From Nilaparvata lugens (taxonomy: Eukaryota > Arthropoda > Insecta > Hemiptera > Delphacidae), in NCBI RefSeq assembly GCF_014356525.2, contig NC_052518.1:98219932-98283931 (forward strand): a stretch of DNA of 64,000 nucleotides, given 5' to 3'. A program made the translations under genes and the position numbers. Positions 1-64,000 of this stretch are shown piece after piece. How positions within the stretch are numbered: position 1 is the stretch's first letter; each line of letters starts with the position of its first letter. The notes beneath the pieces were generated by a model. It was not told the origin of the DNA. It did no database searches and saw only the letters and a program-made list of their open reading frames with translations.

Positions 1-955
1 GGACATGAAAAGGATAATTATTAATCCTTGGAAAAACACATGATAATTTCGTCGTCTGTTGATAACGGAAGATGCGAGTGCCTGTGTGGGAGAGAGACAG
101 AATTATGTTCAGCTATTGAACTTTTGAAATCAATGAGTGGATCTCATTAGAAGTATCATCTGGCAATTATAGATATACCGACTTGATCAACCTTATCTGA
201 TTTTTTGACATGACATGACCATTGTTTTTTTATTTATATTACAGTACCTATATCAAAATTTTCAAAGCTAATCATTATTATACAGTTTTAAGTGATTAGT
301 GTTCTTTTATTAAATTTGGTTTGTGAAAAATCTAAATTAGAATTTTTTTGTTTTGAAATGTTTGGACTAAAAATTGGAATTCAAAAGTGTGTGGAATATA
401 AACCTACTTTTTGGACTACCGTATTTGTAGTGTATACATCAAAATTCGTGGAAGAAACCGTTTTTGGTTGTGCCTGTGGGTCCTTCCCCAATCAATTGAA
501 AGAATTGTGTTCTTTGTATCAATAAATAAATATTATAATCTATGCTTTTGTATTCCGGAGCGAAGCTCGGTGCCACGATATTCTTGTTTAATAACAAGAC
601 AACCTTACACCTTCGTCGTTTGAAGTAATCATGAATGTTTTAAACCTTGATAGCTTCTAAAGTTATCGATAAGACACTTATCAGTGTGTCGATAAATATA
701 AATTTTACCTTTTTATAACAAAAAGTATATATCTGTAAATGTTGTTTTCACTTTGCTATTAATTTCCTATACCACGATCATCTATAATTTGACCGTAGAT
801 TAAGTTTTAACAAGCTTAACTGTTATTTGATAATTTAATATGTGATCACTTTAAACCATCTGCTAAGAGTTGATTTTTACCAAGTTTACAAAAAATAATA
901 TACAGGTGATTATAAAAGTGCAACTTTGAAAGCACATAAATATTATTCAAATTAC
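1..955. other. No gene recognised; AT-rich
   Basis: I see no supportable coding exon here. Short open frames exist but show no family motif and no splice context. A GGAGCGAAGCTCGG motif near 560 resembles the ends of dispersed insect repeats. A short palindrome (TTATCGATAAG...TGTCGATAAA) lies near 664-697. The 5' exons of the ZIP transporter gene could lie here or further upstream, but none could be identified. Confidence 0.4.
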
Positions 956-1460
956 TTACAGAATTGAGAAAGGTGTCATTTTTCTACAAAACACTTCAAG
1001 TTTAAGGTGTGAGTGCCATTTTGGTTGGATGTGACAGCCGTTGGTAATGCGACATACATCCCACCGATAATCGATTTCTTGCCACACTCGTACCAGCATA
1101 TCAGGCGTAACTTGTGCAACCGCAGATATCTTGATTGTGATCCGATTTCGGAGGTCATCAAGATTGTCTGGTAGAGGCGGAACAAAAACCTTATCCTTAA
1201 TGAAACCCCACAGGGAGAAATCCATCGGTGTTAAATCCTGTGAGCGAGGTGGCCATGCAATTTGACCTGCATGGCCAATCCAGCGAAGTTGAAAGCGATT
1301 ATCTAGAAAATTTCGAACTTCTCGGTGGAAATGAGGTGGTGTACGTACATGCTAAACAAGATGTACAAGTGCCCTTTTACTTTCATCATGACGGCATTAT
1401 CTCATTTCCACGGAGAAGTTCGGGATTTTCTAGACAATTGTTTTCAAATCTATTACAATG
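956..1460 (-). pseudogene. Mariner-like transposase C-terminal fragment
   Basis: On the minus strand, 956-1225 encodes a peptide containing FSLWGFIKDKVFVPPLP and WQEIDYRWDVCRITNG, the C-terminal signature of a Tc1/mariner-type transposase common in insects. The upstream part (to about 1460) continues in other frames with pieces resembling the DNRFQLRWIG and WPPRSQDLTP blocks, so the reading frame is broken. The same protein region occurs at 17121-17564, confirming a repeat family. No terminal repeats were recognised around this copy. It is a dead fragment, upstream of the first recognisable ZIP exon. Confidence 0.8.
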
Positions 1461-1748
1461 TTTGTTCACTTACACTCACTTCCAGGGCCATCCATATAAT
1501 TCCTACATCTAGCAATCAGATTTGATCCAATTCTTTTTTTATTTCCAACTTATCTGATAGGTCAATTCACTGGATGAGCAATTAAATGATTCAAATCGAA
1601 TAGGATAAGTTATTACAACTTGGAAAGATTGATAAAACCCGTTGTAACAACATGCAACAATAATTTTAAAATGAAAATACAAAGGTTTATTTTTGTTTTA
1701 AATACACAGTTCTATTTTATTTTAAAATGAAAATACACTGTTCCATGT

Positions 1749-1866
1749 TTGTTAAATCTACATTTATTGAATCCACTAACAGAACTGCAGTTCAGCTGAA
1801 GGTGTGTTGGTGTGTAACACGAACCTGCAGTTCTGTTAGTAAATTCAATAATTATGGATTTGATAA
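1749..1866. repeat. Long imperfect hairpin (candidate pre-miRNA or tiny foldback element)
   Basis: Arms 1749-1790 and 1825-1866 are inverted copies, about 34 of 42 positions matching, with a fully paired inner 16 bp (ACTAACAGAACTGCAG) and a 34-nt loop. It lies about 350 bp upstream of a ZIP exon, in presumed intron on that gene's strand. It could be an intronic small-RNA hairpin or a miniature foldback transposon. Nothing in the sequence decides between them. Confidence 0.6.
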
Positions 1867-2216
1867 AAATGAAAATGTGCTTTCAATTATGGAGAAGATC
1901 AACAATATCAATCAGCAATCTTCATCAATAATATCAAACTTTGTGCTGTGAGTTGTTCATAAGATTTTGCTCACCGGTTACATACATAATTGCATAATTT
2001 GGTTATATCATGATGTGTTTGAATTGAGGCTCTCATGTTAACAAATGAATAATATTGTAATTGGTATGGATAACTTGACATTCATATATTTATTTCTGTC
2101 TCTATACAATAATGTTGTACTTGAGTCGTATGTATGTGAGTTTTTGAAAATCTGAAAAATGACCAATTCATTTTTGTCGAGCTCAAATTCTCTTTTAATG
2201 TAAATGCCTGTTTCAG

Positions 2217-2323
2217 AAAGCGCCGAGCGAAAATGCGGAGACAGAAGAAACTCACAATACCAAGGAAAGTGACTGCAAAGAGCCATCCAACACAGCTGAC
2301 GATGGCTTCACGATTATTATCAG
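2217..2323 (+). CDS. ZIP (LIV-1 subfamily) zinc transporter, internal exon (cytoplasmic loop)
   Basis: A 107-nt exon bounded by TTTCAG and CAG/GTGATT. It reads KAPSENAETEETHNTKESD... and ends DDGFTIII plus two bases, which join in phase to the next exon at 3945 to form Arg. In LIV-1 ZIP proteins (SLC39A6/10, fear-of-intimacy) the segment between TM3 and TM4 is a long, acidic, His-containing cytoplasmic loop, which fits this hydrophilic sequence and the HETTHHGRSHTHGH that follows. The exon has no catalytic motif of its own; the call rests on phase, splice sites and position. Exons for the ectodomain and TM1-TM3 were not found. Confidence 0.72.
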
Positions 2324-2429
2324 GTGATTTCTCACTTTATTACACTTCTTCCCAATTATTAACGTCTAGTATCTGTTGTCTCTTTTGTTGCATACAGTAT
2401 TCTACAGCTTAGTACCCGGCTCACAGACT

Positions 2430-2600
2430 GACACTTTTGGAAAAAGGACAATATTATTCGGGACTGAAGCTCTTCAATTGTCTGCCTGAAAGAATAAGGT
2501 TATGTGGTAGTCATAGGCTATTCTTGTCTTCAATTACTAATGTACTTGTAAAAGCGCGTCCCTATACTACGGAGGAATGTTTCAGTGTCTTTACACCTTT
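2430..2600 (+). pseudogene. LINE reverse transcriptase C-terminal fragment
   Basis: One frame reads GQYYSGLKLFNCLPERIR followed by a basic stretch and ARPYTTEECFSVF, matching the typical C-terminal tail of non-LTR retrotransposon ORF2 (F-x-LP-x-x-IR, then FYS/T-x-x-EF). The fragment is about 55 codons, has no start and no RT motifs, and lies in the first ZIP intron of the window. It is a dead 3' remnant. Confidence 0.6.
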
Positions 2601-2749
2601 GAGTTGATACCAATGCATACACTTTGCATAGAAAAATGATGATGACATGTTACATGCCACTTGAGCTGTGCCAGATTCGTGGCTTCACGTGAAAAAAAAA
2701 ATAATTGGTAAGAATGTACAATATCGATGGAGATAGCTCAAATGCTTTA

Positions 2750-2982
2750 GTGAGGTGCACGTTATAATGGCAGTGTAGAAAGATAGAACAGCATTGCTGG
2801 TTCTCGGTCTTGCCACTGCCATAGAGGAAAGCTGATACCGGTATGTCTTATGTAATATTAATTCTTGTTTAAAATAATCAATTATATTGTATTCGTCAAG
2901 AAAATGATTGAATGATAAATTTGCATAATAATTGAGATAAAATATCTTGATTAATTATATTTCTACATCGTAAAAAGCCTAT
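2750..2982. mobile_element. AGTGAGGTCC-family MITE, copy A (3' truncated)
   Basis: Begins AGTGAGGTGCACGTTATAATGGCAGT and matches the more complete copy at 61988-62357 through the TTTCTACATCGTAAAAAGCC block. It lacks about the last 110 bp and the right terminal repeat. The break lies a few bases before the target duplication of the element at 3029-3912. Confidence 0.7.
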
Positions 2983-2995
2983 CTGTTTTATGACT

Positions 2996-3028
2996 GATAA
3001 CGATGTACTATTTTTGTTTTATGACAGA
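2996..3028 (+). repeat. Target-site duplication, left copy (decoy splice acceptor)
   Basis: A 33-bp segment repeated at 3913-3945 with one mismatch. It contains the T-rich tract and ACAG of the ZIP exon 2 splice acceptor, so the insertion of the 3029-3912 element duplicated the acceptor. The downstream copy borders the real exon; this upstream copy is a decoy. Confidence 0.85.
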
Positions 3029-3912
3029 CTAGCTGGCCTGGCGAACTTCGTACCGCCAAAAAGTCAATGTATCTCATGTCACACTTGACTTTATTTGGTG
3101 AATCATGAAAGTTATCTGACAATCAATATTTTCATTTACATCTCAATACGGACTTTATATGTGCTTAGTCATGCAGCATTTATTATTCCGAAAACATATT
3201 CTTCTCAATCAATTGGTAGTAATATCTATCAGTAAAGTGTTGAATTAGAAAAAATAGATAGGTTGAATCAGTGTTTCAGAGATGAAATTAATGCGTTCAT
3301 AGTTGTTGATTGTCAATAGATGGTCCAGGAAATATGCAATGTACGATGAATCACACAGAATTCCATATTCTTTCCATCTTCCATTTTAGGAAGAATATAA
3401 GCTAAGCTAAATTCAATAAAATTGTAAATCATTCTTCAGTAATTAATGAATGCAATATGAACAACTTTCTTTCATGAGGTGAATATTTTTTCCAACATTT
3501 TCCAGTTTCTCAATGATGGGGTAGTGATAATATTATTTGTATAGGTCTTTTAAAGAACCATTATCTACAGCTGGTACCAATCAACTAAATTTCAACTCCA
3601 AACTACCGTATTAATACCAGTACTCAATCTATCTGTTTATTACAGCTGTTAATTTTAGAAGCTAAATCATATTATCACAACATGATCTTGAATCATGATC
3701 ATCTTTCCGTTCTTCGGTAGCCGCTCGGCCGACAATTTCGATAACATAGGTTCTGTAAAATGGATTAATAAATAATTATTATTTGCCCCCCAATTAAAAT
3801 TTCTGGTCAGAAACCATCCCCAATATTCACACAACATATTCCAAGCTGTTCTGTCAAGTTGTTTTCAAGTCTATAGGGAACAAACAAACACACAGACATT
3901 CATTTTTATATA
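3029..3912 (+). mobile_element. Unclassified retroelement insertion with 33-bp target duplication
   Basis: About 884 bp flanked by near-identical 33-bp direct repeats (2996-3028 and 3913-3945). The left end starts CTAGCTGGCCTGGCGAACTT and the right end has ACACACAGACATTCATTTTT then TATATAGATA. A long variable target duplication and a simple-sequence right end point to target-primed retroposition (LINE-derived or SINE-like) rather than a DNA transposon. No coding frame is visible. It sits in the ZIP intron directly upstream of exon 2. Confidence 0.7.
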
Positions 3913-3944
3913 GATAACAATGTACTATTTTTGTTTTATGACAG

Positions 3945-4162
3945 AGAACACGAGACTACACATCACGGACGCTCACACACGCACGGCCACGTACATGAAG
4001 CGCCCAAGTCGTTGTCGTCAGTGGCGTGGATGGTTGTGATGGGCGACGGCTTGCACAACTTTGCAGATGGCGTCTCGATTGGAGCAGCTTTCTCGGCAAA
4101 CATCGCTGGTGGATTCAGTACAGCTCTGGCCGTGTTCATGCATGAATTGCCTCATGAACTGG
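3945..4162 (+). CDS. ZIP (LIV-1 subfamily) zinc transporter, exon with TM4-TM5 metal site
   Basis: The exon starts after ATGACAG and ends CTGG/GTAAGT. It begins EHETTHHGRSHTHGHVHE, a His-rich loop, then MVVMGDGLHNFADGVSIGAA and an Ala/Gly-rich membrane segment ending VFMHELPHELG. HNFADG (TM4) and HELPHE (TM5) are the signature zinc-coordinating motifs of the LIV-1 ZIP subfamily, which moves Zn2+ into the cytosol across the plasma or organelle membrane. It is phase 2 at the left junction and phase 1 at the right; the split Gly codon is completed at 13205, giving HELPHELGD. The gene is nearest SLC39A6/SLC39A10 or Drosophila fear-of-intimacy by motif, but paralogue assignment needs alignment. 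Confidence 0.95.
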
Positions 4163-4454
4163 GTAAGTCCAAAACAAAGGGGTCCAGAAGACAGTAGGCG
4201 TCCCGTAGCTTTGCCTCCGTTACTTTGAAACGGCATTTAAGCAAGGTATGGTTCGCGGGGTGATATTCAGTGCTTTGCAAGAACATCAGGCTTCAGAGAC
4301 CCTAGATACCATCTCTAGATAGAGGAAACTCCCTAAACACAGAGATTCTTCATGAATAAGACAGTTGCAACATATCACCAACAATGGAAAGAGCATGTTG
4401 AACGAATATTAGCTGATAGGCTGTGTTGTGCTAAAAGAACATAACTCCAAAAAG

Positions 4455-4549
4455 CTCCTTGTCTATCTTTTCGGGTGCAACACATTACTTTTGAGAAGAT
4501 ACAAAAGAGCATCTGTTGCTTATGGAAAGATACATTAAAACTTATTGTT
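4455..4549 (+). repeat. Tandem-array unit cut off by element insertion
   Basis: Contains TCTATCTTTTCGGGTGCAAC and GAGAAGATACAAAAGAGCAT, the same unit repeated at 10661-11115. The TTTCCTTG element (4550-10637 with its inserts) has therefore inserted into this array and split it. Confidence 0.75.
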
Positions 4550-4555
4550 ACTTTC

Positions 4556-4691
4556 TGAAATAAGTAAACTCTTCATTTGTAGAGCTTTAATCAAATAAAA
4601 TTGAACATGACTTTCTACTAGTAACGGATCAACAACATTTGATATTTATGAATGAATCAATGACAACGAAAACATATGGTTTATCATATCA
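4556..4691 (-). repeat. 3' LTR of the compact Ty3/gypsy element
   Basis: 136 bp, identical along its whole length to 8183-8318 by eye. Its first three bases in element orientation (TGA, plus-strand 4689-4691) are the stop codon of the polyprotein, so the coding frame runs right up to the LTR. Confidence 0.95.
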
Positions 4692-7600
4692 TTCTACCCG
4701 GCTAGATTTTCGTGTTATCTTAGGGGCAAGATGACGGAGCGACACAGTGGACTCTTGTCCATCAGGGCGACGAATGTGAGCATACTCTGGGTTTGCCTCA
4801 ATCAATTCAACTTCTTCTACTGATGAATCTTGCTTTGAATTTCGGTTCATTTTCTTCAGCCAAACTGGTCCTGGGCTCATTAGCCAAGATGGTAGTGACT
4901 GTCCATTTGTTGAGGATCTCATGTGTAGGAACATTCGTTCATGAGGGGTGCAATTTGTTGTAGTACACAAAAGAGATCGAATAGAGTGAAGTGCATCAGG
5001 CAACACTTCCTCCCATCGATTTGAATCAAGTCCTCGTGATCTTAGAGCTAGTGTTATTGCTTTCCATATAATTCCATTATATCGCTCTACTTGACCATTC
5101 CCTCTCGGATTGTAAGGCGTTGATCTACTAGTTGCTATCCCTTTTGAGCCAAGAAAGCTCTTCAACTCAGTTGACATGAAGGATGTTCCTCTGTCTGTGT
5201 GAATATAGCTTGGAAGGCCAAACATTGATATTAATGAGACCAGGCAATTTATGACTGTTCTCGCAGTCATGTCTGGACAAGGAAATACAAAAGGGAATCT
5301 TGAGTACTCATCAACCATCACCAGTAGGTATTTATTTCTTGTTTTTGATTGTACGGGTCCTTTGAAGTCCATATTAATTCGTTCAAAAGGTTTTGTTGCC
5401 TTTATGAGATTTCCTTTTGTCTTCATATACTGTGGTTTTATTTCAGAGCAAATTGCACAATTGGAGCAAATTTTCCTTACATCATCTACAGTATAGGGGA
5501 GATTTTTCATTCTGAGCCAGTGGTAGAAACGAGTTACACCAGGGTGACAAAGTTCATCATGGTATTTTGCCAAAGCTGAGTTCAATGTTGAACAACCAGC
5601 TGTAATACATATACGAGAGAGTGCATCAGCTGGTGCATTTTCTTTTCCAGGTCTGTAGACTATGTTGAATTTGTATTCAGATAATTCTAGGCGCCACCTT
5701 TGTATCTTTTCATTTTTTATTTTTCTATTGTGTTGAGTGCCATACATGAATGTGACTGATTTTTGGTCAGTGATCAAAGTGAATTGTTTTCGTAGTAAAT
5801 AGTGTCTCCATTTTCTTATAGACTCCACAATGGCATAGGCTTCTTTCTCAACAGCTGAATGCCTGGTTTCACTTTGGGACAAAGTTCGTGAGAAAAAGGC
5901 TACTGGTCGAGAATTTTGTGTTAATGTTGCACCAATTGCAAAATCTGATGCATCTGTCTCAATTATGAATGGTACATTTTCATCAACAAAGAGCAGTACC
6001 GCGGAAGCAATTTCATTTTTCAACAATTCCAAAGTTTCCATCTGATCTTGAGATAGAGGGAATTTCTGTATGTGGACAAGGGGGTGAATCTTTTGAGAAA
6101 AGTTTTTAATCCATCGGGAGTAATGAGCCAGTAATCCCATGAGTCGTTTCATTTCTTTAGCATTTCTTGGGGGTGGAAAGTTCATGAGTGGTGCAAGGCG
6201 TTCTGGGTCAGGTTTAATTTCTCCATGTTTTATCTCATACCCAAGGAACTTCAATGATTTTTTTGAAAATTTACATTTTTCTTCATTTATAGTCAAGCCA
6301 TAGAATTCAATTACTTGTTGAAATTTCTTAAGATTTCTGTCATGTTCTTCTTGATCTGAACCGCAAATGACAACATCATCCAAATAGGCAAAGCAGTCGT
6401 TCAAATTCTCTCTTTCTATAAGTCCGTTTATTGTACGTTGGAAGGCAGCTACTCCATTGGTTACTCCGAATGGTATTCGTTTGAACTGATAAAGTTTTCG
6501 GCCTACTTCAAAGGCAGTGTAATGTCGTTCATTCTCAAGAATCGGTATTTGATGGTAAGCTGACTTGAAATCTACAGTACTAAAAAAGTTGTACTTGGCA
6601 ATTGTGTTTACAAGATCTTCGATCAATGGGAGAGGGTATGCGTCTAAATTTGTGAATTTATTAATAGTCTGTGAATAGTCTATGACCATTCGTTTCTTCT
6701 GTCCATTGGTTACAATGAAAGGCTGGGCACGCCAACTGGACTGGCTTTCCTCAATTATTCCTTCTGTAAGGAGGCGATTGACCTCATTCTTCATGAATTC
6801 ATAGTCATCTTGTGGGTGTCTTCTGGATCGGGTAGTTATTGGGTGGCAATCGGGAGTCAAGTCATTGAAAAGGGAACATGGTTTTATCATGGCCTCCACC
6901 AAGAGGCAATCTTTCAAGGGTGGTGTGGTTGTAGAATTATTATCTATTACAAGAGGCTGTTTATTACCATTGAATGCTAAACTTATTGTAGAGTGATTCA
7001 TCAAAAAATCGTGACCAAGTATCACATTGCAACAGCATTCTTTTAATACCAAGAGTTTAATATTGTTGTATTCATTTCCTTTGTACACAATATTGCTATA
7101 AACACTTGCTTTTGTAGCGGTGTTATGTTGAACAGATGCAAATCTTATAAAACAAGAATCTGATGCAGTTTTAAATTTATTTGTTTTTGCAAATTTTTCA
7201 TCAATAAAACTGGCAACACTTCCGGTATCAATAAGAGCTGGTGTATTTATTCCATTCACCGAAACAATAATTGTAGCTTTAGAAAGATTACTGGCTATAC
7301 CAGCTGCAGTAATAGTTGACGTAGTTAGTTTTTCTTTGAGCGTTTTACTTTTACACACATGGGAAAAGTGTCCAATTCGGGAACATTTATGACAAGTCTT
7401 TCCTATTGCAGGACATTCTTGAGAATTTGAGTGTTTTTTATATCCGCAACGTTGGCATTGAACGGATTTCTCTACAATTGCCTGTCGATTTTGGGTTACA
7501 GCATTAACATCTGAGAAAGATTCACTCAAGCTTATGATTTTATTTTCTTCAACAGAGTTTGTATAACAAGTACTTTTAAAGGAGTCGGCATATGTTTTTG

Positions 7601-7970
7601 CGGATTCAAGAACACGTGCTTGGGAAACGGTTTCTTGTAGACTCAAATCTCCTTGTTGAAAAAGTTTCTCTTTAATTTCAATAGAACATAACCCTGAAAC
7701 AAGAGCATCTCTAATATGCTCGTTTTTGTTTTCATCGGCTGACACTCTAGTGAAGTTACATGATAAGCTTAATCTTTTTAGTTCAGAATAGTAGTGATCA
7801 ATGGACTCACCTATTTGTTGTTTTGCATTAGCAAGGCAGTATCGTGCATAAATTTCGTTCTTCGGTTTAACGAACATATCTTCCAACATGGATATAGTTT
7901 CTTCATATGAAGTATAGCTTTCCACAATTTCGTATAAAGCAGGTGATAAGAAGTTTACCAATATTTTCAT
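4689..7970 (-). CDS. Ty3/gypsy Gag-Pol polyprotein (main open part)
   Basis: A 1093-codon frame from an ATG at 7970. Domain order by approximate residue: Gag-like helical region (1-170); CCHC-type zinc knuckles CQRCGYKKHSNSQEC and CHKCSRIGHFSHVC (~173-210); retropepsin ALIDTGSVASF (~245); RT with VDFKSAYHQ and YLDD (~420-560); RNase H starting TDASDFAIGATL (~665); integrase HHCC finger CSNCAIC and a D,D-35-E core (DFKG, HTDRGTSF, GQVERYNG). All catalytic motifs look intact. The ATG at 7970 is probably internal: the true N-terminus starts at 8167 in another frame, broken by a dinucleotide indel. The frame ends on the TGA formed by the first bases of the LTR. Confidence 0.93.
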   Translation of the reverse strand: MKILVNFLSPALYEIVESYTSYEETISMLEDMFVKPKNEIYARYCLANAKQQIGESIDHYYSELKRLSLSCNFTRVSADENKNEHIRDALVSGLCSIEIKEKLFQQGDLSLQETVSQARVLESAKTYADSFKSTCYTNSVEENKIISLSESFSDVNAVTQNRQAIVEKSVQCQRCGYKKHSNSQECPAIGKTCHKCSRIGHFSHVCKSKTLKEKLTTSTITAAGIASNLSKATIIVSVNGINTPALIDTGSVASFIDEKFAKTNKFKTASDSCFIRFASVQHNTATKASVYSNIVYKGNEYNNIKLLVLKECCCNVILGHDFLMNHSTISLAFNGNKQPLVIDNNSTTTPPLKDCLLVEAMIKPCSLFNDLTPDCHPITTRSRRHPQDDYEFMKNEVNRLLTEGIIEESQSSWRAQPFIVTNGQKKRMVIDYSQTINKFTNLDAYPLPLIEDLVNTIAKYNFFSTVDFKSAYHQIPILENERHYTAFEVGRKLYQFKRIPFGVTNGVAAFQRTINGLIERENLNDCFAYLDDVVICGSDQEEHDRNLKKFQQVIEFYGLTINEEKCKFSKKSLKFLGYEIKHGEIKPDPERLAPLMNFPPPRNAKEMKRLMGLLAHYSRWIKNFSQKIHPLVHIQKFPLSQDQMETLELLKNEIASAVLLFVDENVPFIIETDASDFAIGATLTQNSRPVAFFSRTLSQSETRHSAVEKEAYAIVESIRKWRHYLLRKQFTLITDQKSVTFMYGTQHNRKIKNEKIQRWRLELSEYKFNIVYRPGKENAPADALSRICITAGCSTLNSALAKYHDELCHPGVTRFYHWLRMKNLPYTVDDVRKICSNCAICSEIKPQYMKTKGNLIKATKPFERINMDFKGPVQSKTRNKYLLVMVDEYSRFPFVFPCPDMTARTVINCLVSLISMFGLPSYIHTDRGTSFMSTELKSFLGSKGIATSRSTPYNPRGNGQVERYNGIIWKAITLALRSRGLDSNRWEEVLPDALHSIRSLLCTTTNCTPHERMFLHMRSSTNGQSLPSWLMSPGPVWLKKMNRNSKQDSSVEEVELIEANPEYAHIRRPDGQESTVSLRHLAPKITRKSSRVE

Positions 7971-7993
7971 TTTGTCTTTGGTTGTCGTTCCTT

Positions 7994-8167
7994 CTAAGAA
8001 ATTTTCGAACGTCTTTTTCCAATGTTTCCACTCTCTCTCTCTGCCGTAGGCGAATCTGGGTCGATAGATAATTCCTTTGGCTTGAGAAACTTGTCAATAT
8101 GTGATTCCATCTTATCTTCTTCGTAGTTACGGTTTTCAATCGTTTTTGTCTTTTTCTTTGTCGGCAT
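7994..8167 (-). pseudogene. N-terminal Gag segment of the compact Ty3/gypsy element, frameshifted
   Basis: An ATG at 8167 lies 15 bp inside the 5' LTR and begins MPTKKKTKTIENRNYEED. Its frame meets a TAG at 7994-7996. The frame of the main polyprotein takes over just after a (CT/GA)6 run at about 8031-8042, so a dinucleotide length change there separates the two. This is either replication slippage after insertion or a sequencing/assembly error. Confidence 0.8.
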
Positions 8168-8182
8168 TTTATTTGATTAAAT

Positions 8183-8318
8183 TGAAATAAGTAAACTCTT
8201 CATTTGTAGAGCTTTAATCAAATAAAATTGAACATGACTTTCTACTAGTAACGGATCAACAACATTTGATATTTATGAATGAATCAATGACAACGAAAAC
8301 ATATGGTTTATCATATCA
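8183..8318 (-). repeat. 5' LTR of the compact Ty3/gypsy element
   Basis: 136 bp, identical to 4556-4691, TG...CA ends, followed by target duplication copy CTTTC at 8319-8323. It is very short for a Ty3/gypsy LTR. Confidence 0.95.
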
Positions 8319-8589
8319 CTTTCCTTGCCCTATTACCATAGGTAAGGAAAGTATTGCTTTCCAAAAAAAATTAAGGTACCCCAATTTCAAGTTTTCTATA
8401 CGTTTCAAGGCCCCCTGAGTCCAAAAACAAAAACATGATTTCTGGGTGTTGGTCTGTGTGTGTGTATATCTGTGAACACGATAACTCCATTCCTAATTAT
8501 TAACCGATTTACTTGAAATTTTAAACTTAAGGTCCTTATACCATGAGGATCCGACAATAAGAAATTCAATAAAATTCAATCCAAGATGG

Positions 8590-9420
8590 CGGAAAAAATT
8601 CCGGATAATTACTAAAAAAACCATGTTTTTCACGTTTTTCTCGAAAACGGCTCCAACGATTCTCTTCAAATTTATACCATTGATAGCTATTTATAAGCCC
8701 TATGAACTGGAATGAGTCTCATTTCTGGGAAAATTTCAGGAGCTCCGTTTATTCTTGAGAAAAATGGAGGATGATGACTAAAAAACCACGTTTTTCACGG
8801 TTTTCTCGAAAACGGCTCTAACGATTTTCTTCATATTTATACCATGGATAGCTAGCTATTCATAAGCCCTGTCAACTGACATGAGTCTCATTTCTGGGAA
8901 AATTGCAGGAGCTCCGTAATATTCTTGAGAAAAATGGCGGATGATGACTAAAAAAACATGTTTTTCACGGTTTTCTCGAAAACGGCTCTAACGATTTTCT
9001 TCATATTTATACCATGGATAGCTAGCTATTCATAAGCCCTGTCAACTGACATGAGTCTCATTTCTGGGAAAATTGCAGGAGCTCCGTAATATTCTTGAGA
9101 AAAATGGCGGATGATGACTAAAAAAACATGTTTTTCACGGTTTTCTCGAAAACGGCTTTAACGATTTTCTTCAAATTTATAGCTATTCATAAGCCCTGTC
9201 AACTGATATGAGTCTCATTTCTGGGAAAATTGCAGGAGCTCCGTAATATTCTAGAGAAAAATGACAGTTACTAAAAAACCATGTTTTTCACGATTTTCTC
9301 AAAAACGGCTCTAACGATTTTTTTTCAAATTCATACCATGTATAGTTATTTATCAGCTCTATCAAATGGCATGAGTCTTTTTCCTGGGAAACTAATGGGG
9401 GTCCACCCCATCCTTGAGAA
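8590..9420 (+). repeat. Tandem array, ~170-bp unit, five copies
   Basis: The block TTTTTCACGGTTTTCTCGAA recurs at about 8626, 8791, 8961, 9131 and 9284, spaced 165, 170, 170 and 153 bp. Each unit carries CGGCTCTAACGATTTTCTTC, CATGAGTCTCATTTCTGGG and GGAGCTCCGT. Copy 2 of the element (27228-27868) has only about one unit, so the array length varies between copies. Confidence 0.9.
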
Positions 9421-9593
9421 ATGGACTTTGTAACTTCCTTCTCGTGCATGAGGGAGGTAGGTAGAGCAGTTTATAAAAAGAACACAGTCATAGTCAAGAT
9501 ATTTCATCTGTAGAACAGCTGTTTTGACGACTTTAAAAAAAATCATCGAACTTCACAATTTACACAAAGGAAAAAGTACTCTGAAAACACATA

Positions 9594-10526
9594 TAATATA
9601 CACATTAATGATTTGCCTAATATTATTAACTCTTGTAATGACGATAGTGCTTCGTATTTGTTTGCTGATGACTTAGGTTTAAAGGTAGCTAATAAGAATA
9701 AGGATCATTTGTATTCTAGCATACTGAATATTACCTCTAAAATTGAAGATTGGTGTGCAGCAAACAATTTGAGCATTAATTCCACAAAAACAGAGGATAT
9801 AACTTTTAGCTTTGACAGAAAAATTAATGACATAAACTCAATTAAGTTTCTTGGAGTGAAAATTGATACCAACCTGACTTGGAAATGCCATATAACATAT
9901 ATTTATAAAAAAATCAACAAGGGCATCTTCCTTTTACGTAGATTATGTAATATTGTAGATATGTCTGTTCTAATGAGTGTTTACTTTGCCCATATTCATA
10001 GCCTTTTGCTATATGGAATCCAGCTGTGGGGCAATGGCTCAACTACTGACATCTTGTTTGAATGTCAAAAGAAAGCAGTAAGAATAATTTGCCACAAGGC
10101 TCCTCGTACTCCATGCAAATCATTATTTATTGAACTCGGACTATTAACACTGCCATCTTTGTATGTATTTTCATGCTTGATTTCAATGAAGAAAACTGAA
10201 AATGAATATGATGTTAACTCTAGGATACACCAACATAACACTAGACATAGGAATAATATAAGAGTCGAGTATTGCCAATTTACAAGTTCTCAAAAAAACT
10301 GGCAATACATGTCAATAAAACTTTATAACGCTTTGCCTGAAAATATCAAAAGAATGAGCTTTAATAGTTACTGTAAATATTTGAAAAAAGTACTGGTCAA
10401 TGAATGTTTATATAAAGTTGATGATTTCTTTGTAATAGATTTTTTAAATTGATGTTTTCTGTCTTATTAATGACGTTGTTGTAACATTTTAATGTTGTGT
10501 GACAATAAATAATTTGATTTGATTTG
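9594..10526 (+). mobile_element. 5'-truncated LINE inserted in the TTTCCTTG element
   Basis: The LINE begins just before the RT catalytic box and ends in a (TTTGA)n tail, AATTTGATTTGATTTGATTTG. The uninterrupted copy of the host element at 27228-27868 provides the empty site. A short CATATA repeat at both junctions is the likely target duplication. The combination of 5' truncation and simple-repeat tail is typical of a Jockey/CR1-like non-LTR element. Confidence 0.85.
9613..10452 (+). pseudogene. LINE ORF2 C-terminal part (RT palm to end)
   Basis: An open 279-codon frame reading ASYLFADDLGLKV near its start, the (Y/F)xDD box of the RT active site, followed by the thumb region (NNLSINSTKTE, FLGVKIDTNLTW) and the terminal LLYGIQLWGN and ALPENIKRM blocks. 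Endonuclease and RT fingers are missing because of 5' truncation, so it cannot encode a working protein, although no internal stop is present. Confidence 0.85.
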
Positions 10527-10640
10527 ATTTGATCATATACAGTAGTCTGATCGTAGTTTCAAATATGTTGCCGCCAATCGTCATTATGTTATTCCCCGTT
10601 TGAGAATGAGGCTTACAGTTCAATGGACAAGGAAAGTTGT

Positions 10641-11115
10641 GTGAGTGTACCACACCAGATTTTGTATCTTTTCGGATGCAACACGTTGCTTTTGAGAAGA
10701 TACAAAGGAGGATAGCACAGATTTTCTTATGGTATAAATTTGACAAATCCATATACCCCTTTTGTAGGAGGTCAGTTGGATGAAATGAAATGAAATAAAT
10801 AAATAGCATCGATTGCTCATGAAAAGATACATTAAAACTCCTTGTGTATCTTTTCGGATGCAACACGTTTCTTTTGAGAAGATACAAAAGACCATGCATT
10901 ATTAAGAAGATAGCACAGATTTTCTTGTGGTATAAATTTGACAAATCTATAAAGCCTACCCCTTTTGTAGGAGGTCAGTGGATGAAATGAAATAAATAAA
11001 TAGCATCTGCTGCTCATGGGGAGATTCATTAAAACTCCTTGTGTATCTTTTCCGATGCAACACGTTGCTTTGAGAAGATACAAAAGAGCATCTGTTGTTT
11101 ATGGAAAGATACATT
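10641..11115 (+). repeat. Tandem array with hairpin core, ~190-bp unit
   Basis: The core GTATCTTTTCGGATGCAACA recurs at about 10661, 10850 and 11041 (spacing 189 and 191) and once at about 4470 on the other side of the TTTCCTTG insertion. In each unit it is followed by CGTTGCTTTTGAGAAGATAC, so GTATCTTTTC pairs with GAGAAGATAC and GCAAC with GTTGC, giving a ~40-bp hairpin. Function unknown. Confidence 0.85.
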
Positions 11116-11723
11116 TTCAAAAATGTTGGATGTTTTTGAACGGGTAGTATTGTAGTCCAGTGGCCCTCCACCGATAGGCAAAGCTACAGAACCCGGACTG
11201 TATACACTCTTTGACACAATGAATATCTCGGTCTCACACTGGCAGGTCATCTCAGATCGCCGTACGTAGTTTGAGCTAAGTCTTTTGAGGTCTCTTAATG
11301 CCAATAATCTGTTCATTTCAAATCATCGTTTAAAGTCTCTGACGCTACATTTTCCAACGTAGCCGTCGCTACGTATCTCGGCCAGCGCATGCGCTCTGAG
11401 CTGAAAAATAACACTCAGCCACAACTCAAAATATGTTAATCTATTCTATAATAAAGGAGAGAACTGGCTTATACACGTACGGGATAGGAAATTCTCGAAT
11501 GACGCATCATCACGTCTGAACTACTCAACTGATTAACTTGAAATTTTGCCAATAGATTCTTAATTCACCGAGGGTGGTTTTATAGGCCAATTTTAAATTC
11601 TACAAAATGTCAATAGGTCATGTTTTCAGTTTGTCAACTGAACAAGCGAAACTTGACAAATGTAAACCCTACTTTAGTGTTGAAACTTGATGAAACACAG
11701 CAGCTTGTAATCAAGAAATTCAA

Positions 11724-11846
11724 GGCCCGGTTGTACAAAAGCCGGTTAAATTTTAATCGTGATTAATTTCTCGTGAACCAATCAGACTCTTTTTCAATCA
11801 CCAGAACCAATCACCTTCTTTTAACCGGCTTTTGTGCAACCAGCAC
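11724..11846. mobile_element. Short MITE with GCCGGTTAAA terminal repeats
   Basis: Left end GGCCCGGTTGTACAAAAGCC then GGTTAAA; right end TTTAACCGGCTTTTGTGCAA in inverse orientation, about 120 bp in total, with no coding sequence. It abuts the larger element at 11850. Confidence 0.75.
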
Positions 11847-11849
11847 TAA

Positions 11850-12953
11850 GGGCCGGTTTCCGAGCTCGGGATCTATAAGTTCTGGACTTTGTAAGTCCAG
11901 AGCAGGAGACTGAAATAAGCGCTCGAGTCTAAATCGACTTTCTGAGTCACGATTTTATCTTCTAAACTCCGGGGTCTATAAAGTTCTCGACTTATTTGAG
12001 TCCAGGACTTTAATGTAGTAAACATGAGAGAAATTCACAATATTTTGCTGTTATATTGTTGGCATTATAGCAAAACGAAAACAGCTGATTGCAGTGGGAT
12101 CATTCAAATGAGCATGCTCTCCAAACTATTTTGTGAAAATATGTTTCGATTTCTTTGTAGGCCTATTCAAAGCAAACCCTAATCTTTTGAAAGATGAATG
12201 GAAACATTTTATTTTACTTTATGCTATTATTGATCATTGATCCTAACCAGTGATTTTGGAATAAGAAATTCCATTAGGCTATAGAGTTTGAAAACGTATT
12301 TATTTATTTTTATTTTTTTTTGAAAAAAACTGGAATAATAATTTATTATTGTTATATTAATATGTTGAATATGACATTGATTAGTAACATTCAGATGGGA
12401 ATATAAATTCCAAGGCAATCCTTGTATTATTTTTCTTGAACATTTTTAGGTTATGTAACAGTCGTGAAATAAGGTTAGTTTTTTACGCATAATTCTGATA
12501 CAATTTTATTCCAAAATAAACTTGCAAACTATAAATTATGAATTTAGATGGACTAATCCAAATAATTAAGGTATTCCATGACATCTATTTGGCTTTTCAT
12601 CTACTCCAAAACAATAACTGAATTGTGTTTGCTCAGTTAAGTCTAGAACTTAAATTTAAACCCTACCCCAGTCGAAGGTTTAAAATTATGCTGTTTTAAG
12701 TTCTGTTCTTAACGATGTTTAATAAATCCTCGACTCGGAAAGAGGCAAAAATCTAATTTAAGTCCTGGACTTATAAGCCCTCCACTCAGAAAGCGAAATT
12801 ATAAACTCCAGGGTCTAACGTGATCTCTAAACTCCAGAGTCTATTTAAGTCCTCAACTAACGCTCTGACTCGGAAAGCCAATTTTCTGAATCCAGAGTTT
12901 AAAGCCAGTTAAAGTCTAGAACTTAGCTTAATCCTGAGCTCGGAAACCGGCCC
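11850..12953. mobile_element. GGGCCGG-ended 1.1-kb non-autonomous element (PIF/Harbinger-like)
   Basis: Terminal inverted repeats GGGCCGGTTTCCGAGCTCGG / CTGAGCTCGGAAACCGGCCC, flanked by a 3-bp TAA duplication (11847-11849 and 12954-12956). The arms hold many degenerate direct subrepeats (AAGTCCTGGACTTA-like). The middle (about 12000-12640) is unrelated AT-rich sequence. A 3-bp TWA duplication is typical of PIF/Harbinger. A 350-bp relative is at 61415-61763 and a lone terminus at 37108-37136. Confidence 0.8.
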
Positions 12954-13204
12954 TAAGTGATCCATGTTCTTTACTTTATTTTTAGTTATTTTTTTAATTG
13001 AGAATCTATGTTCTTTACAACACTAGACAACACAATAACCATATGGGTTAGGATACCAGATTCATTCACGTACCATTTTCACTTTTTTTAGCTTCAGCAA
13101 GCAGAGTAAATGTTTTTACTACAATTATTGAATAATACACCTTTACTGGTAAAATAAAGCTCTGCTCCAACTCTATTAATGGCCTATTTATGTGTTTGTT
13201 CCAG

Positions 13205-13392
13205 GGGACTTTGCTGTATTGTTGAAAGCAGGAATGAGTGCCAAAGAAGCGGTTTTTTACAATCTGCTTTCTTCCATTTTGTGTTTTATTGGAATGTGTC
13301 TGGGTGTGTGGCTGGGCCATAATGAAGAGGCCACTCAGTGGGTGTTCAGTGCAGCAGCTGGCATGTTTCTCTACATTGCCCTTGTTGACATG
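13205..13392 (+). CDS. ZIP (LIV-1 subfamily) zinc transporter, exon with TM6-TM7
   Basis: The exon begins after TTGTTCCAG; its first two bases complete the Gly of HELPHELG and it then reads DFAVLLKAGMSAKEAVFYNL. Two hydrophobic helices follow (SSILCFIGMCLGVWLGH and FSAAAGMFLYIALVDM). It ends in phase 0 at ATG/GTAATT. DFAVLL-AGM and FLYIALVDM are strongly conserved in LIV-1 ZIPs. A 1-kb hAT-like element starts only 15 bp downstream of the donor, within the first bases of the intron. Confidence 0.95.
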
Positions 13393-13407
13393 GTAATTAT
13401 AAAATAT

Positions 13408-14411
13408 GGGTTAAAGAAAGGAGACGGGACCGCCGAAAACAATGGATGGACAGGTAGAAGTTCTAGAGACCTTTCAGTGGTCACCTATTGTTATTAAATT
13501 TCGAAATTTCCGTGGTCTATTGTTAAGGTTTCCACTCCGAGCAATATATTGGAGGACCAGTGTGGTTACTTGAAGGCACTTTCAGCTGTAAACCAGTGGC
13601 ACAATACAGTGATTGGATAAACACACACACATTACTATCGATTACAAGTACAAATTTAGTCAAACGTACGTGGTGTGTAAAGCCCACATCGATTTTTGGA
13701 CGTACATTTGTTATTGAATTTCGAAATTTTCGTGGTCTATTGTTAAGGTTTCCACTCCGAGCAATATATTGGTGGACCAGTGTGGCTACTTGAAGGCACT
13801 TTCAGCTGTAAACCAGTGGTACAATACAGTGATTGGATAAACACACACATTACTATCGATTACAAGTACAAATTTAGTCGAACTTACGTGGTGTGTAAAG
13901 CCCACATCGATTTTTGGACGTACATTTGTTAGCCGACCTTATAAATTCTACGAGATTGAATGGGGCTTGACAAACACATGATACACATCATATATATGTT
14001 TGCCAAGATGTGTTCAATCTAGAAGAATTTGAAAGGACGCCAACAAATCGTAAGTTCAATAAGTATCGAATTGTATGTAACTCAAGTTAGTCTGTATACA
14101 GCTTGTGAGCAAGTTGAGTTTCATCAAATGAGCCATTGGGAAGAATACAATAATTACAAGTACTTGATCACTGATTTACATTCAATAATTGCAGAAAATA
14201 CAAGCAACAGAAAATGTAAGGTGCAAAGTAATAGATAAGTTGGTGCTACCAGCTACAATTGCCTTCAAGAAAGCACACGGGGCCACTAATGAGAGTAATG
14301 AAGCGGAATTAGAGGACAAAAAAGTATGCTAGTCGAGAGTTAGAGGATGCACCTTTTTGGAACAATAGCCCAGTGCACAGGTAGCGCGGCCCCGTCTCCT
14401 TTCTTTTACCC
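13408..14411. mobile_element. hAT-like non-autonomous element, 1004 bp
   Basis: Ends GGGTTAAAGAAAGGAGACGG and (inverse) CCGTCTCCTTTCTTTTACCC, about 30-bp imperfect inverted repeats, flanked by a perfect 8-bp duplication TAAAATAT (13400-13407 and 14412-14419). An 8-bp target duplication is the hAT hallmark. No transposase is encoded. It lies at the extreme 5' end of a ZIP intron. Confidence 0.9.
13489..13930 (+). repeat. 220-bp tandem duplication inside the hAT-like element
   Basis: Two ~220-bp copies: TCGAAATTTCCGTGGTCTAT at 13501 recurs at 13721 with few mismatches, as do GAGCAATATATTGG and CATCGATTTTTGGACGTACA. It accounts for nearly half of the element. Confidence 0.9.
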
Positions 14412-14427
14412 TAAAATATTACTATTA

Positions 14428-15011
14428 ACAGGGTGTTCCATGAAAGGTGTAACAACACCGAAGATCATACATCCTACATGGAATTCGCAACAACAAATGA
14501 TCAGAAAATATTCTTAATCGACCCTAGTTTCGAGATATATCGATCTTCCTATATTTTTGAAAAACGTCAATAACAAGAAAACTACAAGTCAATTTCTAAT
14601 TGGAAGAATATATTGGAAAGATGAAGAAATTTCCAATATGATTCATATAATTTGATCATTTGTTTATTGTTTTTGAACTTTTTATGAGCGTTTAAACTGT
14701 TTGAAATTTAGCTATTAACTCGACGAATGTACTTTTTAAACTTTGAGCGCACATAAAAAGTTCAAAAACATCAAACAAAGGAATAAATTATATGAATCTT
14801 ATTGGAAATATCTTCCTCTTTCCATCCATATCCTTAGAATTGGATTTCAACTGATAGTTTTCTAATTACTGACGTTTTTAAAAAATATCGAAGAATCTAT
14901 GTATCTCAAAATCCAAGGTCGATATAAAAAGTTTTAATGGACATATTTTGTTGCAAATTACATGTAAAATCTATGGTCATCGGCTGCTACATCTTTTTTA
15001 GGATACTCTGT
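14428..15011. mobile_element. Foldback element with ACAGGGTGTTCC ends
   Basis: About 584 bp starting ACAGGGTGTTCC and ending GGATACTCTGT. The interior folds back on itself: TTTTTGAACTTTTTATGAGC (left) pairs with GCGCACATAAAAAGTTCAAA (right), with paired AATTGGAAGAATATATTGGAA-like blocks outside. No coding sequence. It abuts the hAT-like element on its left. Confidence 0.7.
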
Positions 15012-15129
15012 ATATTTTCTCATCTTGCAAATTTTTTTTGACGTCTGTGTTGTCATTTTAACAGTTTATAAAATAAGTTGCAGAACAGATATGAAACTCC
15101 TGTTTGAGCCATGACACATGAGGCGTTTT

Positions 15130-15262
15130 TCAGGCGTTTTCAGACGAATCGGCAGGGCAGGAAGCTCTCCGATTGGCCGATTATTAGCTGATTCCCGAAC
15201 GCCAACCCAATCAACTGATAATCAGGAGAATTCCTGCCCTGCCGACTCGTCCGAAAACGCCT
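15130..15262. mobile_element. Palindromic MITE with CGGCAGGGCAGGAA arms
   Basis: Left arm GGCGTTTTCAGACGAATCGG then CAGGGCAGGAA; right arm TTCCTGCCCTGCCGACTCGT then CCGAAAACGCC. About 133 bp, no coding capacity. Confidence 0.75.
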
Positions 15263-15704
15263 AATGTGAACAAAGCCAAACCTAAAAAAAAAAAAAACAA
15301 TTTTTCTTTAAGCAGTAATTGAGATACGAAAAAGTACACAAAATTATTGAGACTACATTTTTTTAGCATTGTTACGATTACAATAATTCTCAATAAGGTT
15401 ATTAATTTCAAATTAATATGGTAAATAAGGAGGTATCTACTAAATTTATAGAATTAAAAATGTGTAATAGATTGATGGAGAAATAGTAGAAATATCAACC
15501 TGAGGCATGACGAAAATTCCGTGGACTCCATATTAAAAATTTACTTATGTAAATTCAAAAAATTTTGATCATAAACTACATTTATCTGCTGTGGTTGATG
15601 AAACAAGTTTTTGGTGTTCACATGTTTTTTTCTAAATATTGTATTTGTTTGTCCTATCCAATAAAATAATTAAATAAATAAATTATAATTAAAACTGTTA
15701 AACT

Positions 15705-16080
15705 TAGACGATGAGTTTCACCCGGCAATCTGCTCCTCATAATAATACATATTCTATTAGTGGTGTCCCATTGGAAAGGGTGGAATTGTTCAAGGACCTG
15801 GGGGTGATATTTAGCTCTGACCTCTTTTACAACTCACATGTTGAGTACACAGTAAATAGAGCCAATCAGCAGATGGAATTCATCTTGAGGACTTGCTCGC
15901 CCTTCAGTGATGTAGAGTCTTTGATACATCTATATAAGTCAATTGTGAGAAGCCTGCTAGAATATGCTTGCGAAATTTGGAATCCATACTATAATGAACA
16001 GATTTACCTACTGGAACGTTTACAGAACAAATTTTTAAGATGAATTTATTACAGAAAACATAATATCTTTTGTCCCTTTG
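15705..16080 (+). pseudogene. LINE reverse transcriptase fragment (thumb region)
   Basis: An open frame reads SFTRQSAPHNNTYSISGVPL, KDLGVIFSSDLFYNSHVEY and LLEYACEIWNPYYNEQIYLL, the conserved post-catalytic RT region of Jockey/R1-like LINEs. It stops at 16043, and recognisable LINE residues (YYRKHNIFCPFDYP) continue past the stop. A 3' tail follows to about 16310. There is no catalytic domain. It lies in the last ZIP intron on the gene's strand. Confidence 0.8.
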
Positions 16081-16331
16081 ATTATCCTTCCAATCCTTTG
16101 GTTTTACACAGACATTCTTTCTCTCTTCATTCTTTCTTATTTTTTTCTCTTTCTATTTTCATCCATTATTATTTATTCTATTTTGTTTAATGAGTATTCT
16201 TTCATTTTTAATTTCTTGTATTTCAAATTGTATAATGAGTTGAAAATATTGTATTGTGTGAAGGAGGCAAAATGGGTTTCATCCTGTTGTCTCCATTAAA
16301 AAAAATTATTAACATTATTATTTCCCATTTG

Positions 16332-16401
16332 ATAATGAAAACACAAATTGAAGTTGTCAACCACTTTTATTTGTGACGATTTCAATTTGTGTTTTCATTA
16401 T
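16332..16401 (+). repeat. 70-nt hairpin with pre-miRNA-like geometry in ZIP intron
   Basis: Outer arms 16332-16352 and 16381-16401 are perfect 21-bp inverted copies (ATAATGAAAACACAAATTGA plus A / its complement). Pairing continues inward for about seven more positions with two mismatches (GTTGTCA against TGACGAT), leaving a ~14-nt loop. Length and shape fit a pre-miRNA, but a small AT-rich foldback is equally possible. I cannot match it to a known miRNA. Confidence 0.6.
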
Positions 16402-16715
16402 GGAAAAGTACCACAACATCGCATACAACACAACTGTAATATTTGGTAATGATATTAGATGTTGTATACCACTTATCAGATGGTCGCAGCGTTCGACATT
16501 TATTGTTGAACATACAAACCAAGCATGCATGTAATCTGTCGAATCTTTGTGAAGTTGGAGCTTCATTATAAGAATATCCTAAAAAGCAGCATTAATCCAA
16601 TTGAGATTTTCATTTTATTTGATTACTTTGTTCACATTATTTGATTAGCTGCAATCCTCATTTCGTGGTCTGACTCCTTCTGTTGGAATTTTCCACTAAT
16701 TTTGTATGTTTGCAG

Positions 16716-16868
16716 ATTCCTGAATTGTCGAGCAGCCCAACAAAAGAGCTTGGTTCTCTTTGCCAGTGTGCGTTACAGTTTGCTGGTCTTTCTTGCGGAG
16801 TTCTCATAATGCTGCTTATTGCATTCTATGAAAGAGATTTGAAAAATGTTTTCAAAGACGATTTTTGA
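16716..16868 (+). CDS. ZIP (LIV-1 subfamily) zinc transporter, last coding exon (TM8)
   Basis: Begins after TTTGCAG in phase 0, joining ...LYIALVDM to IPELSSSPTKELGSL. One hydrophobic helix follows (CGVLIMLLIAFYE), then a short cytosolic tail ending FKDDF and TGA at 16866-16868. LVDMIPEL and a C-terminal MLLI-x-(Y/F)E helix are typical of LIV-1 ZIP C-termini. A CAG/GTGAGT donor lies six bases after the stop (exon end 16874), so the 3' UTR is probably spliced to a further exon; a good acceptor is at 19461-19467. Confidence 0.95.
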   Translation: MPELSSSPTKELGSLCQCALQFAGLSCGVLIMLLIAFYERDLKNVFKDDF

Positions 16869-17021
16869 GACCAGGTGAGTTTTGCTTAGTTATATACTTC
16901 TCAGTTGTCTAGCGATCAATCGTAGCATTTCATATTTCATAAGCAACAGTTTTGGGCTTTAAGCCTGTTGTTCCATTCCCAATCACTCATAGTTGAGAAT
17001 TATATTTAATCTATCAATGTA

Positions 17022-17761
17022 CCGGGTGATTCGAAAAGGACTTTACAACTTTGAAAATTCATATAAATCTTATTAAACAAGGTACTGAGCTGGTTTTGGT
17101 GTTGTTTTAAAGGAAAACATTCCAAGTGTCTAAGATGTTCTATGTGACTTCCGTTGGTTATCCTGCAGACATCCCATCGATAGTCGATTTCTTCCCAGAC
17201 TCGCACTAGCATTTCAGATGTAACTTGTTCAACAGCAGCGTAAATCCTTGCTCTAAGTTCAGGTAGAGTGGCAAAGGAGGTACATACACCATATCTTTCA
17301 TGAAACCCCACAAGAAAAAATTCAGCTGTGCTAGTCTGGGGAACGAGGGGGCCATGCAATTGGCGCATTACGGCCAATCCACTGATTTGGAAAGCGGTCA
17401 TTAAGAAAATCCCGGACGTCAGACAGATAGTGTGGTGGTGCGCCATCTTGCATAAAGAAAACATTTCGTTCTCGGTCATCCTCATCGATCTGTGGTAGCA
17501 AAACTTTTTGCAACATATCAAGATACACTATGTCGTTTTTCAAACCAAAACACACAGCTAGCACGCTCGGGTCCAGTGAAGGCAGCCATCTTTGAAGTAA
17601 CTGCCGCTAGCGCTTGTGCGGCGCGACCAGGCACTAGCGGACTACGCGAGTCAAAACTTGGAGTTTTTTCCTTTAAAACAACACCAAAACCAGCTGTGTA
17701 CCTTGTTTAATAAGATTTATATGAATTTTCAAAGTTGTAAAGTCCTTTTCGAATCACCCGG
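17022..17761. mobile_element. Mariner-like element, 740 bp, 96-bp terminal inverted repeats, TA target
   Basis: Terminal repeats 17022-17117 and 17666-17761 start CCGGGTGATTCGAAAAGGAC and differ at only a few positions. The element is flanked by TA on both sides (17020-17021, 17762-17763), the Tc1/mariner target. The interior holds the C-terminal half of a transposase on the minus strand, frameshifted. The long, well-matched ends suggest it was mobilised in trans and is fairly young. Confidence 0.95.
17121..17564 (-). pseudogene. Mariner-like transposase, C-terminal half, frameshifted
   Basis: The first frame reads DRERNVFFMQDGAPPHYLSD and ends IAWPPRSPD, giving the second and third catalytic acidic residues of a DDD transposase with 36 residues between them. 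The second frame continues LRARIYAAVEQVTSEMLVRV and WEEIDYRWDVCRITNGSHIE. The frame switches just after PPRSPD. The N-terminal DNA-binding domain and first Asp are missing. Homologous to the fragment at 956-1460. Confidence 0.88.
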
Positions 17762-18089
17762 TATAAGTAAATTATTATTATTATAAATATTTCACAATCG
17801 TTTATATTCATCATAATTTATGTTTTTTTTATATTTCTATTCAATTCAAAACATTGAGATTGGGATTGTAAAATTTCATAGAGTTAATGTCCATATTGAA
17901 ATACAGTTTGTGATTCTTCTAACTGAATATAAGACATATACAGAGGAATCCAAAAAATGTATAGGCTACACTAATATTGACAGTGAATGTAAACAGAACA
18001 AAGTAACGTACAGCTATGAATCTCACGTGGAATTATGGTTCGATGTTTTGTCAAAAGATAGTGTGCCATGGGTAACCCGCATACAAACT

Positions 18090-18556
18090 GTAAGGCTCAA
18101 CTCACCCTTACGCGACTCAACTCGAGAAGAGACTGCGACTCTAGTCTCTTCTCGACACAGCATGTGTTTTCAAATGGTGACACTCAGACCCGTCGACTCT
18201 AGTCTCCGTGACCTCACGACTGTGAGACTGAGTCGAGCGTCGACTCGACATGTTGGTCGAGCCTCGACTTGAGTTGCGTAGTACCGCACATTTTTAATGA
18301 AAGTGAGGTTATGTTTTATGAAAGTAATGTTTTATCATTTTAGGTAAGACAATGTATTCATAATAATTATTATAAAATTTGTTACATGCGGGGAAGTGAC
18401 TAATTGGATTTCATATGTTTATAATGTGAGGTTAGAAATGGAGTAGCATGAAACTGAAGTAGTGACAATGAGCAAGAAAGTCGTAAGGTCGAGAGACTGG
18501 AGTATCCTCGACTGGAGTCGTACGATTTGAGTCGAGGTATTGTGAGTTGAGCCTAA
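18090..18556. mobile_element. Non-autonomous element with GGCTCAACTCAC terminal repeats
   Basis: Left end TAAGGCTCAACTCACCCTTA; right end GTGAGTTGAGCCTAA in inverse orientation, about 467 bp. Internal short motifs built on GACTC/GAGTC and TCGACTC recur many times, giving a CpG-richer island in AT-rich surroundings. No coding capacity. Confidence 0.7.
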
Positions 18557-18683
18557 GGGTCTCTTTACACTCAGCTTCGCTATCGCTATGCTGAAATACG
18601 TCCTATCTCCCAATGTTGAATTCAAGCTACGTGTCTGTCCCGTTCACATCAGCTTAGCGTAGCGTAATGTGAAGAGACCTTGA
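18557..18683. mobile_element. MITE with GGGTCTCTTTACACT ends
   Basis: Left GGGTCTCTTTACACTCAGCT then TCGCTA; right TAGCGTAGCGTAATGTGAAG then AGACC in inverse orientation, about 127 bp. Directly adjoins the previous element. Confidence 0.7.
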
Positions 18684-18689
18684 GGATGT

Positions 18690-18969
18690 TCAGACCGCCA
18701 TTGTCGCGTCTTCAGAGTATTGATACGCAAACTATCAACCGTTCACACTAAAAAATATTCTTTCATTATTGTATTTTTTATCACATTTTGTGTTGTGGTC
18801 GAGTGTTATTGTCAAGCTCATGCGCTGCCCAAGATACGGAGTGACGGGTTACGCCAATTATGTAGCGTCATTGACGCGATGCTACGCTGGTTTGACAGAT
18901 ATGGTGATACTTCTTATAAAAAAATGACGCCTTCAAAAAACGTCACTGAAGCAAGGTGGTCTGAAACGG
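18690..18969. mobile_element. Possible small TIR element with TTCAGACC ends
   Basis: GTTCAGACCGCCATTG near 18689 is approximately the inverse of CAAGGTGGTCTGAAAC near 18953. The ends are short and imperfect and no clear target duplication is visible, so this is a weak call. Confidence 0.4.
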
Positions 18970-19467
18970 CTCAAGTTTATGGCGATCACGTCTGAAACAG
19001 CCTACAGTTTGCATGAGGGCTACTCATATCACACTACCTTTTCCCAAAACATCAGAGTAATTTTCATAGCTGTACGTTATCTTGTTCTGTTTACATTTAA
19101 TGTCAATTAGTGTGCACACTTTTGGGCCCTGTATAGATATTCTGAGTATGAGTTGAAATGAATGTCAAACTGCTTATCATATTTTCTTATTTCGTGTTGT
19201 TGATATTAAATTGAGTTTCAACCTTCTTTAACCTCAAAATTGTTCCAGCAATCAGTTTTTTACTTGAATATGTGTAACGCTAGTTCGCCTCCATGGTGCA
19301 CATTGAGTAACGCTAATGGACTAGCAAATAATACAAAAACTACACAACATCTTGAAAAATATAGTTTTTATGTAGACATTTGAGACTCATGAGCTTTATA
19401 TTTGTTGTGTATCTGCCATAGCTAAATAAATAAATATTAAATTAATAAGACTTGACTGTTGTTTCAG

Positions 19468-22400
19468 ATGTTGGACCTTCGCTAACAGCATTTAATAAAT
19501 GCGGATTCATGAACTGATGTTTTAGTTTTACTAATAAAAGTCGTTAGTGGTGCTTTTTCAAAAGAAGAACTTCAATAAAAATTGGTAGTGAATCTCTTGT
19601 TCAAAAATTGTCTGTTATAATATTTTATTACTTATTAATATGATATTTTTGTAATAGAAATGCCAAAGGTTAGTTTATGCTTTTAGAACTCGACTAATAA
19701 TTAAATTCTACTATTAACTAGTAAGTTATTCTAAGTTGAAAAGTTAGCGATCTTCCTATTAGGTAATTTCTGGAAACTATTATTTATCCTATCCAAATTA
19801 GGCTAAGCCTCGTTTATCAGTTATAAGTTGTTGGCGTCTCAATGCGTTTCAATTGATCATCAATTAATTTTCAACATAGAATTTTCTAGAGCTTCTATTT
19901 GAATGAATTCGAAACTTGAATGAAAATTTCAACTGCCATCACATAGTGTAGTATTTCCTGTCACATATTTTATGAGATAAAGTATATAATATACCTTCCA
20001 ATGCCAGTTTAGTAGAATTAAGTAGAATCACATTAGACGTACGAATAACGTGTAATAAAATTTAACCAGTGTTTGATTCAATAATAGAAATACAAAAAAA
20101 ATTTATTGATTTATAGCTGTTTTATCATGACTTGAATGGTATTATTTAGTTTTAATTTACTTTGTATAAATATAATTAGTCCAATTGATGAAATGATTGT
20201 AATGAAGTCATTGTAATACTTCCATTAACATAATTGCATATCTATCGAAGTTTTGCTATTTTTCCTATATTGAATTATTCAACAAGAATAACATACTTTA
20301 TTCGTAATATTTGAAATCCCATGTATCAATAATTTCCATATCTATATTCGTACACGTATAATCTTTTATATGATTCCATAATCGGATCTTCCATCTTCAA
20401 TTACATTTAATAATCTCATTTCAATATTTATTGGGGTTTCATACAAGTGCCCTTATTGGTGTTGAAAAACAAACTACTAATTCTAGAATTATTTTGGATT
20501 ATGGAAGCTTAATATGGGAAACTTAATATAATAACATGAAAGTGAGAGTAAATTACTGTAAAATGAGAAAAAATATAATTGAACGAAAATTTTGTTTTTC
20601 AAATGTACAAAATCAGTTATTTAATATGAATTGTTATTCATATCTCGATGTAACAGAAAATTAACCATTTTATAAAGCTTGAAATGCAAATTTTAAGTGA
20701 TATCGATGATGTGTTTTTAGATATGAATAGTGTTATTGATCAAGTGATATTCATAAAAAAGCATAAACTGGCCTTTTACTGTAGTTGATCCTTTCCTGTA
20801 CAAAGGCATCAGTGCATTTCAATACTTGACTCGTAAAAACCGTGTTTACAGTATATTATGTAGGACGCTGCGAGTATTTTTTATAGTTACGACTTTTTTG
20901 AACAGACATTTTTGATCCTTTGTAGCAAATGTGAAGTTTTATGAAACAAGTCTGAAACAATAATTGAGCTGAACTTTCATGTTTAGGTATTTTCTAAGCT
21001 ATTATATGATTGTTCTGTAGAATAAGTATTCATTTGTACCTGTTGTTAGTTTTTACTTATAGAATTACACTCGGGAAGTGTCAATGCGTTTTGCTCCAAT
21101 GTGCGCTAGTGTGATTTCTAACAGTTTCTTAACAATTGATTCTAAATAAACCTATTCACTGTTATATAATACTCATCGATTGCTATTGATACAATGTTGA
21201 TTTATGGGATTCGGTTTTGCATTCATGCTTTATTATAGTAATTGTCCCTATCCTAAAAAGGATATTTATTTATACGAAAATGTGTGGAAGCAACAGATCG
21301 GTGAAACATATTGCTTCCATGACAAAAACGCAATCGAAAATAAGTTTAGAATTGAAAATAAAAATAAAAGATAACCAAAAATACAATACAATAAAATGAA
21401 TAGGACATACAAAGTTTATATTGATAAATTATACAATGCAAATAATTTGTTTGATAATACTAATAATGTTTTCAGGAAAATGAGACGGAAGATATAAAAG
21501 TTGTACATAAATAAATTAAATTCAACCATATGAAGAAGAACAAAATTAGAACCAACAATTTAAATTTCAATTAACAATTGGGAAACATATTATTGATGTT
21601 TGTCTAAAACATATTTGCCTCATGTTGGGTTAGCTGCATAAATTGTTGAAGAGTTGGAAATTTGAAAATTGCTTCCCAAATGGTCAGGAATTCCTCTTTC
21701 ATTGTATGTATGGAAAACCTGAATCAATTAGCTGAGGCTAAAAGTATTGAAACTTATACATTTAACAGAAACTGCAACTTTGTAATGTATGAAAATTTAT
21801 GTAATGTATGTAGTGTACTACACTTTGTAGTATGCAAATCGATTCTGGATAGTATAATTCTATCTGTGCAAATAAGGTTTTGATTTCTGGGTATTGACTT
21901 CCACTTGAAGCCTTCAACGGTTTTGTGTGTCCATTGTTAGCCGATCACTACATTAAAATGTAATACTAGTTTATTAATTAACAAAGACACAAATCGTAAT
22001 ATCATCAAATAATATATGATCGGGAGAAGATAACACGATAAACACAAAACTGTCTCTCTTTCAAATTTTTATTATGACAATGAACAATATTTTACAATAA
22101 TATATAATTATCATAATAAATCATACCTAACTATCTAATGAAAAGATAGCTGCTAAGTTGAACATTTACTTATAGGCAATTAATAATGATATCTCATATG
22201 CTAAATTTATCAATAGAAAACATTATTCAAACATTTTCATTGCATTCTAGCCAGAAATAGGATATTATGAATATCTGAGAGATCAATAACTTTATTAGTA
22301 TTAGGTTTTCATACTTACTTTGTTTTTGTCAGTTACAGAATGATCAGGATTTATAATGGTTAATGGCCTTCTGTCAAGGTTTATAATATTATTGTACTTA

Positions 22401-23600
22401 TTATGTCACAATAAATAAGTCGAGTTAATTCATATTTGAACAAATTATTTGATATTTCAATAATGAAAATTGATACTTGTTATTAGTGTATTGGTTATCA
22501 CTTGCTTTAATATATTATGGTGTTTTGCTTTATTACAAATTTCAAGTACAGTATTCTTTATTTAATCACACTGAAGCTGCTCTTAGGCGAGTACTTAATT
22601 CATTCGGCTTCTTAACGAGATGGAGACGTTATTATAATTCAGTATGAATTGATACTGTTTAGTTTAATAAAATGCTTTGCAATGAAATCCCGTTTAGAAA
22701 TAAAATGATTCTTCATCACATTTTTATTTAAATTTTCTATTAAATTGTTGAATGGTTTGGTTTCAACAAACTAACTTTGAAATATAAAACATTGATTAGC
22801 ATTCCTGGAATTGGATAATTTTATCCCAACATGTATGCCTCAACGTGGGAAAAGGTCATACTTATTCATTTTATTATTTCAGTATAGCCTTGTGTTGATC
22901 ACTCAATCGCAATTTATTTTAGAAAGTTTATTTTCAAAAGAAATATATTGTACTTCAATGAATTCTCCACTCTCGAACTAATTCTACGATATTGATCAAT
23001 TATCTAATTGAACTGTGATCAAAATTAATGTTTCAAATTTTATCATTTAAAAACAGCAATATTGTGTAGCCTTATTAGAGATTACGTCATCTACAGATTT
23101 TTGGAACGTGAACTGTTTGATAGTACAAGGTTTTTATAAATAGTTATTGAGTTTTGCTATTGAATTGAAATAATTTATGAGCTATAATAGTATTATACTG
23201 GTCAATATTGTGTATCTTATGAAAAATGAATCATAATAATATTCGTAGACTGATAAATGTGTTTTTATGTTGAAGATATTGGTAAAATAATGGTGGTAGT
23301 GTGCTTGATTTATCGATCATGCTACTGGTTACTTGTATTACACCAAGCAATTTTGTACAGAATCGAGAAAATGAAACTGAAAATAATCAATCATTAACTC
23401 GTGTTTTCTGGAATATTTTATGGAGTTGATCGATGTTTGGGATCTAATTTTTCTTTGAATCTATTTTATGAAATTCAATGTACAATGATATTATTAGTTA
23501 CAATATTTTCAAATGTAACAGAAACTTTGAGCATTATTGATAAAGAATCTTTATTTCTATCTATGTGTTTGATTTAATTGAACCAACTGGCGTAATAACA
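19468..23600 (+). other. Candidate ZIP 3' UTR exon, then AT-rich DNA without a gene
   Basis: GACTGTTGTTTCAG/ATGTTGGACC at 19454-19477 is a good acceptor that could pair with the post-stop donor at 16874/16875. AATAAA-type signals follow soon (about 19491) and recur downstream, for example near 21147. The remainder to 23.6 kb is strongly AT-rich, with no coding frame of conserved appearance and few recognisable repeats. It may be a long 3' UTR or intergenic. Confidence 0.4.
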
Positions 23601-23847
23601 GAATTCCCAAACCAATTTTTTGCCACCCCAAATAATAATAATAATATAATAATAATAGTTTATTTTTGTCAAAGAACAATTAGAAAATTGCATTAGACAA
23701 TGTCAGAGAATTTAAAAGAAACAATACATTAATAATTTGGGTGGAGACCCACTCAATACAAATTTATACCATCTAGGTAACTCATAAATAACAAATATAA
23801 TCTTATACACATACTAGTATAATATACAGTATTTTATAAGACAAACA

Positions 23848-26838
23848 TTAATTGAAGGAGTTTTCATAAAATTCAGTCAAACTATAAAATGGGTTGTCAC
23901 TTAGGAATTTGTTTATTGCCTTTCTGAAACTAGGATGAGGTAGATCTCTGACATATGATGGCAAATGATTGAAAAGTCTTATTCCCACATTAAAATGGCT
24001 TCTCAAAGTCCTTGATAGCCTTACTTGAGGAATATGTAAATTTCTATAGCTACTAGTATTATGATTGTGCACATTAATATTACAATCAAGGTTTCTTTCC
24101 TTCAATTTTATATACAAAAGCAACGTATATATATATATATATATATAATATATATATATATATAATATATAAATTAAAACAGGAGACACGATATAAATAG
24201 ATTGAAAACACTTAAAAACTTACATTAGAAATGGGGGAAATTTTCGGAGACTGTGTCTCCTTTCTCAACCGAGAAGACTGCAGCCTTGCAGTCTTCTGTT
24301 ATGTGCTATATATATAAACAAATGACAGTCATGACTCTAGTTCTGACAAATAGCGGTTTGCAGTGAGCTCTCACATTTGAGTTAGTTACTATTCTTATCG
24401 CTTTTTTTTGCAGAACCAAAACTTCAGACACCCGTGAACAATTTCCCCACAGAATAACACTGTAACTCAAGTGGGAATGAAACAAAGCATAATACATATT
24501 TAAAACATAGTTGAATGGAACATGATATTTTAAGAGTCTTCAACAAATATATAGACATTGATAACTTGCTGCACAGTAAATCAATATGATCACTCCAAGT
24601 CAGATGGTAATCTATTTGTACTTTTAATTATTTGATTTTTTTACAAAATTGTTTGACAATTCATGTCTATTATTCAATGTGAATATTGCATTTTGCGTCT
24701 TGGATTCATTGAGGAGGAAACCATTTGCTTTGAACCATGAATTAGCCTTGTCTATTGTTTGATTAGCAACTCTGTTGAGATTTTGATAATCTCTGTCAAT
24801 AGTAAGGAAAGACGTGTCATCAGCATACATTATGGTTTAGAAGATGTTAAACACTTGGGTAGATCATTTATCATTACAAGGAACAACAGTGGTCCCAGAA
24901 CAGAACCTTGTGGTACTCCAAATTTAAGATAAGAAATGGCAGATAGTTTTCCATTGACATCAACTATTTGTGATCTATTCTCCAGATATGACCTAAAAAA
25001 ATCTAGACACAAACCACGTACTCCAAAGTGACTCAACTTGTGAAGGAGTATTGGAGTGATCAACACAATCGAAAGCCTTGCTCAAGTCACAGGCAGTCAT
25101 CTGAGCAAGGCATTTATTCTCGAAAGCTTCTATTATTTGATCGATAATTGTAAGAACTGCCCCTGTTGTGCTTTTACCCACCCTATAACCAAATTGGGAG
25201 TCACTTATAAGATTATAACGACCGAAGTAGGTACATATCTGAAGCTTTACAACATGCTCTAAAATTTTTCCGAAAATTGGAACTATGGAGATAGGCCTAT
25301 AATTTTTTGGTGTAAGTCTGTCTCCATTTTTTTAAACAAAGGTACAAGTCTCGAAATTTTGAGTTTTGTTGGAAAAACTCCTTGTTGTAGACACAAATTT
25401 ATACAGTGAGTCAATGGAACAATAATAGACTGGATTACACATTTCAAAACGTGGTTGGATAAATCGAAAATGTCCCTGCTTCTTGAGTTTTTCATATCTA
25501 TGACAATTTTATACATCAGCACATGACACTTGTGTCCATTTGAATCCTTCATGTGTGGACGGTAGATGCTCCATGAAATCTCTTGCAGTAACCTGCGGCT
25601 GCTCGATGCCATCTTTTGCTTCCTGGACGGATGATGTATAATACGTGCTGAAAAGATCTGGTGGAATCTCAATATTTGTGCGTTTTGATCCTCCACTCCT
25701 CACTTTGTTCACCAGAGTCCACGCAGCTTTTGATTTGTTATCCGACTCTTCGATACAGTTGGCATTAAAACAGAGCTTCGCTCTATTTATTTCCCGTTTA
25801 TAGATCTGTTTACTCCTTTTATAAGCCAGTTGCGCATCATCACTATGTCTTATAAGAAAAATGGAGCGGAAAGTCATCATTTTGTTTTTTCAATTCCGCC
25901 AGTTTCTGTGTATACCAGCCTGACTTAGCTACATTTCTCTTCATAGCGTTTAATCTCAAAGGCCTCTTGGGACATATTTCATCAAATATTCTGTAAAAGG
26001 CTTCAAAAAATTTATTGAATGTCAATTGAGCATCTTCTTCCCCATCCAGCATCTGCATCCAATTCACCAATATCAATCGCCGTTCCAACACTCTAATTCT
26101 CTCCATAGACAAATCTCTTCTTAAACTTTTAAAAACAGGCTCTTTTCTTCTTCTAAACTTTGTCTCAAATGTAACAGTAATTCCAGAGTGATCAGAAAAA
26201 TCAAAATCAAGTATTTCCATATCATAGTGCTGTTGATCCATTGTTGTGATGACATTATCTAAACATGCACTATCACGTGTTGGCAAGCTGTTAATGTAGT
26301 GCATATTGAATTCTGTCAGCAGGTTTTTAAAATTTTTCACACAGGATTGATCAGTTGTCACGTCAAAATGCGCATTAAAGTCTCCACCAATAAATATATC
26401 CCTTTTTAGTTTAAAAAGGTAGAATAGGAGCTGTTCTAACTTTTCTAAAAAAATGACCGGGTCCCCCGACGGTGATCTGTACAAGCTCACTACAATCACT
26501 CTCAATTCTTTAAGGTTAACTGCGGCTGCTTCAAATATCCGCTCTTCACATAACCAATCCAACTCAATCTCCTCATATGCTAGGCCTTGTTTCAGGTAAA
26601 CAGTCACGCCTCCTCTTATATGAGTTTTCATGCAATAGCTAGATGCTAGAACGTAGCCTTCAATTATCTCATACTTTAGCGCATCACTCCGCTGCCAGTG
26701 CTCACTAAAACACATAACGCTGAAATTTTGCTGGTCTGCCATTTGCGTAAGAATGTTCAATTCTCCAGACATACCCTGTAGATTCAGAAAACATACTTTC
26801 TTATGAGTGCTACTTTCACCACAAATTTCATCATTCAA
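23848..26838 (-). pseudogene. LINE ORF2 (APE endonuclease + reverse transcriptase), broken
   Basis: 25843-26838 encodes the endonuclease: KVCFLNLQGMSGELNIL, CFSEHWQRSD, VVSLYRSPSGDP, FIGGDFNAHFDV and DFDFSDHSGITV, i.e. the APE-type N, E, D-x-N and SDH motifs. RT blocks follow: LSKAFDCVDHS (24993-25181), FGVPQGSVLGPLLF (24830-25066), MYADDTSFL (24624-24830), then C-terminal SYSVILWGN and NHLPSYVRDLP. At least five frame changes and an insertion make it non-functional. Confidence 0.88.
24120..24305. mobile_element. MITE-like insertion with (TA)n inside the LINE
   Basis: Interrupts LINE coding sequence between ...VICLYI and the C-terminal block. It has (TA)n tracts at both edges, an inner inverted pair GGAGACAC / GTGTCTCC and a perfect short palindrome AAGACTGCA...TGCAGTCTT near its right end. 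No coding capacity. Confidence 0.55.
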
Positions 26839-26884
26839 ATCAATTCTGTCCGGGCAGTTCCATTCAGTCCGGTCATCTATACTA

Positions 26885-27130
26885 AAAAAGAACCATGAAG
26901 CGGAATTGGCGGCGATACTTCAGAACTTGTAATATGGGGTTGTCACACACTGAATAATTTTATCACATACATACTTTTTACCATATCCATTCAGGTGCAT
27001 GCCATGCGATGTATGGAATCTTTCCTATGTTGCTTATGTCTATGAAATTACAATTTGAGAAAAGTTGACAAATATTCCTCATTGCTCTATTAGTTTCTGT
27101 TATCAACTCGTTCACACAGGACCACTTCAC
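26885..27130 (-). pseudogene. LINE ORF1 C-terminal remnant
   Basis: The minus strand reads CVNELITETNRAMRNICQLF and NFIDISNIGKIPYIAWHAPE in one frame, then a GMHLN-type continuation in another. A region ending in H-G-x-H-L-N-x-x-G-K is typical of the esterase-like ORF1 of CR1-group LINEs. Short, frameshifted and 5' truncated. Confidence 0.5.
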
Positions 27131-27227
27131 CAAAAATCTTGATAATAGGCTATCAAATAACTTGGTAATAATCAGGAAGTATTGATATCAGTTATTTGAA
27201 AAAAACTTGGTGTGGTACTCTTACACA

Positions 27228-27868
27228 ACTTTCCTTGCTCATTGAACTGTAAGCCTCATTCTTAAACGAGAATAATTTAGGGGAATAACATAATGACGAT
27301 TGGCGGCTATATAGCTACTACGATAGCGGCTATATTTGAAACTACGATCATATTATTGTATATAATTGTTTACAGAGTACATTTTCCTTTGTGTAAATTA
27401 TTGTGAAATTCGATGATTTTTAAAAGCCGTCAAAACAGCTATTCTACAGATGAAGTATCCCGACTATGTGTTCTTTTGAATAAACTGCTCTACCTACCTA
27501 TATACCTCATGCACGAGAAGGAGGTTACAAAGCTATCCAGGGTATAAATTTGAAGAAAATCGATAGAGTCGTTTTTGAGAAAACCGTGAAAAACATGGTT
27601 TTTTAGTCTATCCGACATCTTGAATTGAATTTCTTGTTGTCGGATCCTCTTGGGATAAGGTCCTTATAAGTTTAAATTTCAAGTTAATCGGTTAAAATTA
27701 GGAATGGAGTTATCGTGTTCACAGACATACAAACACACAGACCAACACCCAAAAATCATGTTTTTGGACTCAGGGGACCTTGAAACGTATAGAAAACTTG
27801 AAATTAGGGTACTTTATTATTTTTAAAAGCAATACTTTCCTTACCTATGGTAATAGGGCAAGGAAAGT
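27228..27868. mobile_element. TTTCCTTG-ended repeat element, copy 2 (uninterrupted)
   Basis: Starts ACTTTCCTTGCTCATTGAAC and ends GGGCAAGGAAAGT, 641 bp. It matches copy 1 (8319-10637) in reverse orientation, lacks the inserted LINE and has about one internal tandem unit instead of five. Homology to copy 1 continues about 20 bp beyond its left end (GTGTGGTAC...ACACAACT), so the true terminus may be slightly outside. Confidence 0.85.
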
Positions 27869-27953
27869 AACAAGTGAAAAAATTAATACACAGTTTATAA
27901 TCTTGACTTTTTATTAATCTTGTCTTGTCTCAGAAACATCTCAATATAAGTTA

Positions 27954-28262
27954 ATGCACACAATAATAGCTTTCATTTTAAAAAAATCGACAGTGGAACA
28001 GTTCAGAAATGTAACGAAAATCAAAGAAAGAGCAGACCTTTTTGTCAAGTCATCTTTGAAAACTGTATTTCCTCAGATTTTTGAACTGTACCGGTTGTAT
28101 TTTACAATCCCAATGAACACAGCTTCCTGTGAAAGATCGTTTTCATATCTTCTTTGTTTAAAAACTTACACTAGAAACACAATTGACCAAGAAAGGTTGT
28201 CATCATTGGCCCTTCTGGCAATTGAAAGGGATATTGACATCGATATTCCCAAAATAATTTAG
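27954..28262 (+). pseudogene. hAT transposase C-terminal dimerisation domain fragment
   Basis: A 102-codon open frame containing FELYRLYFTIPMNTASCERS, SYLLCLKTYTRNTIDQERL and LALLAIERDIDIDI. The P-x-(N/S)-x-ASCERSFS...LK-x-x-R-x-x-(M/I)-x-QERLS-x-LALL-x-IE pattern is the hAT C-terminal dimerisation region, as in ZMYM-like hAT proteins of insects. The RNase H catalytic core is absent, so this is a remnant or the last exon of a captured copy. Confidence 0.85.
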
Positions 28263-30044
28263 GTTTTCAACTCGAAAAGAAATAGAAGGCTTCTTTTTGT
28301 TTGAAAAATTATTATTATTTTAATAGAATTGGTTTTGAATAGAATGCTTCAAAAAGCATTGTTTATTTTAATATGATTTACACAACCCAGAATTTATACC
28401 CAACAATTTCACTATTTTTATGAAAGAATTCATAAAATTATGATAGAGTCTGAGACCTAAGATTGAAGATTGTATAGAAAAATTTATACGGTAATATTGA
28501 TCATTCTAACATTTGGACTCAATAAGTTGCACCAAAGTAATTTCAGGGACTTTCAATTCTCAGTACAAATTTTCCGAACTCAATAAATAATAAACAGACC
28601 AATAGGTATCAGAGTCGACCATTTTGTATATAGTGGCCTGTATGCCATCTCAATTATTAATGTTGTTTTTGTTTACACTTTATACAGAGCATTATTGTAC
28701 AAATCTTGAAATCTTTAGTCTTTCACTTCAGAAATTCTAATGTTTAAAGTTAGCTTGAAGAAGCGAGAGTCAAAAAACAATAAATGCAATCACTATAACA
28801 AAACTCAAGACGTAAAATTTATTGGAAACTTTACATTTTAAAGACATTTAACAGCCATTTAAAACAAATCATCAAATCAAATCAAGCTCCATAAAATATT
28901 AGGAAGAATTAAAATACAGTAGAAACAAACGCATTGAACCAATTAACAAGCAATTAAATATTCAGTTACCTACAAAAATATCGTTCAGTATAGTATCATA
29001 GCAACAATAACAAACAACAAACACAGAAAAAGAGCCATAGAGACATGGCTGAACTTGAATTATTTCCAATCTTTGACTTATATAATAATCAATTTCATAT
29101 TATAAATTACATTTTTCCTACAGTTACCTTGAAAAGTTACCATTCCTGCACTGATAACAGAACGCAAAGAATCACTTTTCCGCTCAAGTGCGCAAAGACA
29201 AAGTATTACTTTGCGTACTCTTAATACTTTGCATATTATCTTGCAGCCATCCCAATCAGCTGTTGACATTGTTGGCATGTAACTCATTAAATTATACATT
29301 TTGAATATTATTAATTATTCATTATTTCAAATAATATTTTTTTCATTCATAAATTGATTGGTTGACAAATTATTTAGAAATTTAGATTCACTCAAAATTA
29401 TTCAAATTATCTAATTAATTGGATTAATTTAATTTTAAATTTGAATAAATGATTATCAATTTTCAATTGGATTATCAAGTTTAAAATAAATTAAAGTTGT
29501 TATTAATAACAGCATTATACAGAGAAGCATTTGATGGATTTCAGTCATCATTTTACCCATAATCAACCACTTTTCATATTCAATGGTAGCCTAACTGTAA
29601 GAAAAATTTAATGTGAAATATGTACGCAAAGTTCCTCTGCTGCACTCAAGAAACCATTCAGCCCTCGCCTAAACGTGCGTAAACGTTTCTGTCGGTGCAG
29701 CAAACTGTCACTTTGCACAAATAATACTATTCTAACACTTCATACACTAAATTCAAGTTCATATATTACATCCCTGATTAATGAATCTTCCTTTTGCCGG
29801 TGTTTTTGCCTCACCTACTGTACTTATGCATGTGAGCATAAATTAAATCTTCATTTAATAACTATTATATATAATATCATGAATAAGAATATCATTTCGT
29901 TATTATATCTAAATAAATTAACATTTCCCTAATTTTTAGGTATGTATCTTAGTTTAAGTGCAGTAGCATATACTTATATTTATTCATTGTAAAGCTTTTT
30001 TAAAGCCTCTATCAAGCTTCCATGCTGTTTCTTTAATCTTTAAT
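28263..30044. other. No gene recognised; AT-rich
   Basis: No coding frame with a family signature, no terminal repeats and no clear tandem structure was found. Short open frames at 29078-29299 (minus) and 29675-29932 (plus) have low-complexity or unrecognised sequence. Confidence 0.45.
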
Positions 30045-30752
30045 CATACCAAAAGTCCCTACCCCCTGTGCTAAGGAGGTGGGGGTGGTTTGAAGGTATC
30101 ATTTTTTGGTTTCTCGCATAAAACTCAAAACCAATGTATCTTAAGGACTTGACAGTCATAACAAATTGAAGCTTACATAATTTCCTACAATATTCAGTTT
30201 ACAACTTTTTTATATCTCCTCTAACATTCGAGGTATCCGCTCTGGAAGGTGTGACATTTTTGAAAAACACGTTTACCACCAACTTTTTTCTATTTTTGCT
30301 CTTTTAACTTTTCAAGTTTAAACTTTAACTTTGATGAAAATTTCACCCCCTACATTGAAGCTGCTATAACAATAATGAAAACTTGGAGTAGTGAAATAAT
30401 ACATCATATCAAAGAGAATTCAACGCTCTGCAAACCTACGTTAAGCATCAGTTTTTATGATGCATTGTTGGAGAGTTATAAGACCTGGAAGAGTAAAACA
30501 TTGGGTTAAAACCTGTTATTTTATCAATTACACACCTTCAAGCGCTAATATCTCGGGAACTGTTGGGAATATTACAAAATTCCACAAAACAAAAAGTGTA
30601 GATAATTTATCAAGCTTCATTTTTGAATTATTTATGTCTGTTGAACGCTTTTTTCTCAAGATATGAGCGTGAAAGCAAAACGCTGAAAATGCAACTTTTA
30701 AACCACCCTCATCCCCTTAGCACATGAGTTAGGAATAGGGACTTTTGATATG
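30045..30752. mobile_element. CATACCAAAAGTCCCT-ended non-autonomous element
   Basis: Left CATACCAAAAGTCCCTACCC; right GGGACTTTTGATATG in inverse orientation. The subterminal GTGCTAAGGAGGTGGGGGTG pairs with CACCCTCATCCCCTTAGCAC. About 708 bp with no coding capacity. Related partial termini lie near 51142 and 61945-61986. Confidence 0.8.
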
Positions 30753-30796
30753 TTCTACTCCCAACTAGTGTCAACAAAGCTGCAAAGTCAAACATT

Positions 30797-31480
30797 TTGT
30801 TCAGAATATTACCTACAAATTCCTTTGTTAAAATTCACAATGCACTCACCTTGTATATTTTATATTTTAATTCGGTTATTGATGAAAAATTTTCAATTTT
30901 GACAGCTCAACTTAACTTGATTACTAGAAATTTTTCAATTCACCAAGCAGCATGTAATGATCCTCCTGTAATTCCTGATGAATCCATAAATTCTCATGCA
31001 AACTCTCCTGCTCCACCACCCATGCCTTTAGCTAATCAATGTCCACAACCTGAACAATCTCCAGTACCCCTCTCTTTTCCTGCTCCTCAGTCACAATGTA
31101 AACAACTCGATCAACCTACAGTTCAAAATTTCATTCTTCCTCCTATTCCCCTCCCACATTTCAGTGGTGAGCCTGGGAGTTGGATTGACTTTCGTTCCAT
31201 TTTTTCAAATTCGGTTGTTGACAATCCTGCACTCTCATCATACACAAAATTTTATTATTTGAAGCAGTCTCTTATTGGTGAGGCTCTCATCCAAATTCAA
31301 AATGCTGCTACTGGTAAAAATTATTTTGAACAGGCTTGGAGACTTCTTGGTGAACGATATGACAATTCTAGATTGCTTGCTGATTGTGAACTGTTGGAAT
31401 ATCTTTGGAACACCAATGAGAATGCATACTTCAGTCCAAGCCGATTGTTGCGCCGTGTCAGAAGAGTGAGTTCATACTGA
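30797..31480 (+). pseudogene. BEL/Pao-type Gag (DUF1759) fragment
   Basis: A 227-codon frame with a Pro-rich linker (SPAPPPMPLANQCPQPEQSP), then ILPPIPLPHFSGEPGSWIDF, TKFYYLKQSLIGEALIQIQN and YFEQAWRLLGERYDNSRLLA. The P-x-F-x-G-x-x-x-x-(W)-x-x-F...K-(F/L)-x-YL...L-x-GEA...Y-x-x-A(W)-x-x-L-x-x-R(Y) pattern is the DUF1759 Gag region of BEL/Pao elements. No protease, RT or LTRs are nearby. The first listed residue may not be an ATG start. A stranded fragment. Confidence 0.85.
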
Positions 31481-32567
31481 TGTATTCTAGTCTAGTATAA
31501 AATTCCACTTTAAAAATAATATAGTTGAATAGTTTGGATGTATGGAATCTCATATGACTAATTAACTGGTCAAGTTGAATTAACATCAATTCATAAAATT
31601 TTGCTCATTGTGTCTAATTTTATTGCTAGTCTTTGATGAAATAATATTGATATTATTTTCAATTCAGTGATGTTGGTTCAAGAATATCTTAACTGCATTT
31701 CTAATAGATAATTTCATGGAATTCAAGGGGACGAATCTATTTTTTTTATTGTGAGCTGTTAAAACGGTTAATCTATCAAAAACTTCACTGTATTGTGAGC
31801 TATCATGTATAAGTGTATAAGCCAGTATAGATTGTAATTTGCAAAAGAAAAATGAATGAATCAATCAATGAAACGCATGGATTATAGTTAATCTGTTATT
31901 TCATTGCCCAAGCACAAGTTATTGGACATCATCCAGCAAAAATTCAGTGAAGCGAAATTCAATGAACAGTATTTTTGTCTTTGAACAATCTTTGTCATCG
32001 ACAGAAAGATTGTTTATTTTATTTGTTGTCAATATTAGCGTAGCTTCTCTTTGTTTCTAATAACAAACGTGTCGCCTGTGCGACAGATAAAAATATGTAC
32101 TTGAAATGGCTTTCATGTTTGGCATTGACTGAGTTTATATTAATACCCAAAATTTAGCTTTTGGGGCAGAGCTCGTTCGTTAGGACTGTGAGTAAAGTCC
32201 GGCTGATCCAGTGAAGAAGGCTAAATTTCGTTTCGTTTTATAATAAAGTTATTCTGTCACAGATCGGGCAGTTTAAAAATAATTGTATTATCAAGGGAGA
32301 CGAGTTCTGAGCCTATTCATTGGTTCAGTTAATTTTTTTTTTTTAAATACTAACTGTAAAGTCTCGATTAAACCAGTGGATGCCAAAGGTGGAAGCCATA
32401 TTCAAAAGGTAGGTGACTACTGGATAAGATCATTGTTCTTAATTTTCATAGCCACAAAGATTGAATCATCGTAAGCTCCAGCGAGTTGTTTTCTCTATTA
32501 TTCAACAATAATTAGATTTGTTCAATCAATATCCAAAATAATTGAATTTTCCTTTATAATTGACTAG
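31481..32567. other. No gene recognised; presumed USP intron or upstream DNA
   Basis: AT-rich with no recognised coding exon. The conserved USP Cys box (NLGNTCYMN-like) expected upstream of the exon at 32568 was searched for by eye and not found here. Confidence 0.4.
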
Positions 32568-32670
32568 GTAAATCCGACATTCCAAGTTGGCAACCAGCAA
32601 GACACTGCTGAGTTTTTGACGATCTTGCTCAACCTATTACACCAGGAGCTGAAAACTTTAGTGCCCCAAG
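32568..32670 (+). CDS. USP20/33-like ubiquitin hydrolase, catalytic-core exon
   Basis: 103-nt exon between TTGACTAG and CAAG/GTAAGT. It reads VNPTFQVGNQQDTAEFLTIL then LNLLHQELKTLVPQ, ending in phase 1. The (Q)QQD(T/S)xEF motif followed by a helix with LHEELK-like residues is box 2 of USP cysteine proteases, and the form here is closest to USP20/USP33 (VDU) as I know that family. The exon with the catalytic Cys is not seen. Confidence 0.85.
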
Positions 32671-33499
32671 GTAAGTGGGTAAAATAAAAATAATTCTGTT
32701 TGATTACCTTCCAATAAAACCGCACTAACTGGTAACTTAGGTAAGATGGAAAATTTTCCATTTAGAAAGTTAGTTTCATCATAGTCCCATTCTCTCTTTC
32801 TTTTGAACTTGAAAGATCCTGTTGAACCTCTGTGTTTCTTGAAGCTAAATTTAGATCTCAGATTGAAAAATGAATTCTATTGATTAATTGAACTCTGTTG
32901 TTTTCTCATAATCATGAACATTGTATTGTTGTTTTGAACAAATGATTCAATATTCCTCAAATTCATTATTGCTTTTAATCTTGTATTTTATGTAATTCGT
33001 GCTACATCTATGTACAATCGTATTGCAATTTGTGATTAGATCAAATCAAAATTTATCAATGTAGAATGGAGAATCTATAAACAGATGGAAATTAGTAGAC
33101 AGGCTGGCTGCTGTGGATTAGTATAAAATGAGCACTGCTATACAGAGAGTGTCAGTTTGGCGTTTGGAGATTGACTGGTTAAGCACGCCTGACTGGAAAT
33201 TAGGTTAGTCCTCAATAGCTCAGCTCATAATATATTATTTACTACATTTAGCATACAGCAATGACATTCACATCAACAGTAATAGTCAATAAAATTTGGC
33301 TTTGCCGCCTTAGTTTGTGATTGCCACATATCAGTATCAGAGTCGCAGTGAAAATATTATCTCCATGAACTGTAATGGGACTATTCATACTCGGGCTCAT
33401 AACGGGAAGAATATTAGCACTGAACCGGATGCGGACACTGATAGTGATTTGTGGCAATGCAGGCTGTGTAATGATGAATTAGATTTGTATACACTGTAA

Positions 33500-33960
33500 G
33501 CTTGGCTCAGCTTTCTGCACAATTAAAGATACATCCTTCAATGTCAGTGAATATTGCATTGAGGGGTAATGTGAAATAGTGGTTATTGCTTTTCCTAGTC
33601 AACATTCAGTTATGGCCTTTGTATATAGAACTCCTAGTTCTAATATTGAACTATTTACAGATAATATCAACCATTCTACTTCGTTGCTCTGTAATTCAGA
33701 GAAGTATAAACATTTTAGAGTGGTTGTAACAGGTGACATAAATATTGATGTAAGGCATACTTGTGCAAATACTCAATTTTCTTAATATGCTGCGATCAAC
33801 AAATTTCTACTGCCTTTCAACTACGAACAGACTTGACTCAACTCTTGTTTGGACAACGTTTCTTCAAACATCAGTCAGGGTGAAATTGAGTGTGCAGTGG
33901 ACTACATCTGTCAGACCACCAAGGTCTTGGAGTATATTATATTGAAAATCCAGTTATGAA
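33500..33960 (+). pseudogene. LINE endonuclease fragment
   Basis: Reads MAFVYRTPSSNIELFTDNIN and FRVVVTGDINIDVRH, then in other frames FLNMLRSTNFYCLSTTNRLD and SDH-like residues. This is the central APE endonuclease region (YR-x-P, GD-x-NID) of a LINE. Frames are broken. Inside the putative USP gene on the same strand. Confidence 0.75.
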
Positions 33961-34728
33961 ATCTATGTACCACCTACTCACCTAATAATTCCAGTTAATT
34001 TATTGAATCATTTTCTGTACCCAGGAACAATGCCCTAGAATATTGGTAAGGAGTTCGGAAACATTCTGTATATAAAAGCGAAATTGCACTGATTCATTCG
34101 CTCAATCACTCACTCTGATTCATAAATCAACAGAACTGAGAATCTACTGACCAAATACGTTCAGATGTAACCTTTGAGGGTTCCTTCTTACGAATTTTCA
34201 AATAACTTTTACAGTAGTTCTTCTAGAATTTTCAAGAAGATTGAAACTTGAAAGGGTGAAATGGATGTTTTGTAATCTCTGTACAATATTTGTTTTTTTT
34301 CTTACACATTTTTTAAAAATAAGCTACATAATTAATATCAACGTTTTCGAGAACTGATGTAGGCCTATGGAAAATGTTCATATTCGGTACAGAGGCTCAG
34401 CTACAGTCTAAACATTTGTTTATAGAAAGAGCTTCATAAGTTCGCCACCGATAAGATAAAAAATTGGAATTCTCCTGCGTGGTGTCAGTCAACTGGTGAT
34501 TGAATAGTCTCGACTAATTACGGGATTGTATTTGACTATTTGACTTGAGGAAGCAAGCTTAAATGAAGAATGCTGGCTGGTGGTGTTTAGAGCTTCTATG
34601 GTTATACAGTAGATCAAAATTACTCTATTTTGATTGAATTCACTAATCGTAGCTGTGAGCTCAAAGAGCTTTACCAAGCAACATCTGCTCAATTTCTGAC
34701 AAATGATTGAATTTTGTTCAATTTGCAG

Positions 34729-34897
34729 GTGTGGCAAATGCGCCGCAGCCCGTGATGGGATAACATTTTCCAAAATTACACAGCTACCGGAGGTACTGTG
34801 TATAAACCTCAAGAGGTTCCTGCCGGACTCGAAAAAAAAACTCAACAGGTTTCATTCCCGATCACTGAACTCGACATGACACCTTTTGTTCATTCTG
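34729..34897 (+). CDS. USP20/33-like ubiquitin hydrolase, exon with C-x-x-C and LKRF, frameshifted
   Basis: After ATTTGCAG it reads CGKCAAARDGITFSKITQLP then EVLCINLKRFLPDSKKK. The second CxxC pair of the USP zinc site and LP-x-(V/I)LC-x-(H/N)LKRF are classic USP features. At an A9 run (34832-34840) the frame is lost; downstream bases in another frame read VSFPITELDMTPFVHS, the expected continuation. A one-base length error in the homopolymer would explain this. Ends TCTG/GTAATT in phase 1 of the second frame. Either a pseudogene lesion or an assembly/sequencing error. Confidence 0.85.
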
Positions 34898-35347
34898 GTA
34901 ATTATTCTCTCTCCTTGTCTAGAAACTGATTGAATTTTCATGTGATTTCTACAACATTCCATTATTTCCAGTTTTGTCATTGACAATATGATGTTGGACA
35001 TAGTCAAATAGATGAAGCCAATCAATGACGAAATTCCACTTAATGAATGCCTGTAGTACAGAATGTGATTGCTTTTGAATAATTTGTTTATTACTTTCAA
35101 ACTTTAATGAATCCGTCAATTTCCAATTAACAAGTGTCTCAATTGGCATTTCTCAATTATGTTGGTTAAATCAAAAATGTTTTGAGTTGAATTTTGATAT
35201 GTATTTGCTTTAGTTGTTTCGGAGTTAATCTATGTGAAATAACTGAGCAAGGAAAGAGCTCCAAGACAATGCATCATTCGATTATTGTAAGGCATTATTC
35301 GATTAAGGTGAGGTATTGCAAGGTAACATGTTTGACTTGTTTTTCAG

Positions 35348-35571
35348 AATGCCAGTCGGAGGTTAAAACGTACCACCTTATGGCAGCTATATGCCACAAA
35401 GGCGAAAACTTGAATAGTGGACATTACATCTGCTATGCACTAAATGACGCAGAAAAGATCTGGTACGAATTGGATGACGACCATGTGACCAAAGTCACAG
35501 ATGAAAATGTTTCTTCATGTGAAGCATACCTATTAAGCATATGGAAGCATAGCTGCCATAAAAGTGTCTAA
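35348..35571 (+). CDS. USP20/33-like ubiquitin hydrolase, His-box exon ending in a stop
   Basis: Begins after TTTTTCAG; a split codon restores Glu, then CQSEVKTYHLMAAICHKGEN and LNSGHYICYALNDAEKIWYE then LDDDHVTKV. SGHY is the catalytic His box and the DD of the WYELDDDHV region the acidic member of the triad. The frame ends CEAYLLSIWKHSCHKSV and TAA at 35569-35571. USP20/33 proteins normally continue to DUSP domains, and a DUSP exon does lie downstream (36065-36310), so the stop is unexpected. No clean GT donor in the right phase was found before the stop. Confidence 0.88.
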
Positions 35572-35614
35572 ATTTCAGATACTGTTTTTGGTGAGATATA
35601 GTGATATTTATCCA

Positions 35615-35940
35615 TAATAAAGCACTGGAATATTGTCTACATATATCACGAATTTATTAAAAAGTTACAAACAAGTTTCAACGCCCATGGTGTGAAAATT
35701 TTAAACTTTCATTTAGATTTTGAATTTTCACACTGAAGATGACACAATAGGTTTATAAAACTTATAGTTTATTAATGTACAGTGCTATTTTGTTTTTGAC
35801 CACTACGGGTCTTGTTAGACTGTGGAAATCGTCATATTGTATAAATAAATAAATAAATAAATAGGTGTTGAAACATGTTTGTAACATTTTGATAAATTCG
35901 TGATATATGTAGACAATATTCCAGTGTTTTATTAGTGTCC
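35615..35940. mobile_element. Foldback insertion with ~75-bp inverted arms
   Basis: TAATAAAGCACTGGAATATT onward (35617-35692) is the inverse of 35863-35938, including TATCACGAATTTATTAAAAA and ACAAACAAGTTTCAACGCCC-like blocks. The interior has TTTTCACACTGAAGATGACA and an (AATA)n stretch, reminiscent of a LINE 3' end. It lies between the USP His-box exon and the DUSP exon. Confidence 0.8.
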
Positions 35941-36064
35941 AGATTATGTCAAGTAGATGACAAATAGATATTTTTAGCTGTAAGACTTTTCCTCTTACAG
36001 TTTGAACTCACAGTTTCTAGAAAACCCTCCTTGGAGTAAAATGTATGTTGTATGCATGTTTCAG

Positions 36065-36310
36065 GAAACGTGACAGCCCGGCAACCCGGGAAAGAAGGGA
36101 GGGGGCCTTCAAAACTTCCGATGAGCTTCAACAAGCTTCAACATTGTATGCGATTTCCAATCTTTGGCTTAGCAAATTTAAAAATTTCGTCGAGCCCGGC
36201 GCAGTTGAGAACAACGATTTATTTTGCTCGCATGCCCTCTGCGTTTACAAGGACCATAAACAAATGTCTGTTCAAGTTACAGCATCAGCTTGGGAGTCTA
36301 TTTTTCAAAA
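36065..36310 (+). CDS. USP20/33-like ubiquitin hydrolase, DUSP-domain exon
   Basis: After ATGTTTCAG, reads KRDSPATRERREGAFKTSDE, then AISNLWLSKFKNFVEPGAVE and NNDLFCSHALCVYKDHK, ending FQK at AAAA/GTAAGT. The (Y/I)-x-S-x-x-W-x-x-(K/Q)F-x-x-F-x-x-PG-x-(V/I)-x-N-x-(D/T)(F/L)-x-C-x-H pattern matches the DUSP domain that follows the catalytic domain in USP20/33. The next DUSP exon (with GGGPA-like residues) was not found before the LTR element at 37.9 kb. Confidence 0.82.
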
Positions 36311-36770
36311 GTAAGTTATAGAATTGATGGAATCACAAATATTATGTAATACTGCAAAGATTATGACAATAGAATTGCCGCAGTCGCAGATAACAACCAT
36401 TACTCGAACTCTGCCTCCTATAGTATAGGATGAAAATTTGTATAACGCACAACAATTTGGGATAAGAATTTATAGTATATTGCGTGATGAGGCTGGGAAG
36501 CGGGGCCGAGCATGAAGTTTCCAGTCGAGGCGTCAGCCGCGCAACAGACATTCACGGCCAAGTAACGATATTTTCCACCACACAATCAGCAAATAATATA
36601 TCGATGAGTAAATAACTGGAGAGAATCTTTCTAACCTAGAAACTGTCCGGGAATGTACCGGTACGGTATGTTTTCTGTGCATTGTGGCGAAATCAATTGT
36701 TTGCATTAGTTAATCTGACAAGTAGCCTACGGCAGTTTCCTCCTGAAACAATCTGCTGTAAACTGATCCA

Positions 36771-37090
36771 TGTGAAGTTTTCTTGTTTCTCGAGAATTAT
36801 TGTTTACTCTCGTTTTTATTAGTTTAATGACAATTGAAAGTTCATAATTTTACATAGTATGATCTATCAATACTGAGGGTTCTTCTTTTGTTAATTCTTC
36901 CCTATGTTTTCTCTCTCATACATAATTATTATCTATTTTAACTGAATACTCTCAGTAATACAACTTTATTACAATCATGTGAAACATCTGAAACTGTGGA
37001 AATTCCATATTCATTCCTTACAGCTTATACAACAATATTGTGTCAGTGTTTTTATAATTTGAGAACTTTCATATTAAAATGTACAGTGAA
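36771..37090 (+). repeat. Segmental duplication, copy 1
   Basis: About 320 bp repeated at 37530-37850, offset ~760 bp, same orientation, roughly 85% similar by eye. Shared blocks include GTGAAGTTTTCTTGTTTCTC, ACTCTCAGTAATACAACTTT and TCATTCCTTACAGCTTATAC. No coding capacity seen. Confidence 0.85.
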
Positions 37091-37107
37091 CCATATCAAA
37101 AGTGAAC

Positions 37108-37136
37108 TTAGCTAAATCCCGAGTTCGGAAACCGGC
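37108..37136. mobile_element. Lone terminus of the GGGCCGG element family
   Basis: CTTAGCTAAATCCCGAGTTC then GGAAACCGGCCC matches the right ends of 11850-12953 and 61415-61763. No matching left end was found nearby, so this is a truncated copy between the two segmental-duplication copies. Confidence 0.7.
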
Positions 37137-37529
37137 CCTTAAATAGAGAATTCTTTCAAATTTAAAGCTTTCAATCTGACTTGGAATGTAGACAATTCTA
37201 CCTCTCACAAGTTCAATTATTGTTTTATACATTATATCAATCTCCAACTGCATTAATCAGCTTTAGAATTCAAGCAAGTTTGAAATAACTCTTATCGATT
37301 ACAGAATAATGATATTATTGAGAGTTCACTTGAAATGTTAACATGGAATAAATTTCGTCAATTCTATGAATTTCAAAACAAACTTCTTAATTTGAACATA
37401 GCCTACAACTAATCCGAATAAAAAGGGACATTGCATATAGTTAACTCAAGAAATGATCCCTTACTATAATAGACAACTCCTGATACATCACACTCTTATT
37501 ATATCAAGTTCTACAATATCATAATACAG

Positions 37530-37850
37530 TGTGAAGTTTTCTTGTTCCTCGAGAATTATTGAAGAGTCTCGTTTTTATTATTTTGATTACAATTGAATGT
37601 TAATTCATTATTTTACATAGTATGAACTCATAATACAAAGCATTCCTCTTCTGTCAACTCTCCCCTATGTTTTCCCTTTTGAACATAATTATTATTTTTT
37701 TAAAGTGAATACTCTCAGTAATATAACTTTATTACAATCAAGTGAAAAATCTGAAACTGTTGAAATGCCACACTCATTCCTTACAGCTTATACAATAATA
37801 TATTGTTTCAGTGTTTCAATAATTTGAAAACTCTTATATTGAAATTCTGA
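37530..37850 (+). repeat. Segmental duplication, copy 2
   Basis: Second copy of the 36771-37090 segment (GTGAAGTTTTCTTGTTCCTC, TCATTCCTTACAGCTTATAC), ending about 60 bp before the large LTR element. Confidence 0.85.
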
Positions 37851-37909
37851 GTAGATTTTTGCCCACACCTTCTTCTACTAGAATTCCCAGTGTCGCTCTG
37901 GGCCGGCAA

Positions 37910-39735
37910 GACTCAGTCGGCGTCTGGGGTGGGCCGCAGAAGGGGCAGGAGTCTTGGTGGGGTGTCCGCCAACCGCCCTCGTTCGAGTCGGGGGTTGAAA
38001 CAGGGCCTTGAGCACTTTAGAGAAATGTTTCCCTCTTTTAGGTAAGAGGGGCCGTGCTCTCGCACTGCCAAACAGGGTTGGGCGTGGAGTGAGAGGAGTA
38101 GGTATGCTGCGGTGTCCGCAGTGAAGGAGGTCTCTGTGACGGGAATAACGTTCCCGATTGCCACAATGTGTCCTCTTGTGTGTCTTAGATCTACTAACTG
38201 GAGTCGCTCACCGGGTCACTATTCTCGGGAACCAGGTGTTTTCCGGGTCTCCGGATTGAATTCGGGGTTCTCGCAAAGGCTTTCTCTAGCCTCTCTCGAG
38301 CTCCTCTTGCGATTCCGGATTGAATCGACAAGCTGCGGGAGCCCGCGCGTCGGACTTCCCTAAGTCCAAGTCCACGGGCACCAGGTGTCTTCCTGGGGCC
38401 CGGATCGTCCTCGGAGTTCTCGCAAAGGCTTTCCCTAGCCTTTCCCGAGGTCCTCTTGAGATTCCGGATGGTATCGGCAAGCTGCGGGAGCCCGCGCACC
38501 GGACTTCTCTAAGTCCTAGTCTTCGGGCACCGGGTGTCTTCCTGGGGTCCGGATCGACCTCGGAGCTCTCGCAAAGTCTCTCCCTATCCTTTCTTGAGGT
38601 CCTCTTGCGATTCCGGATGGTATCGGCAAGCTGCGGGAGCCCGCGCACCGGACTTCTCTCCTGATCACTAAGTCCAAGTCCTCGGGCACCGAGTGTCTTC
38701 CTGGGGTCCGGATCGGTCTCGGAGTTCTCGCAAAGGCTTTCCCTAGCCTTTCTTGAGGTCCTCTTGCGATTCCAGATGGTATCGGCAAGCTGCAGGAGCC
38801 CGAGCACCGGACTTCTCTAAGTCCTAGTCTTCGGGCACCGGGTGTCTTCCTGGGGTCCGGATCGACCTCGAAGCTCTCGCAAAGGCACTCCCTAGCCTTT
38901 CTTGAGGTCCTCTTGTGATTCCGGATGATATCGGCAAGCTGCGGGAGCCCGCACACCAGACTTCTCTCCTGAGCACCAAGTCCAAGTCCTCGGGCACCGG
39001 GCGTCCTCCTGGGGCCCGGATCGATCTCGGAGTTCTCGCAAAGTCTCTCCCTAGCCTTTCTTGAGGTCCTCTTGCGATTCCGGATGGTATCGGCAAGCTG
39101 CGGGAGCCCGCGCACCAGACTTCTCTTCTGAACACTAAGTCCAAGTCCTCGAGCACCGGGTACCTTCCTGAGGTTCAGATCGAAGTCGGGGTTGTCGAAA
39201 AGGCTTTTCCTAGCCTATCTCGAGGTCCTCTTGCGTTTCGAGGTTCTGGCGATGATGTACCAAGATGTCAGGTTTTGACCAAAACCTGACGTGTCGCTGC
39301 TGGTTGTAACAGGCAGGTTGATGCCCAAACTTGTTGAAAAAGTCAAACAACACTTGTCCAAGTGTGTGTTGAACTGCGGAGCTTCCAGTGTCTGAGATTA
39401 ACCACCTTTAACCTCAGACACAACTCCCGGTCGTCAAAGGATTCGGAGTACACTCAAAGTACGAGTTGTACTATGCTGCTAGCTGCGCGCTGCTTCCTTC
39501 ACTCTTCTATCGACTGCTCGCACTGGACACCCGAACTAGACTGCCGCCTACTAGCCTTTCACGAGCCTCCCTCAGTGGCCGAGAGGGAGGGGAGTAAGGA
39601 TGCGCAGCACTGCTGAGCGGTAGCCCAGCGGCTGCCTTGCTTGTTGACCTCTGTGATTCCATCAGAGATAACCGAGCGTCTTATAATGAGCCCTAAACTC
39701 AATTCCCTTCATTAGTTACGATATACATCATGACA
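37910..39735 (-). repeat. 3' LTR of the large element (1826 bp, seven tandem units)
   Basis: Matches 49904-51133 at both ends with about 1-2% difference by eye, but is 596 bp longer because of extra tandem units. It begins (minus) TGTCATGATGTATATCGTAA and ends at GACTGAGTC. It contains GGGCCGTGCT-x-TCGCACTGCC, the founder motif of the internal minisatellite. Confidence 0.88.
38241..39180 (-). repeat. LTR tandem array, 149/159-bp unit, seven copies
   Basis: The block TCTTCCTGGGGTCCGGATCG or variants recurs with CCTGGGG-type positions 38241, 38392, 38541, 38700, 38849, 39008 and 39168, i.e. spacings 151, 149, 159, 149, 159, 160. The 10-bp difference is a CCTGATCACT-like insert present in alternate units. 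The other LTR has only three units (about 50236, 50387, 50546). All reading frames through it are chance frames. Confidence 0.9.
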
Positions 39736-39984
39736 CACTGTTCCTACTAAGGGAAGGGGGGGAAAAATGGGGAGGAAGGAGGGAGGTGAGGATGGAAAGG
39801 GTATATGGCTGACAGAATGTCCCAAGAGACTGAGTACATTCTGCCGCCTCTCCACCGGTCGTAGAAGACCAAGCAACAACTGAGCGCCAGGTTGGCTCCT
39901 TGCCAACCGGTGACGGTGCATCGGCACCGACCAAAGAAAAACAGCAAGCTATCTGGCCATGTCCTCGGCCTAGCTTTCCAAAGA

Positions 39985-41400
39985 GATATCGAAGAACTGC
40001 GCCGTGCGCCGTGCTTTCACACTGCAAAGGGGATGCTGTGCTTTCAAGCTGCAAGAGTCGCCGTGCTTCTGCACTGTCAAAGGACGCCGTGCTTCCGCAC
40101 TGCAGGTGAGAATCGCAGTGCTTCCGCACTGCAAGGAGACGCCGTGCTTCCACACTGAAGATGAGAATCACGGTGCTTCCGCACTGCAAGGAGATGCCGT
40201 GCTTTCGCACTGCAAAGGGGACGCCATGCTTTCGCACTGCAAGAGTTGCCGTGCTTCCGCACTGCAGGTGAGAATCGCGGTGCTTCTGCACTGCAAGGAG
40301 ACGCCGTACTTTCGCAATGCCAAAGGACGCTGTGTTTCCGCACTGCAGGTGAGAGTTGCAGTGCTTCCGCACTGCAAGGAGACGCCGTGCTTTCGCACTG
40401 CAAAGGGGACGCCGTGCGTTTTTACTGCAAGAGTCGCCGTGCTTCTTCCGCACTGCCAAAGGACGCCGTGCTTCCGCACTGCAGGTGAGAGTCGCGGTGC
40501 ATCCGCACTGCAAGGAGACGCCATGCTTTTGCACTGCAAAGGGGACGCCGTGCTTTTGCACTGCAAGAGTCGCCATGCTTTCAAACTGCAAGAGTCGCCA
40601 TGCTTCCGCACTGCAGGTGAGAATCGCAGTGCTTCCGCACTGCAAGGAGACGCCGTGCTTTCGCACTGCAAAGGGGACGCCGTGATTTGCACTGCAAGAG
40701 TTGCCGTGCTTCCGCACTACCAAAGGACGCCGTGCTTCCGCACTGCAGGTGAGAGTGGCGGTGCATCCGCACTGCAAGGAGACGCCATGCTTTTGCACTG
40801 CAAAGGGGACGCCGTGCTTTTGCACTGCAAGAGTCGCCATGCTTTCGAACTGCAAGAGTCGCCATGCTTCCGCACTGCAGGTGAGAATCGCAGTGCTTCC
40901 GCACTGCAAGGAGACGCCATGCTTTCGCACTGCAAAGGGGACTCCGTGCTTTTGCACTGCAAGAGTTGCCGTGCTTCCGCACTACCAAAGGACGCCGTGC
41001 TTCCACACTGTCAGTGAGAGTCGTGGTGCTTCCGCACTGCATGGAGACGCCATGCTTTTGCACTGCAAAGGGGACGCCATGCTTTCGCACTGCAAAGGGG
41101 ACGCCGTGCTTTTGCACTGGAAGAGTCGTCGTGCTTCCGCACTGCAGGTAAGAATCGCGGTGCTTCCGCACTGCAGGTGAGAATCGCGGTGCTTCCGCAC
41201 TGCAAGGAGATGCCGTGCTTTCGCACTGCAAAGGGGACACCTTGCTTTCGCACTACAAGAGTTGCCGTGCTTCCGCACTGCATGTGAGAGTCATGGTTGC
41301 TATACCCTTAAACTAAAAGGAACGCCGTGCTTCCCCAATGCAAGAATCGCTGTGCTTCCGCACTGCTAAAGGACGCCGTGCTTCCACACTGCAGGATAGA
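39985..41400. repeat. Minisatellite of GTGC-NNNN-GCAC mini-palindromes
   Basis: Dozens of copies of (G/A)TGCTT(C/T)CGCACTGCA separated by a few spacer types (AGGTGAGAATCGC, AAGGAGACGCC, AAAGGGGACGCC, AAGAGTCGCC, CCAAAGGACGCC), period 26-31 bp. A higher-order repeat of ~264 bp is visible: GTGAGAGTCGCGGTG at 40485 recurs near 40749 and 41014. Each unit can form a 4-bp stem. The repeat lacks stops in several frames on both strands, producing spurious long open frames. The same motif occurs once in each LTR. Confidence 0.93.
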
Positions 41401-41659
41401 AGGGTAACACAGAACACAGAAACACATAAAACATAAAAGGTGAACAGCACTTCCGACTGGCTCTGAGAGCTTGAGTCGCGCAGTGTGTACACGCCCACTG
41501 ACTTGCCGGGAAAGTGGCCCCTGCTTTTACACTAGGAAACAGAGCTCATGCTCTGCTGGAGGGCTGTGTTTGCACACAGCAAGGCACAAGGATTTTCGCC
41601 TCATCTGGACAAGCCATGCTCGCGCACTGCAGGATAAAGGTAACACAGAACAAAAAGCC

Positions 41660-42215
41660 GGGCTTTCACCCTGCATGCCGTGCTTGCGCACTGCGTGCCA
41701 TGCTTGCACACTGCGTGCCATGCTTGCGCACTGCGTGCCGTGTTTTCACACTGCCGCGGTGTTTCCACACCACGAAGGTGTGTGTCCGCATAATGACAAT
41801 CCAGACACACACTGACCGATGTGTCATGTTTGCACACAACGATGGACGAGCTAGCAATCTGGCTGCAGTGTTCCCACACTGCTGTGGTCAAGCTCGCGCA
41901 GTACCTTTTCTGGGCTTTTGCCCTGCATGCCGTGCTTGCGCACTGCATGCCGGGCTTGCGCCCTGTGCGGCCGTGCTTGCACAACTGCCTAACCTCACCG
42001 TGCTTGCGCACTGCATTTGCCGGGGCTTGCGACCTGCGCGGCCGTGCTTGCGCAACTGCCTAACTTCGATGTGCTTGCGCACTGCATTTGCCGGGCTTGC
42101 ACCCTGCGCGGCCGTGCTTGCGCAACTGCCTAACTTCGCTGTGCTTGCGCACTGCATTTGCCGGGCTTGCGCCCTGCGCGGCCGTGCTTGAGCAACTGCC
42201 TAACTTCACTGTGGG
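41660..42215. repeat. Second minisatellite block, ~70-bp unit
   Basis: Variants of GTGCTTGCGCACTGC. From about 41927 a ~70-bp unit (GTGCTTGCGCACTGCATTTG, CCGGGCTTGCGCCCTGCGCG, GCCGTGCTTGCGCAACTGCC) repeats about four times (42000, 42071, 42141). It is a diverged sister array of the preceding block. Confidence 0.88.
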
Positions 42216-42543
42216 GCACTTACGGCTTTACCCAAGCCCGACGTCCATCGGGAAGTCGCACCCTGATCCTCGGGTGCCCGGAGCGAGGGCGCTTCCCAGG
42301 GCAGAAGGATTGGTGGATCACCTTCTTGACCGAAGGTCGGTCCCCATTGTTTACGAGTGCAAGGCCTCGTCCGTGGTCGGTGGCGGTCAGGTGGATAGGT
42401 GGCAGAAGCGGAGTGTGGCAGAACTTTCCTCCTCGTCCCTGGAGGAAAGTTCAATGATCTCAGGTGCTCCATGGCTGGCGGTGGCGGTGGTGCGGGGAGG
42501 TGTCGTCAGTTGGCTGCAGGAGACTGGTAGCCCACCAGCACTC

Positions 42544-43426
42544 TCAGGAGGTCTGTGTGGTCCGGCAGAGGCTGCTCCCCAAGCTGAATCCAGCATGGGG
42601 TGGGGAGAGTCGGGGTTGCCAGCCTTTCAAAAAAATTTTTGAATTTTTTTGAATTTTTGTCAAGGTGCAGGGAGGAGTTGTGGGTTGCACAACCTCCTCT
42701 GGAGTTCCATATGCCGGGGAAAGGGAGAAGTTGCCTCCTCCTCCTTCCAGCAGGGCATCCTCGTCCTCCGTAGGGACTTCTGGTATCTCCATCAGTGGGC
42801 TGGCGGCAGAAGAGGTCAAGAGGAGATGAACCTCGGCTCGGTCTGAGCCAGCAGGGGTCTTGGAAGAAGACAGACCCCCCGTGACCACTACAATGCGGTC
42901 GCATCCCGTTCGCAGAGTGGGGAGGACCTCGAACAATTCACTTGAGGCAGCTTCCACCAAGGTATCCACAGGAGGGGTTCGTCGTTGAAGGAGCCGGAGA
43001 AGCTGCTGTCCAATAATCCTCTCAGCTTTCCAGTGGGTCAGGCCTTCTCGGACGTGTTGAAAACACTGAACGTCCCATCCCTGGACGTGTTGCAGTCTTT
43101 TCACTTGGCAAAAGTCTTTTTGCCATGACGGCGTGGACTGCATCATAGTCCTCAGTGGTGGTCCTGTGTCCCGGGTCAAGGATGGTGGTGAGTGCTTCCT
43201 TCCGATTCACTACGGCGAGAGCGATGCCTCCTCGCCGAATCAGTGGAAAACCAAGGAGGGTGTCGCTCCTCAAATTTTTTAATACTTCCCGAAGTCCTTC
43301 CAGGGAGCAACCCGCATGCCGAGTGCGTAGAGCCTGGAATGGTGAAAGCCTTCCTTTCTCGGTCAAGGACAGCCGCTCCATCTCACGAAGCACCTGGTTG
43401 GTGAATGAGGTGCGGAAAGATGGCAT
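42544..43426 (-). CDS. ORF3 of the large LTR element, unknown function, frameshifted
   Basis: From 43426 the minus strand reads MPSFRTSFTNQVLREMERLS and GFPLIRRGGIALAVVNRKEA. At an A5 run near 43125 the open frame switches (43022-43426 to 42544-43179) and continues KDFCQVKRLQHVQGWDVQCF, EVLPTLRTGCDRIVVVTGGL and an acidic PEVPTEDEDALLEGGG stretch, about 300 codons combined. No signal peptide, membrane helix, zinc knuckle or env motif is visible and I do not recognise the protein. Its place downstream of integrase is where accessory or env-like genes sit. Coding nature is likely but unproven. Confidence 0.5.
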
Positions 43427-43439
43427 TTTCCACAGGGCA

Positions 43440-45064
43440 GATTGAGAAAGAAAAACGAAGTAAAATCGAGAGGAAGGTGATAAAAAGAGAAATGAATGGC
43501 ACTGAAGAAATGAGGAAGCCGACGATGGCGGTTATCAATTTCGAAGTAAATACAAGACAACTAACTAGAGAAAAATGAAATAGGAAATGAAACAGAGTTT
43601 GTATAAGAAGTCAGAGAAAACAGTACAGTGATGAGAGACTCCAAAGAAGTAATCAAAAAATCACAGTGTCCAATAATAATAAGCTGCTCCACAATAGCTG
43701 GTAACCTGATGTTGACTGCATGGTAGCTCACAACAGACTGACAGAGTGGAGTCAGAGAAGCAACAATAAACGGGAGAAAAACAGGAATAATCTGGAATTA
43801 TTGGCTTGAATAAAATGAAAAACAATGCAAGATCGGACGAGAATAATCTGTATAATAGACAAAACAAGTTGATTATTTTATCTTATCGCAAGCGACGACT
43901 GCTCAACAGTCACGTAGCACTGAGATTCAGATTAAACTGGCAGAACTGCAGAATAGGATAAACGCTGTTTCCTAATGCCCATTCTAATATGAGAAGATGA
44001 CAAAGTCTTTTCTTATTAAATTCCTTAATAGAATTGATTTATTGAAGATAAAAATATAGCCACTGAATATGTCCACAAGCACAGGCCGTGAGAAACTTGG
44101 ATCCGTCTACCGAACGTGACTAAATCACAATTAGAACAATAGCACAATAGAACTTCGACTACTGCAATACCAATACAGCTCCAGCAATCTCCAAAACCGA
44201 GATGGAATTAAACGAGTTGAAATAATGAAGATTTTATTTCACTTAATACAGGCCTTCTGGTCCTTTTCATTTTCAATAAAATATTGGAGCAATTTAATCG
44301 TATTTGAAACCAACAAAAATACGATTGTAGTGCATCATGACTCCCAATCAAACGCAACTTATTCAATTACCATGAATAATCCATTGCAACATAATTGACT
44401 TATATCCACAGAAAAATAACTCCTGTTATTTACTGCATCGTAATTTACTAATTACCACGGACCCAAGCAATTATCGCCGGTTTCACTCTATTATCATAAT
44501 AAATATTTAATCCATAACCTCATGGATAAATAATATCATTCAGGATAATCTGACAACTAATTTACTCCAATGACATGAATCGTCATACAGTTCACAGGCT
44601 GCAATTGACAACATGAAAAATAGATAGTACAAATTCCACCCCTTCACCCGTGCTTGGTAAGGGGAATTGGATTAGGAGTTCCAAGACGACAAAATGGCGA
44701 TTTTACTGGAGATGAAAGAAAAAGCAACAAGATTTTTCCAACTTGACAGATAAAGCCCAGAGACTGATTATCTGATTAATTAAACTTAAATGGTTGAGTT
44801 GCCACTCAGCTTAATTTTGACTCTGATTAAACAGGACAATTTACTCGGAAAAATTGTTATGATTGCTACCTTTAAATATAGGCCTAATATCAATGTATTT
44901 CTCTCAACCAAGAAATAATTATTTCATCCTCCAATATCACGGCTAGTTTCAACTAGTACCAATGCTATTAATTATCTCGAACCCCATAATTAAGCGTGAG
45001 CTATATTTCAAAAAGTATTTCCCTCAAATTTTGATGCTATTTCTCCTTCTGGCCACTCACCTTA
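43440..45064. other. Gap between integrase and ORF3; nothing recognised
   Basis: About 1.6 kb that is markedly more AT-rich than the rest of the large element. No coding frame with family features, no terminal repeats. It could be an untranslated region or an old unrecognised insertion. Confidence 0.45.
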
Positions 45065-48000
45065 TTACTGATGTTGAATTACCCTTCCTCGGTACTCCAT
45101 CAGCCGAGTGGGCAGCGTCACCCAGCTTATGTGATTCCTCCTGTCGTCACTGTCCTCCTCTGCACTGGCTCCTCCATCGTTGCCCTCTCGGCCATCGCGG
45201 CCGGCTCCTATTCCGCTGCCGTCTCCTCCATCTTCCTCCTCTTCCTCCTCGGGAAGGGGTGGCAAGATCTTTATATCTTTCACGTGAACAGTCAGCCTTT
45301 TACCGGCAGCTCCTTTTAACAACACTACAGAAACGCTCAACATTTTCTCTACCTCATAGGGCCCAGAAAATTTCGGAGCTAGCTTAGCCGCAAACTGGTT
45401 CACTCCGGATGAGAGATGATAATCCCTCTTATACACCAACTGGTCCGTCCTTAGTTCCAGCGGTCTTTGCCTAAGATTATAATACCTCCTGGTATTATTA
45501 TAGGCCTCGTTTAGGTTATCTAAAACGAGCTTCTGCGCACGCTCCAGTACTTGCAGCCTTCTCAGCTGGGCTGCTCGACTCGTGCCTCCATCCTCCTGTC
45601 GGGGATTGCCTTCCTCCTCGCAGCAAGCATCTCCTGGTGCTCTCAATTCCCTTCCGAAGTTGAGGAAAGCAGGAGTATACTTAGTACCGACGTGTACTGC
45701 TGTATTCATGGCAACACAAAATTCCTCCACATAGCGATCCCAATCTGCATGGTGCTCGCCCATATAGAGCTGTATCATAGTCTTCATGACTCTATTAACC
45801 CTCTCCGTAGGGTTACAGCTCGGTGTATAAGGTGGAGTGTAGAATAATGAGATGCCATTATCTTTACAGTATGACTTAAAAAGTCTACTTGTATACTGTG
45901 TTCCATTATCACAGATTAGCAGCTTTGGCACCCCGAATTTGGTGACAACCAGCTCTCTCAAAGCTCGCGCTACGGCATTGCTGTCTGCCTGAGCTAGCAG
46001 CCGAGCTTCCGTCCACTTCGTGAACTGGTCCTGAAATACCACCAGGTATTTATTCCCTCTCTTTGAGCGAGGTTATGGGCCTACAATGTCGGTGCTGACA
46101 GTCTCCCAGGGTCGCACCACCTTCCTCTGGCTATTCATCTGCCCGTATGGAGGCCGCTGCTCCACTTTATGCTTCATACAGGTCTTGCAGCGCCTCACAT
46201 ACTTCGCGACGTCTGCATACAAGCCTGGCCAGTAGTAGCGACAGGCTATCAGGTGATAAGTCCGGAATACTCCTTGATGGCCCGCTGTCGGTGCATCGTG
46301 GCTGTGTTGAAGTATTTCCGCCCTTGCACCTCTCAGAATACACAGCTTCCAGCCATCGCCCTCCGGCGCATCAGGAGGTTGCGGACGGGCCCATATATGT
46401 CAAAACAAAGCCTCACCCCTCACCATATAGTCGGGGTATTTCTCTGGATGATGAAGTAGATTGCTCTTCATCCTCCTTATCCATCTGTCATCTTCCATGA
46501 CGATGGCGGCCACTGCTCCTGTGGGTTCCTTCTGGACTTCCTGTGTATTGGCCAGTACGTCACCTCCTGGCAACGCTCGTGAGAGAGCATCAGGGACCAC
46601 ATTCAGCTTTCCTCGTCGGTATTTGATGACCAAGTTGTACTGCTGCATCTCTAAGGCCCACCTTGCTAGCCTTCCTGTCGGGTTGGGGATAGCTCTAAGC
46701 CACTTTAGAGCCTGGTGATCTGTGATCACTGTAGTCTCGTACCCTTCTATATATGGCTTGAATTTTCTCAGGGCGAAAATCACAGCCAGGCATTCCTTCT
46801 CGGTGGTGGAATACCTCAGTTTGGCCCCCTTGAGCCCTCTGCTTGCATAGGCGATGACCTTCTCCTCTCCATCGACCTCCTGAGTAAGCACAGATCCTAA
46901 TCCATACTCCGAGGCATCTGTCTGGAGCGTGAACGGAAGTTCGAAGTGAGGATACGTGAGCACTGGAGATCTAGTGAGGGCCCCCTTTATCTCTTGGAAA
47001 GCTCTCTCCTCTTCTGGTCCCCAGTGCCACTTCACTCCTACCTTCAACAACCGGTTTAAAGGGGTTGCAAGGTCTGAGAAATTCGGGACAAACCTCCTAT
47101 ACCAGGATGCCAATCCTAGAAAACTCCGGAGCATCCTGAGCCGCTGCGGAGTTGGGAACTTGTTCCCTCTGCTCTCACTTGTTCCCTCCGCTCTCACTGT
47201 TTCAGGATCGGTCCTGAGTCCTTGCTCTGTCACTATGTGACCCAAGTAGCATAGCTGCCGCTTCAAGAACTGGCATTTCTCCTGGTTGATTATCAAGCCA
47301 GCCTCTCTCAGCCTACTGAACACTCTAGCTAAATTTAGCATATGAGCCTCCATTGTTTCTCCCAGGACGATGACGTCATCTAGGTAAGCGAAAGCACAGG
47401 GTTTCAATTCCGGTCCAATTACCCGGTCTAGAAGACGCTGAAATGTAGCTCCAGCCGAGTGTAGACCAAACGGCATCATCTGGAATTGGAATAGCCCTCT
47501 TCCAGGAACCGTAAACGCTGTAAGCAGCTTACTCTGCTCCTCCAATGGTACTTGCCAGTACCCGCTCTTCAAGTCAATTGAAGAAATGTATTTAGTGTTC
47601 CTTAATCGATCCAAAATGCCTGTCATATTCGGCGAGAGATATGCATCTCGTTCCGTGAGTGCATTAATCTGCCGGAAATCGATACAAAATCGCATCTTCC
47701 CATTAGCCTTCTTCACCAAGACAATTGGTGAACTCCAAGGGCTACTGCTCGGCTCGATAACCCGCTGATCGAGCATACTGTCCACCTCCTCGTTTATCAC
47801 CGCTCGCATAAGTGGATTGCAAGGATACGGACGTTGTTGGAATGGCTCAGCTCCTTCCTTCAGCCTGATTTTATGAACCAGGAGGTGAGTCGCACCTGGC
47901 ACATCTCTGAATTTTTTCAGCTACGTCTCCAGGAATTTTTTGAACTCCTCCTTTTCTGAAGTAACTGCTGCCACCTGTCCCACCAAAGCCGGAGGCAATA

Positions 48001-48877
48001 TCATCCTCCACTGCCTTAGATCGAGTCTTGCTTGAATCGCTCTCAAATGACTTAATCCCAAAATCATTTCGGATTCCAACTCCTTGATCACTGCCACCCT
48101 CCAGTAGACTCGTCTACTACACACCTCGGCGGTCAGCTTCAGCTCCTCCACTATGGGAAGCTTCTCTCCAGTCACCAAAACAGGTTGATGACTAATCGGT
48201 TTAATCTGGCAATCGCCAGACCTCTTCAGTCGTTGTGCTGCCTCTCCAGAGACATAGGACAACTCTGCCCCAGTATCGACCAGTGCATTGAGCCAGACAT
48301 CTCGAACATGTACCAGCATGAAGACGCGCGTCTCCTGGGGCTGCAGACACTTTCCTTGCATGTCTATCACAGCTGCACCGAACTTCACCTCCCTTCTTCC
48401 TCTGGCTTTCACAGTTTTCTGGGTGGTTGGAGCACTCTTCTCCCTGGGTTGGGGCTCCCACTCCACAGTGCAGGTGCAGGTGTCGATTTTCACCCTGTGC
48501 TCCTGCAGGAACTGCATACCGAATAAAAATTCGGGAGATAATCCCTCCATGATCGTCATCACTGTGGATAGCACTTCTTGGCCGACTATCAGGTTGATTT
48601 CCACCTTCCCATATAACCACGCCACGGTTCCATTTGCCAAGATCGCACCTCTCTCTGTCGGAGTTCTCCTTGCACATCCAGCTGCTTCTAAGCTTGCAAA
48701 CGTTGCCAAGCTTAAGTAGTTGGATTCAGCTCCTGTATCGAGTAGAGCTCGATATTGGTGGCCAGCTACCTTGACTGTGGTATACAGCCTATTGTCGAAC
48801 TGCGACTCCGGTTCAGTTGAAGCTGGTTCCTGGTTCTCACCACGGTGGCTTTGTCTGTCGTCCTCTTCAGATTTTTC
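45065..48877 (-). pseudogene. Pol of the large LTR element: two retropepsins, RT, RNase H, integrase; three in-frame stops
   Basis: One continuous frame (-1 relative to gag) from just after a TGA at 48878-48880. Domains: first retropepsin ALLDTGAESNYLS (~48755); second retropepsin ALVDTGAELSYVSGEAAQRL (~48275); RT VLVKKANGKMRFCIDFRQIN and FAYLDDVIVLG; RNase H TLQTDASEYGLGSVL; integrase finger, CDNGTQYTSRLFKSY and CNPTERVNRVMKT; GPY/F (KFSGPYEVEKM); acidic tail. Stops in the same frame: TAG 47921-47923 (protease/RT), TGA 46400-46402 (after RNase H), TAA 46073-46075 (integrase N-part). Otherwise undamaged, so decay is recent or suppression possible. A 21-bp tandem duplication near 47160-47195 adds residues after RT. 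Confidence 0.92.
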
Positions 48878-49830
48878 TCATAAGTGCAACTGGGACGAGG
48901 CTTCCCACAGGTCGCGCAGAGAGAAACCTCAGGGCACTCTGACCTCCAGTGACCCGCCTTCTTGCACTGCCAGCACACAGGTCCCACTGGAGTCGACTCC
49001 ACTAGTCGTTGAGTTGTTGTAGGCTCTGGCTCAGGGCGCGATTTCACAGGTTTACGAATCTCCTCCTGTTTCACAGCCCGCTGCCTCTGCTGAGCGCTTT
49101 TCTCCTCCGACTTTATCCTCTCATACTGCCTGGCCAGCTTGAGCAGATCGTCCACCGAATAGACTTCGGCTTCTCTGATGTACAGCTTGTACCGAGGTAG
49201 GAGATTCTTGTAGAGCCTCTGCAGCTGGTGGCTGACTGAGAAATCTCCTCTCCTCCTCATGAGGGTCTGAAGTTCCTCCATGTAGTCGTGGATGGCCTTG
49301 CCTTCACGCTGCCGTTGACCCAGGATTTGAGTATCCAGGTCATCCTCGTAGGTTGCTGGATAATAACGAGACCGAAAGTCCCTTACAAAATCGTTCCAAT
49401 GATGCCAGAACCCTTTCCGGATCCGCATCCATAAGGAACATCTTCCCGCTAGCATTTCTGGAAGCGCCGGGAACAACTGCTCCCCTGTCAGCCCATAGGC
49501 TTGTTGTAACTCCTCAAGGCACTCTAGGAAACTAGGAGCGTCTCCATTGCCATCATATGACAACCTCCATCCCCGAACTTTATCACACACCGTCCCTGGG
49601 TCCATAAATGGAGTGTCAGGGGCTGCAGCTTGGATCGGTGAGCGTGGTGTGTGTCGGGGCCTGTACTGGTGAGCAGATGACACCTCTGGTCTCACTAATG
49701 CAGGTCTTGCATGATACAGTGGACCAGTATCTGCATGTGCCGGCATTGACCTCGGCAGCGCTGGTTGTATCACAGCCTCTTCACCTGGAGGCAGCGGTAG
49801 CATTGTGAGACATCGCTGCCGCTGCTCCAT
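48766..49830 (-). CDS. Gag of the large LTR element
   Basis: The open frame extends upstream into the LTR, but the first ATG is at 49830 (MEQRQRCLTMLPLPPGEE), 74 bp inside the LTR boundary, so that is the likelier start (354 codons). The central region SYDGNGDAPSFLECLEELQQ, WHHWNDFVRDFRSRYYPATY and LQTLMRRRGDFSVSHQLQRL is a Ty3/gypsy Gag capsid-like fold; CWQCKKAGHWRSECPEVSLC is a CCHC zinc knuckle with a following CATC. The stop is TAG at 48766-48768. Pol overlaps it in the -1 frame, implying programmed frameshifting; GAGAAAAATC at the start of the overlap is a candidate slip site but not a perfect heptamer. Confidence 0.88.
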   Translation of the reverse strand: MEQRQRCLTMLPLPPGEEAVIQPALPRSMPAHADTGPLYHARPALVRPEVSSAHQYRPRHTPRSPIQAAAPDTPFMDPGTVCDKVRGWRLSYDGNGDAPSFLECLEELQQAYGLTGEQLFPALPEMLAGRCSLWMRIRKGFWHHWNDFVRDFRSRYYPATYEDDLDTQILGQRQREGKAIHDYMEELQTLMRRRGDFSVSHQLQRLYKNLLPRYKLYIREAEVYSVDDLLKLARQYERIKSEEKSAQQRQRAVKQEEIRKPVKSRPEPEPTTTQRLVESTPVGPVCWQCKKAGHWRSECPEVSLCATCGKPRPSCTYEKNLKRTTDKATVVRTRNQLQLNRSRSSTIGCIPQSR

Positions 49831-49903
49831 TAACGCTCTCCGCAACTCGGAACAGGTGCCGTCTGTGGGCACCGAGTCCAGGAGCAAATCGACAGCGTCA
49901 AGC

Positions 49904-51133
49904 GACTCAGTCGGCGTCTGGGGTGGGCCGCAGCAGGGGACAGGAGTCTTGGTGGGGTATCCGCCAACCGCCCTCGTTTGAGTCGGGGGTTGAAACAGGG
50001 CCTTGAGCACTTTAGAGAAATGTTTCCCTCTTTTAGGTAAGAGGGGCCGTGCTTTCGCACTGCCAAACAGGGTTGGGCGTGGAGTGAGAGGAGTAGGTAT
50101 GCTGCAGTGTCCGCAGTGAAGGAGGTCTCTGTGACGGGAATAACATTCCCGATTGCCACAATGTGTCCTCTTGTGTGTCTTGGATCTACTAACTGGAGTC
50201 GCTCACCGGGTCACTATTCTCGGGAACCGGGTGTTTTCCGGGTCTCCGGATTGAACTCGGGGTTCTCGCAAAGGATTTCTCTAGCCTCTCTCGAGCTCCT
50301 CTTGCGATTCCGGATTGAATCGACAAGCTGCGGGAGCCCGCGCATCGGACTTCCCTAAGTCCTAGTCCTCGGGCACCGGGTGTCTTCCTGGGGTCCGGAT
50401 CGGTCTCGGAGTTCTCGCAAAGGCTTTCCCTAGCCTTTCTTGAGGTCCTCTTGCGATTCCAGATGGTATCGGCAAGCTGCGGGAGCCCGTGCACCGGACT
50501 TCTCTCCTGAACACTAAGTCCAAGTCCTCAAGCACCAGGTGTCTTCCTGGGGCCCGGATCGTCCTCGGAGTTCTCGCAAAGGCTTTCCCTAGCCTTTCCC
50601 GAGGTCCTCTTGCGATTCTGGATGGTATCGGCAAGCTGCGGGAGCCCGCGGCTACCAAGATGTAGTCAGGTTTTGACCAAAACCTGACGTGTCGCTGCTG
50701 GTTGTAACAGGCAGGTTGATGCCCAAACTCGTTGAAAAAGTCAAACAACACTCGTCCAAGTGTGTGTTGAACTGCGGAGCTTCCAGTGTCTGAGATTAAC
50801 CACCTTTAACCTCAGACACAACTCCCGGTCATCGAAGGATTCATAGTACACTCAAAGTACAAGTTGTACTATGCTGCTAGCTGCGTGCTGCTTCCTTCAC
50901 TCTTCTATCGACCGCTCGCACTGGACACCCGAACTAGACTGCCGCCTACTAGCCTTTCACGAGCCTCCCTCAGTGGCCGAGAGGGAGGGGAGTAAGGATG
51001 CGCAGCACTGCTGAGCGGTAGCCCAGCGGCTGGCTTGCTCGTTGACCTCTGTGATTCCATCAGAGATAACCGAGCGTCTTATAACAAGCCCTAAACTCAA
51101 TTCCCTTCATTAGTTACGATATACATCGTGACA
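49904..51133 (-). repeat. 5' LTR of the large element (1230 bp, three tandem units)
   Basis: Starts (minus) TGTCACGATGTATATCGTAA and shares its sequence with 37910-39735 except for about four missing tandem units. A GCTACCAAGATGTAGTC junction replaces part of the region near 50650. Carries the same single GGGCCGTGCTTTCGCACTGC motif. Confidence 0.88.
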
Positions 51134-51859
51134 AAATGAACAAAGAACCATATCAAAAGTCCCTCTAAAATTCTAAACACAATATAAAATAGCCATGTTG
51201 CTTCAAATTGTAGAGAGTTCTAGCTTTCCTTCCTTAGTTTTGCTGTAAACACCACGGGAGAGGTACGAGGTTTTTGAATCATTGTTATATTTTTTAATAA
51301 TAACACATGGTGTGGAGAGTGCAGGGAATCCATATAGATCTCGCAGAAGAAGGTACCACTGAATGTTATATTAGTAGACAGATGGTTGATCACTCCACAA
51401 AGTAGAACATTCTCTTCTCTGTGATCACTCACAGGTGTGAGATTCAAAGTGGTGGGGGGAACGCCAGCGTGACGTTACGTGTAGTAAATAAGTGATGAGT
51501 AGGCCCTAACTACACTGAGCATACAGTTTATTCATTGTAGCTTCAAATACATCGTCTTTTGACACCCTTACAATTCAGATAGAACATTGAAATTCTCTGT
51601 ACTTATAGCGAATGAATCACTGATTCTAATAATGTAGTTTAATACATGAATTTGAAGTTAATTCAAATTGTATGAATAAAATAGCCTATAGTTGGAAGTT
51701 TTCCAATGCCAAAAACGTGATATTATGAAGAATTTAATAAGCTAGGAAATTATCAATTTTTGGGTAGGCAAGTTTTGTTAGCGAGAAAGTTCAAGATGAA
51801 AAGACAAATTTGAAATTTCATTTGTTTATTTTTTCTCCAAGACTAGCCTTGCCCTTATA
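51134..51859. other. No gene recognised; fragment of CATATCAAAAGTCCC element
   Basis: ACCATATCAAAAGTCCCTCT near 51148 matches the terminus of the 30045-30752 family. The rest is AT-rich without a recognised feature. The last bases hold the 13-bp target duplication (51847-51859) of the following LINE. Confidence 0.5.
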
Positions 51860-53129
51860 GAATATAGAATATATAGAATAGAACAGAACTTTATTTGCAC
51901 TTTTTTCAACATTACAAAAATGAAAATAATACCTCCAATTCAGTTCAAACTCAACTAAATTTTACAAATAAATTGAACAAGCATTCTTTTCATCATAAAT
52001 AAAAGTTCTTTAGGCTTGGCCGAGGCCGTCAGCCGAGTAGATAGATTTCTTTATTATACATTATACTAATATTGAATAATTATTATTGTTTTTGTGATTA
52101 CATTATTCATAAATAATTAATTATTTCTCCTTATCATTCCTATTCGATTCCTCCTTCTTCTCATACCTAACTAATTTCTCGTAATTATCATAACTAAATG
52201 TTGTAACTCAACTTTTAAAAAGCAATTCACACTCTTAAATTCACCCTCTTTTAGGTATGCGTCAATGTGGCTGGACTTATAAAATATACAAACAACATAA
52301 TTATTAACTTCACGAAAAAAAAACCAAAACTTTAAAATTTAAATAGAGTCACCTCTTACTTTGTACTCTACAAAAATAAAATTGAATTAAAATACAGTCA
52401 ACTTTCAATTAATTCATCAGTAATCTAAATGAGAATACAGAAACAAAAGAGAGAAAGAATAAATAAATAAAACAAAACCTCTTGAAAATCTTAGAATAAT
52501 TAATCAATTGAGTCATCTGCATTGATCAAAGCACTACTTAATAATACATAAAGTCTTGCGGCTTCTCATGTTTATGATAAAATACTACTTTTATAGCTAA
52601 TAACTCCAATAATAATACTAAAAAGACTTTTCCACTTCAACATTAAAATGTACATTTCACAATTACATAACAAGATATCAATAACAATAAAGAGGAAATG
52701 ACTCTTATCGATTATAAACTCCTAAAAATTGAATTCTGTTATCAATTCTCGCCTGTATCTCACTGCCTCCCTCAAATATCCTACTAGACTCGTCCAACAT
52801 TTTCCATTCAGATACTCAATTACTGTCTCTCTCTCTAGCATCGCCCCTCTCAGATATTTCTTTCTTATTTCACCCAAAATTGAACATCTACCGATGAAAT
52901 GATAAGCATCTTCCGTTTCTCGGCTATTGCACATAGAACAGATACCTATCCCCTCCTCTCTTTGCGGTGCGTGATTGAGCGATAATAGCCCTCCTCTGGC
53001 TTTGAAAATCATCGAGATAACATTCCGTTTGGACTCATCATTCATGTAATTTCTCGTTACATCGTCAATTTTTACATCTGCGTAGATTCTGTGAAACTGT
53101 GACCGCTCTCTTCTCTCTAGCCACTTACT

Positions 53130-53290
53130 TTTAACTTTAACTTTTATCTTCTCCATTGCCCTCTCCCACGTTGCTTCCCCCCCTTAACTCTAACTTTTAT
53201 CTTCTCCATTGCCCTCTCCCACGTTGCTTCCCCCCCTTAACTCTAACTTTTATCTTCTCCATTGCCCTCTCCCACGTTGCTTCCCACCCC
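53130..53290 (-). repeat. 53-bp tandem triplicate inside LINE ORF2
   Basis: TTAACTCTAACTTTTATCTT through CCACGTTGCTTCCCCCCC is repeated about three times at a 53-bp period. Since 53 is not a multiple of three, the expansion breaks the ORF2 frame. Confidence 0.95.
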
Positions 53291-54040
53291 CTCCTGAAAT
53301 TCGCTGCTTGCCAGTTGTCCGCTGTAATCGGCAATTCAATATCAAACTCACTTAATATCCGTCTCCATTCAGAATACCAACCACACTTTTCTCTTAAACA
53401 ATGTCTTGCGATCAATGTTCGATATCGGTCGCCAGGTATCTCAAAAGAATTCAATACATATTTTATATGAACGCTCAAAGTATACAACCACAAAATTTCC
53501 TTTCCTGTCTCTAAGTAAACTATATAATTTGGCGTATTACACGGTAGTCCAAATATTTTCTTGACAAACAACCTGAGAAATTTTTCTAGTTCTTCTCTCT
53601 CCGCATATCCCCATACCTGCGCTGCATATGTTACAACTGCTTTACTTATCGAATCAAAAATTCCCCATTTCATTGACAGAGGTGCTTCATCATTCAAAAT
53701 GCGTCTTCGCCATACACTATTAATCCCAAATCTGGCAGATGTTATCTTACATTTAAAATGTGCGGTTAGGGCAAGTCTTGATGAAAAAACAACTCCCAGG
53801 TATCTGTACTCATTCACTGTTTCAATAACTTCATTTCCATAGTACCACTTCTCTCTTTTTCCCAATCGTCCTCCTCTTCTGAAAACTACAATCTTGGATT
53901 TAGCCATGTTCACTGTGAGATTCCACCTTATGCAATATTTCTTCAACTTATTTATCATTAACTGCAGTTGTCGAGGATTCTCAGACATCAATACCACGTC
54001 ATCAGCATATAACAGCGAATTTATCAGCCTCTGCCCAACA

Positions 54041-54076
54041 TATCTCAAAAGAATTCAATACATATTTTATATGAAC
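54041..54076 (-). repeat. 36-bp templated filler copied from 53437-53472
   Basis: TATCTCAAAAGAATTCAATA onward is identical over 36 bp to 53437-53472, about 600 bp away in the same ORF2 and same orientation. It sits exactly where ORF2 is interrupted between the RT VLSPLLF region and the YADD box. It looks like template-switch filler. Confidence 0.9.
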
Positions 54077-56190
54077 AATATATATTTTATATAATACCTC
54101 CACCAATAACATCATTCAAATCATTCAAAAATAGTGTGAATAGCAACGGGGAGAGTACGCATCCCTGTTTTAATCCATTTCTGGTTTCAAAGTATTCTGT
54201 TAAGTTACCCTCCACGCCATGCAATATACAGTAGACTTCGTATTTCTATATAGACTCCTCAACATCGCAATAAATTTAGTCGACACTCCCAGTTCACTCA
54301 GTTTAAAAAATAAAGCCTCTCTGTCCACACTATCGTACGCTCCCTTGAAGTCCACAAAGAAACAGTACAACTTCTTTCTAGGTCTATTCAACGTTTTCAT
54401 TACTATATTGAATAGAACAAAAATATTATCAATAGCCGAATAATCTCTCCGAAAGCCACACTGATTCTCTTTAATAATCTTTTCTCTTTCCTCCCACAAC
54501 TGCAACCTTCTCAGTAAAATAAATGAAAATACTTTAGCAACAGCGTTTATAAAATATATGGCTCTATAATTATTCACATCATCAGTATCACCTTTTTTAT
54601 GCAATGGAAATATAATTGAATGTGAAAACCCTGCTGGTATCTGTCCACCTCTGACAATGGTATTGAAAAAAATCAAAATAATCTCTTTGTAATTTTTTGA
54701 CGCATTCTTGTAAAACTCAGCAGGAATTCTGTTATCACCTGGAGCCTTATTGTTGCGCATTGTCTTGAGGGCACTTTCCAATTCATTCATATCTATGTCT
54801 TTGTCAAGAGTTTGATCTTCAACATTCCTCGCCGCATAATATGTGACTACCTCGCCAACTGATCCAAACACTCGTCTGAAGTGTTCAACCCAATCCTCAG
54901 CACTCACAGTTCCCGAAATCTTGAACTCTCTACACTTAAATTTCTTTATCAGAGCCCACAAATCACTGGAATCCTTGACTCTTCTGAATTGTTCTTTTAT
55001 ATCGCTGTAATACGCTTGCCTTTTACTCTTACATAGCAGTTTGTATTCCTTTACTACCTTCATATAATTTTCTCTCACCTGCTCCGAATTTGATTTTCTA
55101 AACACATTCAATAGGCTGAACACTCGCTTTCTCATAACCGCACACTCTTTGTCGAACCACTTTTCCTTCCATCCTTCTCTCTTTCTATCAGGTTGGGGCA
55201 CATAATTTGCAGCTCTATATACAAGATTATTTAATACTTCATAAGTCTCCTCACTACTCTCGGGAAGACCATTTATTTCTCTACAAGCATTGGTGAGTTT
55301 AGATACATATTCATTCTTCCTCGCTTCCTTCCATTTCAACTTCGGTAAGAGTGCCAAAATTGTGCTCTCTCTTTCTAGAGTATCAACCGTGATTAGCGTA
55401 GCTTCAATTGGGAAATGATCAGATAAAAATTCTGGCACAATAGAAAATTTTCCAACCATTTGTGCCAACTCGACAGCCACGCAACATAGATCTATTACTG
55501 AAGCCCCTCTGCCTCCCATGAAAGTAAAGTCTCCCCACCTATCTCCACTTATCCTTCCATTCATAATGATCAAATTAAAAACCTCACAGAACTCCAATAT
55601 TTTCTTACCTTTCATATTAATCACCTCATCCTTTGACTCTCGCTTATTACTCAGTGCATTTCCCAATTCTATTACATCTGTTAATTCCGACAAGTCCTGT
55701 CCATTTCCTATTCTACCGTTAAAATCTCCAATTAAAATCATATTATTTCTATTATGCTCTAGCAGTATCATAAACTCCCATGCTGTATTGAATTCTCTCT
55801 CCCATTCCATATCTCCTCCACCACTCAGGTAAATTGGAACTATATATAATATTCATCCCGTTGTCCTGCATTCATGTGAATAACTTTCCTCTCATGCCCA
55901 TCGATTACCTTACAAAAACTCTCTATTCTTTTTCTAATTCCTATTAACTTTCCTCCCTTTGCTCTACCCCAGTTTGATTCTCTAACTGCGAATTCCCAGT
56001 ATGAATTGTAATCTGGAAAACAGTTTTCAAAATACAATTGCTTTCCTCTTTCAACAAGCGTCTCCAATAGTACAAAAACATCATAACCACAAATAAAATT
56101 ATATACTTGAACAATCTTACCACTTAATCGAGCCACATTGTACGCTACTATACTCAACTGTCCCTTCTCACACGGACTTACGGCGTTATC

Positions 56191-57090
56191 TCAGCAGTTG
56201 CGGTCTTCGTCCTCGCCGCCTCGCTCCTCCTCATCACACATGCTCCCGCTCACGGCCCGCATCACACTCTCATCGAACATGCTCCCGATCTTCTGCAGCC
56301 CATCCTCTCCCTCCGAAACCAGTCCATTCTCCTCATCCAGCGTGAAAACCCGACTATTCACGATTAAACGATCCACTTCAACCGATACTCTCACTCCCGG
56401 AACTTGTTTCTTCAACTCGCCAAGCACCCGGAAAAGCTTTGATCGTCGTTTTCTTGTGTCGAAAGCAAAGTCTTTATGGATCACAAACCGTGTACCCTTC
56501 AGCTTCCTACTGATTCTAGTGATGAAATGGATGTCCTGATCGTCCGGAAAATGCGCAATGATTGGCCCGTTATCTATTTTCTTGCCCAATGCATGTGCTC
56601 GATTAACCCAGGTATCTGCTCGTGCCCCCAAATGACTCACACAAAAGTCGTTGACAGTTCTCACGTAATCCACTGTTGCACATTCATATTTCAGCCCACG
56701 AAAAATTAAATTGTTCCTTCTCGATCTATTTTCAAGATTTTCCACCTTCCTGATTATGAGATTATTCTGAATTTCTTGAGCAACAATTTGATTTCTTAAC
56801 TGTTCATTCTCGACAGAGAGTTTATTCACTTTTTCAATTAGACCACCTAAATCCACCTTTGTAGCCAGCAGCGCGAGTTTTTCATCCATAGCCTTACTAA
56901 ACCGCTTTTCAAAACGGTCAAATAGTGATTCAATAAAGTCTGAGTCCACATTACCGGAAGCTTCAACACTTGGGTCTAAAGCACGCTTTTTCTGTTCCAT
57001 CTTTTCGAGCTCAGGCGAACTTTTAGCACGAGGTCTCTTCTTAGCACTATCGTCCGGTGAAGAGTATTGTTGGATACTGTTCTTACTCAT
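56191..57090 (-). CDS. L1-like LINE ORF1 (coiled coil + RRM-like RNA-binding protein)
   Basis: 299 codons from ATG at 57090. Low-complexity basic N-terminus (SAKKRPRAKSSPELEKMEQK), a heptad-rich coiled coil (IEKVNKLSVENEQLRNQIVA, ~90-130), then NRSRRNNLIFRGLKYE (~140) and WVNRAHALGKK, HFITRISRKLKGTRFVIHKD (~175-220), the RRM/CTD arrangement of L1-type ORF1p. Such proteins form RNA-binding trimers that coat LINE RNA. The frame is intact. It ends at a TGA (56191-56193) directly abutting ORF2 in the same frame. Confidence 0.88.
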   Translation of the reverse strand: MSKNSIQQYSSPDDSAKKRPRAKSSPELEKMEQKKRALDPSVEASGNVDSDFIESLFDRFEKRFSKAMDEKLALLATKVDLGGLIEKVNKLSVENEQLRNQIVAQEIQNNLIIRKVENLENRSRRNNLIFRGLKYECATVDYVRTVNDFCVSHLGARADTWVNRAHALGKKIDNGPIIAHFPDDQDIHFITRISRKLKGTRFVIHKDFAFDTRKRRSKLFRVLGELKKQVPGVRVSVEVDRLIVNSRVFTLDEENGLVSEGEDGLQKIGSMFDESVMRAVSGSMCDEEERGGEDEDRNC

Positions 57091-57325
57091 TTAACTTTGA
57101 ATATTTCGATTCACTTGAGAACAATTTCACAAATAAAAAACAAATTGATAATTCAATTTATTACGAAAGAACTTTTAGCTCTAAGTCTCTTTTTAGCACT
57201 ACCGTCTGGTGAAAAGTATTGTTGGATACTGTTCTTATTCATTTAAACTTTGAATTCACTTGAAAACAATTTCACAAATAAATAACAAATTCATAATTCA
57301 ATTTATTACGAAAGAACGTTTTAGG
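57025..57325 (-). repeat. 5' tandem monomer duplication of the LINE
   Basis: The segment spanning the ORF1 start and 5' UTR is duplicated at a 152-bp offset: TTAGCACTATCGTCCGGTGA (57041) recurs as TTAGCACTACCGTCTGGTGA (57193), and TAATTCAATTTATTACGAAA near 57151 recurs near 57293. This recalls monomeric 5' UTRs of some L1 elements. Confidence 0.85.
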
Positions 57326-57443
57326 TTAAACATGCACTAAATGAACCGATTAAGCACGACCCGTCCGGAAACTTGAGATAAGAGAGCAAAACAATTTTGC
57401 GACCGCTCCGTTCAACAGCTCACTATCAACCCTTGCCCTTATA

Positions 57444-57973
57444 ATCAAATATCATGCTCTTTGGTTCCCTTGAATTTTGTATTCACTTGCATGAATGTAC
57501 AAACTGAATGTATTTCTTCTTATTTCTTCGCTCCTCACTAGCAATTTTCAGTCTCTCGTTCATGTAACTGGGTCGAATAAAAGTTCTTGTACGCGCAAAT
57601 TTTCGTAAGATTCTATCTTCACTTCTGGGAATGTTTTTTTTTTTAAATGTTCACATATTTTCCAATCACTTGTTTTGTGTTTGAGACCGTATTTCCGTGA
57701 ATTTTCATAAATATGTCATTCGCTTGTTGAATTCATCAGTAGGACATGTTAAACCTCCTCTACTCAAGGCTTCAATCCAATTACTGTTCGAGTACATTGC
57801 TTCTTTGTACTAAGAATAAGCTTCTTTATGAATTACATATCTCGCAACATATTTGAGGGCTTCTTCTTCTTGTGTGTTCAACAAGGGACCTTCATAATTT
57901 TATTCAAAACTGCAGCTTAAATGTTTGCCTTCATCGTATCTAGTTTCTTCTTCTGCTTCTTAGAAAGGAATTT
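57444..57973. other. No gene recognised
   Basis: AT-rich stretch between the LINE target duplication and the P-like remnant. No coding or repeat signal of its own was recognised. Confidence 0.45.
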
Positions 57974-59260
57974 TTAAAGCATTGTACTAGTCAGAAAATT
58001 TGATCCATCTTCTTCTACATCACTTCCAGTGGAAATAGAGGGAAGATTTGCCTCAATAATCAAAATTTTTAATCTATTTTTGAATTTCACTGGTGTTGGA
58101 TGAGAGTATTGGTTTCCAATCCCCCTTATTCTTGAGAAGAAATTCTCCAACACATCATGATTCAGCTTATGGGTAAGGATGAATTCAAAACCATATGACT
58201 TTTGTAGATAATTGAAAAGTCCCTTCATAGATGATATTGTCATCAATATACCTTTTTGGAATGGCATTGATGATTTTTTACTTCCCATCCTTATTTCAAA
58301 AATCAATAATTCTTCCATTCGATTCAATATGCATTCTTGCTCAGTCAACTCAACACCAGATGCACTATGCCACGGTTTTCTTCGATCATTCACAAATCTA
58401 GAAATCATCATATCAAAAAATGTATCAACCAATTCAAAAAAATCACTCCATTCAGGATTTTTTGGATGTTTCAATTTGAGGAGAGTTGCTGAATGGTGTG
58501 AAAATAATTGAACCGCCAAGCTGACCTTCTATCTCATATTTCCACAAACTTCCAAATGTAAATTCGTCAATTTTGGAGCTAGCTTCAGTTCATCTCCTTC
58601 TATGATGCTCTTGATATTATTTTTCTCCAACACTTGACCTTTGGGAAAATTTATTCCATGATCAAGGAAGTTGTTCCTGAGCAATTTCAGAAGATGTAAC
58701 ACATCATTAAATACCAATATATGATGAGAGGTTATTGATGGGTGATTGAAGAATGATTTTGCAATTGTCACATTCAATGAATTCCATAGACTTTGGTTTC
58801 CTCCGCCCATGTCATTCACTACACTAACAACTTTGAAGTCCGATTTTTGTAGTTCAGAAATAAATTCAAAAAGAATATATTTTGTCATTTTTTGATCAAA
58901 TGCATAATATATTATTATTTGCTTCCATTTCCTACATAGACTCCTAGCCATCACAACCTGAACTTTTGAGTGTGGTTAATTGGTCTTCTCTTTTGTCATA
59001 CACTACACGTGAATACTCATCTCATCAAAGCTCAAGATAGTCAATTTCTCGATTGTCTCCTTAGCTTTCAATTTTGCTGTCATGAATGTGAGAACTTCTT
59101 TTATAAGTCCTGGAAGACATTTAATATTCCTTGTCCACATTGATAGAGTTGACAATCCTGATAATGGTAGGTTCATTTTTAATCTTAGAAAATTGTATGC
59201 TCTCCTAGATAAAGAACAAAGTGTTAATGCTGGAACAATATCACTTTCACAAGTCAGTAT
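57974..59260 (-). pseudogene. P-element/THAP9-like transposase remnant
   Basis: On the minus strand, in order but in several frames: RAYNFLRLKMNLPLSGLSTL, KCLPGLIKEVLTFMTAK and LSFDEMSIHV (first catalytic Asp region), VQVVMARSLCRKWKQIIIYY, VVSVVNDMGGGNQSLWNSLN, ILVFNDVLHLLKLLRNNFLD, LKLAPKLTNLHLEV, then LNHDVLENFFSRIRGIGNQY. SDMGGGN and HLLKLLRN with a terminal F-S-x-IR-x-x-G block are hallmarks of P-type (THAP9-related) transposases. The THAP DNA-binding domain is missing, as are recognisable terminal repeats. Pseudogene by frameshifts near 58520 and 58990. Confidence 0.9.
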
Positions 59261-59460
59261 CAGAAGTCAGTATCTGTTGGAAAAAACGGGATTGTGTTCC
59301 TTGTATGTTATTAGACAAAGCATATAACTTAGGTAATTCATTTTCTAACGCAGCACCGATGATAAATTGATGTAAGTTATGTAGAAGTATGATAAATCAG
59401 TCACCAGAATACTGAGTGTAATTCATGGAAACGTAAAATTAAATCATGAAGACATATATT

Positions 59461-59524
59461 TTATTCTTCTTCTTCTTCTTCTTCTTCTTCTTCTTCTTCT
59501 TCTTCTCTTCTTCTTCTTCTTCAT
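59461..59524 (+). repeat. (TTC)n microsatellite
   Basis: About 20 TTC/CTT triplets with one interruption (TTCTCTTC). Similar tract at 63728-63816. Confidence 0.97.
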
Positions 59525-59679
59525 GTAGATGTGTGCCAAGTTTTTTCGTGATCGGATATGGCATGTAAAATCTAGGGGCGCAGCTCACACATTCATGCTG
59601 GCTCAGCTCAACACATTCTGAGCGCAATCGGTAGAACCGGTTTTTCTATTTCCTTCTCCAGTTTCTCACTCGGCTATCG

Positions 59680-60615
59680 GTCTGATGGGATTCGATCATT
59701 TGCGACAAATTTCAAAACTTTTCTACCAAATGATGGGATTCGACTTTTTGCGACAAACTACAAAACTTTTTGACCTAATAGGATTCGACCATTTGCGACG
59801 AACAGCAACATTTTTCTATCAAATGGGATTCGACTGTTTGAGAATCGGTCAGATGGGAAAATCAAATTTTCGACCTTTTGCGACAGTTGAGATTTTCGGC
59901 CAAATGAGATTACTATTAAAACTTTTCGATCATTTGGGATTCGACCATTTGGGAAAGTAAAAGTTTCAATTGTATCATTTGTGATTCTTCAATTTTCGAT
60001 CTTTTGCGACAAAATAATAATTTCGACCAAATGGGAATCGGTCATTTGACATGCCACTAAACTTGAACTTTCCCAAATGGTCGAATCCCAAATGATCGAA
60101 AAGTTTTAATAGTAATCCCATTTGGCCGAAAATCTCAACTGTCGCAAAAGGTCGAAGATTTAATTTTCCCATCTGACCGATTCTCAAACAGTCCAATCCC
60201 ATTTGATAGAAAAATGTTGTAGTTCGTCGCAAATGATCGAATCTCATCGGCTAGATGGGATTCGACCATATGGGAAAGTATACTTTCGACCTTTTGGGAC
60301 TCGACTATTTGCGACAAAATACAAAACTCTTCTACCTAATAGGATTCGACCATTTGCGACAAACTACAACATTTTTCTATCAAATGGGATTTGACTGTTT
60401 GAGAATCGGTCAGATGGAAAAATCAAATCTTCGACCTTTTGCAACAGCTGAGATTTTCGGCCAAATGGGATTACTATTAAAACTTTTCGATAATTTGGGA
60501 TTCGACTATTTGGAAAGGACAAGTTTCAATTCCACCATTTGGGATTCTTCAATTTTCAATCTTTTGCGACAAAATAATAATTTCGGCCAAATGGGAATCG
60601 GTCATTTGGCATGCC
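59680..60615. repeat. Palindromic array of TTCGACCATTTGGGA-like motifs
   Basis: Dozens of variants of (A/T)TTCGA(C/T)C(A/T)TTTG(G/C)GA occur on both strands. Segment 59760-59960 is inverted at 60065-60250 and repeated directly at 60290-60490, making a ~190-bp-arm palindrome plus a third copy. Open frames run through all three segments giving GFDHLR-type peptides on either strand, a consequence of the repeat rather than proof of coding. I do not recognise the family. Confidence 0.85.
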
Positions 60616-60624
60616 ACCGTTGGT

Positions 60625-60924
60625 AGAAGGTAGTTGATACCTGTATAATATCTAATGTAATTTAACTGTTCATTCTAGTTTAAAATAATCAATTATATTT
60701 CATTTGTCAAGAGAATATATTTCCCAATGTTTTAATAATACATTTTCATATTTAAGATAAAATATTTTGTCAATTAATTTTACTTCTAAATTGTTAAAAA
60801 ACGATCTTGCTACGTTGCAGAGCTAGATAAAGGATACCGCTATCTAGTTTGACGAATGGTATACAAGGATAGCAACACCAATATTAATAAAAAACTGCCA
60901 TTATAACGTGGACCTCACCATATA
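60625..60924. mobile_element. AGTGAGGTCC-family MITE, copy B (5' truncated)
   Basis: Matches copy C (61988-62357) from the middle to the right end, ending ACTGCCATTATAACGTGGAC then CTCACCATA. Its left end is replaced by the palindromic array. Confidence 0.75.
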
Positions 60925-61414
60925 ATATTATATTATGATACGGTACATAGGCGTATCTACGGGGGGGGGAGGAGTTTGTTTTTTCCTGAACGTTAATACA
61001 TCCCTCCAAGAAATAGAGATAGGCCTACACAACCCGATACTGTATCTATCAATAATTTAGTCTAGCCTATAGAATAGATAAATAATAGTCTACGTCTATG
61101 TAGTAATTTGTCAAATAAAGGTCCAGACAGAATTAATTGCAATTGGCGTCTGTGAGACAAACAATTTCGTCATCTTTACTGAGAAATAAGCTTGAGATTA
61201 TTCTTTCCTATAATTCACTTCCCACTTTCTATTCGCATATATTGCACTGCTTTTCCACAGTGTCTAAGTCTTTTCTACTTTCCACAAAATATGTTATTTA
61301 TTCTAAACTTTTTCCGCCCTGAAAAGCCTAGATCTCAGGGCGGGGTCTGATCTAGACCTGAGGGGAATAGATTTATTCGGAACTATATGTTCCAAATATA
61401 TATTGGAACATACA

Positions 61415-61763
61415 GGGCCGGTTTCCGAGCTTGGGATTGAGCTAAGTTCTAGACTTCAAACAGCTGGAGTCAGAAAACTGGCTTCCCGAAACGAGGCGTA
61501 GTCGCAGTTTTTTTTTATAATCTTTATTCTCTCATTTCTGTAATTGGAAACGTTTTTCCTTCACGAAACAAAATATTCCTGAATAATTCAAAATAGCTGA
61601 AACTTTACACTATTTTATTTTCAATTTACTACTTTATCGAAATTTAATTTAAAATCCTCGTTTACGAGGACTTTGACTACGCCCCGTTTGGGAAAGCCAA
61701 TTTTCTGACTCTAGCTGTTTAAAGTCTAGAACTTGGCTAAATCCCGAGCTCGGAAACCGAACC
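61415..61763. mobile_element. GGGCCGG-ended MITE, ~350 bp
   Basis: Left GGGCCGGTTTCCGAGCTTGG with long inverted arms (TCTAGACTTCAAACAGCTGG, CAGAAAACTGGCTTCCCGAA) mirrored at the right, ending CCGAGCTCGGAAACCGAACC. Related to 11850-12953 but lacks its large interior. Confidence 0.85.
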
Positions 61764-61939
61764 ATAGTGTTCGAATATAATAAGGAAATATATTCTATTA
61801 GACTATATATAATCATGAACATTATACTCTACTAAACTTTATTTTATTAGAGAATTTTATTTCTCGGGGTCAGATCTCTAGGCTTTTCTGCTTTTCGGCT
61901 AAAGGAGATTTTTTCTTGTGTGTAGGGATGTTAGAATAG

Positions 61940-61986
61940 AAAAATGGAACATTCAAAGCACCCTCATCCCTATAGCACTAGGGGGT
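61940..61986. mobile_element. Truncated end of the CATACCAAAAGTCCC element family
   Basis: CAAAGCACCCTCATCCCTAT then AGCACTAGGGGG matches the subterminal part of 30045-30752; the terminal bases are missing where the next MITE begins. Confidence 0.6.
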
Positions 61987-61987
61987 A

Positions 61988-62357
61988 TAGTGAGGTCCAG
62001 TTATAACGACAGTGGAGAAAGATAGGAGAACAGTGGTACCGATTCTCTTCCTTGCCGCTATCTTCTATAGAGGAAAGCTGATACTGGTATATCTGATATT
62101 AACTATTCATTCTTGTTTTAAATGTAGCAATTATATTTTATTCGTCCAGAAAATAAATTTTCCAATGATGTAATGATCGTTTTTCATGATTATGATTGAA
62201 ATTTTTTTTAATTAGTTATATTTCTACATTGTTAAAAACCCATCTGGCAAAGTTGCGGAGCTAGAAAAGGAGAGTGCTATCTGGTTTGTCGAATGACAGA
62301 CAAGGATAGCAACACAATGTTAATCAAATACTGCCTTTATAACGTGGAGCTCACTGT
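61988..62357. mobile_element. AGTGAGGTCC-family MITE, copy C (near complete)
   Basis: Left AGTGAGGTCCAGTTATAACG then ACAGT; right ACTGCCTTTATAACGTGGAG then CTCACTG, in TA-rich flanks. About 370 bp, no coding capacity. Reference copy for A (2750-2982) and B (60625-60924). Confidence 0.85.
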
Positions 62358-63720
62358 AGAGGAAGCATCACATATAGAGAAAGGTCGCTTCCACTCAGGG
62401 CTTTCCTTCTCCTTCAAGAGCTTTCTCTTTTCCTCATCCTAGAGCTAGTGATGGCAGAATTTTCCAAGATATATCTATACAGAGTGTTGCTAAAATAGAC
62501 TAATAAACTCAGTACGGTATTCCTCACATCAAAATAATGGAGAAGTTCTTGTAAACTTGGGTTCTAAAACTAAAATGCTTTGTTACCGAGATGATATTGG
62601 CGGAAGATTTTATATTTTTCTTCAAATTTTCAATTTTATTATTTTGTGGCGGTCTCATAAGAAGATGAGGGAGAGGAAGAAGAAGAAGAACCACCACTTT
62701 AAATCAACCACAAACGTGCTCAGTAGTTTCATAGAGTTTATCGGCATAATTTATTTACTCAGATACCTAACATATAAAATTGAAGAATTGAACCATTATA
62801 GCACGACACTTGTTAGGTCAACCTCTATCCATAGCCTGAACATCATCCGAATCTTGGAGATCAGAATTTTTCATGAAATCCATGAATTAATTTTTGCAAA
62901 AATGGTCAATAATAAAAATCGCTCAAACTCTCAGGAATGATATAGTACTTGACGAAAGGACCAATAATGTCATCACATTGGCGAAATTCACTCCTTTTCT
63001 TGAGTTATAAGAATTTGAAGATAGTGATTTTTCTGATCTGAGAGATTTGATGAATCATACTTTAGAAGGGAAAAAAGCTGTTACCTGGAGAACTAAAATT
63101 GAATTTTTCCAAGGACTATTTTTGTTTAGTCACTTTGTATGGTGATACTTGTATATCTTTATCTCTGAAGATCAATTCTAAAATCAGACCCCATTTATAA
63201 ATTTTCCGATATCAGGAAAATTCACAAAGGTATAAGACATATTCAGTAGGTTACAACACCAGACACTAATGTAGTGAGCATGACACACGGTTGGCTATTT
63301 CATAAATGAATGAATCTTGAACTATGAATCATTGACATAATCTGGAATAAATGAATAGTTTATTTTTATGAATTTTATTTCAGTAAACGACTCATTGTTA
63401 TGTTATTTTGTACTTAATCTGAACTGAAACAAAATAGAGACAGTACTTGGTGCCGCCGCCAGCTCATTGATTTTATTTTTGCTGAGGGTGATGCCCACAA
63501 GCTCTAGGCTTGTGCGTCGATGATGCAGATGATAATGAGAGATGAATGGACCTACAGTTCTACGTGTGTTCCGAACCACTGGGAAGCGATTTTACAACTA
63601 ATGAATCATATTCAGAGGAGTTGGCTCAAGCGGTCACCCTTGCAACGGGAGTTGCAGGCGCATGATTTTTAACTTATCTAAGAAATAGCTTATCAGGGCG
63701 ACCACTGAATCAAACCGCTC
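62358..63720. other. No gene recognised
   Basis: A 127-codon open frame at 62557-62940 (plus) has a Lys-rich patch and hydrophobic stretches but no motif I recognise and could be chance. GGAGTTGGCTCAAGCGG at about 63618 resembles a tRNA A-box and might be the head of a tRNA-derived SINE ending at the (TTC)n tract, but no B-box was found. Confidence 0.35.
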
Positions 63721-63727
63721 AAAAATT

Positions 63728-63816
63728 AATTCTTCTTCTTCTTCTTCTTCTTCTTCTTCTTCTTCTTCTTCTTCTTCTTCTTCTTCTTCTTCTTCTTCTT
63801 CTTCTCTTCTTCTTCT
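63728..63816 (+). repeat. (TTC)n microsatellite
   Basis: About 29 TTC triplets with one CTTCTCTTC interruption. Produces a poly-Glu reading frame on the minus strand that is not a gene. Confidence 0.97.
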
Positions 63817-64000
63817 TTGGTGTCTGGGGGCACACAGAGTCAAATACTATTCAAAAGTTTAGCCGCAGAACAGAAACTGCTCTGTCATTCACAAAATAAT
63901 ATCCCCCATCTTGCAATGTATTTCCATATTTTGACAGGTCATGAGGTGTTGAAATTTATTCTCAATAAAACAATACAATACATTTGCGTTTTATACAACT

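What the first reader, a model, noticed from the sequence alone, without database searches (positions are those of the whole stretch)
39985..42215. LTR element carries ~2.2 kb of minisatellite made of GTGC-NNNN-GCAC mini-palindromes seeded by its own LTR motif
Dozens of 26-31-bp units each contain a self-complementary GTGCTTNCGCAC core, organised into a ~264-bp higher-order repeat and a second ~70-bp block. The founder motif (GCCGTGCTTTCGCACTGCCA) occurs singly in both LTRs. An array of regularly spaced mini-hairpins between ORF3 and the 3' LTR is not a standard part of Ty3/gypsy elements. It could be an RNA packaging or export structure, an insulator-like protein-binding array, or a by-product of template switching in reverse transcription.
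Basis: partly seen in the sequence, partly recalled or inferred. Interest (0 to 1): 0.75.

Follow-up and report, generated by a model that had tools for sequence, protein, structure and literature searches.

The report
Retrotransposon array of GNRA-loop RNA hairpins
A retrotransposon in this insect-like genome carries, just before its 3' LTR, tens to well over a hundred copies of one tiny hairpin whose stem and loop are kept intact by matched changes, which points to a job done by its RNA rather than to idle repeat DNA.

Summary
The array is real (39,985-42,215) and lies between 'ORF3' and the 3' LTR of a minus-strand Ty3/gypsy element. The window copy is decayed (57 of 74 loops GNRA), and the array is not private to it: every place found by the LTR-side flank (12 places, 11 loci) lies beside one, and of 20 loci downstream of the closest pol matches 16 have one, 1 lacks it, 3 are uninformative. 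In all 29 arrays were read: 2,099 units, 1,854 GNRA. The best copies are near perfect (186/187, 130/131, 139/140). Stems change in matched pairs (C-G to U-A, U-A to G-C, G-C to A-U); in the loop N varies like the linkers, R stays a purine, the last A is nearly fixed. The same hairpin occurs once in the LTRs where it could be read. I read it as an RNA cis element under selection, most likely a multivalent protein-binding (Gag packaging) array; that function is inferred. Tandem repeats there are known in plant Retand elements; my searches found no GNRA-hairpin array.

The parts
37848..39735 (-). 3' LTR of the element (sense strand is minus), with about seven copies of a 149/159-bp tandem repeat (38224-39239)
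   Evidence: LTR-LTR BLAST and repeats; inner end by comparison with other copies
38050..38069 (-). single LTR copy of the hairpin, loop GAGA (GNRA)
40002..41398 (-). array block A: 50 hairpin units (cores 40011-41389), 132/264-bp higher-order repeat; loops GGAA/GAAA with AAAA/AGAA decay
41533..42204 (-). array block B: 24 units (cores 41542-42195), 20-bp and 70-bp periods; loops GCAA, GGGA, GCGA etc.; stems GUGC/GCAC, GUGU/ACAC, GGGC/GCCC
42544..43426 (-). 'ORF3' region: two overlapping frames, broken in this copy; no Pfam match for the 211-aa piece (the 134-aa first piece was not scanned)
45065..46042 (-). integrase core piece (rve)
46400..47902 (-). reverse transcriptase and RNase H
47921..48709 (-). 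aspartyl protease
48766..50010 (-). gag (Retrotrans_gag, CCHC knuckle); the open frame runs into the LTR because the LTR end and the stretch after it, probably with the gag start, are missing in this copy
49904..51133 (-). 5' LTR, lacking its inner end; about three copies of the 149/159-bp repeat
50045..50064 (-). single LTR copy of the hairpin, loop GAAA (GNRA)

Best explanation
A Ty3/gypsy element carries, between ORF3 and its 3' LTR, a length-variable array (16 to at least 187 units) of hairpins GC-A-GUGC-GNRA-GCAC-G-GC in its sense RNA. SHOWN: stems keep pairing by matched changes within a unit; the loop follows the GNRA rule; the same hairpin sits in the LTRs where it could be read; the array is present in 16 of 17 informative pol-linked loci, and absent from the one sampled copy of a sister family. 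INFERRED: the hairpin is selected in the genomic RNA. Most likely it is a binding site for a protein, first candidate the element's own CCHC Gag, so that the hairpin of the LTR plus the array near the 3' end give high-avidity, multivalent recognition for packaging, dimerisation or condensation. The array grows and shrinks by slippage or template switching, helped by the hairpins themselves.
For: GNRA hairpins on the sense strand only: 32 vs 0 in the window, 80 vs 0 in L011, 74 vs 0 in L012; shuffles max 3; antisense count 0 in 15 and 1 in one of the 16 arrays (not counted for the ten others). 29 arrays: 690 units/562 GNRA (13 arrays) and 1,409/1,292 (16 arrays). All eight GNRA loops occur. Fewest changes per column on trees built without the hairpin core: nine better-preserved arrays, linkers 16-38, N 33, R 17 (1 purine/pyrimidine), G 13, last A 4; L011+L012, linkers 10-28, N 24, R 13 (3), G 5, A 3. 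Matched stem changes (934 units): pair 4 CG 693, UA 231, UG 3, CA 3; pair 2 UA 833, GC 99, others 2; 990 of 1,020 Watson-Crick cells in 255 distinct units against 858 (max 881) shuffled. Tool controls: both-side changes 16 vs 5.2 in the window, 21 vs 3.3 in 75 L011 units, 0 of 500 shuffles as high in each. LTR hairpin kept while longer LTR parts diverge to about 72%.
Against: Long array pieces do not fold better than dinucleotide shuffles: z -0.14, 0.39, 0.14; block B -1.96. Predicted local stem probability is only 0.29-0.40, hardly above antisense 0.25-0.34, because units can pair with one another. In the window alone two measures are not clear of the shuffles (pairs with both sides changed 4 vs 3.1, 167 of 500 as high; further pair types 12 vs 9.0, 22 of 500), and a structure slid by one column reaches 14 both-side cells against 16, though only 11% of its cells pair; in L011 further pair types are 8 vs 7.1, 177 of 500. 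Coupled stem changes could come from hairpin-templated mutation without selection. G1 changes 13 times, not far below the least variable linker column (16). One element lost array and ORF3 together. No expression, RNA-structure or Gag-binding data; packaging is a guess.
Confidence: 0.5

Rival explanations
1. Neutral hairpin-driven minisatellite: the palindromic unit makes polymerase or reverse transcriptase slip and switch template, which expands the array and repairs stems; nothing selects it.
For: Array length varies widely (0.44-2.84 kb, at least 5.5 kb for L039); LTR repeats vary too (3 vs 7 copies); template switching is published as a source of compensatory stem changes (PMC8794818, abstract read); fold energies of long pieces are ordinary; the L021 deletion junction lies at a short shared word in a hairpin (by eye).
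Against: Stem repair does not touch the loop, yet R stays a purine and the last A stays fixed while N varies at linker rate; the sense loop is mostly GNRA in each of the 29 arrays read (56-100%; the lowest, L032, includes LTR-side false units).
Confidence: 0.15
2. Selected RNA hairpins that bind a host factor (export, stability, translation or evasion of small-RNA silencing) rather than Gag.
For: The same RNA-level evidence as the best explanation; a place next to the 3' LTR is where export and stability elements often sit (recalled).
Against: Nothing here separates host from element protein; the LTR copy of the hairpin suggests a role tied to RNA ends or replication.
Confidence: 0.22
3. Array helps reverse transcription: repeated LTR-type hairpins near the 3' end pause the enzyme or assist strand transfer.
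For: The hairpin is in the LTR as well as in the array, so it is present at both RNA ends if it lies in R.
Against: Whether the hairpin lies in R is not shown; strand transfer needs no more than terminal repeats; the GNRA rule is not required.
Confidence: 0.08
4. DNA-level protein-binding (insulator-like) array of dyad sites.
For: Perfect dyads spaced 25-29 bp.
Against: At least four stem sequences are used (GTGC, GTGT, GGGC, ATGC) while the spacer is held to GNRA on one strand; a dimeric DNA site predicts the opposite.
Confidence: 0.05

Closest known systems
Plant Retand / Tat-lineage Ty3/gypsy elements with tandem repeats between pol and 3' LTR (PMC11963269: abstract and passages read; Macas 2009 and Kejnovsky 2006 seen only in its reference list)
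   Same: Ty3/gypsy element, tandem array of family-specific, length-variable repeats between pol and 3' LTR, with an extra ORF in that region
   Different: Animal-type element; unit is a covarying GNRA hairpin shared with the LTR; that paper's main text has 0 occurrences of 'hairpin' and 'secondary structure'
Retroviral packaging signals with purine-rich loops (MMTV, PMC8096270, abstract and passages read)
   Same: Stem-loops with purine loops as Gag binding sites
   Different: One or a few loops in the 5' leader, not a 3' array of tens to hundreds; that paper has 0 occurrences of GNRA
Xist A-repeat and roX stem-loop repeats (recalled, no call)
   Same: Tandem short hairpins joined by linkers acting as multivalent protein sites
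   Different: Non-coding host RNAs with few units and other loops
gypsy su(Hw) insulator array (recalled, no call)
   Same: Repeated protein-site array in a Ty3/gypsy element
   Different: DNA sites without a dyad-loop rule, near the 5' end

Membership tests
Ty3/gypsy (Metaviridae) LTR retrotransposon | gag with CCHC, protease, RT-RNase H before integrase, flanked by LTRs | tested here: met
   Pfam hits in that order on the minus strand; LTR pair
Ty3/gypsy (Metaviridae) LTR retrotransposon | RT clade placement by tree | not tested
   only protein hits at 43-61% identity in the 120 listed of 2,789; no clade tree
Retand-like elements with pol-3' LTR tandem arrays | tandem array of at least three units between pol and 3' LTR in many copies | tested here: met
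Retand-like elements with pol-3' LTR tandem arrays | plant non-chromovirus lineage with antisense TRP28 ORF | tested here: inconclusive
   the 211-aa ORF3 piece, in gag-pol sense, has no Pfam hit; antisense frames were not scanned; pol hits with names are mostly insect
GNRA tetraloop hairpin (RNA motif) | loop G-N-R-A closed by paired stem, N free, R purine | tested here: met
GNRA tetraloop hairpin (RNA motif) | folded GNRA conformation in the transcript | not testable with these tools
   needs SHAPE/DMS or NMR
Retroviral-type packaging signal | specific binding by Gag/NC and need for encapsidation | not testable with these tools
   no binding data
Curated RNA family | match to an Rfam model | tested here: not met
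   no match at gathering scores in the window

The most novel reading that the evidence does not exclude
A retroelement RNA device of a new kind: an LTR hairpin amplified into a genetically encoded, variable-length polymer of GNRA hairpins (at least 187 in one copy) that acts as a multivalent scaffold on the genomic RNA, nucleating Gag assembly or an RNA condensate, a natural counterpart of engineered MS2-hairpin arrays.
Probability: 0.3. Interest if true: 0.88.

Novelty: new variant of a known kind. Interest (0 to 1): 0.74.

Why it matters
Tandem arrays next to the 3' LTR are usually treated as slippage debris and as seeds of satellite DNA. Here such an array shows the comparative signs of RNA structure: matched stem changes and a tetraloop rule, over about two thousand units read in one genome. 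That makes the question of what these regions do directly testable, offers a natural library of GNRA hairpins, and would, if Gag binds them, show a packaging signal that works by copy number.

Tried and rejected
Array translation in two frames found no proteins among 7,994 (E up to 0.001) and 7,995 (E up to 0.1) scored candidates; RT and a 134-aa ORF3 piece found no relatives in viral contigs; an exact two-hairpin pattern was absent from the bacterial and archaeal collection; the two viral-contig hits L001 and L002 have a single motif each and look like chance. Rfam gave nothing. The insulator idea and pure chance were rejected as argued above. G-U wobble counts in the window stems were set aside as evidence, because those sites are CpG and decay both ways. 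A pyrimidine-rich linker (73% and 71% in L011 and L012) is weaker in the nine-array set (63% before, 53% after the unit), so I do not lean on it. A possible RNA 5' end just before the LTR hairpin (homology of L005 and L013 to the window LTR begins there) is only a hint. The nine arrays (L031, L036, L037, L039-L044) were chosen, so their 911 of 934 GNRA is a best-case figure; the 16 unselected arrays give 1,292 of 1,409.

Rows dropped before counts: the reversed duplicate L015 (same DNA as L020) and clusters of 5-7 mostly non-hairpin LTR matches in L012, L015, L016, L020, L022, L023, L024; L026's cluster of 9 (1 GNRA). L032, L033 and L045 keep some LTR-side false units, which lowers their rates. 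The 14 LTR hairpins were found by a pattern that itself asks for most of the stem, and L003, L005, L006, L011 and L012 were met through the motif, so only their loops are informative (GAAA 12, GAGA 1, AAAA 1).

Full report
ANATOMY. The element lies on the minus strand: 5' LTR 49904-51133, gag with a CCHC knuckle, protease, RT-RNase H, integrase, an 'ORF3' region, the array 39985-42215, and 3' LTR 37848-39735. Its RT matches proteins that, where named, are mostly from insects (ants, Drosophila, Lygus, Ranatra among others), at 43-61% identity in the 120 listed. The window copy is broken: pol and ORF3 frames are interrupted, and compared with two other copies its 5' LTR lacks the inner end and the stretch that follows, probably with the start of gag. 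The LTRs are about 97% identical in two 300-base non-repeated parts.

THE UNIT. On the sense strand the core is GUGC-GNRA-GCAC, set in GC-A ... G-GC. Of 79 candidates 74 were kept. By a second, pairing-blind scan 57 of 74 loops are GNRA; the commonest exceptions, AAAA and AGAA, differ at the G of a CpG. Perfect 4-bp/4-nt hairpins with GNRA loops: 32 sense, 0 antisense, shuffles at most 3. Single hairpins fold well (RNA -10.6 kcal/mol sense against -9.7 antisense for the LTR copy), but long array pieces do not fold better than shuffles (block B z -1.96), and the predicted share of local stems is 0.29-0.40, since units can also pair with each other.

GENOME-WIDE. The motif GTGCTTNCGCAC has 11,873 exact matches in the 1.085-Gb assembly against 58 for the reversed-pattern control. 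Three samples of copies were read. (a) The first two array clusters in that listing, L011 and L012: 83 of 90 and 74 of 77 GNRA; these were met through the motif. (b) All 12 places within 3 mismatches of a 35-base flank next to the array on the LTR side, window included: all lie beside an array; two places (L015, L020) share one array at an inverted locus, so 11 arrays, 0.44-2.36 kb, 16-74 units. (c) Loci downstream of the top 20 RT matches other than the window and L012's element: 16 have an array of 31-187 units. Of the other four, two RT matches lie in tandem at C15:21.45 Mb: the second runs from integrase straight into the LTR, lacking ORF3 and array (seen in L026; L027 lies beyond its LTR), and what follows the first was not fetched; L030 is a contig end; L035 has about 6 kb of other sequence after RT and the fetch ends before the array position. 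So 16 of 17 informative loci. Samples together: 29 arrays, 2,099 units, 1,854 GNRA. A sister family (RT 71-76% identical) was sampled once: L046 has no hairpin array in 9.7 kb but a 57-bp, 12.8-copy repeat.

STRUCTURE CONSERVATION. In nine well-preserved arrays (934 units, chosen) pair 4 is CG 693, UA 231, UG 3, CA 3; pair 2 is UA 833, GC 99; pair 1 is GC 883, AU 30, GU 20. The tool's own controls: window both-side changes 16 against 5.2 shuffled, 0 of 500 as high; inner helix 93.1% paired; 75 of L011's units 21 against 3.3, 0 of 500. Not all measures stand out: numbers of pair types and, in the window, of changed pairs are within reach of the shuffles, and one slid version nearly equals the window's both-side count while pairing only 11% of cells. 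These cells are related by duplication, so I also counted fewest changes on trees built without the hairpin core. Pair 4 changed 25 times with 20 and 21 changes on its sides, so at least 16 were coupled. In the loop, N changes as often as linker columns (33 against 16-38), R 17 times but only once between purine and pyrimidine, G 13 and the last A 4 times; by units G is 916, R 932, A 925 of 934. Stem repair by template switching (PMC8794818, abstract read) can explain coupled stems, not the loop rule. Because the third loop base is held to a purine, an RNA GNRA loop fits better than the looser single-stranded DNA loops (recalled; one search gave no usable paper).

THE LTR COPY. The same hairpin was read in 14 LTR ends, two of them in the window: loop GAAA 12, GAGA 1, AAAA 1 (the search pattern itself asked for most of the stem, and several loci were met through the motif). 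A second possible hairpin follows it. Longer LTR parts are only about 72% alike between the window and L014, the last 300 bases 83%. Its neighbourhood shares up to 29 nt with array units. A common origin of array and LTR hairpin is well supported by the shared 20-odd bases; which came first is not.

FUNCTION. The evidence supports an RNA hairpin under selection. The protein that reads it is unknown. Gag is my first candidate because it has a CCHC knuckle, because purine-loop stem-loops are Gag sites in retroviruses (PMC8096270, abstract and passages read), and because a hairpin in the LTR repeated near the 3' end of the same RNA suits multivalent recognition. [quoted passage not shown] One deletion derivative, L021, lost most of RT, integrase and ORF3 but kept LTRs and array, as a cis element would; the element in L026 lost the array, which cuts the other way.

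PRIOR ART. [quoted passage not shown] Library searches, seen as listings only: GNRA tetraloop with retrotransposon and tandem repeat (0 papers); GNRA tetraloop with packaging signal and Gag (11, on viruses and other RNAs by title); minisatellite with retrotransposon, stem-loop, untranslated region and gypsy (0); LTR retrotransposon with minisatellite, hairpin and insect (5, none fitting by title and abstract start); four of five terms GNRA, tandem repeats, stem-loops, transposable element, packaging (2, none fitting); retrotransposon with Gag, RNA packaging, hairpin and Ty3 (9, none on such an array by title and abstract start); GNRA with LTR retrotransposon (2, none fitting). The library is open-access only.

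Noticed in passing
38224-39239 and 50206-50650: The two LTRs of one element differ in copy number of a 149/159-bp tandem repeat (about 7 against 3), although LTRs start identical: post-insertion change, unequal exchange or assembly effect.
   Followed up: partly
L046 6323-7054: A sister family (RT 71-76% identical) has a different tandem repeat, 57 bp x 12.8, downstream of RT; 57 is a multiple of three and it may be coding.
   Followed up: no
L021 4571: Deletion derivative joining the start of RT directly to the array, with a short shared word at the junction inside a hairpin (by eye); whether it is a multi-copy non-autonomous family did not complete.
   Followed up: partly
L012 and L014: The copy at about C1:36856487-36870831 sits inside the gag-pol of a related element; the alignment edges do not show a target duplication.
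   Followed up: partly
L026 and L027: Two RT matches of one family in tandem about 4.7 kb apart, the second without ORF3 and array.
   Followed up: partly
L005, L013: LTR homology starts just upstream of the LTR hairpin with unrelated sequence before it, as if the RNA 5' end or a promoter exchange point lay there.
   Followed up: no
4689-7970: A long open frame (1093 aa) on the minus strand that looks like gag-pol of a different LTR element (by eye, no family search).
   Followed up: no
54200-55810: Non-LTR-type frame on the minus strand with RVT_1 and a sub-threshold endonuclease match.
   Followed up: partly
59734-60617: Overlapping direct and inverted repeats of about 110-220 bp, foldback-like.
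   Followed up: no
34700-35570: Exon-like stretches resembling a ubiquitin-specific protease C-terminal domain (by eye, no call).
   Followed up: no
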